Below are positions 1 to 42,376 of a stretch of DNA of 42,376 bases, piece after piece (the stretch's first letter is position 1; every line of letters begins with the position of its first letter). The stretch spans positions 1-42,376 of the forward strand of contig JAKBCS010000031.1 of assembly GCA_021807595.1 (NCBI GenBank), in the 5' to 3' direction. The position numbers and the translations under genes are program-made. The DNA is from Planctomycetota bacterium (GTDB lineage: Bacteria; Planctomycetota; Planctomycetia; Gemmatales; Gemmataceae). The notes under the pieces were generated by a model. It saw only the letters and a list, made by a program, of their open reading frames with translations, searched no databases and had not been told where the DNA came from.

Positions 1-4
1 TTCC

Positions 5-1399
5 CTACGAAGGCACTCCCTTCCCGCGGGATACATCTTTCCATCCAGGACCGCCACCGAAGACGGCATTCGTGCCCGCCAACGGCAAGCCGGTGAGGAA
101 TGACGCCTCCATCGTGAGGGCCCGCATATCTTCCGGCTCCAGGTCGTGAACCGTGTTTTTGCCGCAGGCGCGGGCGAGAATCTGAATCTCCGACGCCGTG
201 GCGTGCAGCCAATTGGCGACGCGCTCCGCCGCCGGCTCGATTTCCAACCGCTGCATCAATTCCGGATCTTGGGTCGCGATGCCGACGGGGCAACGTCCGG
301 TGTGGCAGTGGTGGCAAGCATAGGGGGCCGCGCCCAGCGCGCGATAATCGTCGACGTAGAGCGGTTTGTTGCAGTTGAGGGCGATGAGCGCGGCGGTGCC
401 GACGTAGACGGCATCCGCGCCGAGAGCCAGGGCTTTGGCCGCATCGCTGCCGTGACGGATGCCGCCGGCAATAATCAGGTTTACCTCTCCGAAAAGCTTC
501 ATTTCTTCCAACGCCGCCCGCGCCTCGCACACGGCGGCCAGAGTCGGGATGCCCGTGTGTTCTTGCAGCAAATCGGGAGACGCGCCCGTGCCTCCCTCCA
601 TGCCGTCGATGACCACAACATCCGCGCCGCATTTGGCCGCCAGCTTCACGTCGTCGTAAACGCGGCTGGCACCCAGCTTGACGAAGATCGGCACTTGCCA
701 ATCGCTCGCTTCGCGGAGTTCCTCGATCTTAATACGCATATCATCGGGCCCGAGAAAATCGGGATGGCGGCACGGACTGCGCTGATCGACGCCGGGCGGC
801 AAATCGCGTATCCGCGCGATCTCATCGGACACCTTCGAGCCGAGCAACAGCCCGCCCGTTCCCGGTTTGGCCCCCTGGCCTATGGTGAGTTCGATGGCGT
901 CGGCCTGGCGCAGATGATGCACGTTTATGCCATAGCGGCTCGGCAAGACTTCGTAGATGAGGACGCGAGCGTTCTCGCGCTCGGCGGGCAACATGCCGCC
1001 GTCGCCGGTGGTCGTGGAACTGCCGGCCGCCCGCGCCCCGCGCGCCAGCGCGACTTTGGCGTGATACGACAGCGCGCCGAAACTCATCCCGGTAATCATC
1101 ACGGGGATGGCGAGTTCGATTGGCTTGGCGGCACGGCGCGCGCCCAGAACGGTGCGCGTGGAACACTGTTCGCGGTATCCTTCGAGCGGAATGCGCGTCA
1201 GGCCGGCGGGAATGAAGGTTAAGTCGTCGAAGGTGGACCAGGTGCGCGGACGCAGCGTGCCGAAACCGCGTATGCGATAGCGGCCCAGCTCGGCCTTGGC
1301 CTGAATGTCTTCGATAACGCTCGGCGAGTAAGTGCCGCTCGGCTGTGGCGCGGCGAAAGAGGAATGAGTCTCGTTAGTAGTCGAACGGGAAAGACCCAT
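5..1399 (-). CDS. FMN-binding glutamate synthase-like protein (GltB central/FMN domain type)
   Basis: This protein carries the FMN and iron-sulfur domain of glutamate synthase without the glutaminase domain, so it probably acts as a cytosolic FMN-dependent amidotransferase-type or glutamate-synthase-like oxidoreductase. From the ATG at 1399 it is 464 residues. A glycine-rich stretch GQGAKPGTGG lies near residues 174-183, the flavin-site GGTGASPD near 269-276, and a cysteine cluster CHHCHTGRCPVG at about 362-373, which fits the 3Fe-4S ligands of the family. The frame is open to a GTG at 1549 that overlaps the upstream stop by 8 bp, but the ATG at 1399 has a GAGGA box about 9 nt upstream and matches the usual start of family members just before the 'YSPSVIEDIQAKAELGRYRIRG' region, so I chose it. 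Similar stand-alone domains include GlxD and MgsC; I cannot tell which substrate this one uses. Confidence 0.85.
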   Translation of the reverse strand: MGLSRSTTNETHSSFAAPQPSGTYSPSVIEDIQAKAELGRYRIRGFGTLRPRTWSTFDDLTFIPAGLTRIPLEGYREQCSTRTVLGARRAAKPIELAIPVMITGMSFGALSYHAKVALARGARAAGSSTTTGDGGMLPAERENARVLIYEVLPSRYGINVHHLRQADAIELTIGQGAKPGTGGLLLGSKVSDEIARIRDLPPGVDQRSPCRHPDFLGPDDMRIKIEELREASDWQVPIFVKLGASRVYDDVKLAAKCGADVVVIDGMEGGTGASPDLLQEHTGIPTLAAVCEARAALEEMKLFGEVNLIIAGGIRHGSDAAKALALGADAVYVGTAALIALNCNKPLYVDDYRALGAAPYACHHCHTGRCPVGIATQDPELMQRLEIEPAAERVANWLHATASEIQILARACGKNTVHDLEPEDMRALTMEASFLTGLPLAGTNAVFGGGPGWKDVSRGKGVPS

Positions 1400-1541
1400 A
1401 AAAAGTCGTCCTCGCATTAGTCCCGAAAGGAGCGTTCGCGTCTCGCCCCACGGCAAAATCGTGAAACTGCAACCATTGTATTCCAATCCCGCCGCTCGAT
1501 ACGCGCTCGTGCGAAACACGTACTCGCCGCACGACGATTCG

Positions 1542-2630
1542 TCATTCACTCCATTGATCCGCCGACAGACGACTATGCAGACGAAGGATCTTACCCTCGC
1601 GGCTGACTTTGCTCGTGCCTAGCAATCGCAGCACGGGCGTTAGCTCCTTTTGGTCTCCAAGAAGCAGAGCCGCTCCGGGGGCCGCTTCGCGCAGGCTTCG
1701 TAGCTCGATCTGCAATCGATCGGCTTGTTCCGCAGTGGTCGTGCCGATGGTCAACTCGAGCCGCAAATCGTCGGCGACCTTCACTCCTCCGTAAAGGCTG
1801 TCGGCGTTTTGCAAGAGCGGATTGACGACCATCCGAAGCAAATAGTTGTCGATGTTGGCGATCGAGCCGAGGCTTTTCATCGAAGCCGCCAACCAAAGCG
1901 GTTGCCGTCGATCCACCTTGGTCAACAGCTTGCCGAGCGTGGCATCGCGCACCGAGATCGAATGCGGATCGCGCGCCTGTTCCAAGGCTTCCCTCACACG
2001 CTCTTGTGTCTCCCCGGCAATCAGCGTGTCGCCGGCCAGGGCGATCAGCACCGTTCGCTTGGCGGCGCTCTCGGTGTATTCCCAAAGCCTGTATCTGCCG
2101 AGACGTCTCTCTCGCAGTTTTTCTGGGCCTATGTGGGCGCGCGAGCAATCGAATCGGCCTCGCATCAGCCACAGCGGCGCGGCACCAGATCCTGGAGCAA
2201 AGGAGATACGAACGAGATCGAGATCGTTCTCGGGATTCACTTCGAGCATTTCCATCCAGCGAGGCAGGGCATCCGACTGTCGCAAAAGACGTTGCAAAAT
2301 CGGTTTCAGGCGTTGTCGCCCTACCGACGATTGCAGCAGCGCGTGCAAATCGGCGACTAACAGCGCTTCGCTGTCTTCGGGCACATAGTCGTCGAGCGCG
2401 CCAGACGCAAAGGGTTCCTCCCCTTCCAATCCGCCGGTCCACCAATCCCAGAACGAATTGCGAAGGATGAAGACAGCGACCGTAAGGACGACGGCGCTTG
2501 CGAAAACCACAGAAATCCATCGGGCGCGCCGACGACGGCCCGTTTCGTTCGACGTGCCACAAGAGGGATCGTTCACGATGGGACACCCCAAGCAAGATTC
2601 CATTCGCGTCGCGGAGCGGAAGAGGTACAT
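1542..2630 (-). CDS. Membrane-anchored hypothetical protein
   Basis: I do not recognise the family. The protein has 362 residues with a short Cys- and Arg-containing cytoplasmic N-terminus, one hydrophobic helix at about residues 39-57, and a long soluble remainder that should face the periplasm. The soluble part contains VPEDSEALLVADLHALLQS and later LWLAASMKSLGS, which resemble planctomycete proteins that compare paired values in repeated alpha/beta units, but no catalytic motif is visible. The ATG at 2630 has a GGAAAG box just upstream; a second in-frame ATG at 2603 has none. Its stop overlaps the GTG of the longest reading of the next gene, so the two may be co-transcribed. Confidence 0.75.
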   Translation of the reverse strand: MYLFRSATRMESCLGCPIVNDPSCGTSNETGRRRRARWISVVFASAVVLTVAVFILRNSFWDWWTGGLEGEEPFASGALDDYVPEDSEALLVADLHALLQSSVGRQRLKPILQRLLRQSDALPRWMEMLEVNPENDLDLVRISFAPGSGAAPLWLMRGRFDCSRAHIGPEKLRERRLGRYRLWEYTESAAKRTVLIALAGDTLIAGETQERVREALEQARDPHSISVRDATLGKLLTKVDRRQPLWLAASMKSLGSIANIDNYLLRMVVNPLLQNADSLYGGVKVADDLRLELTIGTTTAEQADRLQIELRSLREAAPGAALLLGDQKELTPVLRLLGTSKVSREGKILRLHSRLSADQWSE

Positions 2631-2896
2631 TCCTACTTTCCATCGTACCCGTCGGGTTCACGACTGGCAAATGACGGCACGCAAGACAATCCGAACCTCT
2701 ATCGGAACACGACGGTAACACTCCAGGTCGAGCGCAGGATGAGGGTTGCGTGGGAAGGACATCCGGACTGGACTGTTTTTGCGTCAGAAGCAGATCTGCA
2801 AGCGAAGGCGAACCGCATGGTGGAACACATCGAACGGCACAGAAAGAAATCGCGGGATGGAACATCGTTCGCCTCATCCCGCGAATGATCCCATCA

Positions 2897-3481
2897 TCAG
2901 CGATAACCGTTGGAAAAGTCGATTATCGTTTTTACTTCGGAAGGCGCAACGAACGAGGAACCAATGGGGCTAGGAGATGTTGGTTCTTTCGTGGGAGTAA
3001 GGACTGGCGGCGGAGGCGAGTAAGCGGGCATCACAGGACAACTGCCCGATGTCGGGGTGACCGTCGTGCGGTTGTAGTGGGTTTGAACGGCTTTGAATCG
3101 GCCGTTATAGAATCTGTCCTCGCCGTTATCGCGTCCCTTGGCGTCGTAGACGATCAACGCGCCCTCATCAATGCGAAAGCGGAAACTAAACGGACGATTG
3201 AAGAGAGAATGGGTCGATTCTCCGTCTTCATCGTCGTATTCCACGCTGGTAATCACGCCATAAATCACCCCGTCTCGCGTCATGGAATAGTCGGCGTGCA
3301 GCGTGCCGACATTTTCCCCAGCGGAACTCATGTGCAAGCGGTTGCCCTCGACAATCAGCGTGACGTGGTTTTTGCCGCTCTTACGTTCCCATTTGCCCAA
3401 TGGCTTAACCATCTCCTGCGCGTAAAGGGCGCTCGCGCTCGTTACGACCGCCAGCGCAAATGCCGCGGTAAATAGCTTCAT
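2897..3481 (-). CDS. Small secreted hypothetical protein with proline-rich tail
   Basis: A 194-residue protein with a clean Sec signal peptide (MKLFTAAFALAVVTSASALYA, cleavage probably after the ALYAQ region, about residue 21). The mature part is beta-rich, with LGKWERKSGKNHVTLIVEGN, a DYSMTRDGVIYGVITSVEYD segment and a FSFRFRIDEGALIVYD segment, followed by a Pro/Thr-rich tail from about residue 148. Similar short exported proteins are familiar from Gemmata-type planctomycetes, but no function is known to me. The start is secure: AAGGAGG lies 6 nt upstream of the ATG. It is divergent from the propeller gene starting at 3742 and may be the first gene of a minus-strand unit. Confidence 0.8.
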   Translation of the reverse strand: MKLFTAAFALAVVTSASALYAQEMVKPLGKWERKSGKNHVTLIVEGNRLHMSSAGENVGTLHADYSMTRDGVIYGVITSVEYDDEDGESTHSLFNRPFSFRFRIDEGALIVYDAKGRDNGEDRFYNGRFKAVQTHYNRTTVTPTSGSCPVMPAYSPPPPVLTPTKEPTSPSPIGSSFVAPSEVKTIIDFSNGYR

Positions 3482-3741
3482 CGACTGGCCTCCTTATTTC
3501 AAAACTCGGAGCTATTTCTATGCCCCATTCGTTTCGTGGTCGCGTCGTTCGATTCGATCGTCCACCAACGGACTTCGATCGGCGCGGAACAGTACGAATT
3601 CGTCCGAAGAAAAACAAGGCGGACTCGACAGCGCTCCTCCAACCTCGATTGAGAACCTGCGGCCATGCCCTGGCGGAACATCGCTCTTGCCGCTATCCTG
3701 TTTGCAGTGCGACCCAAGGCGCAAGCGCAGGAGTGCCGTCG

Positions 3742-4971
3742 ATGATGCAAGCCACGAAGCGAGTCGTCCATCCCCTTTTATTCGTCTGTCTTCCCTTCGC
3801 GCTCGCGGCGGATTGGCCGCAGTTCTTGGGACCGCAACGCAACGGCTCCTCGACCGAGAAGGGTTTGCTCCAATCCTGGAACGAAAAGGGGCCGCCGGTA
3901 GTCTGGCAAAAAGAAGTCGGCGAGGGATTCAGCGCGCCTGTCATCGCCGGCGACCGGCTGATTCTGTTTCATCGTGTCGGCGACGAAGAGATCGTCTGGT
4001 GTCTCAACGCGACCGACGGTGAGGAGATCTGGAAACACCGCGAGACCACGAAATACCGCGACGCCTTGGGCAAAGGCGATGGTCCGCGCTCCACGCCCTT
4101 GATCTCCGGTGAGCGCGTCTACACCCTGGGCCCCAGTGGACGGCTGTTGTGCTTGAAGCTGGCCGACGGCGAGAAAGTGTGGCAGCGCGACCTGCTGAAA
4201 GACTTCAACGTGCCGCGCAGCTATTTCGGAGTCGGCACCTCGCCCATTCTCGAAGGTGGACGAGTGTTGGTCAATGTCGGCGCGCGCGGCGCGGGCATCG
4301 TCGCGTTCGACAAGGACGACGGCAAGGAAGTGTGGAAGGCGACCGACGATGGTGCAAGCTATTCCTCGCCGGTTGTCGCCGACATCGACGGCGTGCGTCA
4401 TGTCCTTTTTTTCACACGCCTCGGAATCCTTTCGCTCGATCCGGCCAATGGCAACGTCCGATTCTCCAAACGCTGGCGCTCGCGCATGGATGCCTCGGTC
4501 AACGCGGCCGCGCCGGTTGTCGCGGGGGATCTCGCCTTTTTCTCGTCGTGCTACGACACCGGCGCGATCGTGATTCGCGTCAAGAAAGACGGCATGGAAG
4601 AGTTGTGGAGCAACGACCGCACGTTGACTTGTCATTTCAGTACGCCGGTGTATTACGACGGCTGCCTCTACGGCGTCGACGGCCGGCAGGAAAGCGGCAC
4701 GGAGATGCGTTGCGTCGATCTGAAATCCGGCAAAGTGCATTGGAACAAAGAAGGCTTCGGCTGCGCGTCGATCCTTTTAATCGAGAATCGCCTCCTCGTT
4801 CTCAGCGAAGGCGGCGAGTTGGTCTCGGTCGAATGCAACCGCGAGAAATATACGGAAAAAGCACGGGCGTCGGTGCTGACGGGACCGTGCCGCGCGCACA
4901 TGGCTCTGGCGAATGGCCGACTGTATGCCCGCGACAACAAGAAACTGGTGTGTTGGAACCTCAAGAAGTAG
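3742..4971 (+). CDS. PQQ-like beta-propeller protein, exported
   Basis: A 409-residue exported protein with a signal peptide (MMQATKRVVHPLLFVCLPFA) followed by DWPQFLGPQRNG, the typical beginning of planctomycete outer-membrane-type PQQ-like propellers. Propeller blade repeats are easy to see: CLNATDGEEIW, CLKLADGEKVW, AFDKDDGKEVW and CVDLKSGKVHW, each a Leu/Asp-x-x-x-Gly-x-x-x-Trp unit. I see no quinoprotein dehydrogenase catalytic residues, so a binding or scaffold role is as likely as PQQ-dependent catalysis. The frame is open from 3520, but the double ATG at 3742/3745 has CAGGAG 8 nt upstream and begins the signal peptide. The hydrolase gene follows after 11 bp, so the two form an operon. 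Confidence 0.88.
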   Translation: MMQATKRVVHPLLFVCLPFALAADWPQFLGPQRNGSSTEKGLLQSWNEKGPPVVWQKEVGEGFSAPVIAGDRLILFHRVGDEEIVWCLNATDGEEIWKHRETTKYRDALGKGDGPRSTPLISGERVYTLGPSGRLLCLKLADGEKVWQRDLLKDFNVPRSYFGVGTSPILEGGRVLVNVGARGAGIVAFDKDDGKEVWKATDDGASYSSPVVADIDGVRHVLFFTRLGILSLDPANGNVRFSKRWRSRMDASVNAAAPVVAGDLAFFSSCYDTGAIVIRVKKDGMEELWSNDRTLTCHFSTPVYYDGCLYGVDGRQESGTEMRCVDLKSGKVHWNKEGFGCASILLIENRLLVLSEGGELVSVECNREKYTEKARASVLTGPCRAHMALANGRLYARDNKKLVCWNLKK

Positions 4972-4982
4972 GAATCCGCTCG

Positions 4983-6860
4983 ATGATTTCACAATCGAAG
5001 TTGGCAGGGGCCGGTCTCACACTCTTCTGTTTCTTGGCTGCGCCCCATGGAACGACCGCGCAGGGACTCGAATGCGTCAAGGCGAATTACACCAAATACG
5101 AATATCGCATTCCCATGCGCGACGGCAAAAAGCTATTTACCTCCGTCTACGTTCCCAAGGACGACTCGAAAAAATATCCCATACTCCTGATGAGGACGCC
5201 TTATAGCGTGCGCCCTTACGGTGTCGATCAATATAAGAACGATCTCGGCCCGTCGCCGTTTTTCGGCAAATCCGGTTACATCTTTGCCTACCAAGACGTG
5301 CGCGGCCGTTGGATGTCGGAAGGCGATTTCGTCAACATGCGCCCGCACAAGCCGGGCAAAAAAGACACCGATATCGACGAGTCCAGCGATACCTGGGATA
5401 CCATCGAATTCCTGGTCAAGCGTGTGGCGAACAACAACGGCCGAGTCGGTCAGTGGGGCATTTCTTATCCGGGTTTCTACACGGCGGCGGGCATGGTGGA
5501 CGCGCACCCGGCCTTGAAAGCGTCGTCTCCGCAAGCCCCCGTCACCGATTGGTTCATCGGCGACGATTGGCATCACAACGGCGCGTTGTTTCTTCCGCAT
5601 ATGTTTAATTTTATGGCCAGCTTCGGCAGGCCGCGAACGGGGCCAGTCAAGAAATTCGATTATCATTTCGATCACGAAACGCCGGACGGCTACGATTTCT
5701 TCCTTCGCATGGGGCCGCTTGCCAACGCCAACGAACGCTATTTCAAAAATGATGTGGCGTTCTGGAACGAGGCGATGCAACACGGCGTCTACGACGAGTT
5801 CTGGAAGGCGCGCAACCTGCGGCAACACCTCAAGAACATCAAACCCGCCGTCATGACCGTGGGCGGCTGGTTCGACGCTGAGAATCTCTTCGGCGCGCTG
5901 GAGACGTTTAAGAACGTCGAGAAAACGGCTGAGAATCGCACGAACGTACTGGTGATGGGACCGTGGCTGCACGGCGGTTGGAGCCGGGGCGAGGGCGATT
6001 CGCTCGGCGATGTGTCCTTCAACGCCAAGACCTCCGCTTTCTACCGGGAACACATTGAGTTTCCGTTCTTCGAGTTCCATTTGAAGGGAGTCGGCGAGTT
6101 TAAGCATCCCAAGGCGTGGGTATTCGAGACCGGCACAAACCAATGGCGCAAGCACCACGCCTGGCCGCCCAAGACGACGACGAAGCGCTCGCTCTATTTG
6201 GCCCAAAACGGCAGACTCTCGTGGAACAAACCGCAAGAGGAGACAGAAGATGGCCACGATGAATACATCAGCGATCCGAAAAAGCCGGTTCCCTATCTGG
6301 ACAAGATCCAGATCGGCATGGCCGGCGACTACATGGTGGCCGACCAGCGCTTCGCCGCTCGCCGTCCCGATGTTCTCGTCTATGAAACCGGCGTACTCGA
6401 CGACGACGTTACGATCGCCGGCCCCGTCGAGGTCGATCTGCACGTTTCCACCACGGGCACCGATTCCGATTGGATCGTCAAGTTGATCGACGTGTATCCC
6501 GAAGATTATCCCGATCCGAACCCCAACCCCAAAGGTGTCCGCATGGGCGGTTATCAACAATTGGTGCGCGGCGACGTGATGCGCGGCAAGTTCCGCACCA
6601 GTTTCGAGAAGCCCGCACCGTTCGCGTCCGGCAAGCCCGTGCCGGTCTCGTTCGCCATGCAAGACAGTTGCCACAATTTCCGCGCCGGCCATCGCATCAT
6701 GGTGCAGATTCAATCGAGTTGGTTTCCCCTGGTGGACCGCAATCCTCAGACCTTCGTAGACATCTACCACGCCAAGGAATCCGATTTCCACAAGGCCACC
6801 CAGCGCGTCTACCGCTCTCGGCAAATGCCCTCGCGCCTCACGCTCTGCGTTCTGCCCTGA
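4983..6860 (+). CDS. Secreted CocE/NonD-family hydrolase (S15, alpha-amino-acid ester hydrolase-like)
   Basis: A 625-residue exported serine hydrolase of the X-Pro dipeptidyl-peptidase S15/CocE family; members cleave acyl-amide or ester bonds of small substrates, as glutaryl-7-ACA acylase and alpha-amino-acid ester hydrolases do. A signal peptide covers about residues 1-26. The catalytic triad is visible: Ser161 in GQWGISYPGF, Asp298 in GGWFDAENLFG and His330 in GPWLHGGW, matching the ester-hydrolase arrangement. The C-terminal half from about residue 390 is the jelly-roll domain (DVLVYETGVLDDDVTIAGPV). The start is the ATG at 4983 with TAGGA upstream; the open frame further 5' runs inside the preceding gene in another frame and is not coding. 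The true substrate (a peptide, beta-lactam or plant ester) cannot be told from sequence. Confidence 0.9.
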   Translation: MISQSKLAGAGLTLFCFLAAPHGTTAQGLECVKANYTKYEYRIPMRDGKKLFTSVYVPKDDSKKYPILLMRTPYSVRPYGVDQYKNDLGPSPFFGKSGYIFAYQDVRGRWMSEGDFVNMRPHKPGKKDTDIDESSDTWDTIEFLVKRVANNNGRVGQWGISYPGFYTAAGMVDAHPALKASSPQAPVTDWFIGDDWHHNGALFLPHMFNFMASFGRPRTGPVKKFDYHFDHETPDGYDFFLRMGPLANANERYFKNDVAFWNEAMQHGVYDEFWKARNLRQHLKNIKPAVMTVGGWFDAENLFGALETFKNVEKTAENRTNVLVMGPWLHGGWSRGEGDSLGDVSFNAKTSAFYREHIEFPFFEFHLKGVGEFKHPKAWVFETGTNQWRKHHAWPPKTTTKRSLYLAQNGRLSWNKPQEETEDGHDEYISDPKKPVPYLDKIQIGMAGDYMVADQRFAARRPDVLVYETGVLDDDVTIAGPVEVDLHVSTTGTDSDWIVKLIDVYPEDYPDPNPNPKGVRMGGYQQLVRGDVMRGKFRTSFEKPAPFASGKPVPVSFAMQDSCHNFRAGHRIMVQIQSSWFPLVDRNPQTFVDIYHAKESDFHKATQRVYRSRQMPSRLTLCVLP

Positions 6861-6894
6861 TGCGCTTCCTACGAACCGAGGTCGTGGAGGTGAT

Positions 6895-6940
6895 CCGAGA
6901 AGCCCCTGTCCCCTGACTACAGGGAACAGGGGCTTCTCGG
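6895..6940. terminator. Long hairpin downstream of the hydrolase gene
   Basis: CCGAGAAGCCCCTGT (6895-6909) pairs exactly with ACAGGGGCTTCTCGG (6926-6940), and inside it CCCTG pairs with CAGGG around a short ACTA loop, giving a stem of about 20 bp with one bulged A. It lies 34 bp after the hydrolase stop and before the next operon. No T-run follows directly, although TTTTATT comes about 24 nt later, so it may work as a terminator or mRNA 3'-end stabiliser rather than a classical intrinsic terminator. Confidence 0.5.
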
Positions 6941-7104
6941 ACAGGCTCTCCGAGCCGATGAGAGTTTTATTAGAGTATTCGACCTCAATTCTTTCTGGAA
7001 TCGCTTTTCTCTCGGCTCGACAACCTGGTATAGTTAGAGGGACGAATTGCCGTTGAATCCCGGCGGGCCCGCAGAGGTCCAAAGCGAGAAAGAGGTTCCA
7101 CGCG

Positions 7105-10100
7105 ATGCCTTCCGCCAAACGTCCGATCTTGGATGCGGCTCAACTCCGACAGCGCCTCGCCGGACTTCGTCGCCGACTTCGATTGGTGGCCACGGTTCGC
7201 GGCGTCGGCTTTCTCCTGTCGGTGCTGTTGGCAGCGGGCGTCGCTGCCGGTTTGCTCGATTGGCAATGGCATCTACCGGCGTTGGTGCGGGCCACGATTC
7301 TCGTAACCACGCTGACCGTCGGGATTGTTATCTCGTATCGCTATCTCTTTCGTCCTCTCAGCGCGCCGAGCGACGATCTAAGTTTGGCGCTGCGCGTCGA
7401 GGATAAGTATCCGGCGCTCAACGACGCGCTGGCCAGCACGGTGCAATTCTTGGAGCGCGACCAATCGGCGACCTCGTCGTCGACGGCGCTCGAGCGCGAA
7501 GCGGTGAAATTCGCCTTGGGCCGCGCCGCGGGTTGCGATTTTCTAGGGGTGGTCGACAAGCGAGGCGTTCGGTGGGCCGGTCTATCCGGCGGCGCGTTCG
7601 TGGCACTGACCTTGACCCTGATCTTCTTGTCGCCTCGCTTGGCAGCGACGGCGTTCTTGCGACTGGCGCATCCGTTTGGCGGCATCGATTGGCCGAAGAA
7701 GACACAACTGGTTCTCGACGAGCCGAGGCTGCGGATCGGTCGCAACGAGGGGTTCGAGGTGCGCGGTCGAGTATCCGGCGTCATTCCGCCGCAAGCCACG
7801 GTCGTCTTTCGCTTCGAGGGTTTTTCCAATCTCGTCCATCACTGCGACATCAAAGTGGACGAGCAGGGTTCCGGTCAATTTCAGACCCATCTCTCACCGG
7901 GACAAGTGGAGCGTAACTTTCGCTTCCATGTGAAGGCTAACGACGCGGTCAGTCCAGAATATGCTATCGCTGTGCTAGCTCCGCCGACCTTGACGGCGTT
8001 GGAGGGCAATCCATCCCCGCAAGTGCATCTCACCTACCCCGCCTATACTCAGCTGCCCTCTCCGGAGACGTTGTCGCCGGGCAACGGCAACATCGACATG
8101 GTTGCCGGTACCGTCGCGCGGCTGCGGGCGCGCGCGGATCGCCCGCTTCGCCGCGCCTGGATCGAGTTCCAACCCGAAGTGGGGGATGTCGAGCTGGCCG
8201 ATCTACTTACCGGCATCGACGGGAGAAAACCTTGGTGGGAGAGCGTGCCCGCCGTTCTCGACGACGACCGCCAAACCTTCGCGCTTGAGTTTACGCCCAC
8301 TCGAACCGGCAACTATGTCTTGCACTTCGAGGACGAAACGGGCTTGAGCAACAATCGCCTTTTTGAGCTTCGCGTGGAGGACGACCCCGCGCCGACGGTT
8401 CGTCTCGAACGCCCCTCGCCGTCACGCGACATACTACAAGTGTTGCCGGAAGCCGAATTGCCGCTGGAGTTGATTGCCGACGATCCCCGCTATGCCGTTC
8501 GCTCGGTGTATCTCGAATATCGAACTGGCCGCGATGAGCCGTGGCGACGCCTGTATTTGTACGAACCCGCCGACGGTCCCGCGGCGCTACTGTCGCCTTG
8601 GACCGGCGCGGCCTTTCTCGCCGCGCCCGCACTGCCGGCGCGTCCACGACGCTTCGATTTTCACCAAAAACTTTCTTTGAAGTCGCTGTGCCGAGCTGGC
8701 GGCGGCTCCTTGAAGGAAGAAGACAACGTGTTCCTGCGCGTCTGCGCCGACGACTACGACGATGTCTCGCCGGACAAAACGCCCGGACGCAGCCCGGAAG
8801 TCGAATTGCGCATTGTCGGCCGCAACGCGCTGGAAATCGTTTTCAATCGAGAACAGGCCGCCATTCAACAAGAGTTGGTGCGCGCGCGAGAACAAGAGCG
8901 TGAAGCGATCCGAAAAGTCGCCGAAGTCGAAAATCGTCTCAAGAAGGGCGAGAAGCTTACCGAGGCGGATCGAGAAAAGCTGCTGCAAGCCGAGAAATCT
9001 CAGCTCCAAATCCGCGAGCGCATTGGCGGCGAGAAGGAGGGGCTGCGCTCGGACGTGAAGCGCGTCCTCGACGGGCTGAAACAAAACGGCCTGGACAAAT
9101 CCGCCGCTCAAGAGCGCATGACCGACGTGGCCCGCGAGTTGAATCGCCTGGCGGAAAACGAACTGCCACAGATCGAACCGCGGCTGACCGAAGCGCGGCA
9201 GCTGGCCGAGCAACTCGAAGAAAAAGCTCGTGAGGAGCGCAAAAAGCAACTCGAAGCGCGCGCCAAGGAGGCGGAGAAAGAGGCAACCGTGTCGGAACAG
9301 ATGGCCGAGCGGCGCGAGCGCGAAGCTGCCGATTCCGAGAAGAAAGCCGAACGCAGCGCCACCGAAAACGAAAAGACGCGCGAGATGCAAGAAGCGAAAA
9401 GGCAGCACCAACGAGCCGATGAATTACGCCAACAGGCCAAAGAATTACACCGACAGGCCATCGGAGATCGACGAGACGCCCAACGGGCACCCGATCCGGA
9501 CAAGCCGCGCCGGAACCTCGCCGATGCACGCAGGTCGCAAGAGGAGGTCGAAAAGACCATCAACGATCTGTTAACGCGCCGTTTGGAGCCGTGGACCAGT
9601 TCGCACGAAATCAAGGGCGAGGCCAATCGGCTTCTCGAAGAACAGAAACGGCTGCAATCCGAGAGCGAAAAACTGAACGAGCGAGAACAGAAAGAAGGAG
9701 CCGCCGGCAAAATGCCGTCGGAATTGACCGAGCCACAGCGAGCCGAGTTGGAGAACCTTCGAGACGGCCAACGAAAGCTAGAAGAGCGGACCCGGCAATT
9801 GTTGGAGAAGATGGTGCGCGTCGCCGATGGACGCGAGGAAAAAGATCCGGAGACGGCCCGGGAATTACACGAAGCGGCCAAGGAGGCTCAGAAAGACAAC
9901 CTCGTCGATTCGCAGCGCGAGGCGCGGGCGCGGATCGAGCAAAACAACTTGAACGGTGCGAGAGAGAAGCAACAAGACGCGGAACGCGATCTCAAAAAGT
10001 TGGTGAAGAACCTGGAGGACCGCCGCGAGGCCGAATTGGATCGCTTGGCCAAGAAATTGCGCGAGAAAGAAAAAGAGTTGGCCGACCTGGTGCAAGAGCA

Positions 10101-11136
10101 GGAACAGCTGAGGAAGAAGACCAAGGAGGCCGACCAGATTGGAGATCCGGGCAAGCGCGAGGAAGAACTGAAGCGCTTGGCGAAACGGCAACAAGAGCTG
10201 AGGAAAAAGACCGAGGACATGGTTCGCCAACTGACGCGAATGCGGGCGTCGCGGGCCGGACAATCGCTCGCTGCGGCCGGCGAGCAGATGGCGGGAGCGG
10301 GCGAGCGGATGAACGACGGACAAAAGGGTGAGGACGAACAAGCGGAGACCTTAGAACGTCTCAATGAGGCGCAGCGCGAATTGCAGCGGGCGCGCAAGGA
10401 TGCGGAAGAAGAACTGGGACGCGAACAAATAACACGTTTAGCCGATCTCATTCGTCCCTTAAAGGAAAGACAAGAAGCCTTTAACGCCGACGCCACCCGT
10501 ACACAGGAACGCGTCCAACGCAAGGGCAAGTGGGATCGCGCCCTTCGCGGCGATTATCTACGCAAGAGCGAGGCCCAGAAGGGGCTGGGCGCGGAGACGT
10601 TGGAATTGGCCGAGAAACGCCTTGGCCACGCGCCGGTCTTCGCTCGGCTCATGCGCCGCGCCGGAGAGGCGATGAACGATGCCGGCGAACGGATGAACGC
10701 CGTCGCCAAGGAACCCGTCGATCCCAAGGAGTTGCCGGACGCTCCGACGGCTCGGCTTCAACAGACGGCTCTACGACGCTTGACTCAAGTGGTCGATGCC
10801 TTGAAGGAAGCCGCCGAAAAAATGGAGTTGGCCAGAAACGACGCTGGAGGCGGCGGCGAGGGAGGCGAAGGCGGGGAAGGAGCGGGACGCAACGCGCCTC
10901 CCAGCGACGGTATCCCGCCGCTGGCGCAGCTCAAGCTGCTGCGCGAGTTGCAGAAAGACATCAACCTAAGAACGACGACGTTCCGCAAGGAGCATCTCGA
11001 TCTGAAAGACATCGCCGAAAAAGATCGGGCCGAATTGGAAGCGATCCGCAAGGATCAACAAGATGTGGCCGAGTTAATCGACGAACTGAACCGCCCTGCG
11101 GGAGAACCGGGCGACGCCGAAGGAGAAAAGAAATGA
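7105..11136 (+). CDS. DUF4175-like large membrane protein with long coiled coil
   Basis: A 1343-residue protein with hydrophobic helices at about 31-51, 61-81 and 156-177, then a large presumably periplasmic part. Residues about 190-480 are beta-rich Ig-like segments (for example NEGFEVRGRVSGVIPP and LTYPAYTQLP). Residues about 586-1130 form a very long charged coiled coil full of Glu, Lys, Arg and Gln. Near 1248-1262 is a Gly/Glu linker, followed by a C-terminal helical tail. The layout matches proteins annotated as DUF4175 family in planctomycetes; the biochemical role is unknown. AGAGG precedes the ATG by about 10 nt. The stop overlaps the next ATG as ATGA, showing translational coupling to the secreted Gly-rich protein. 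Long antisense frames here are a by-product of the codon bias of Glu/Arg-rich sequence. Confidence 0.85.
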   Translation: MPSAKRPILDAAQLRQRLAGLRRRLRLVATVRGVGFLLSVLLAAGVAAGLLDWQWHLPALVRATILVTTLTVGIVISYRYLFRPLSAPSDDLSLALRVEDKYPALNDALASTVQFLERDQSATSSSTALEREAVKFALGRAAGCDFLGVVDKRGVRWAGLSGGAFVALTLTLIFLSPRLAATAFLRLAHPFGGIDWPKKTQLVLDEPRLRIGRNEGFEVRGRVSGVIPPQATVVFRFEGFSNLVHHCDIKVDEQGSGQFQTHLSPGQVERNFRFHVKANDAVSPEYAIAVLAPPTLTALEGNPSPQVHLTYPAYTQLPSPETLSPGNGNIDMVAGTVARLRARADRPLRRAWIEFQPEVGDVELADLLTGIDGRKPWWESVPAVLDDDRQTFALEFTPTRTGNYVLHFEDETGLSNNRLFELRVEDDPAPTVRLERPSPSRDILQVLPEAELPLELIADDPRYAVRSVYLEYRTGRDEPWRRLYLYEPADGPAALLSPWTGAAFLAAPALPARPRRFDFHQKLSLKSLCRAGGGSLKEEDNVFLRVCADDYDDVSPDKTPGRSPEVELRIVGRNALEIVFNREQAAIQQELVRAREQEREAIRKVAEVENRLKKGEKLTEADREKLLQAEKSQLQIRERIGGEKEGLRSDVKRVLDGLKQNGLDKSAAQERMTDVARELNRLAENELPQIEPRLTEARQLAEQLEEKAREERKKQLEARAKEAEKEATVSEQMAERREREAADSEKKAERSATENEKTREMQEAKRQHQRADELRQQAKELHRQAIGDRRDAQRAPDPDKPRRNLADARRSQEEVEKTINDLLTRRLEPWTSSHEIKGEANRLLEEQKRLQSESEKLNEREQKEGAAGKMPSELTEPQRAELENLRDGQRKLEERTRQLLEKMVRVADGREEKDPETARELHEAAKEAQKDNLVDSQREARARIEQNNLNGAREKQQDAERDLKKLVKNLEDRREAELDRLAKKLREKEKELADLVQEQEQLRKKTKEADQIGDPGKREEELKRLAKRQQELRKKTEDMVRQLTRMRASRAGQSLAAAGEQMAGAGERMNDGQKGEDEQAETLERLNEAQRELQRARKDAEEELGREQITRLADLIRPLKERQEAFNADATRTQERVQRKGKWDRALRGDYLRKSEAQKGLGAETLELAEKRLGHAPVFARLMRRAGEAMNDAGERMNAVAKEPVDPKELPDAPTARLQQTALRRLTQVVDALKEAAEKMELARNDAGGGGEGGEGGEGAGRNAPPSDGIPPLAQLKLLRELQKDINLRTTTFRKEHLDLKDIAEKDRAELEAIRKDQQDVAELIDELNRPAGEPGDAEGEKK

Positions 11137-12221
11137 ACGGACGTTTATTGTCTCTCTTGTTCGCCGGCTCGATCTTCTGCGCCGGCCTCGTTCTTGCGCA
11201 AGATCCGCCCGGCGAGCAGGATCAGCCGCCGGCGCGTTTGAAGAAAAAGAAGCCGCGCGACGACGACAAACCGACCAAGACCGACGAGACGAAAAAAGAC
11301 GATAAAAAAGGTGACAAAAAGGATGAAAAGAAGGTCGAGCAGCCCGAACCGGAGCCGGTCACTCCGCAAGAGGAAGAGAAGGAAGTGCTTCAGCGCGTGG
11401 TGAAGAACGTCCACACCGTCGGCGACCGCCTGGCCAAAAACGACCTAGGCGAAGCCACCCTGCAAAGCCAGCGAGACATTCTGAAAGATCTGGAATCGCT
11501 CATCCAGCGAAATGAGAATCCCGAAAGCGGCGGGGGCGGAGGAGGAGGCGGCGGAGGGGGCGGAGGCGATCAACAAGATCAGAACAATGATAACAACAAC
11601 GGCGGCGGGGGTCAGAACGACAAGAATCAACGAGGCGGTTCGGGAGCCGAGGGCGGAAAACAAGGGCAGAATCCACAAGGCGGTGGCTCGAGTGGAGGAG
11701 GGAAACAAGGAGGCGGCAAATCGAATGGCAAATCGGGAAAAGGCGGCAAAGCCCAGGGTTCCTCCGAATCGGGCGGCAGCGGCAAGTCCGGCGGCAGCGG
11801 CAAAACCCAGGGAGCGGGCGGAGAGAATGGCTCCGGAACGAAATCGGGATCGGGAACGCGAGCGGGATCGGGCAAGTCCGGCAGCGGTAAAGAAGGCAAC
11901 GGCGACAAGCCGGGTGGCAAAAACGGCAAGGGAGGCAACGGCGACAAGCCGGGTGGCAAAAACGGCAAGGGAGGCAACGGCGACAAGCCGGGTGGCAAAA
12001 ACGGCAAGGGAGGCAACGGCGAAGGAGGGGGTGGACCAGACGACCGCACCCGCGACAAAAGCGCCGATCAATACAAAGATATTTGGGGGCATCTCCCGGA
12101 AACGCTTCGCGCTCGGATGGATGCCTACTCGAATCCACAGCCGTTCATGCCCAAATACGACGAACTGATTAAGCGTTACTACCGCACCATCGCCGAACAG
12201 GGACGCCGAAAAGGAGAGTGA
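11133..12221 (+). CDS. Secreted low-complexity Gly/Lys/Asn-rich protein
   Basis: A 362-residue exported protein: signal peptide at residues 1-22 (ending VLAQ), a Lys/Asp-rich segment (about 30-80), a helical segment EEEKEVLQRVVKNVHTVGDR (about 85-105) running to the IQRNEN region, then about 180 residues of Gly with Lys, Ser, Asn and Gln, and finally an ordered C-terminus containing DIWGHLPETLRARMDAYS. The Gly-rich part includes a 13-residue unit repeated three times. The C-terminal motif WGHLPxxxR-x-M resembles the ends of other planctomycete proteins of this neighbourhood type. The start overlaps the upstream stop (ATGA) and has AAGGAG 8 nt before it. The disordered middle may be a flexible spacer across the periplasm; that is inference. 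Confidence 0.82.
   Translation: MNGRLLSLLFAGSIFCAGLVLAQDPPGEQDQPPARLKKKKPRDDDKPTKTDETKKDDKKGDKKDEKKVEQPEPEPVTPQEEEKEVLQRVVKNVHTVGDRLAKNDLGEATLQSQRDILKDLESLIQRNENPESGGGGGGGGGGGGGDQQDQNNDNNNGGGGQNDKNQRGGSGAEGGKQGQNPQGGGSSGGGKQGGGKSNGKSGKGGKAQGSSESGGSGKSGGSGKTQGAGGENGSGTKSGSGTRAGSGKSGSGKEGNGDKPGGKNGKGGNGDKPGGKNGKGGNGDKPGGKNGKGGNGEGGGGPDDRTRDKSADQYKDIWGHLPETLRARMDAYSNPQPFMPKYDELIKRYYRTIAEQGRRKGE
11895..12011 (+). repeat. Three tandem 39-bp repeats inside the Gly-rich gene
   Basis: Three identical 39-bp copies start at 11895, 11934 and 11973, with a fourth partial copy after 12011. Each encodes GNGDKPGGKNGKG. Identity at the nucleotide level, synonymous sites included, points to recent slippage or unequal exchange, so copy number may differ between strains. 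The unit is a multiple of three and keeps the frame. Confidence 0.95.
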
Positions 12222-12224
12222 GTC

Positions 12225-13340
12225 ATGGCGACGCGCCGTCAATTCCTGTCGCGTTCGGGACTGGCATTTTTGGGGGCGGCCGGTACCTGTTTCGCCCTAC
12301 CGGGCGACAATCGAGAGGAAGGCGAAGGCCGCCGAGCCGTCCCCGATGGTTCCGCTTCCAAGGGCATGGTAACCGCCAAGGCCGACGAAGCGATCGATCG
12401 CGGGCTGGCCTATTTGAGCGCGCGCTCGAACCTACAAGGCGGTTACGGTACCGGGGGATACACCGGCAATGTGGCCGTCACAAGCCTGGCTGCACTGGCT
12501 TTCATGGCCCACGGCGACATGCCGCATCGGGGACCGTATGGCCGGATTATCACCAACGCCTTGAAGTTCATCCTCGCCAACGAAAACCGCGACGGTATCC
12601 ACCCGGGTTTTCTGCACAATCCCAACGGCTCACTGCACGGGCCGATGTACGGCCACGGCTTCGCCACGTTGTTTTTAGCCGAAGTGTTCGGCATGGTTCA
12701 CGACAAATCACTGCGTAAGGATCTCGACAGCGCGCTGCACCGCGCCGTCAAATTGATCCTCGATAGCCAAAACAAGGAAGGGGGATGGCGCTACAATCCC
12801 GGCAGTCCTGACGCCGACATCTCGGTGACTATCTGCCAGATTATGGCCCTGCGTGCCGCTCGCAACGCTGGTATCTTCGTGCCCCGCTCCAAAGTGGACA
12901 AGTGTGTCGAATACGTCAAGGGCTGTCAGGATCGCCTCGGCGGCTGGTTCCGGTACATGCGTTTGGCGGGTGGCGGAGGCGGTGGCCAAGGTTTTGCGCG
13001 CACTGCCGCGGGCGTCTGCGCGTTGTACAGCGCCGGCATCTATGAGGGTCGCGAGGTCGAGTCGGGTCTGGCGTTCCTACGGCGTTCTCGGCCTGCGGTC
13101 AACGGTTTCGGCAAGCCCGACATGCACTATTTCTATGGGCATTACTACGCCGTGCAGGCTATGTGGACGGCGGGCGGACGCTTCTGGTCCGAATGGTATC
13201 CGGCCGTCCGCGACGAACTGATCGCTCGGCAAGCCGTCGATGGCTCGTGGTCCGATCAGATTTGCACCCATTACGCCACCGCCATGGCCTGCATCATCCT
13301 CCAAATGCCGAATAATTATCTGCCCATCTTGCAGAAATAG
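12225..13340 (+). CDS. Tat-exported terpenoid-cyclase-like (prenyltransferase/squalene oxidase repeat) protein
   Basis: A 371-residue protein with a twin-arginine signal (TRRQFLSRSGLAFLGAAG, residues 3-20). The rest is built from alpha/alpha-toroid repeats as in squalene cyclases, prenyltransferases and complement-like proteins: GGYGTGGYTGNVAVTSLAA, KEGGWRYNPGSPDADISVT, and a last unit DGSWSDQICTHYATAMA. I find neither the DxDD motif nor the full QW repeats of squalene-hopene cyclases, so terpenoid cyclase activity is unlikely; a binding role outside the cytoplasm is more plausible. It lies three bases after the preceding stop with AAAGGAG upstream, so it belongs to the same operon as the two genes before it. 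Planctomycetes have many paralogues of this kind. Confidence 0.85.
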   Translation: MATRRQFLSRSGLAFLGAAGTCFALPGDNREEGEGRRAVPDGSASKGMVTAKADEAIDRGLAYLSARSNLQGGYGTGGYTGNVAVTSLAALAFMAHGDMPHRGPYGRIITNALKFILANENRDGIHPGFLHNPNGSLHGPMYGHGFATLFLAEVFGMVHDKSLRKDLDSALHRAVKLILDSQNKEGGWRYNPGSPDADISVTICQIMALRAARNAGIFVPRSKVDKCVEYVKGCQDRLGGWFRYMRLAGGGGGGQGFARTAAGVCALYSAGIYEGREVESGLAFLRRSRPAVNGFGKPDMHYFYGHYYAVQAMWTAGGRFWSEWYPAVRDELIARQAVDGSWSDQICTHYATAMACIILQMPNNYLPILQK

Positions 13341-13370
13341 GAGACAAGGCAACGACCGCAAGCCCCGACT

Positions 13371-15494
13371 CTACGATCGCGAGCCGAGCAAAATCACGGC
13401 CGAACGGGGCGACATGATATAGTGATCCGACGGTTTCAGGACTACGGCTTCGCGTTCCTCTACGATGTCCTCCGGCGACGACAGACTGGTATCGACCAAG
13501 CGTTTCCAGTGGCCGTGACACATCGGCAGTTTGAAGTGCTGGCTCTCCCAATGCGAATTGAAAATGACATATAAATCGGGATGAGCGTGCCCGCGGCGCA
13601 AGTGAAAGGCTAACGTGCGCGAGTGCCCGGTCCAATCCGGCTCGCCAACTTTGACACCGTGCCAATCGACGCGGTCCACAAATTGTTCTCGGCTCAGTGT
13701 GAAGTAATTCTTGCGGAGAGCAATCATCATTCGGGTGAAGCGTGTAAGCCCCGCGTTTTTCTTCAACAGCGTCCAATCGACCCAAGAAATCTCATTGTCT
13801 TGACAGTAGGCATTATTGTTGCCGCGCTGGGTGCGCGCGAACTCGTCGCCCATGAGGAGAAACGGAACCCCCTGCGAAATCAGCAACATGGTGAAATAAT
13901 TGCGCATCTGCCGCTGGCGCACGGCATTGATAGACTCGTTGTCGGTCGGTCCTTCGTGGCCGTAGTTGCAACAGTATCCTGCGTCCCAGCCGTCGCGGTT
14001 GTTTTCCCCGTTGGCTTCGTTGTGTTTACCGTTGTAGCCGACGAGATCGTGCATCGTGAAGCCGTCGTGGCAGGTGATGAAATTGACGGAATGATTGGAC
14101 GGGCGAGCGGCATCGCCGTAGAGATCGAGACTTCCACAAATCCGCTTGGCGACACATGCGGTGGCTCCAGCATCGCCGCGAATGAATCGGCGCACGTCGT
14201 CGCGGAACATGCCGTTTAGCTCGGCCCAACGGCCCCAACTGGGAAACTTGCCCATGCGCGACAGCCCCGCAGCGTCCCACGCCTCGGCGATCAATTTCAC
14301 TCCGGACAGCAGCGGATGTTCGGCGATGTGATGGAGGAGTGGAGGATCGTCGAGGACTTGACCGTTCGCTCCGCGCGAGAGAATGGCGGCGAGATCGAAG
14401 CGGAAGCCGTCGACGTGCATCTCCGTTACCCACTCGACTAGACTATCGAGGATGTGATCGCGCACGAGGGGATGATTGCAGTGGAATGTGTTGCCGCAGC
14501 CGGAGAAATTATAATAGCGTCCCTCCTTGTCCAGCAAATAGTATTGCGAGTTGTCCAATCCGCGATAGCTGAGCGTAGGACCGTTCTCGTTGCCTTCGGC
14601 AGTGTGGTTGTAGACCACGTCGAGAATGATTTCGAATCCCGCCTTATGAAACGCCCTGACCATCTCCTTGAACTCGCGCACCTGTTGGCCCGCGACGGCT
14701 GCATAAGCGGCCTTGGGAGCGAAAAAAGACAAGGGCGAGTAGCCCCAATAATTGAACAGGATTTCTCCCGTCGACGGATTGCGGCGCGCGTGTTCGAACT
14801 CGTCGAACTCGAACACCGGCATCAGTTGTACCGCCGTCACGCCGAGCGATTTCAAGTAAGGGATCTTCTCGATCAACCCCAGATAAGTGCCGGGACGATC
14901 GACGCCAGCCGAATCGTGCCGGGTGAAGCCGCGCACATGCAGTTCGTAGACAATAGTGTGCGACATGGGAGTTCGGGGCGGCATATCGCCTTGCCAATCG
15001 AAATGACTCTCCACAATGCGACTGCGGCGCGTCAACCGTGCGGAGGGCTGACCGGGCGGCGTGTCGTATCGACCCCAACAACTATTGCCGCTCAGCGCGC
15101 GGGCATAGGGATCGAGTACCACCACCGACGGATCGAACCGATGCCCAGACTTCGGCGCGTTGGGGCCGTCCACGCGATAGCCGTAGAGATAGTCGGTACG
15201 CAGATTCTGTACGAAGATGTGCCAGACATCGCCGGTTCTATTCGTGGCGGGATCGAGTGGGATCTCGGCGATGGGTTCTTCGCGCCCCTCGCGGAATAGT
15301 ACCAATCGAACGGCCTGTGCGTGGCGTGCGAAAACGGCAAAGTTGACGCCATCGGCTTGTGGCGTAGCGCCAAAAGGACGACAACAACCGCGCCGCGTCG
15401 AAAATCGCGGAGTCGGTGGAGCCAGCCTCGAAGCCGACAGACTTTGCCCGCGCTCTTGTTTCAGTAGCGAAGATACGGTGACTTGGCCGAGCAT
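13371..15494 (-). CDS. glgX: Glycogen debranching protein GlgX
   Basis: A GH13 debranching enzyme that hydrolyses alpha-1,6 branches of (limit-dextrin) glycogen in the cytoplasm. An N-terminal CBM48-like domain (GATPQADGVNFAVFARHA, residues 42-59) precedes the catalytic barrel with the motifs DVVYNHTAEGN (292-302), GFRFDLAA with nucleophile Asp367, LIAEAWD with acid Glu404 and NFITCHDGF with Asp477. Total length 707 residues, usual for the family. The reading frame stays open far upstream to 16355, but that part overlaps the GH57 gene and lacks homology; the ATG at 15494 was chosen, with the ATG at 15569 as an alternative. Ribosome sites are weak at both. It ends 30 bp from the convergent toroid-protein gene and is probably the last gene of the alpha-glucan block. 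Confidence 0.93.
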   Translation of the reverse strand: MLGQVTVSSLLKQERGQSLSASRLAPPTPRFSTRRGCCRPFGATPQADGVNFAVFARHAQAVRLVLFREGREEPIAEIPLDPATNRTGDVWHIFVQNLRTDYLYGYRVDGPNAPKSGHRFDPSVVVLDPYARALSGNSCWGRYDTPPGQPSARLTRRSRIVESHFDWQGDMPPRTPMSHTIVYELHVRGFTRHDSAGVDRPGTYLGLIEKIPYLKSLGVTAVQLMPVFEFDEFEHARRNPSTGEILFNYWGYSPLSFFAPKAAYAAVAGQQVREFKEMVRAFHKAGFEIILDVVYNHTAEGNENGPTLSYRGLDNSQYYLLDKEGRYYNFSGCGNTFHCNHPLVRDHILDSLVEWVTEMHVDGFRFDLAAILSRGANGQVLDDPPLLHHIAEHPLLSGVKLIAEAWDAAGLSRMGKFPSWGRWAELNGMFRDDVRRFIRGDAGATACVAKRICGSLDLYGDAARPSNHSVNFITCHDGFTMHDLVGYNGKHNEANGENNRDGWDAGYCCNYGHEGPTDNESINAVRQRQMRNYFTMLLISQGVPFLLMGDEFARTQRGNNNAYCQDNEISWVDWTLLKKNAGLTRFTRMMIALRKNYFTLSREQFVDRVDWHGVKVGEPDWTGHSRTLAFHLRRGHAHPDLYVIFNSHWESQHFKLPMCHGHWKRLVDTSLSSPEDIVEEREAVVLKPSDHYIMSPRSAVILLGSRS

Positions 15495-15856
15495 GGCAGA
15501 CCCCGTGGGATGGGCGGAGTATTCGGCGGCCCCTCGCGCGCCGCTCCCGATTGTCTTATCGGAAATCATAGGTCGGGAAGATCGGAGGCTCGCCGTCAAA
15601 TTTCTCGGTCGAGGTCGCTCCAAATCCCCCAAACCCTTTGAATGGTGACCCGTTTTCCGCATGGGGCGATAAACCGGGGTGTTGCCGTAACCTGGACTGA
15701 TTGCGTCGATTCTTCGGCTCGACCCTGGAGATCGAGTCTTTACCATGAAAGCGGCGGCGAAGACAACACGGGTCTGTCTAACTAGATGTGCGGCGCACCC
15801 CGGCGCGACCTGTCGAGTTCGTGCCCGCGAACCGGCAACGCAAGCTGTCGGTTCGC
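15495..15856. other. Non-coding interval between GH57 and glgX
   Basis: This 362-bp stretch separates the GH57 stop from the chosen glgX start. Apart from the hairpin next to the GH57 stop, I see no convincing gene on either strand. It is long enough to hold a separate promoter for glgX, but no clear -35/-10 pair can be named. If the earlier glgX ATG at 15569 is used, the interval shrinks to 287 bp. Confidence 0.5.
15827..15856 (-). terminator. Hairpin directly after the GH57 stop codon
   Basis: The arms GCGAACCG (15827-15834) and CGGTTCGC (15849-15856) are perfectly complementary around a 14-nt loop. On the minus strand the hairpin starts at the base after the stop codon. No T-run follows, so it could pause or protect the transcript rather than end it completely. 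Confidence 0.35.
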
Positions 15857-17446
15857 CTATTCGGAAGCGAACAGCTGATAATCGAGTTTGGGAAAGATTG
15901 CATCCATGTATTCGAGCGCTTGCAGGCTCGCGGCATCGATTTCGCGCCGGTCGAGGCGCGTCAGCAGATCGTGGAAGCGATGGAGATGCTCGTGAAAGCG
16001 CCGTTTGGCGTATTGCTCGGTGGTGCCATTCGTGATGATGAACGGCCAATCGGAGGCTTGGGCCAACATCAATTCCCGTCCCGCCTGGCGCAGCGCGCGA
16101 TCTTCGACACTTCCCAGCGAGACGAAAGGCCGTTCGCGCACCGTTTGCCTCATACGCGCGGCCGCTTCGTGCAACGGTCGCCACATCCATTCGGTTTTCG
16201 GATTGACCCAATGTTCGCTGTAGCCGTTGCGTCCCCAACTGCTCGCCGACGGCATGGACTTTTGCTGCACCGGATAGGCGTTGAGGTAAGCGGCCGGCGT
16301 GGACATTTCCAGGTCGCCTCCCGACGCCAATTCGCGGAGGACGTGATAGATCCATTGCGGGCCTTCAAACCACCAATGACCGAATAACTCGGCGTCGTAG
16401 GGAGATACGATGACGGCGGGAAACGGCATGCCGCCGCCGGCGCGGCGCGCTTGCTCGCGGCAGCGCTGGGCGAAATCGCGCGCGTGCCGCCGCGCCGTCT
16501 CCTCGCTCCAGTCGGGATTATAAAGAGCTTTATGATCCGTTTTGCCCGTGATGCGATGGTACTTAATGCCGGTGTTTTGACGGATGCCGGGGGCGTATTG
16601 GTAGGGTGCGAGATACGTCTGATCGAGATCGAAGCCGATGTCGCGGTAGTATTCGCGATAATTGGGATCGGCTGGGTAGCCTACGCTGGTACTCCAGACG
16701 AGTTTGGAAGTCATGGCATGACGGCCGAAGGCGGCCACGCCGGACGGACAATAGACCGGAGCGTGAACGCCGAACTGCGGCGCGGGTTCGGCATGTTCGA
16801 TACCGTGCCCGTCCACCAGAAAATAGCGTATGCCGGCTTGGGCCAATACTTCGTCCAGTCCGGGATAATACGCGCATTCGGGAATCCACATGCCCTTGGG
16901 CTTGAGGCCGAAAATGCGCGCGTGTTCGTCCACAGCGGTGAAGATCTGCGCCTTGACGGCGGCCGGCTCGGCGTTCAGGAGAGGCAGATAGCCGTGCGTA
17001 CCGGCGCAGGTAATCAATTCCAGATTGCCGGACTCGGCGTACTGCTGAAAAGCCGACACCAACCGCGTGCCGCAGCGATCGACGAAGATCGACCGCGCCT
17101 CCTCGAACAAACGGCGATACATCTGAGCCAAGGCGTGAACGTCCGGCCAATCCTTGGTCCGCTCGCACTCCTTCTCGGCCAGTTGCAACGACAGATCGAG
17201 ATGGCGGAGACAGCGCTGGCGCAGCAGCGCGTCTTCCATCATGTTCGCCAAGGTCGGCGACACGGACAGCGTCAATTGGAAGGGGACGTTCTCCGCTTTC
17301 AGCCGGTCGAAAAACTTGATGAGAGGAATGTACGTCTCGGAGACGGCCTCGAAGAACCAGCGCTCTTCCAGAAACCGCTCGTGTTCTGGATGGCGGACGT
17401 AGGGCAAGTGGGCGTGCAACACCAACAACAGGCAACCGTTCGGCAT
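15857..17446 (-). CDS. GH57 alpha-glucan branching-type enzyme (DUF1957 C-terminal domain)
   Basis: A 529-residue cytoplasmic GH57 enzyme of the 1,4-alpha-glucan branching type, which would cut an alpha-1,4 chain and re-attach it by an alpha-1,6 bond. Family motifs are visible: HAHLPYVRHPEH (11-22), GTHGYLPLL (149-157), GMWIPECAYYPG with nucleophile Glu190, and SPYDAELFGHWWF with acid Asp351. The C-terminal helical part (DUF1957-like) follows, with the tryptophans of SASSWGRNGYSEHWV. Length fits the branching-enzyme branch and not the shorter amylopullulanases. The ATG at 17446 has GAGGAG 6 nt upstream; the frame continues 5' to 17563 into the preceding gene. Its place among three GT4 genes and glgX supports a role in glycogen-like polymer synthesis. 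Confidence 0.92.
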   Translation of the reverse strand: MPNGCLLLVLHAHLPYVRHPEHERFLEERWFFEAVSETYIPLIKFFDRLKAENVPFQLTLSVSPTLANMMEDALLRQRCLRHLDLSLQLAEKECERTKDWPDVHALAQMYRRLFEEARSIFVDRCGTRLVSAFQQYAESGNLELITCAGTHGYLPLLNAEPAAVKAQIFTAVDEHARIFGLKPKGMWIPECAYYPGLDEVLAQAGIRYFLVDGHGIEHAEPAPQFGVHAPVYCPSGVAAFGRHAMTSKLVWSTSVGYPADPNYREYYRDIGFDLDQTYLAPYQYAPGIRQNTGIKYHRITGKTDHKALYNPDWSEETARRHARDFAQRCREQARRAGGGMPFPAVIVSPYDAELFGHWWFEGPQWIYHVLRELASGGDLEMSTPAAYLNAYPVQQKSMPSASSWGRNGYSEHWVNPKTEWMWRPLHEAAARMRQTVRERPFVSLGSVEDRALRQAGRELMLAQASDWPFIITNGTTEQYAKRRFHEHLHRFHDLLTRLDRREIDAASLQALEYMDAIFPKLDYQLFASE

Positions 17447-17543
17447 AATACTCCTCAAAGTTGTTCGGTATCGGTATCGGAAAGGGGAAAAGATTAGCAG
17501 TTGGCGCTCCCTTACCGTTTTCGATGCCCAATCCCGAACTCGG

Positions 17544-18983
17544 TCATTCACGAGCGGGGACACCCATCAGCTGTTCGATTTGCTCGGCGACATTGTTCCA
17601 CCCGAAGCGTTCTTCGAGTTTATCGTGTCCCTTTCGGCCTAGGGAGACGCGGAGGTCGGCGTCGTACAGCAGACGTTCGATGCCCCAGACCAAGCTTTGC
17701 TCGACGGAATAGACGAGCAGGCTGTCCTTTTCGTGTTCGAGCAATCCCGGCGCGGCCTGGTGGGTGGCGACGACGGGGCGTTGGGCGGCCCAGGCGGCTT
17801 GAATGGGCCACCACGGCGTCGCCTCGCGGCTCGGCGCGGCCACGATGTCGGCGGCTTCGATTAGTTCGTGCAACGCTTGGCCGACGACGCTGCCAGGGAA
17901 ACGAATGGCATGATCGAGCAAGAGATAGCGCGAGTAGACGCGCAGCGTCCAATAGGTCGCCCCGTCGCCGACGAGGATTAGCCGCGCCTGCGGATGGTTC
18001 CGCAACACGACCGGCATCGCCTTGACTAGAAGATCCGGACCGTAACGCTCGCTAAAGTCGCCAACGAAGAGAATCGTCGGATCGATGGGACCTACTTGAT
18101 AGCGGGCTTTGATTTGTCCGGCGTCGATTGAGGGCGCGAACTGTTCGACGGGAAACGGTTGGCGAGCGGTGGTTACTCGCGCGGCACACTCCGGAACCCA
18201 GAAACGTGCCACCTCGACCACGGACGGCTCCTGCGCCAGGATCACTTGCGCCTCGTGTAGAGCGTTCATCTCGATTTCGTTGATGCGCTTGCTGATGTCG
18301 GAGGTCATGTCGCTGCGTTGACGCTCTAACGAACTCAGCGCGAAAATCGTCCGGTTGTTTTTCAGTCCCCGCAGCAAGCTGAGCGCTCCCGCGCCGGACC
18401 ACTCGTAGCCCATGAGGGTAACATGCGGACTGCCGCCGGGAAATTGGTGCAAGAAGGCGTTGGCGGCTCGGCTGGTGTATTCTTGGACGCGGGCGGCCAG
18501 ATCGTCGCCTTCTATTTCGCCCACCGGATGTTCGTGCAGATCGGGAATCGTCGAGCCGGAGGAAATCGGTGCGAATAGATGAACGGAGATTTGCCGCCGC
18601 GCCAAAGCGGTGACGGCCTTGAGAACGGATTGACCGATGGGAGTGTTGGGAGGCTCCCAACAGAACACGGCGAGGACGGGACGAGCATCGTCGGGCGCGA
18701 GGGCGGGTGTCTCGATCCGAGCCGGCGGAGTGATCCGCTTCATTCTTCGTTTATCTCGCTTCACTCGCGTTCCGTTGCGCGTAGTTTGGCCGTTTGGGAC
18801 GGGGCCTCCGTTCTCCGTGCTACGGCCGATGTCACTCGAATGTCCATTATCCGCGATGACTCCATTATCGGTCGTGGAGCGGCGGTTGGCAAGCGCCCTG
18901 CCGATTTCTTCGGCAGCGAGGACGCTGGCGGGGCGGTCGGTAGGTAAAAGGGTTGGCTCGCCGTTAAGGTTTCTCGGAATCAT
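17544..18983 (-). CDS. GT4-like glycosyltransferase, probably catalytically degenerate
   Basis: A 479-residue GT-B fold protein, third GT4 paralogue of the block. Residues 1-100 are low-complexity with repeated Asn-Gly pairs and a basic patch (VKRDKRRMKR), then the GT-B part begins at about residue 102. In the C-terminal domain the line DPTILFVGDFSERYGPDLL aligns with DPTVLFVGRMVVQKGPDIL of the first paralogue. The phosphate-binding Arg and Lys are replaced by Asp309 and Tyr314, and the E-x7-E motif reads PSREATPWWPIQAAW with Gln at the second Glu position. The first domain is also short on the usual substrate loops (GQSVLKAV instead of GGVGVHVTEL). The start ATG at 18983 has GAGGAG 8 nt upstream. 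I infer a regulatory or structural partner rather than an active enzyme; altered activity cannot be excluded. Confidence 0.85.
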   Translation of the reverse strand: MIPRNLNGEPTLLPTDRPASVLAAEEIGRALANRRSTTDNGVIADNGHSSDIGRSTENGGPVPNGQTTRNGTRVKRDKRRMKRITPPARIETPALAPDDARPVLAVFCWEPPNTPIGQSVLKAVTALARRQISVHLFAPISSGSTIPDLHEHPVGEIEGDDLAARVQEYTSRAANAFLHQFPGGSPHVTLMGYEWSGAGALSLLRGLKNNRTIFALSSLERQRSDMTSDISKRINEIEMNALHEAQVILAQEPSVVEVARFWVPECAARVTTARQPFPVEQFAPSIDAGQIKARYQVGPIDPTILFVGDFSERYGPDLLVKAMPVVLRNHPQARLILVGDGATYWTLRVYSRYLLLDHAIRFPGSVVGQALHELIEAADIVAAPSREATPWWPIQAAWAAQRPVVATHQAAPGLLEHEKDSLLVYSVEQSLVWGIERLLYDADLRVSLGRKGHDKLEERFGWNNVAEQIEQLMGVPARE

Positions 18984-19022
18984 GGGGAGTTCTCCTCTCG
19001 CCGGTCTGCCGGCATCCGCTCG

Positions 19023-20846
19023 CTAGAGCCTCGTCCTCGTCAAATCGGGAAATCGTTCGGCACACAGTTCCAGATACAGCTGGGCTACGTCGCTCCAGTT
19101 CCGTATCGAACCTTCGTGCCTTTGGCCGTTGCGCCCCATCCGTTCGGTATGCGTTGCATCGCTGAGCAGGCGATCCAGCGCCCAGACCATCGATCCGGGA
19201 TTGTCGTAAGTAAGCAGACCGTTCACTTCGTGGCGAATCAAATACGCGGGCCCGCCGTGGGTAGTGACGACGGCCCGGCCGGCCTTGCGGGCCAAATCGA
19301 CGACGGCGTCGTCGAAAGGTAGCCGGCAGCGGGATGGCAGGATCATTGCCTCGGCGGCACGAACGAGGCGCGTCACCTGCGGGCCTTCGCGGTGTCCCAA
19401 CAGACGCACGGCGAAGGCGATGCCGAGCTGGTGCGCGCGATGTTCGAGCGAACCGTGAAGACTACCCGCGCCGACGAACGCCAGACGCAGATTGCCGTGC
19501 CGACGAAGCGCCGCCGGCAATGCTTCAACCAACAGATCGACCCCGGCCGCATGTTCCAACGGGCCGACGTAGAGGATCAAGCGATCGAGGGGGCCGACGC
19601 CAATTTCCCCCTTGACGTGTCCGTAATCGAGCGGGCAGTCCCATTCGTTAGCGAGGCGTCCCTCCATCGGAAAGGAACAGACGCGCGCATCGTCCACGCC
19701 CAATTCGGCGGCGAGGCTATCCCGCAACCATTCCGGCGTGAGAATGCAAGGCATCGGCCGGGCGACGCTACGCTCGGCCTCTTCGACGGCGCGCGACTGC
19801 GGAACGGGTGTCGCGCCGTTGCGCCGCGTCGATTCCAGGGAGGTCAGCGACAAGACCCGCGGCAGACGCGACCTCGAGCCGATGAACCCCGTCTGCCATT
19901 CGTGGTGGTGCAACAGATCGAACGGAGGCGCTTGGGCCAGATGCTCTTCGAGGCGGCGTGCAAAGGCCTGCGCCGCTGCTATCGGCGAACCGTTGGTGCG
20001 CAGCGGCACCGTATGGTAGCGAACGCCTTCCTCGATCCGAACCGGCTGAGCCGTATCGGCAGCGGTGAAGATATGGATTTCGTGTCCCAGCTCCCGTTGG
20101 CATCGGCTCAGTTCGCGGACGAATGCGGGCTGCTGTCCGTCTTCGCCTTTGAAGGTGAAATAGGCAATACGCAAGCCTTGGCGCAGCCTCGGCCGGCGCA
20201 TTTCGCGGAGAAAACGCTCTTGTTCCCAGACGTTGCCCGCCGGCTCGATCCGCCCGCGTTCGTCCACATAGAGGGCATCGTGCGAGCGCTGGGACGACCA
20301 TCGATCTCTTCCGAAGGACGCGCTTCCCGAGCGCGCGGCGGGTAAGAATTCACCGCTGCGGAGGAGGAAGCCGACCTCGGCGATTTGCGTGGTGCCGGCG
20401 CGAGGCAGCTGAAAGAAACGCTGCCCGCACAGACTCGGCAGCGTCTCGTCTTGAATGCGATGGGCGTTGAATCCCGTAAATTGGATATAAGAGACATCGT
20501 AAAGGCGCACGACGAGTCGGCAGTTTTGCCAAGTCGCGCCGCGCCGGCGGGCGGTTTCGTCCACCCATTCTTGTCGGATGCGCCAGTGAACGAACCCCTG
20601 CGTTGGCGCGACCGCGGCAAGCCCGGCATGATTTACTTTGGGGACGAAGGGTTCCGCCGCGCTCCGTTCGCCGATTTCCCAGGCGAGGCGACGCAGCGAC
20701 TCGGCGTCGAGGGGAGACGTTGCCGTCGTCGGCAACTCCCTCTCCGCCTGCGACGAGGCGACTTCTTCATCCCAGCAAAGGGGTGCAGGCGAGACGCATT
20801 CGATGAAACTTAGGCTGGGGTTATCCATGAGATTTTGAGCATCCAT
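19023..20846 (-). CDS. DUF4912-GT4 fusion protein, GT part probably inactive
   Basis: A 607-residue two-part protein. Residues about 84-181 match DUF4912: RLVVRLYDVSYIQFTGFNAH, then a QRFFQLPRAGTTQIAEVGF segment and GEFLPAARSGSASF. From about 224 a GT4 GT-B domain follows (LRIAYFTFKGEDGQQPAFVR, FDLLHHHEWQTGF). In its C-terminal half the line LILYVGPLEHAAGVDLL has Pro429 and Ala434 where the active paralogue has Arg and Lys, and the E-x7-E region reads PSRCRLPFDDAVVD, lacking the first Glu and with Asp517 near the second. DUF4912 is known beside GH57 branching-enzyme genes in several phyla. The start is uncertain: ATG 20846 or ATG 20828, neither with a good ribosome site; a GTG at 20918 would place the start inside an inverted repeat. 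Confidence 0.85.
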   Translation of the reverse strand: MDAQNLMDNPSLSFIECVSPAPLCWDEEVASSQAERELPTTATSPLDAESLRRLAWEIGERSAAEPFVPKVNHAGLAAVAPTQGFVHWRIRQEWVDETARRRGATWQNCRLVVRLYDVSYIQFTGFNAHRIQDETLPSLCGQRFFQLPRAGTTQIAEVGFLLRSGEFLPAARSGSASFGRDRWSSQRSHDALYVDERGRIEPAGNVWEQERFLREMRRPRLRQGLRIAYFTFKGEDGQQPAFVRELSRCQRELGHEIHIFTAADTAQPVRIEEGVRYHTVPLRTNGSPIAAAQAFARRLEEHLAQAPPFDLLHHHEWQTGFIGSRSRLPRVLSLTSLESTRRNGATPVPQSRAVEEAERSVARPMPCILTPEWLRDSLAAELGVDDARVCSFPMEGRLANEWDCPLDYGHVKGEIGVGPLDRLILYVGPLEHAAGVDLLVEALPAALRRHGNLRLAFVGAGSLHGSLEHRAHQLGIAFAVRLLGHREGPQVTRLVRAAEAMILPSRCRLPFDDAVVDLARKAGRAVVTTHGGPAYLIRHEVNGLLTYDNPGSMVWALDRLLSDATHTERMGRNGQRHEGSIRNWSDVAQLYLELCAERFPDLTRTRL

Positions 20847-20874
20847 TCTAAGAGGATGAAAAGCGGGCTTTTCT

Positions 20875-20924
20875 GTCGGCGTGCCGCGCCGGCAAGAGGT
20901 TCCTTGCCTGCGTGGCACGCCGAC
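20875..20924. terminator. Imperfect inverted repeat between the first and second GT4 genes
   Basis: GTCGGCGTGCC (20875-20885) pairs with GGCACGCCGAC (20914-20924), and inside it GGCAAG (20891-20896) pairs with CTTGCC (20903-20908) around a 6-nt loop, with symmetric 5-nt internal bulges. The total stem is about 17 bp. On the minus strand it lies 24 bp after the first GT4 stop, is followed by AGAAAAGCCCGCTTTT, and ends about 29 bp before the second gene's start. It can act as a partial terminator lowering expression of the two degenerate paralogues, or stabilise the upstream message. Confidence 0.5.
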
Positions 20925-20948
20925 ACGTCCAAAATCGGGTAACGCCGT

Positions 20949-22112
20949 TTAGGCGACGCTGGCATAGACGGCTTCGGTCTGTCCGGCGATGCGATCCCAG
21001 CTGAAGGCCGCTTCGACGGCGGCACGGCCGTTGTGCCCCATCCAGTTGCAGCGGCCATGATCGGCGAGCATCGTGCCCAAACCCCAGGCTACCGAATCCG
21101 GCGTATCGTCCACTTGCAGACCGTTGACGCCATGCCAAACGAACTCGGCGGGGCCGCCGCGCTTGGTACTCACGACCGGCTTGCACGCCGACCAGCCTTC
21201 GAGAATGACAATGCCAAACGGTTCGTTGCGGCTCGGCACCGCCACCACGTCGCACGCCTTGAACAGATCGTGCAGTTCTCGACCGCGGCGGTCGCCGAGG
21301 ATGCGCAACGCACCGGCCACCCCCAGGTGATGGGCCAATCCGCACACCTCGTTTCGCATGTGCCCATCCCCGGCAAAGACGAACTTGACATTGGGATAGA
21401 AGCGGAGAACATGCGGCATGGCTCGAACGAGAATGTCCGGCCCTTTTTGTACGACCATGCGGCCGACGAAGAGGACGGTGGGATCGAGCGGCCCGATGGC
21501 ATAGCGGCGTTTGACATCGCCGGCGTCAATCGAGTAATCGAACGTGCGGGCATTGACGCCGTTGTAAACGACGGCGGTTTTGTGATCGGGACATTGATAC
21601 AGCCAACGAATTTCGTCGCGGAGTTGATTGGACACGGTGATGACGCGATCGGCGCAGTAGGTTCCGTGGCGTTCGTGGTCTTGGATGCGCGGAGATTGTC
21701 CTCCGAAAAATTGGTTGCCGTTGCGACCGTACTCCGTCGAGTGCATGGTTAGCACCGCCTTGCGTCCTCGGCCATCTTTGATCCACACCAGAGCGTTGGA
21801 GGCCAGCCAATCGTGCGCATGCACGATGTCGAACCGGCCGATATGATCTTCCACGGCGCTAAACTCGTGGACGAAAGCTCGGCACATATTATTTATTTCA
21901 TCGACAAAGTTGGGATTGAGCGGAAAGCTACAACGATGATAGTGAACGCCGTCGATGCGGTCGTAGGGAGGCTGTTGCTGTCCCCGACGGGTGAAAATGT
22001 GGACTTCATGGCCGCGACGATCGAGGGCCGCAGCCAACTCCGTCACATGGACTCCCACTCCACCGACGGCGATGCCGTGCAGCGCCTCCCACGAAAACAA
22101 AGCAATCTTCAC
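20949..22112 (-). CDS. GT4 glycosyltransferase, glycogen-synthase-like (intact catalytic residues)
   Basis: A 387-residue retaining GT-B enzyme of family GT4, probably extending an alpha-glucan chain from a nucleotide sugar. The N-terminal glycine loop GGVGVHVTELAAAL (17-30) and HAHDW (98-102) belong to the acceptor side. In the donor side Arg218 and Lys223 in VGRMVVQKGPD bind the diphosphate, and PSRNEPFGIVILEG carries the E-x7-E pair Glu297/Glu305. The start is a GTG at 22112 with TTGGAG upstream. It is the first gene of the minus-strand alpha-glucan block (then DUF4912-GT4, GT4, GH57, GlgX). Exact donor (UDP- or ADP-glucose) cannot be read from sequence, and a role in another polysaccharide is the main alternative. 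Confidence 0.88.
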   Translation of the reverse strand: MKIALFSWEALHGIAVGGVGVHVTELAAALDRRGHEVHIFTRRGQQQPPYDRIDGVHYHRCSFPLNPNFVDEINNMCRAFVHEFSAVEDHIGRFDIVHAHDWLASNALVWIKDGRGRKAVLTMHSTEYGRNGNQFFGGQSPRIQDHERHGTYCADRVITVSNQLRDEIRWLYQCPDHKTAVVYNGVNARTFDYSIDAGDVKRRYAIGPLDPTVLFVGRMVVQKGPDILVRAMPHVLRFYPNVKFVFAGDGHMRNEVCGLAHHLGVAGALRILGDRRGRELHDLFKACDVVAVPSRNEPFGIVILEGWSACKPVVSTKRGGPAEFVWHGVNGLQVDDTPDSVAWGLGTMLADHGRCNWMGHNGRAAVEAAFSWDRIAGQTEAVYASVA

Positions 22113-22683
22113 TTCTCATCTCCAAGTTGCTCCGCATCCGTGCGCGATAGTGCTTCCTGGCCCGCTAAGGGTCGCCCCCGTGTGCTGGCCTTCCATCCGG
22201 CCAGGAGAGAGAACACACGATGACTAAACGATTTCTACTCGCTCCACGACGATTGCTATTACGCCGTTACTCTCGAACTCTCTTCTCTCCCCCCGCAAAA
22301 AGCGGTGAGAGGAGTCTCAACCTACTCTTCTTCAAGCAACAAAGATGCCAAAAGCCGATCTTTCGCGTAAGTTGGCCGTCCTTTGCAAACACCCATTCGA
22401 TCGACACGACCCGCCTTGTGAGGGAAGGGACAACCCCCTCGTTTCATCGCCTGACTCTTGGGCATGTTTGCTGGACTTCCGGGCAAAAGCGGCATTTCAA
22501 TAGTAATGGACCGCCTCCCTCCGCATAAGGGGCGAGCGGAGGCCGCGAGACAAAGTGGTACGATCGAATACCACGGTCGGTGACGGGAGATCAAACCGCG
22601 CCTTGCGGTGATCGCCGGCGTTCCGTAGCATGTGCGGGGTAGCGTGTCTCTATCTCCCTGGCAGCCGGTGAGCGAAATCCATC
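22113..22683. other. 571-bp divergent intergenic region
   Basis: The region separates the start of the minus-strand alpha-glucan block from the plus-strand NPCBM gene, so it should contain both promoters, but I cannot assign -35/-10 boxes with confidence. It holds several small perfect hairpins: CTGGCC/GGCCAG (22185-22190 and 22199-22204), CCTCCGC/GCGGAGG (22518-22524 and 22536-22542) and GTGGTA/TACCAC (22555-22560 and 22569-22574). A 102-codon frame at 22220-22528 has no recognisable protein character and I do not call it. Confidence 0.6.
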
Positions 22684-24039
22684 ATGTCCAAGAAGCCATT
22701 GACTCCCGCGATATTCCAAAAGGAGCGACGGAAATCGCGTCCGGGGAGAGAGCTTTCTCTCCCTTCAAACATTTTCCATCTAACAAACAATAGGGATTCT
22801 GGACCGAGTGTCAAGGGGGCGAGGACAATTCGTGGATACGCTTTCGTCGTGGCCGTCGCCGCGTTGGCAGTGTCGATCGCCTCGCTTGAAGCCGAGGAGC
22901 CGGACGTGCCTGTTTTCGTCGCGGCGAGGGCGAACGGTCTCGAGGTGAAAGGAAGGTTGCGCGCCTTGGAGATCGATTGGTCGGCGCGCGTCGGCGAGAA
23001 CGAAGAGACGCGAATCGACGGCGCTCAACTCGTCTCGCTGCGCCGGTTCCACCTGCCTTTACCGCCTCCACCGTCGGAGGATCATTTTCTCTTGGCCAAT
23101 GGCGACTGCATTCCGTTTCAACAATTGCGACTCGCCGAGGAGAAGTTTTCCTTCCGTCACCCCCGACTTGACGGAGGCAAGGAGACTTCCCTGCCGATGG
23201 CCGCCGTCGCCCTATTATGGCACGATGCGCCCGCCAAAACACTCGATGCCGAGATGCTTTATCGTCGTCTCCGCACCGGCAAGAGGACGCGCGACGTAGT
23301 GTGCCTGCTCAACGGCGATACCGTGGCCGGAACCCTGATCGGTATGGACAAAGGGAACATCGAAATTGAAGTGGAGAAACGGCGCGTCGCGCTGAAGCGA
23401 ACCCAATTGGCCTATCTCGCCTTCAACACCGAATTGACCGAATCGCCACAACCCAAGGGCGCTTTCGCTCGCTTAACGCTTACCGACGGTTCCCGCATGA
23501 CGCTGACATCCGCCACCTCCGATGCCGCGACGCTGACGGCAACCACCGTGTTCGGCGCGCGCCTGAGCGCGCCCCTAACCGACACGGCGGCGCTCGATCT
23601 CTTCGGCGGCCGCTGTAGCTATCTCTCCGATCTCAAAGAAGGCAAATACGAATTTCAGCCCTATCTCGATGCGGATTGGCCATTCGCGGTCAATGGCAAC
23701 GTCGCCGAGCATCCGCTGCGCCTGGGCGGTTCCACTTACGACAAAGGCATCTCCATGCACAGCCGCAGCCGCCTGAGTTACGCGCTCAACGGAGCGTATC
23801 GCCGCTTCGAGGCCGTGGCCGGATTGGACGACTTCGACGGACGCCACGGAAATGTGCGCCTCCGCGTGTTGGCCGACGGCAAGCCACTGATCGACCGCGC
23901 CTTAACTGGACGCGACGGAGCAATGCCCATTCGTTTGAGTGTGGAGGGCACGCGCACATTGACCTTGGAGGTCGATTTCGGCGAAAACGGCGATGTGTGC
24001 GACGTAGTGGATTGGTGCGATGCCCGACTTCTCAAGTAA
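22684..24039 (+). CDS. Secreted NPCBM/NEW2-domain protein
   Basis: A 451-residue exported or membrane-anchored protein with an unusually long N-terminus: about 48 hydrophilic residues, then a hydrophobic helix (YAFVVAVAALAVSIASL, about 52-68) ending before AEEPDVP. Residues about 70-290 contain two beta-rich parts that speak of a value encoded per site (DHFLLANGDCIPFQQLRLAE, VVCLLNGDTVAGTLIGMDKG), repeated units seen in planctomycete proteins. The C-terminus from about 305 is an NPCBM carbohydrate-binding-like domain (YDKGISMHSRSRLSYAL, FEAVAGLDD, RVLADGKPLID, VDFGENGDVCDVVDWCDARL). There is no catalytic domain. The start codon is not secure: no clear ribosome site precedes 22684, and a start closer to the hydrophobic helix is possible. 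It converges with the dipeptidase gene, 48 bp away. Confidence 0.82.
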   Translation: MSKKPLTPAIFQKERRKSRPGRELSLPSNIFHLTNNRDSGPSVKGARTIRGYAFVVAVAALAVSIASLEAEEPDVPVFVAARANGLEVKGRLRALEIDWSARVGENEETRIDGAQLVSLRRFHLPLPPPPSEDHFLLANGDCIPFQQLRLAEEKFSFRHPRLDGGKETSLPMAAVALLWHDAPAKTLDAEMLYRRLRTGKRTRDVVCLLNGDTVAGTLIGMDKGNIEIEVEKRRVALKRTQLAYLAFNTELTESPQPKGAFARLTLTDGSRMTLTSATSDAATLTATTVFGARLSAPLTDTAALDLFGGRCSYLSDLKEGKYEFQPYLDADWPFAVNGNVAEHPLRLGGSTYDKGISMHSRSRLSYALNGAYRRFEAVAGLDDFDGRHGNVRLRVLADGKPLIDRALTGRDGAMPIRLSVEGTRTLTLEVDFGENGDVCDVVDWCDARLLK

Positions 24040-24087
24040 GGAGTCCGATGAACCCGAAGCCACGGGATGAGGGAGACAACCTTTGAG

Positions 24088-25356
24088 CTATTTCCTGCTC
24101 TCTTTCGCTACCTCTTCCACGCGCCGCAGCACCCGCAGCAGATTGCCGCCGAGAATCTTCAATATATCATCCTTTTTGTATCCTCTATTGAGCAATTCTT
24201 GCGTGATGTACGGATAGCAAGATACGTCTTCGAGTTGTTTGGGCACGCTGTTGATGCCGTCGAAGTCGGAGCCGATGCCGACGCGATCGATACCGGCGAC
24301 CTTTACGATGTGTTCGATGTGATCGACAACGGTATGCACGCTGCCGGTCGGGATGGGATGCTCCTTGCGATACTGTTCGAGTGCGGCGCGGAACTCCCGT
24401 TCGTCGGGATATTTCTTTTGCAATTCGCGCGCTCTTTGGAACATATCGCGTGTCATGCGCGCCCCTTCCGGCACGATGAAGCCGGAATAGAAGTTGACCA
24501 TGACCACGCCGTCGTTCTTCTTCATCAGTCGCAGCACATCATCCGGCACGTTGCGCGGATGGTCGGCAATGGCGTAGGCGGACGAATGCGAGGCGATCGC
24601 CGGAGCGCGGCTGACCCGCAGCGCATGGCGCATCGTTTCCGCCGAGACGTGCGAGATGTCCACCAACATGCCCAGACGATTCATTTCGCTCACCACCTGT
24701 TCGCCGAATTCCGTCAGCCCGTGGTGGCGAGGAACGTCCGTTGCCGAGTCCGCCCAATCGAGCGTCTCCGAATGCGTCAACGTCATGTAGCGAACGCCCA
24801 AGGCGTAAAGCATGCGCAGCACGCCCAACGAATTATCGATCGAATGGCCGCCTTCGACCCCGATGAGCGAAGCGATCTTTCCTTTCTTGCGAATGCGAAG
24901 AATATCGTCGGCGGTATAGGCCATCTCAAAAGTATCGGGATAGGCGGCAACCATGCGCTTGACGACATCGATCTGTTCGAGGGTCAAGCGGACAGAAGTG
25001 CCTTTCTTGGCCGTGTCCGCCGGGACGTAGGCCGACCAGAACTGCGCGCCCACCCCACCTTCCAGGAGCCGCGGAATGTCGGTGTGCAAACCCAGCTTTT
25101 TTTGCGATTGGCGCAAATCGATTTTGCGGAAGGACAAATCGCTCTTTTCGCGGAACTGCCACGGCAAATCGTTGTGGCCGTCGATAAGCAGCGCCTCGCG
25201 GTGGATGCGCAGAGCTTCGTCGGTCAGCTTCACGGGGGCGCGAGATTTCGGAGGTAAATAGGTGGATTTCTTTTCTTCGGCGGACCCAGCTTCGAGCAGG
25301 AGTCCGGCTACGGAGAAGAAACATAATCCAGAGAACCAGGGAATCATTCGCTTCAT
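24088..25356 (-). CDS. Exported membrane dipeptidase (peptidase M19)
   Basis: A 422-residue zinc dipeptidase of the renal dipeptidase family, probably cleaving dipeptides (including D-residue ones) outside the cytoplasm. A signal peptide spans about residues 1-26. Predicted zinc and substrate ligands are His61 and Asp63 (IDGHNDLPW), the bridging Glu168 (IGVEGGHSI), His236 (LVDISHVS) and His257 (ASHSSAYAI), with Asp364 in GIGSDFDG. All of the family's metal ligands are therefore present and the enzyme should be active. The ATG at 25356 precedes MKRMIPW; only a weak AGG box is seen, and an ATG three codons later is possible. Immediately upstream (30 bp) is the truncated ParE-like frame. Confidence 0.93.
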
Positions 25357-25386
25357 CGGTGAAGTACCTGAAAAATAGTCGAGCGA

Positions 25387-25497
25387 TTATAAGAGAAATC
25401 GAGGAGTAATGTTTTGTCTGCCGTGCAGGACGGGGAGAAGTTCGATAATGTCGATGAGATCGATTTCGGCTCGATCCGATCGCCTTATTTGTGGCAT
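25387..25497 (-). pseudogene. Truncated ParE-like toxin remnant
   Basis: A 36-codon frame starts at the ATG at 25497, overlapping the last 13 bases of the ParD-like gene, as toxin starts usually overlap antitoxin ends in parDE operons. Its first part, MPQIRRSDRAEIDLIDIIEL, matches the N-terminal pattern of ParE/RelE-fold toxins (I-x-R-S-x-x-A-x-x-D-L-x-D-I). Complete ParE proteins are about 95-105 residues; this frame stops at 25387 and the dipeptidase gene begins 30 bp later, so the C-terminal two thirds, including the conserved strand residues, are missing. It is either a decayed toxin or a chance similarity on a short frame. The overlap position makes decay the better reading. Confidence 0.5.
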
Positions 25498-25772
25498 GGG
25501 ACGGCATCCTGCTCTTGTTCCTGTTGGAGTCGAAGGACGGCTTTAGCCTTGATCTTCACCGTGTCCAAAGGAGCTACCTCGCCGCGCTCTGCCTGCTGAA
25601 TGCCCACATCGAGCATCGCCCGCAATTCGTCGCGCTTGACTTTGTACGAGAAATGGCGGTCGCGCATTGACCACAGCGCGTCGCGGACAATCTCCTCGAA
25701 GGTGTTGTATACCTTCTCGTCGATCAACTCCTTCACCAGGTCTTGGAGTTCCGGCGGCAAGTGTTCCTGCAT
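25485..25772 (-). CDS. ParD-like type II antitoxin
   Basis: A 95-residue protein resembling ParD antitoxins. The N-terminal ribbon-helix-helix part reads LPPELQDLVKELIDEKVYNT, then FEEIVRDALWSMRDR; the C-terminal toxin-binding part includes DELRAMLDVGIQQAERGEVA, close to the ParD pattern of L-x-x-x-L-x-x-G-x-x-x-A-x-x-G-x-x-x-P. Such proteins repress their own promoter and neutralise ParE. The ATG at 25772 has GAGAGGAG 7 nt before it. The matching toxin frame overlaps the stop and is truncated, so this appears to be an antitoxin left without an intact toxin. A stand-alone ParD-like regulator is the alternative. Confidence 0.75.
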   Translation of the reverse strand: MQEHLPPELQDLVKELIDEKVYNTFEEIVRDALWSMRDRHFSYKVKRDELRAMLDVGIQQAERGEVAPLDTVKIKAKAVLRLQQEQEQDAVPCHK

Positions 25773-25854
25773 GATTCATCTCCTCTCTTCAACAATCCTC
25801 TCAGCAGCGTAACCGCGCTGGCTGAAATTGTCCAGCCGCGCATCACCCGGCAGC

Positions 25855-28800
25855 TTACGCTGCCGATTCGCCAACATGACGCCGAGGACCGAAGAAATGA
25901 TACAGCACCGGCAGCACCATCAGGGTCAACAGGGTGCTGCTGAGGACGCCGCCGATCACCACGGTGGCCAAGGGACGCTGCACCTCGGCACCCACGCCGG
26001 TGCTGAGCGCCATCGGCACGAAGCCGAGACTCGCCACCAAGGCCGTCATCAACACCGGACGCAAGCGCGTGAGGGCCGCCTCTTCAATGGCCTTATCCAA
26101 CGGTGTCCCGCGCTCGCGCAGCTGGCGGATAAATGTTACCAATACCATACTGTTCAGAACCGATACGCCGGACAGCGCGATGAAACCGACGGCTGCGGAG
26201 ATGGAGAAGGGGAGACCGCGCGCCCATAGTGCCGCCACGCCGCCGATGCTGGCGAACGGCACCGCGGTGAACACGAGCAGGACATCGGCCAAACGGTTAT
26301 AGGTGATGTACAACAGCGCGAAGATCAACAGCAGCGCCACCGGAACCACGATGAAAAGGCGATTGCGGGCACGCTGCATATTCTCGAATTGGCCGGCCCA
26401 TTCTAGGCGATAGCGGCCAACAGGTAGTTTTACCTTGGAGGCGATGCGCCGCTGCGCTTCGGCGACGAAACCGCTCAGATCGGAGTCGGTGACGTTGCAT
26501 TGCACGGTGATGCGCCGCTGGCTCCACTCGCGCGAAATCTGCGCAGGCCCCTCGACGATTTTCAAATCGGCCAAGCGCGACAACGGCAGACGTTCGCCGG
26601 TGAGCGTCGTCAGCGTCAGCGCGCCCAAGGTTTCTCGACTCGAGCGCGCACGTTCGGGCAATCGCACCGCCAAAGGAAAGCGCAACTGTCCCTCGATAAC
26701 TTCGCCGAGCGGTTTGCCGCCAATCGACTCAATGACATCGAGTACGGCACGGGCGGGGACATTGTAGCGCGCAAGCTCATCTTGCTTGACTTGGATCTGC
26801 AAGACGTTCAAGCCGGAAATCTGTTCCACGGCCACGTCGGCGCTATTCGGAACTCTTCGCAGTACGGCCGCGATCCTGTCCGCGGTATCCTTGAGCTTTT
26901 CAAAATCGTCTCCGAACAGCTTGATTGCCACCTGCGCCTTGACGCCGGAGGTCATCTCGTCCATGCGCTGCTGAATCGGCTGCGTGATCGAGATGCGTTG
27001 GCCGGGCAGATCCTTAAACAGATCGCGGATGCGATCGGCCAACTCTGCTTGGTTCGCGATCGTTTCGCCCGCGCCGGTTTTTGCCGTCCACGATTCGCGC
27101 GGCTTCAGCGTCACAAACATATCGGTCTCTTCCGGTCCCATCGGATCGGTGGCGACTTCGGCGGAGCCGCATCGGCTCCACACGCGTTCGATTTCATCGG
27201 GAAATTCGGCCAACAGCATTTGTTCCATCAGGGTGTTGTAGCGCAAAGATTCGTCGAGATCGGTGCCGGCCAAGCGGATGATGGATACCACGAACGACCC
27301 TTCCGACAATTGAGGTACGGATTCTCCGCCAAGACCCATTCCCAGCAATACGCCCAAGCCCAGCGACCCCAACCCAAATAGTAAAACCGCCGCGCCATGA
27401 CGAAGGGCCAATCGCAAAAGCGGTGCGTATAGCCAACGAGCCAGACGCACGATCCACGGTTCGCGCTCTTGCATCCGTCGCGGTAAAAGCAGACTCGTCA
27501 GCACCGGCATGAGCGTCAACGATAGCACCAGCGAACCGAACAAGGCGAAGATCACCGTTAATGCCATCGGTCGAAACAGTTTGCCTTCGGTGCCCTCCAA
27601 TGTCAGAATCGGCAGATAAACGATCATAATAATTAGTTCGCCGAACATCGTCGGTTTGCGAACCTCAATGGCTGCATCTCGCACTACGGCCAGTTTGCCG
27701 CGCGAATCGTCTGTATCGTGAGCCAAATGACGTACTACGTTCTCGACCATGACGACCGAGCTATCGACCATCAGTCCAAAGTCGATAGCTCCCAGACTGA
27801 GCAGACTACCGGCGATGCTGAAACGCCACATGCCGCAAAACGCGAACAACATCGAAATCGGAATCGCCAGGGCGACGATCAATCCAGCGCGCAAATTGCC
27901 CAGAAAAATAAACAACACGGCGATGACGAGCAGACCTCCCTCGAACAGATTCTTGTAGACGGTGTGGATGACTCGATCGACCAACAGGGTGCGGTCGTAA
28001 GCCGGCTTCAGCTCGATGTCGGCGGGCAGCGATTTCCTAATGTCGTCGAGCTTCGTTTTTAGACGGTCGGTGACCTCGTGGCTGTTCTCGCCCATCAGCA
28101 TGAAGCACAGCCCCAATACGACTTCGCCGCGTCCCTGGCTCGTGACGCCGCCGAGCCGAATCTCATGACCAATCTCCACGTCGGCCAGATCGCCTACCAG
28201 TACCGGGACACCCGGACGCAGCGTATCGACAACGATCTTTTGGATCTGTTCCACATCGACCGTGCGAGCCAATCCGCGCACGGGGTACATCGCGCCGGCC
28301 CGTTGAATGTTGCCGCCCCCGGCGACGAGATTGTTCTCCCGCACCGCCTCCATCACCCGATCGAACGACACGCCGTAGTGCAACAGTTTGTCGGCATCGA
28401 TTCGTACTTGATATTGCTTTTGATAGCCGCCCCAACCGTTGATCTCGGCGGTCCCCGAGACGGTGCGAAGCGCCGGCTTCACGATCCAATTCTGCACCGT
28501 GCGCAGATGGGTCAATTCCTCGGCGCGCTCTCTTTCGGAGAGCGACGCCAAATCGACATTTTTCGGAGTGGCAATGTAGTGAAAGACCTCGCCCAGTCCG
28601 GTAGCGATTGGTCCCATCTCAGGGCGGGGGATGCCATCGGGAATCTTCACGGTTCCCAGGCGTTCGTTGATCATCTGCCGCGCGAAGAAAATGTCGGTGC
28701 CGTCGGCGAAGACCACTACCACTTGAGAGATGCCGAATTTCGAGATCGAGCGCAGCTGCTGCAAACGCGGCAAACCGTTGATCGCTTGTTCGACGGGATA

Positions 28801-28998
28801 GGTAATCTGCCGTTCGACTTCTTCGGGCGCTAGTCCCGGCGCGATGGTGTTGATCTGTACTTGCACCGGCGTGGTGTCGGGAAAGGCGTCGATGTCGAGT
28901 TGCGACAGCGACCATCCACCCAAAGCGACGAAGACCAACGCGCCGGCAACGACAACGAAGCGATTGTGCAACGACCAGTCGATTATGGCATTGAGCAT
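25855..28998 (-). CDS. Heavy-metal efflux RND pump (CzcA/CusA family)
   Basis: A 1047-residue inner-membrane proton/metal antiporter of the HME-RND family, which exports metal ions such as Co, Zn, Cd, Cu or Ag across the cell envelope. The N-terminus (MLNAIIDWSLHNRFVVVAGA) and WSLSQLDIDAFPDTTPVQVQ are typical, and TM4 holds DFGLMVDSSVVMVEN with Asp406, Asp412 and Glu419, the acid set used for proton coupling in CzcA. Both large periplasmic loops are complete, and the C-terminal membrane part has SGVSVLNSMVLVTFIRQLRE. The weak ribosome site at 28998 is the only start doubt. No adaptor or outer-membrane gene stands beside it; the gene at 29232 is divergent and unrelated, and the RND operon further right has its own pump. 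The metal is not predictable here. Confidence 0.92.
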   Translation of the reverse strand: MLNAIIDWSLHNRFVVVAGALVFVALGGWSLSQLDIDAFPDTTPVQVQINTIAPGLAPEEVERQITYPVEQAINGLPRLQQLRSISKFGISQVVVVFADGTDIFFARQMINERLGTVKIPDGIPRPEMGPIATGLGEVFHYIATPKNVDLASLSERERAEELTHLRTVQNWIVKPALRTVSGTAEINGWGGYQKQYQVRIDADKLLHYGVSFDRVMEAVRENNLVAGGGNIQRAGAMYPVRGLARTVDVEQIQKIVVDTLRPGVPVLVGDLADVEIGHEIRLGGVTSQGRGEVVLGLCFMLMGENSHEVTDRLKTKLDDIRKSLPADIELKPAYDRTLLVDRVIHTVYKNLFEGGLLVIAVLFIFLGNLRAGLIVALAIPISMLFAFCGMWRFSIAGSLLSLGAIDFGLMVDSSVVMVENVVRHLAHDTDDSRGKLAVVRDAAIEVRKPTMFGELIIMIVYLPILTLEGTEGKLFRPMALTVIFALFGSLVLSLTLMPVLTSLLLPRRMQEREPWIVRLARWLYAPLLRLALRHGAAVLLFGLGSLGLGVLLGMGLGGESVPQLSEGSFVVSIIRLAGTDLDESLRYNTLMEQMLLAEFPDEIERVWSRCGSAEVATDPMGPEETDMFVTLKPRESWTAKTGAGETIANQAELADRIRDLFKDLPGQRISITQPIQQRMDEMTSGVKAQVAIKLFGDDFEKLKDTADRIAAVLRRVPNSADVAVEQISGLNVLQIQVKQDELARYNVPARAVLDVIESIGGKPLGEVIEGQLRFPLAVRLPERARSSRETLGALTLTTLTGERLPLSRLADLKIVEGPAQISREWSQRRITVQCNVTDSDLSGFVAEAQRRIASKVKLPVGRYRLEWAGQFENMQRARNRLFIVVPVALLLIFALLYITYNRLADVLLVFTAVPFASIGGVAALWARGLPFSISAAVGFIALSGVSVLNSMVLVTFIRQLRERGTPLDKAIEEAALTRLRPVLMTALVASLGFVPMALSTGVGAEVQRPLATVVIGGVLSSTLLTLMVLPVLYHFFGPRRHVGESAA

Positions 28999-29231
28999 GG
29001 GTATCTCGAAACGAAGGTAGGCCGAATTACCAATTTATTCTACTCGATTCTTTGAGATGGCGAGAGACGATCCTCGCTTTCTTCGCGCCGATTCAAGTTC
29101 CGACACTTGCGAACGACCCCGGCTCCGAGTATGATCGTCTGTGAAATGTTCCCACCGTTGGCCTGACCGCCATAGTCCGAGCCGCCATATTATGGAAACC
29201 CGCCTTTGCGTTTCGCGTGGAGAATTATCTT

Positions 29232-32045
29232 ATGCTCGTTTGTTCGACGCGACTTTCGTCGCCTTACTTTCTCCTTCCACTCACCATCTTGCTTTTGGCC
29301 CCCTCGTATGGGACGACTGCCGAAAAAGCCCCGAAGCCGGACGGTCGCCCCATCGTTCCCGGATTCGAGCGCTTTTACAACGATGCGATGGCGGATCGTC
29401 TGCAAGGCGGTCGCCTGTTGTGGGGCGAGTTGAGCTGCGCGAGTTGCCACGAGGCGGAGAGCGGAAAGCAAGCCACGCCGTCGAACAAGCAAGCGCCGAT
29501 CCTCGACAATGTGGGCGTGCGCGTGCGGCACAGCTTCTTTCGCAAATTCCTCCGCGATCCTCAAGCGTTCAAGCCGGGAACGACCATGCCGGACCTGTTG
29601 GCCGGTAACGACGCGGCGGAGCGCGAACGGCAGGTCGAAGCGCTGACACATTTCTTGGCCTCAACCGGCACGCTCAAACGAGTGCGCGCCGATTTCGTAG
29701 CCGCGGCACAGGGCAAACAGCTGTATCAGCAAGCCGGTTGCGTGGCCTGTCACGGCACGCGCGACGGCGAGGGCAATCCCGACAAAGTGCTTTCCACCTC
29801 GGTACCTCTGGGCGATCTTCGAGCCAAATACTCGATCGCCAGCTTGGCGACTTTCCTGGAAAACCCTCATACCGTTCGTCCTTCGGGAAGAATGCCTGCC
29901 ATCCTCAACAATAAAGAGGCCATCCAGGTTGGGAATTATCTGCTGCGCGGCCAGGCGTTGGCCAAAGCGGCGGCCAATGTTCGCTACAGCTACTATGAAG
30001 GTTCGTGGGAGAACCTACCCGATTTTGAGAAACTCAAGCCGTTGGCCGAGGGCAAGGCGGACGGTTTCGATTTGAAAGCGGCACGGCGAGGCAACAATTT
30101 TGCCCTGCGCTTCGAGGGGTATTTGCATCTCGACCGCGCTGGCGAGTATCGCTTCCATCTTACCAGCGACGACGGTAGCAAGGTTTTCGTCGACGGCAAG
30201 CAGGTCGTCGTCAATGACGGTATCCATCCGCCGAGTCTCGTCTCGTCCAAGGTGCGACTCGACAAAGGAACGCACAAGCTGACGACGGGCATCTTCAATG
30301 GCGGTGGCGGCGTCGAACTGCTCGTCGAGATTCAAGGACCTGGTTTACCGAAACAACCCGTTGCACCGCTTCTCACACTGAATCCGGAAGGCAACCCGAA
30401 ACCGGCCACCCAGCCAGTTGATCCGGCCGAAGACGACGATTTTGCCATCCAGCCGGAGTTGGCGACCAAGGGGCGAGAGCTGTTCGGGTCGCTCGGTTGC
30501 GCCAGCTGCCATCAACTCAAGATCGGGGGCAATCCCATCGTCTCGACTCGACAATCTCCCGCAATGGGTAAACTGCGAGCGGAGGGAGGTTGTGTGTCCG
30601 AAAAGCCGGCCAAGGGAGTGCCAAACTATTCGCTCAGTGCGACTCAACGCGGCGCGCTGACGGCGGCGGTCTCTTCGCCCGCGCCGGCAGCCAAGGCATC
30701 CGCCGGGGAGATGATTCAACGGAACTTGACCGCTCTGAACTGTTATGCCTGCCATCAGAGGGACAAGCGAGGCGGCGTCGAACCGGCCGTCGATGCCCTC
30801 TTTGCCACCACCCAGCCGGAAATGGGTGAGGAAGGGCGCGTCCCCCCGGCACTCGACGGCGTCGGGGCGAAGCTTCGTCTCGATTATCTGAAACACATCT
30901 TCAATCAGGGAGCGCACGATCGGCCGTACATGCTTACCCGCATGCCGCGCTTCGGCGAGGGCAATGTACCGGGCTTGGCCGAGGCGTTCGTCGAGGCGGA
31001 CAAAGGCAAACTCGAACCGGTTGCCGCCGTCAAGTTCGACGAGCCAGCATCGCGCGTGAAATCGGCGGCGCGGAAGATGTGTGGCGGCAACTCGCTCGGC
31101 TGCATCAAATGCCATACCTTCGCCGGACACAAAGCCGAAGGGGTGCAGGGCATCGATATGCTGTTGATGCCCAAACGCCTACAACACGATTGGTTCTATC
31201 GCTACCTCCTCGATCCGCAAAAGCTGCGCCCCGGCACGCGCATGCCCACGGCGTGGACCAACGGGCAAACCGTTCTCGAAGACGTTCTCGGCGGCTCCAC
31301 GGCCAAACAGATCGAGTCGATCTGGGTCTACCTTCAGGCCGACGGCAAGGCCGCTCTGCCCGCGGGACTGAAGAAGAATTCGATTCCGCTCGTTGCCGAC
31401 AAAGAAGCGATTATTTATCGCAATTTCATTGAGGGAGCGGGGGCGCGCGCCATCGGGGTCGGCTATCCCGAAAAGGCGAACTTGGCCTTCGATGCCAATG
31501 AATTGCGTTTGGCATTAGTATGGCAGGGCGAGTTCATCGACGCCGCTCGACACTGGACCGACCGCGGTGTCGGCTTTGAGCCGCCGTTGGGTGAGGGAAT
31601 CCTTCGCCTTCCCACCGGCCCTGCGTTCGCCGAGTTGGCGAAGGACGACGAACTCTGGCCGACCAATCCCGCCGAGGAGAGCGTCGGCAAGTTTCGAGGC
31701 TACCGCACCTCGACGGATGGACGACCGACATTCCGCTATGCCTATCGAGGCTTCGAGATTGAGGATTTCCCCAATGCCGTGTCTGGAAAACACTCCGCAA
31801 CCATCCGGCGCACCCTGAGCCTTCGCGCCGAGAAATCGCCTTCCAATCTATGGTTCCGCGCCGCAGTCGCCGACAAGATCGAGGACCTGGGCGACAAGAA
31901 GGGCTATCGCATCAACGGCGAATCGACCATGCGTTTCGGTGAAGCCCAGGCGAAGATTCGCAAGAGCGGCGGCAAGATGGAATTGCTGGTACCGATTCAG
32001 TTCCGGGACGGCAAAGCGAGGCTCACACAAGAAATCGAGTGGTAA
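29232..32045 (+). CDS. Pentahaem cytochrome c with PA14-like domain
   Basis: A 937-residue exported protein with a signal peptide at about residues 1-30. Five CxxCH haem c sites are visible: CASCH 69-73, CVACH 170-174, CASCH 423-427, CYACH 504-508 and CIKCH 624-628. Between the second and third lies a PA14-like beta-barrel (about 250-373; [33 protein letters not shown]), a carbohydrate-binding fold. The C-terminal quarter is a beta-rich DOMON-like part. Expected location is the periplasm, with electron transfer to or from a partner. The ATG at 29232 has GGAG 9 nt upstream and is preferred over a GTG at 29217. The stop at 32045 is 53 bp before the sorbosone-like gene, so they are probably one operon. 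Confidence 0.88.
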
Positions 32046-32098
32046 ATAGCGGCGAACCGGCGGCGTCGGCCACCGGATCAAGGCAAACCGAGGACGAT

Positions 32099-33574
32099 AT
32101 GAATATAAAACGAATCGTGTTTGTGTTTTTTTGTTCCCTCGTATTCTCTCCCGCATTGACCGCCGCGGACAAAGCGCCGGTAGAGGACGATTATTACAAA
32201 ATCCTGCGCTACGACATACCTAAGGGCGAGGTGATGGAAGTCGGCGCGTTGGAGTTCATGCCCGATGGGCGACTCGCCGCCGGCACGCGCCGCGGTGAAA
32301 TCTGGATGATTCAGAACGCGCTCGATCCCGATCCAAAAAAGGCGAAATTTTCCCGCTACGCCCGCGGACTCCACGAAGTTCTCGGCCTCGCGGCCAAGGG
32401 CGATTGGCTCTATGTGACCCAGCGTTGCGACTTGTCGCGCATCCAGGACAGCAACGGCGATGGTAAGGCCGATGTCTTCGAGGTCGTGAACGATGGATGG
32501 GGCATCAGCGGCGATTATCACGAATACGCTTTCGGCTCGCGCTTCGACAAGAACGGCGATCTGTGGGTCGTTTTGTGTCTTACGGGGTCGTTCACAAGCA
32601 ATAGTAAGTTTCGCGGTTGGGCCGTGCGCATCGCGCCGGACGGCAAGCTTATCCCGACGTGCAGCGGCATCCGTTCGCCGGGAGGCATCGCCGCCAACGC
32701 CGACGGCGAGATGTTTTATACGGACAATCAAGGTCCGTGGAATGGCACATGCGCCCTGAAGCATCTCGTCCCCGGAGGATTCATGGGCCATCCCGATAGT
32801 TTCAAATGGTATCATCTGGCCAAGAATCTCGGCTCCGCACCGGAAAAGCCGCATACCAACAGCCGTTTTATGACCGAAGCCAAACGCATCCCTCAGTACG
32901 TTCCCCCCGCGATTCTCTTTCCCTACGGCAAAATGGGCCAGTCCGCCAGCGGCATCGAGTGCGACCTATCCGGCGGCAAGTTCGGCCCCTTCGCGAAGCA
33001 GATGTTCGTCGCCGATCAGACGCACAGCACGGTCATGCGCGTGGCGCTGGAGAAAGTGAATGGCCACTATCAAGGCGCATGCTTCCCTTTCCGTCAGGGG
33101 TTCGGCTCGGGTAACGTGCCGATTCGCTTCGCTCCAGACGGTTCGTTGATCGTGGGAGGCACCAATCGCGGCTGGGGTTCGCGCGGCCCTCGACCGTTTG
33201 CGCTCGAACGCCTGACATGGACGGGAAAAGCGCCTTTTGAGATTCACGAAATGCACGCCAAACCCGACGGCTTCGAACTCACGTTTACCCACCCGGTCGA
33301 TGCAAAATCGGCGGGCGATCCGAAGTCGTATGCCATGAAGACCTACACCTACATCTATCGCGCCGAATATGGCAGTCCGGAAGTCGATCCGACCACGCCG
33401 ACTATCGACCGCGTCGAGGTTGCATCCGACCACAAAAGCGTCCGGTTGGTTGTGAGCAAGTTGCATGAGGGGAATATCCACGAATTGTCGGCTGGCGGCG
33501 TGCGCTCCAACGACGGTTTGCCTCTCCTGCACAAGGAAGCGTATTACACGCTCAATTACATACCGGCGAAGTAA
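32099..33574 (+). CDS. Exported sorbosone-dehydrogenase-like beta-propeller protein
   Basis: A 491-residue exported protein with signal peptide [20 protein letters not shown]. The rest resembles the glucose/sorbosone dehydrogenase propellers common in planctomycetes: [34 protein letters not shown], and [19 protein letters not shown]. The end (about 395-491) is a beta-sandwich often found after such propellers ([18 protein letters not shown]). Members bind PQQ or nothing; no catalytic residues can be confirmed by eye. The ATG at 32099 has GAGGA just upstream, and the frame's earlier ATG at 32039 overlaps the cytochrome gene. The paired cytochrome would be a natural electron acceptor if this is an oxidoreductase; that is inference. 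Confidence 0.85.
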
Positions 33575-33594
33575 GCGACTATCCACAAAGCCCC

Positions 33595-33620
33595 CCTCTC
33601 CCCTGTACTCAGGGGAGAGG
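33595..33620. terminator. Perfect 11-bp hairpin after the sorbosone-like gene
   Basis: CCTCTCCCCTG (33595-33605) pairs perfectly with CAGGGGAGAGG (33610-33620) around a TACT loop, 20 bp after the stop. No T-run follows. The sequence is similar in style to the hairpin at 6895-6940: both have CCCCTG paired with CAGGG near the loop. Both follow the last gene of a unit, so they may be members of a dispersed intergenic repeat family that marks transcript ends. Confidence 0.5.
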
Positions 33621-33742
33621 CCCTCTCGAATCGAAGCGAAGGACAGTCCACCTTCGCTCACCCTTCAGGCTCCGATGATTTGTGCGGGGAACCAAGAAAC
33701 ATTCGGCAAGCAATTCGGGAACAACCGATAGAGGAGGAAGGG

Positions 33743-33799
33743 ATGTACTCTCCAGTGGCGAGGGACCTTCATGCTCCTCAAACGTCGGATGGCGATTAG
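33743..33799 (+). CDS. Possible 18-codon leader ORF overlapping the TolC-like gene
   Basis: An ATG at 33743 follows the strong ribosome site GAGGAGGAAGG, better than that of the TolC-like gene. The frame (MYSPVARDLHAPQTSDGD) stops at 33799, inside the first codons of the TolC-like gene. It may be a leader peptide that couples translation to an internal TolC start (ATG 33789), or simply a chance frame. There is no homology to judge by. Confidence 0.3.
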   Translation: MYSPVARDLHAPQTSDGD

Positions 33800-35318
33800 G
33801 CTGTTGCTCGCATTGGCGGCGGGTGCATCGGTGCCCGTCGTTTTTCTTGGACAGCACGAATCGTCTCTTCCGCCGCCGCGCGTCGAGTCGCCTCAGCTTC
33901 CCCAAGTCGCCGAAGTTCCCGGCCTGTCTCGCATCGGAGGCAAACGATTTCCGATCGATCTCCCCTCGGCGATGCGTCTGGGCAATGTACGCGGGTTGGA
34001 GATCGAATTGGCCAGGCGACGCTTGCAAGTCTCGAGCGCGCAACTGCAAGGTGCCAAGGTCTTGTGGCTTCCCAGTATTGTGGCGGGAGTCGATTACAAC
34101 CGTCACGACGGCCCCATTCAAGAGATTGCCGGTCCCGTTATCGACGCCAGCCGATCGAGCTTTATGATCGGTGGCTCACCAACGGCCGTATTTGCAGTGG
34201 CCGATGCAATTTTTCAACCGTTGGCCGCTCGGCAAATGGTCCGCGCCCGCCAGGCCGAGACGCAAGCCGCCGCTAACGATACGATGTTGGCTCTTACCCA
34301 GACCTTCTTCAATCTCCAACAAGCGCGCGGCGAGTTGGCCGGCTATCGAGACGCCCAGCATCACGCCGACGAATTGATGCGACGATTGGAAAAACTGGCA
34401 CCAGGTCTGACGCCTACCCTGGAGGTAAACCGCGCCCGCGCTCTGACGGCTCGGCTGCGTCAAGTCACTCTGCAAAGCGAGAACAACTGGCGCGTGGCCA
34501 GCGCCGAATTGCTGCGGATTCTTTATCTCGACCCTAGCTTAGTCGTCGATCCGGTCGAACCGCCTCATCTGCGCGTGTCGCTGCTGCCGCTCGATAAGCG
34601 GGTGGACGATCTCGTGCCGGTGGCGCTGACCAATCGACCGGAGTTGGCCGCCCAGCAGGCGCTGGTGCAAGCGTCGTTGCGCTTGCTGCGATTGGAGAAG
34701 CTGCGGCCGTTAGTTCCTAGCATCCTTTTGCGAGGTTGGTCCACGCCGGTGACGGGAACGTTGGGGTTCGGCTACTTCGGCGGCGGCGTCAACGGCAACC
34801 TGAGCGGTTTTAATGCGCGGGAGGATTGGGACATTCAAGCTCTGTGGACACTGCAAAACCTCGGATTCGGAAATCGAGCATTGATCCGACAGAAGACGGC
34901 GGAAAACCGCGTCGCGCTCACCGAGTTGTTCCGCGTTCAGGATCGAGTGGCAGCCGAAGTCGTTCAGGCGTATTCTCAGGCACAGACGGCCGAAGCGCGC
35001 ATTCGGGAAGCCGAGGCGGAGCTGAAGGACGCGCAGACGCTGGTGCGCGAAGACCTAGCGGCTCTTGGACAGACACAGCGGCTCGGTGAAGGCGGTCCCA
35101 TTCAATTGGTGGCACGGCCATTGGAAGTCGTAGCCGCCTTGCAGATGCTGCAACAGGCTTACGCCGATTTCTATTCCTCGATCAACGATTACAACCGGGC
35201 GCAGTTTCAACTCTACCGCGCTTTGGGTAATCCAGCAGAATCGGTCCTGAAGCAATCGGGAGAGAGCAGCCCGTCGTCGGCTCCAGCTCGGCCTTCGCCG
35301 ACGCTAACCCCTCCATGA
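33771..35318 (+). CDS. TolC-family outer membrane efflux protein
   Basis: A 515-residue outer-membrane factor forming the trimeric exit duct of a tripartite pump. A signal sequence covers about residues 1-28. The two halves each carry long helices of the periplasmic barrel: the first with AMRLGNVRGLEIELARRRL (about 66-84) and TQTFFNLQQARGELAGYRDA, the second with ALTNRPELAAQQALVQASLR and later AEVVQAYSQAQTAEARIREA. Length and repeat architecture match the family. The start is either ATG 33771 (GAGGG box) or ATG 33789; the leader ORF overlaps both. It is the first gene of the operon with PadR regulator, RND pump and adaptor, on the same strand. Confidence 0.9.
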   Translation: MLLKRRMAIRLLLALAAGASVPVVFLGQHESSLPPPRVESPQLPQVAEVPGLSRIGGKRFPIDLPSAMRLGNVRGLEIELARRRLQVSSAQLQGAKVLWLPSIVAGVDYNRHDGPIQEIAGPVIDASRSSFMIGGSPTAVFAVADAIFQPLAARQMVRARQAETQAAANDTMLALTQTFFNLQQARGELAGYRDAQHHADELMRRLEKLAPGLTPTLEVNRARALTARLRQVTLQSENNWRVASAELLRILYLDPSLVVDPVEPPHLRVSLLPLDKRVDDLVPVALTNRPELAAQQALVQASLRLLRLEKLRPLVPSILLRGWSTPVTGTLGFGYFGGGVNGNLSGFNAREDWDIQALWTLQNLGFGNRALIRQKTAENRVALTELFRVQDRVAAEVVQAYSQAQTAEARIREAEAELKDAQTLVREDLAALGQTQRLGEGGPIQLVARPLEVVAALQMLQQAYADFYSSINDYNRAQFQLYRALGNPAESVLKQSGESSPSSAPARPSPTLTPP

Positions 35319-35412
35319 CGCGATGCGCTCCCCCCGCTACCGTGCGGGCCAGCCCCTGAAGCACTTGCTTGGCGTGCCTCGTCGAGCTACGATATCGGAA
35401 ACCGACATCGAG

Positions 35413-35799
35413 ATGCGACTTATGACCGACGATGGAATTGTGCGGCATTTTTTCAGCGGCTTCATCCGCTTGCACATCCTTTACCACGCGGCCAAGGAGC
35501 CGGTCTTTGGCGCTGAAATCACGGAGGAGTTGATTCATCACGGCTACCGCCTCAGTCAGGGTACGCTCTATCCCACGCTACACCAGCTCGAAAAGTTGGG
35601 CTATCTCCAGAGCCAAACGCGCGTGGTAAATGGCCGAAGGCGAAAGTATTACCGTGCCACGGCCTCGGGAAAACGAGTGTTGAACGAGGCGCGCGGTAAA
35701 CTGCATGAATTGGTCGCCGAAGTCCTCGAAGACCACAATCGAGATTTCCAGACCACCCGCCGCAAACGGCACGATGCGGGAACGGAGCCAAAGCTATGA
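35413..35799 (+). CDS. PadR-family transcriptional regulator
   Basis: A 128-residue winged-helix protein. The DNA-binding part includes FIRLHILYHAAKEPVFGAEI, then GYRLSQGTLYPTLHQLEKLG, and the wing RVVNGRRRKYYRATASGKRV, the standard PadR pattern. PadR proteins repress efflux or detoxification genes and release DNA when they bind a ligand such as a phenolic acid or drug. The C-terminal helix (LHELVAEVLEDHNRDF) is the dimerisation helix. The frame is open from 35323, but homology begins near the ATG at 35413, where I start it; the ATG at 35422 is also possible. Its stop overlaps the pump's start (ATGA), so it is coupled with it and is likely to regulate the operon in which it lies. Confidence 0.88.
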   Translation: MRLMTDDGIVRHFFSGFIRLHILYHAAKEPVFGAEITEELIHHGYRLSQGTLYPTLHQLEKLGYLQSQTRVVNGRRRKYYRATASGKRVLNEARGKLHELVAEVLEDHNRDFQTTRRKRHDAGTEPKL

Positions 35800-38700
35800 A
35801 CCCTATCGTATTCGCATTGCGGCATCCGTACACGGTCGTGGTGGGCATCGCCGCCCTCGTTTTGGGCGGCGTTTTGGCTCTGTATCGCATGCGCATCGAT
35901 ATCTTTCCCGCCCTCAATCTGCCCGTTATTTACGTTGCCCAGCCCTATGCGGGCATGGACCCCGCCCAGATGGAAGGGCTCATCGCCAACTACTACGAGT
36001 ATCACTTCCTCTACATCGGCGGCATTCATCACGTCGAATCGAAGAACGTGCAGGGCATCGCCCTGATGAAATTGACGTTCCACGAAGGCACGGACATGGC
36101 GCAGGCGATGGCCGAAACCGTGGGCTACGTCAATCGTTCGCGCGCATTCATGCCTCCAGGCACGGTGCCGCCGTTCATCATGCGCTTCGACACCGGCAGC
36201 GTGCCGGTCGGCTACATGGTTTTTTCAAGCGAGACAAAAAGCATCGGCGAAATCCAAGATGCCGCTCTGTTCCGCGTTCGTCCCATGTTTGCCAGTCTGC
36301 CCGGCGTATCCGCGCCACCTCCGTTCGGCGGCAATCAACGCACCATCGTCCTCAAGCTGGACCCCGACCGGCTCCGCGCCCTCCGCGCCTCTCCGGAAGA
36401 AGTGGTGGCCGCCCTGAGCAGCGGCAATCTCGTCAATCCTTCCGGGAACGCCCGCATCGACAATCTAATGCCGATTGTGCCGGTCAATGCCATGCTCAAG
36501 AACTCGAAGGAAATCGGGACCATTCCCTTGCGCTTGGGTGAAGAAATCTATCTGCGCGACGTGGCGACCATCGAGGACAGCACCGACATTCCCACCGGCT
36601 ATGCGCTCGTCAACGGTCGCCGAGCCGTCTACATGGTCGTGACCAAACGCGCCGAAGCATCCACGCTGTCCGTGGTGAACGAGGTTAAGAAAAACCTACC
36701 CCGCATGCGCGAAGCGCTGCCCGAAGGCATCGACCTTCGCTTCGAGTTCGATCAATCGCCTCACGTCACGGGAGCCTTATGGGGATTGGCGGAAGAAGGA
36801 GTGTTGGGCGCGGCCCTTACCGGGTTGATGGTTCTGCTGTTTCTACGCGATCCACGCAGCGTCTTGGTGGTCGTCCTTAACATCCCTTTCGCACTGCTTG
36901 GGTCGGTGGCAGCGTTGGCGTTATGCGGCCAATCGCTCAACATGATGACCCTCGGAGGATTGGCCTTAGCCGTTGGAATTCTCGTCGATGAAGCCACGGT
37001 CGAGGTGGAGAACATCCACACCCAGTTCGAGCATACACCATCGATTGCTCGCGCCGTGCGCCTCGGCAACCGAGAAACCGCCGTGCCTCGCCTGTTGGCT
37101 ATGCTGTGCATCCTCGCCGTTTTTATTCCCTCTTTTTTTATGACGGGAGCCGCGCGGGCACTCTTCGTGCCGCTGTCCCTGGCGGTTGGCTTCGCCATGA
37201 TTACGTCGTACTTCCTCTCCAGCACGTTCGTTCCCGTACTTTCGGTGTGGCTGTTGCGACACTATCATCCCCAGGCGCAAGCCGCGCCGGGACGTTTCTC
37301 GCTGGCACATCTGCGCGAGTTACATGGCCGATTGCTGCGCCGCCTCATGCCTTGGCGCGTACTGCTCGCCAGCGGTTATCTCGTCTCCGCCGGTCTGTTG
37401 ATTTGGCTGTTCGGTTCTCGCTTGGGACAAGACATCTTTCCCGCCGTGGATGTAGGGCAATTTCAGTTGCGCCTCCGCGCCGCCGACGGAACACGCATCG
37501 AAACGACCGAACGCATCGCCTCCGAAGCGATCCGACTTATTGAAGAAACGGCGGGGAAGGACAAGGTGGCGGTTTCCATCGGCTACGTCGGACTCATTCC
37601 GGCGAGCTATCCCATCAACACCATCTACCTTTGGACGCGCGGCCCGGAGGAAGCCGTCCTACGGGTGGCGCTGAAGCCGAAAAGCGGCGTGGCTATTGAA
37701 GACTTAAAAGGCCGCTTAAGAGATGTTCTACCCGAGCGCCTCCGCGCTTGGCTACGTCCCCGTTTGCTGGCCGAAGGATTGTCCGAAGAGCGCACCGACT
37801 CCCAGACGCAGGCGTTGAAATTCTCCTTCGAGCCGGCGGACATTATCAGTGAAGTGATGAGTTTCGGCTCGCCGACGCCCATAGAAGTCGTCGTGAACGG
37901 GCCGAAGCTGGAACAGGATCGCGATTATGCGCTGAAGATTCAGGAGCAGTTGGCTAAGGTGTCGTCGTTGCGTGACGTTCAAATCGCTCAGCCCCTGGCG
38001 TATCCCTCCTTGGCGGTGCGGCTCAATCGCCAACGTGCGGGGCTAAGTCGAGTGACGGCAGCCGATATTAGCAATTCGGTGGTTGAGGCTACGTCCTCAA
38101 GCCGCTTCGTGGCCCGCAACTATTGGGCCGATCCCAACAGCGGCATCGGCTATCAAGTGCAAGTCGAGATCCCGCCTTACCTGATGAATTCGGCCGCCGC
38201 CATTAGCATGGTGCCCGTCAAAAAGGGAGGCGACGGCCTAAAAAACCTCTTACTGCGCGACGTGGCTTCGCTCGACAAAGAGACCATGCCCGGTGAATAC
38301 GACCGCTACAACATGAAACGTCTGGTGAGCCTGACGGCCAACATCTCGGGAGAAGATTTGGGCCGCGTGAGCGAGCGCGTGCAATCGGCTTTGCAGGCGG
38401 CGGGCGAGCGTCCGAAAGGCGTGACGGTCGAAGTCCGGGGACAATTGGTTCCTTTCCAGCAGCTGTTCCGCGATTTGTCGCTGGGGTTGATCCTGGCCAT
38501 GGTGGTGATCTTTTTGTTGTTGACGGCCTATTTCCAATCGTGGCGTCTGGCGTTGGTCTCGGTGTCGGCGGGGCCAGCGGTGGTAGCCGGGGTGGCTGGG
38601 ATACTGTGGGCGACCGGCTCCACGCTGAACATTCAATCGTTCATGGGTGCGATCATGGCTTTGGGCGTGGCCGTGTCCAACGCCATCTTGCTTGTGACCG

Positions 38701-39035
38701 TCGCGGAGGAGAATCGCCGTCGAGGTGTCGATTCCAACGAGGCGGCGGCGCGCGGCGCGGCCAGCCGACTGCGTCCGATCCTGATGACCAGTTGCGCGAT
38801 GTTGGGAGGAATGACGCCTTTAGCCTTGGGTTGGGGAGGCGGAGGTCAGCAGATGGCACCGTTGGGACGAGCCGTCGTCGGTGGACTCTTGGCCTCGACA
38901 CTGGCCACGCTCACCTTTTTGCCTTCGATTTTCGCCGTACTGATGAGAGGTCCAGCTCATCCCGTTTCGCTCGATCCCGACGATCCGCTCAGTTCTCACC
39001 ACAGCCCGGAGAACCGCCATGCACCAGTTGCTTGA
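35796..39035 (+). CDS. RND efflux pump, inner-membrane permease (AcrB-like)
   Basis: A 1079-residue RND permease that exports small molecules through the periplasm with proton-motive force. TM1 and the porter domain begin with HPYTVVVGIAALVLGGVLAL and MRIDIFPALNLPVIYVAQPY. TM4 has the proton-relay acids in GILVDEATVEVEN (Asp398, Glu399, Glu403, Glu405). In TM10 the AcrB Lys940 position is Ser (GVAVSNAILLVT), as in a branch of RND pumps that lacks this lysine. The C-terminus is Pro/His-rich and hydrophilic. The start overlaps the PadR stop (ATGA) and its end overlaps the adaptor start by 17 bp. Substrate is unknown; drugs, lipids or phenolics are all possible. Confidence 0.92.
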   Translation: MNPIVFALRHPYTVVVGIAALVLGGVLALYRMRIDIFPALNLPVIYVAQPYAGMDPAQMEGLIANYYEYHFLYIGGIHHVESKNVQGIALMKLTFHEGTDMAQAMAETVGYVNRSRAFMPPGTVPPFIMRFDTGSVPVGYMVFSSETKSIGEIQDAALFRVRPMFASLPGVSAPPPFGGNQRTIVLKLDPDRLRALRASPEEVVAALSSGNLVNPSGNARIDNLMPIVPVNAMLKNSKEIGTIPLRLGEEIYLRDVATIEDSTDIPTGYALVNGRRAVYMVVTKRAEASTLSVVNEVKKNLPRMREALPEGIDLRFEFDQSPHVTGALWGLAEEGVLGAALTGLMVLLFLRDPRSVLVVVLNIPFALLGSVAALALCGQSLNMMTLGGLALAVGILVDEATVEVENIHTQFEHTPSIARAVRLGNRETAVPRLLAMLCILAVFIPSFFMTGAARALFVPLSLAVGFAMITSYFLSSTFVPVLSVWLLRHYHPQAQAAPGRFSLAHLRELHGRLLRRLMPWRVLLASGYLVSAGLLIWLFGSRLGQDIFPAVDVGQFQLRLRAADGTRIETTERIASEAIRLIEETAGKDKVAVSIGYVGLIPASYPINTIYLWTRGPEEAVLRVALKPKSGVAIEDLKGRLRDVLPERLRAWLRPRLLAEGLSEERTDSQTQALKFSFEPADIISEVMSFGSPTPIEVVVNGPKLEQDRDYALKIQEQLAKVSSLRDVQIAQPLAYPSLAVRLNRQRAGLSRVTAADISNSVVEATSSSRFVARNYWADPNSGIGYQVQVEIPPYLMNSAAAISMVPVKKGGDGLKNLLLRDVASLDKETMPGEYDRYNMKRLVSLTANISGEDLGRVSERVQSALQAAGERPKGVTVEVRGQLVPFQQLFRDLSLGLILAMVVIFLLLTAYFQSWRLALVSVSAGPAVVAGVAGILWATGSTLNIQSFMGAIMALGVAVSNAILLVTVAEENRRRGVDSNEAAARGAASRLRPILMTSCAMLGGMTPLALGWGGGGQQMAPLGRAVVGGLLASTLATLTFLPSIFAVLMRGPAHPVSLDPDDPLSSHHSPENRHAPVA

Positions 39036-40386
39036 AGTCGTGTTGTCGAGACTTCACCGGCGCTTGACCCTGGCATTTGCCGTCTGCTTCGCATGGTCCG
39101 GCTGCCAGCGCGTTCCGGTGGAGGCACCGCCTAGCGCGCGCGAGGAGAAAGCCGAGGCAGCGCCGGCAGTCGTCACTCCGCAACGCGCTTCCATTCATCG
39201 AGAAGTTTCCAACCCTGCCTCCATTGAGGCGTTCGAGGAAACGCCGCTACTGGCCAAGATCTCCGGTTATGTAAAGGCAGGTTGGAAGGATCGAGGCGCT
39301 TACCTGAGCAAGGGACAGATGTTAGCCGAGTTGTGGGTGCCCGAACGCGAGGTGGACAAGCGGCACAAAGAAGCGCTTTTGCGACAAGCCGAGTCCGAGA
39401 TCAAACAAGCGCGGCAAGCAGTTACGGTGGCCACGGCCGCCTACAAAAGTGCCGAAGCCAAGGTTGCCGAATCCGAAGCGAAATTGCAGGCCGGCCAGGC
39501 TCGCTACAACCGCATGAAATCGCAATACGACCGCATGTCTCAAATGCATCAAGTGGTCAACAAGGAAAACATCGAGGAAGCGCAGCTCGGCTATCTCACG
39601 GCGCGAGCGAACTTGGCCGAGGCGGAGGCAGCCGTCAAGTTTGCCCAGGCGTTTCAAGTCGAGAGCAAGGCGCGCTGGGATAAGGCCGAGGCGGATTTCA
39701 GAGTAGCCGAAGATCGCCGAGACGTCGCCCGCGAAGAGCGCGATTACTCGCACACCATGTTGGAATACTCGCATGTCACCGCCCCCTACGATTGCGTAGT
39801 CACCCAACGCCACGTTGTCACCGGCGACTTTGTGCAACCGGCGACGAACGGCCAGAGCAAGCCGTTGTTCGTCGTCCATCGAACCGATCTCATGCGCGTC
39901 TTCGTGCAAGTGCCGGAGATGGAGTCCTCGTGGGTGCAAAAGGGCGTGTCGGCCAATATCCGCGTTCAAGCGCTGGGAGGACGAATGTTGCCAGGCCAGG
40001 TGGCGCGGATCTCTTGGTCGGTGGACGGCGGCACGCGCACCATGCGGGCCGAGATCGATCTCTCCAACGAAGGCGGTAGGCTGCGGCCTGGCATGTACGC
40101 CTACGTTACATTGAACGCGGAAATTCCCGATCTGCTCGCCCTGCCGCTTTCCGCCGTCGCAAAGGAAGGCGATGTGACGAGCGGTTACCAGACCTACTGT
40201 TGCGAAATGCGCGACGGCAAACCACGACGTCTACGCATCGAAACCGGTGCCTCCGATGAACGGCGCGTCCACATTCTGAGAAAGCAACTTCCCCCTCAAA
40301 GCTCCGCGGAGTCCGCGAGGTGGAGCGAGTTCACGGGATCGGAAATCATCCTCCGCGATTATCCGCGCGGCTCGATCCCCGATTAA
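39019..40386 (+). CDS. RND efflux adaptor (membrane fusion protein), lipoprotein-like
   Basis: A 455-residue periplasmic adaptor linking the RND permease to the TolC-like duct. The signal region ends in FAWSGC, a fair lipobox, so Cys29 is probably the lipidated first residue of the mature protein. A biotinyl-lipoyl part follows (LLAKISGYVKAGWKDRGAYL), then a long helical hairpin (about 105-245; AESEIKQARQAVTVATAAYK) and return strands DYSHTMLEYSHVTAPYDCVV and TGDFVQPATN, and a membrane-proximal domain with RPGMYAYVTLNAEIPDLLAL. The hairpin is long, which fits docking to a TolC-like tip. It is the last gene of the operon; overlap with the pump indicates co-translation. Confidence 0.9.
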   Translation: MHQLLEVVLSRLHRRLTLAFAVCFAWSGCQRVPVEAPPSAREEKAEAAPAVVTPQRASIHREVSNPASIEAFEETPLLAKISGYVKAGWKDRGAYLSKGQMLAELWVPEREVDKRHKEALLRQAESEIKQARQAVTVATAAYKSAEAKVAESEAKLQAGQARYNRMKSQYDRMSQMHQVVNKENIEEAQLGYLTARANLAEAEAAVKFAQAFQVESKARWDKAEADFRVAEDRRDVAREERDYSHTMLEYSHVTAPYDCVVTQRHVVTGDFVQPATNGQSKPLFVVHRTDLMRVFVQVPEMESSWVQKGVSANIRVQALGGRMLPGQVARISWSVDGGTRTMRAEIDLSNEGGRLRPGMYAYVTLNAEIPDLLALPLSAVAKEGDVTSGYQTYCCEMRDGKPRRLRIETGASDERRVHILRKQLPPQSSAESARWSEFTGSEIILRDYPRGSIPD

Positions 40387-40482
40387 GATGGGCCGATTCT
40401 GACGACTCTACGGAAACGATCAACTTTGTTGGCCACGACGCGCCCTCTCGTGAATTCGCCTTTCTCTCTTCAACTCCATCCG

Positions 40483-40512
40483 TTGATTTCGTTTCCTCAT
40501 TTTGGATAAAAT
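40483..40512 (+). promoter_or_regulatory. Candidate sigma70-type promoter of the fabF-like gene
   Basis: TTGATT (40483-40488) and TAAAAT (40507-40512) are separated by 18 bp and stand about 80 bp before the ATG at 40592. Four of six and five of six positions match the consensus. The stretch is AT-richer than its surroundings, as expected for a promoter. Planctomycete promoters are not well defined, so confidence is moderate. Confidence 0.4.
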
Positions 40513-40591
40513 ACATAAGATGGGTCGTCTCTCGAAGGGCAATTGGGAATGACATTTGCACTTTCAGTAGAGAGATAGGGGAAGAGAGTCC

Positions 40592-41881
40592 ATGCGCAGA
40601 GTTGTAGTAACCGGAATCGGGGTGGTCGCTCCGAACGGAATCGGCAAGGATGCGTTTTGGTCGTCGTGCGTCAACGGGCGGAGCGGTGTGGGACCGATTC
40701 GCAGTTTCGACACGACCTCGCTGCCGGTGCGTGTTGCCGGTGAAGTCCCGGAATTTGATCTCTCACCGTTCGTTCCAAGCGCTCATCGCAAAAGCCTGAA
40801 GATCATGGGGCGCGGGGCGCGTTTCGGGGTGGCAGCGGCGGGATTGGCCGTCAAGGATAGCGGTCTCGATCTCTCGCGCGAAAACTCGGAGCGCGTCGGC
40901 GTGGTGATGGGCGGCGGACTGGTACCGATGGATTTGCCGGAGATCGCTCCCATCGTGGCGTCGGTACTCAATTCGTCCGGTCAGCTGAATCTCGAGAGTC
41001 TCGACAGAGCCGGCCGCGATGCACTGTATCCCCTGTGGATTCTGAAGTATCTGCCCAACATGACGGCAGCCCATATCTCGCTCATCCACGGCGCACAGGG
41101 ACCGAACAGCACGATCGTTACAGCATGTGCCGCGGGTACGCAAGCGATCGGCGAGGCGTTTCGTCTCGTTGCCCGCGAAGACGTGGACATCGCCTTGGCC
41201 GGAGGCGCGGATAGTCGTCTCGATCCGTTGCTCATACTGGCCTACTCGGCCTTGGGAGCGCTGAGTCCCGCACAGCGTTCGCCCGAAGAAGTTTCGCGCC
41301 CCTTCGATGGCGAGCGCGACGGCTTCGTACTGGGCGAAGGAGCGGGGGTTCTACTGTTAGAAGAACTGGAACACGCCAAGCGGCGCGGCGCGGTGATCTA
41401 CGCCGAGGTTCTCGGATTGGGCACGAGTTTCGACGCTTACGCCGTCACCAAGCCGGACCCCGAAGCGCGCGGCGCTTCTCGCGCCATCCGCTGGGCGCTG
41501 CGTGAAGCCCGTACCGATCCGAGCGACATCGACTACATCAACGCCCACGGAACCAGCACCCGACTGAACGACCTTATGGAAACGGTGGCCGTCAAGCGTG
41601 TGTTTGGCCCACGCGCCCGGAATCTACCCTTATCGTCGATTAAGTCGATGGTGGGCCATCTCATCGGCGCGTCCGGTTCGGTCGAGGCAGCGGCGTTGGC
41701 GTTGACGCTCTACGATGGTGTGTTGCCGCCCACTATTAATCAGACGCACCCAGATCCCAGCTGCGATCTCGATTACGTTCCCAATTGTGCGCGGGAGATG
41801 CCGGTGGAGACGGCTCTCTCGACCAGTTTCGGCTTCGGCGGCCAAAACGCCGCTTTGGTCATGCGCCGTTTCGCGGGATGA
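40592..41881 (+). CDS. fabF: Beta-ketoacyl-ACP synthase II (FabF-like)
   Basis: A 429-residue thiolase-fold condensing enzyme that elongates acyl-ACP with malonyl-ACP in fatty acid synthesis. The catalytic set is complete: Cys179 in TACAAGTQAIGEAF, His319 in NAHGTSTRLND, Lys351 and His355 in SIKSMVGHLIGASG. The usual TSTPxGD is altered to TSTRLND, but the Asp stays. Length and the N-terminal RRVVVTGIGVVAPNG match FabF. The ATG has GGGGAAGAG upstream. It stands alone, without fabH, fabD or acpP beside it, so a second copy may exist elsewhere and this one could serve a special lipid; that cannot be decided here. Confidence 0.9.
   Translation: MRRVVVTGIGVVAPNGIGKDAFWSSCVNGRSGVGPIRSFDTTSLPVRVAGEVPEFDLSPFVPSAHRKSLKIMGRGARFGVAAAGLAVKDSGLDLSRENSERVGVVMGGGLVPMDLPEIAPIVASVLNSSGQLNLESLDRAGRDALYPLWILKYLPNMTAAHISLIHGAQGPNSTIVTACAAGTQAIGEAFRLVAREDVDIALAGGADSRLDPLLILAYSALGALSPAQRSPEEVSRPFDGERDGFVLGEGAGVLLLEELEHAKRRGAVIYAEVLGLGTSFDAYAVTKPDPEARGASRAIRWALREARTDPSDIDYINAHGTSTRLNDLMETVAVKRVFGPRARNLPLSSIKSMVGHLIGASGSVEAAALALTLYDGVLPPTINQTHPDPSCDLDYVPNCAREMPVETALSTSFGFGGQNAALVMRRFAG

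Positions 41882-42376
<495 letters not shown>

Follow-up and report, generated by a model that had tools for sequence, protein, structure and literature searches.

The locus described here raises the question of why two glycosyltransferase-like proteins that lack the catalytic residues of their family should be encoded between an intact paralogue and a glycogen branching enzyme. The window, i.e. the whole analysed stretch of DNA, comprises 42,376 nucleotides of contig JAKBCS010000031.1 from a planctomycete of the Gemmataceae. The first-pass annotation had placed three family GT4 open reading frames here and listed their key residues; the frames were confirmed, and the residue numbers for genes A, B (counted from the ATG at 20846) and C proved exact in alignment. 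The features are collected in Table 1.

Table 1. Genes of the trio locus and an associated gene of related loci. Positions refer to the window unless a locus is named.
Feature	Position	Strand	Description
Gene A	20949..22112	-	GT4, GT-B glycosyltransferase; 387 aa; GTG start with GGAG ahead
Gene B	19023..20846	-	DUF4912 and degenerate GT4; 607 aa from ATG 20846
Gene B, alternative start	GTG 20918	-	631-aa reading
DUF4912 domain (PF16258) of gene B	20289..20621	-	
Gene C	17544..18983	-	degenerate GT4; 479 aa
Gene D	15857..17446	-	GH57 1,4-alpha-glucan branching enzyme with BE_C domain
Gene E	13371..15494	-	GlgX glycogen debranching enzyme; start uncertain, ATG 15494 one candidate
~490-aa gene with HMHQP motif	L041 4343-5812		
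~490-aa gene with HMHQP motif	L042 10110-11564		
~490-aa gene with HMHQP motif	L088 16304-17773		
~490-aa gene with HMHQP motif	L089 8925-10394		

The five genes A to E run in one direction on the minus strand with short gaps between them (102 bases between A and B, 39 between B and C, and 97 between C and D). Stretches of the GGAG/AGGAG type precede A, C and D, and no terminator-like site was found in the A-B, B-C and C-D gaps. Gene D could be aligned from end to end with the Thermotoga maritima structure 2b5d (480 bits) with retention of the Glu and Asp motifs, which we take to be catalytic from general knowledge of GH57. Gene E scored 689.7 bits as GlgX against a cut-off of 640.9. A search with defence-system models gave no matches. 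Farther along the window, positions 11627-12058 encode a low-complexity protein stretch of repeated GKNGKGGNGDKPGG units.

Gene A matches GT4 in Pfam along its whole length and contains Gly17-Gly18, His124, Arg218, Lys223, Glu297 and Glu305. The last five residues align with identical catalytic residues of MshA (3c48) and BshA (5d00), the solved structures closest to A. These two enzymes, however, act in thiol biosynthesis and have no link to glucans, unlike the trio locus. The Arg, Lys, E-x7-E and His of an active GT4 enzyme are present in A of all eight genomes that carry the trio, and are retained by every A-like gene of the phylum except one. It should be mentioned that in G227, a distant planctomycete, a second A-like GT4 gene (L070 8356-9549) keeps Arg and Lys, and shows Asp for Glu297, Ser for Glu305 and Asn for His; this gene is possibly a separate degenerating copy.

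The best curated model for A is GlgM/GlgA_Coryne (TIGR02149), a GT4 model of glycogen metabolism, but the score of 155.7 bits lies below the cut-off of 302.4, and the GlgM-type gene of the genome is located elsewhere (489.1 bits with the same model). The GT5 GlgA model (TIGR02095) gave 70.7 bits against 328.45. An assignment of A as GlgM or GlgA was rejected on these scores, together with the separate GlgM and GlgE of the genome. Ten proteins, among them three from the block itself, were scanned for the neighbourhood of A-type genes outside the trio clade, and gave no consistent link to glycogen.

B and C are paralogues of A. When the whole genome was searched with A, they were the top matches (E values of 1e-42 and 4e-42), and the next GT4 protein followed at 2.5e-22. 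In profile-profile comparison, the three align over ~360 columns that cover both Rossmann domains (probabilities of 100, 100 and 99.9), and they have in common a stretch of the form VK..Y..GP.DP.ILFVG ahead of the donor site. The tandem paralogy proposed in the first-pass annotation is thus borne out. The GT-B fold is recognised by Pfam in both domains of A and B; in C, Pfam recognises the C-terminal domain and does not recognise the N-terminal one, and the full-length assignment comes from the profile comparison with A. The first ~95 residues of C (window 18700-18983) form a leader rich in Asn, Gly and Thr, which is probably disordered. A similar leader is found within the own genus and is absent in G004. 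AlphaFold2 models from six-row alignments (pLDDT of 48.9 for B and 44.7 for C) were too weak to serve as evidence.

The residues that bind the donor phosphate and support catalysis in A are replaced in B and C by other, often invariant residues. In B, the Arg and Lys positions are occupied by Pro429 and Ala434 (Pro453 and Ala458 in the longer reading from the GTG); in C, they are occupied by Asp309 and Tyr314. All eight B orthologues show Thr or Ser for His, Pro for Arg, Ala for Lys, Arg for Glu297, and Leu, or Asp depending on the alignment, for Glu305. C has Asp for Arg and Tyr or His for Lys in eight of eight, and both Glu297 and Glu305 are lost. Neither Arg nor Lys is therefore retained in any of the eight B or eight C proteins, and neither protein has an E-x7-E. 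An incomplete E-x7-E had been noted earlier in C, but the Glu in question lies one position off and is not conserved among the orthologues. The N-terminal glycine pair is absent in C and mostly absent in B. Some features persist: B has a conserved Asp near the position of the second Glu, and five of the seven C orthologues still have the catalytic His. The replacement residues are themselves conserved, namely DDAVVDLARKAGR in B and, in place of the lost Glu297/Glu305 region of C, a TPWWPIQAAWAA-like motif.

Some 38 further GT4-like stretches of the own genome and its order were inspected as a control at the same five positions. Lys and the second Glu are retained in almost every one, and so the loss of Arg, Lys and both Glu together is exceptional for GT4; it was seen only in B, C and the lone C relative in G050 (L015). 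In the latter genome, a stand-alone C-related C-terminal glycosyltransferase domain without catalytic residues (L101 798-1379) was observed, and no A, B or D was found alongside. B and C are very probably catalytically dead. The claim of one intact and two dead paralogues, made from the window, is strongly supported by the orthologues, since the losses are common to all eight trio genomes. The term "pseudo-glycosyltransferase" used in that claim is less suitable, because it already names VldE, an active enzyme (PMC3441724); "non-catalytic GT4 paralogue" seems to be the better term.

A search of 102 genomes of the order gave B and C in four species of the own genus and in two other genera, with only the C fragment of G050 in a third. 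Among 392 genomes across the phylum, only A-type matches were obtained apart from the trio of the window itself; orthologues of A thus occur elsewhere in the phylum without B and C. When 397 genomes of the class were searched with the C profile, a single further genome was gained, G622 from another family, with match coordinates equal to those of the Pirellulales locus L088. A scan of named genomes, all metagenome-assembled, gave seven planctomycete loci, two of which are from Pirellulales. Including the window, eight genomes, which represent at least four genera, carry the trio. The adjacency and order of A, B and C are identical in all eight, and GH57 and then GlgX follow in each of the seven genomes in which the contig continues; in G037, the contig ends inside C. 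Four genomes have a conserved gene of ~490 residues between the branching enzyme and GlgX (Table 1), with a GH57-like HMHQP motif and no Pfam match at 1e-5. This gene is absent from the own genus, where L040 retains only a remnant-like match of 40 residues.

Alignment of orthologous blocks had been set beforehand as a test of whether B and C are merely recent losses. Intact B or C orthologues in most genomes were not seen. Because the losses in B and C are common to eight of eight genomes, in each of which A is complete, they are ancestral rather than the result of recent decay. Maximum-likelihood analysis placed the 8 rows of B and the 7 rows of C in one clade each (support of 100/100), and the two clades are sisters at 100/99 on long stems, which argues that the catalytic loss is old. 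The simplest reading of these sequences would be that an A-like gene was duplicated, that catalysis was lost, and that a second duplication followed. The pairing of B with C is itself unsafe to some degree owing to the long branches, and the exact point at which the pair joins the A tree is left aside, since the outgroups also attach by long branches.

B and C are under purifying selection. In five genome pairs (Nei-Gojobori), dN/dS was 0.01-0.07 in A, 0.04-0.11 in D, 0.07-0.21 in B and 0.13-0.20 in C. The proteins B and C change more quickly than A, yet at the protein level far more slowly than neutral sequence. Conservation is higher in the C-terminal than in the N-terminal domain, both in B (0.70 versus 0.50) and in C (0.62 versus 0.50). 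Among the A orthologues, 86 positions are invariant; every B retains 30 of these and every C retains 25, many being Gly, Pro and Asp of the fold, whereas Arg218, Lys223, Glu297, Gly300 and Glu305 are among those lost in both. It is scarcely credible, then, that B and C are functionless tandem copies in decay. Their faster evolution and the stand-alone C-like fragment of G050 would agree with such a fate, but the frames remain open in eight genomes down to ~45-55% identity, the dN/dS values are well under 1, and the conservation already contradicts decay.

The neighbourhood points to alpha-glucan metabolism. GlgC, GlgP and GlgE are present in the own genus, where a GT5 GlgA above the cut-off is absent in three of four species and is cut by a contig end in the fourth; G004 and G033 have GT5 GlgA and no GlgE. 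The trio thus occurs alongside each of the two glycogen routes. GlgE/GlgM (G000, G037-G039) and GT5 GlgA (G004, G033) appear to be used as alternatives by related genera, and the trio is kept with both. In the two Pirellulales, L088 and L089, the block includes or is directly followed by a UDP-glucose pyrophosphorylase (UDPGP) gene, which in L088 is placed between C and GH57; UDPGP was not found in the own genome. In G004, glgC is on the same contig as the trio, ~5 kb past GlgX. These linkages point to a role with alpha-glucans and to a donor of the nucleotide-glucose type, for which the UDPGP gene gives no more than a hint of UDP-glucose. Of the earlier proposal that the trio takes part in alpha-glucan synthesis, the "alpha-glucan" part is supported by the GH57 and GlgX genes linked to the trio wherever the contig is long enough. 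The "synthase" function proposed for A, which is not GlgA and falls below the GlgM/GlgA_Coryne cut-off, is plausible but inferred, and so is the "control or scaffold" function proposed for B and C.

The first-pass annotation did not include the DUF4912 domain (PF16258) carried by B. Sequence comparison of this domain gave no relative of solved structure, and a literature search gave no paper tying it to glycogen. In G227, a GH57 branching enzyme likewise carries DUF4912, fused at its N-terminus (L082 1186-3354). This fusion fits the idea that B might act as an adaptor toward the branching enzyme.

B and C probably persist as partners without catalytic activity or as subunits that bind glucan. 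Three features make such a role the likeliest: their origin from an A-like gene, their constant position beside A, and the retained fold. With moderate confidence, the locus may be described as an alpha-glucan operon in which a working GT4 enzyme, A, is accompanied by ancient dead paralogues retained as non-enzymatic subunits. A would transfer glucose from a nucleotide-glucose donor, elongating or priming an alpha-1,4-glucan. B and C, which would be incapable of the usual nucleotide-sugar binding, might take the place of a second A subunit as binding partners of A, and might keep the growing glucan or the branching enzyme nearby, B through its DUF4912. They could thus be partners in a hetero-oligomer, holders of the glucan, or an adaptor from A to the branching enzyme. 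The stricter proposal that the active enzyme works only with two dedicated dead GT4 subunits, one of them bearing DUF4912 as a module that binds glucan or branching enzyme, is tentative and somewhat doubtful.

Two further explanations should be weighed against the subunit role. B and C might bind glucan and serve as sensors or regulators within the locus, acting for instance on the branching or debranching enzyme, and form no complex with A. The DUF4912 of B, found elsewhere on a GH57 branching enzyme, would suit such a function, as would the faster divergence of the acceptor-side N-terminal domains compared with the C-terminal ones and the fact that A orthologues elsewhere in the phylum manage alone. 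This is rather unlikely, however: B and C come from an A-like gene and adjoin A in eight of eight genomes, and several GT4 enzymes form dimers, so that pairing would be the simplest route. It is still less probable that B or C, or both, are active with an altered donor or chemistry through their conserved substitutes. The substitutes Asp-Asp-Ala-Val-Val-Asp in B and Trp-Trp-Pro-Ile-Gln in C, the acidic residues of B near the Glu305 position and the His kept by C in most species could be read in this way, but the donor-phosphate Arg and Lys and both Glu were lost together, a combination that occurs in none of the ~38 control stretches except a relative of C.

STARCH SYNTHASE 5 of plants belongs to family GT5. 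It is a non-enzymatic starch synthase that acts in granule initiation and binds MRC (PMC10801857). As proposed for B and C, it is a non-catalytic paralogue of a GT-B alpha-glucan synthase, and its role is non-enzymatic initiation of the polymer; unlike this MRC-binding protein of plant plastids, B and C are bacterial GT4 proteins, with two dead copies per operon, one with DUF4912. In the accessory Sec loci, GtfA transfers the sugar and GtfB is an acceptor-binding chaperone (PMC6973325), so that neighbouring glycosyltransferase genes include one that transfers and one that assists, as is proposed for the trio. That pair, however, serves protein O-GlcNAc transfer via DUF1975, whereas the trio adjoins the glycogen enzymes GH57 and GlgX; DUF1975, which marks the GtfA/GtfB complex together with a serine-rich-repeat substrate locus, was not among the Pfam matches of the trio locus, which is not a GtfA/GtfB locus. 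These two systems are the nearest analogues, and since STARCH SYNTHASE 5 and GtfB exist, non-catalytic glycosyltransferase relatives are already known as a kind. The archaeal glycogen loci resemble the present one in having a GT4 gene beside GH57 alpha-glucan genes, but the GT4 genes there are single and no dead paralogues are described (PMC11046441). A literature search on pseudoenzyme GT-B proteins gave no matches, and in the literature searched, which included few subscription papers, no description was found of the bacterial alpha-glucan setting, the two dead copies or the DUF4912 fusion.

The start and shaping of bacterial glycogen particles are poorly understood, and what GT4 proteins do in certain glycogen loci is an acknowledged gap: a recent review states that their function in the archaeal loci still has to be clarified (PMC11046441). 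In the present operon, which is conserved, a branching enzyme is accompanied by one live and two dead synthase-like proteins; this offers a directly testable case of non-catalytic glucan-synthase subunits in bacteria, and the locus gives DUF4912 a first functional context. If the dependence of A on its two dead paralogues were true, the trio would be a bacterial counterpart, of separate origin, of the plant starch initiation machinery.
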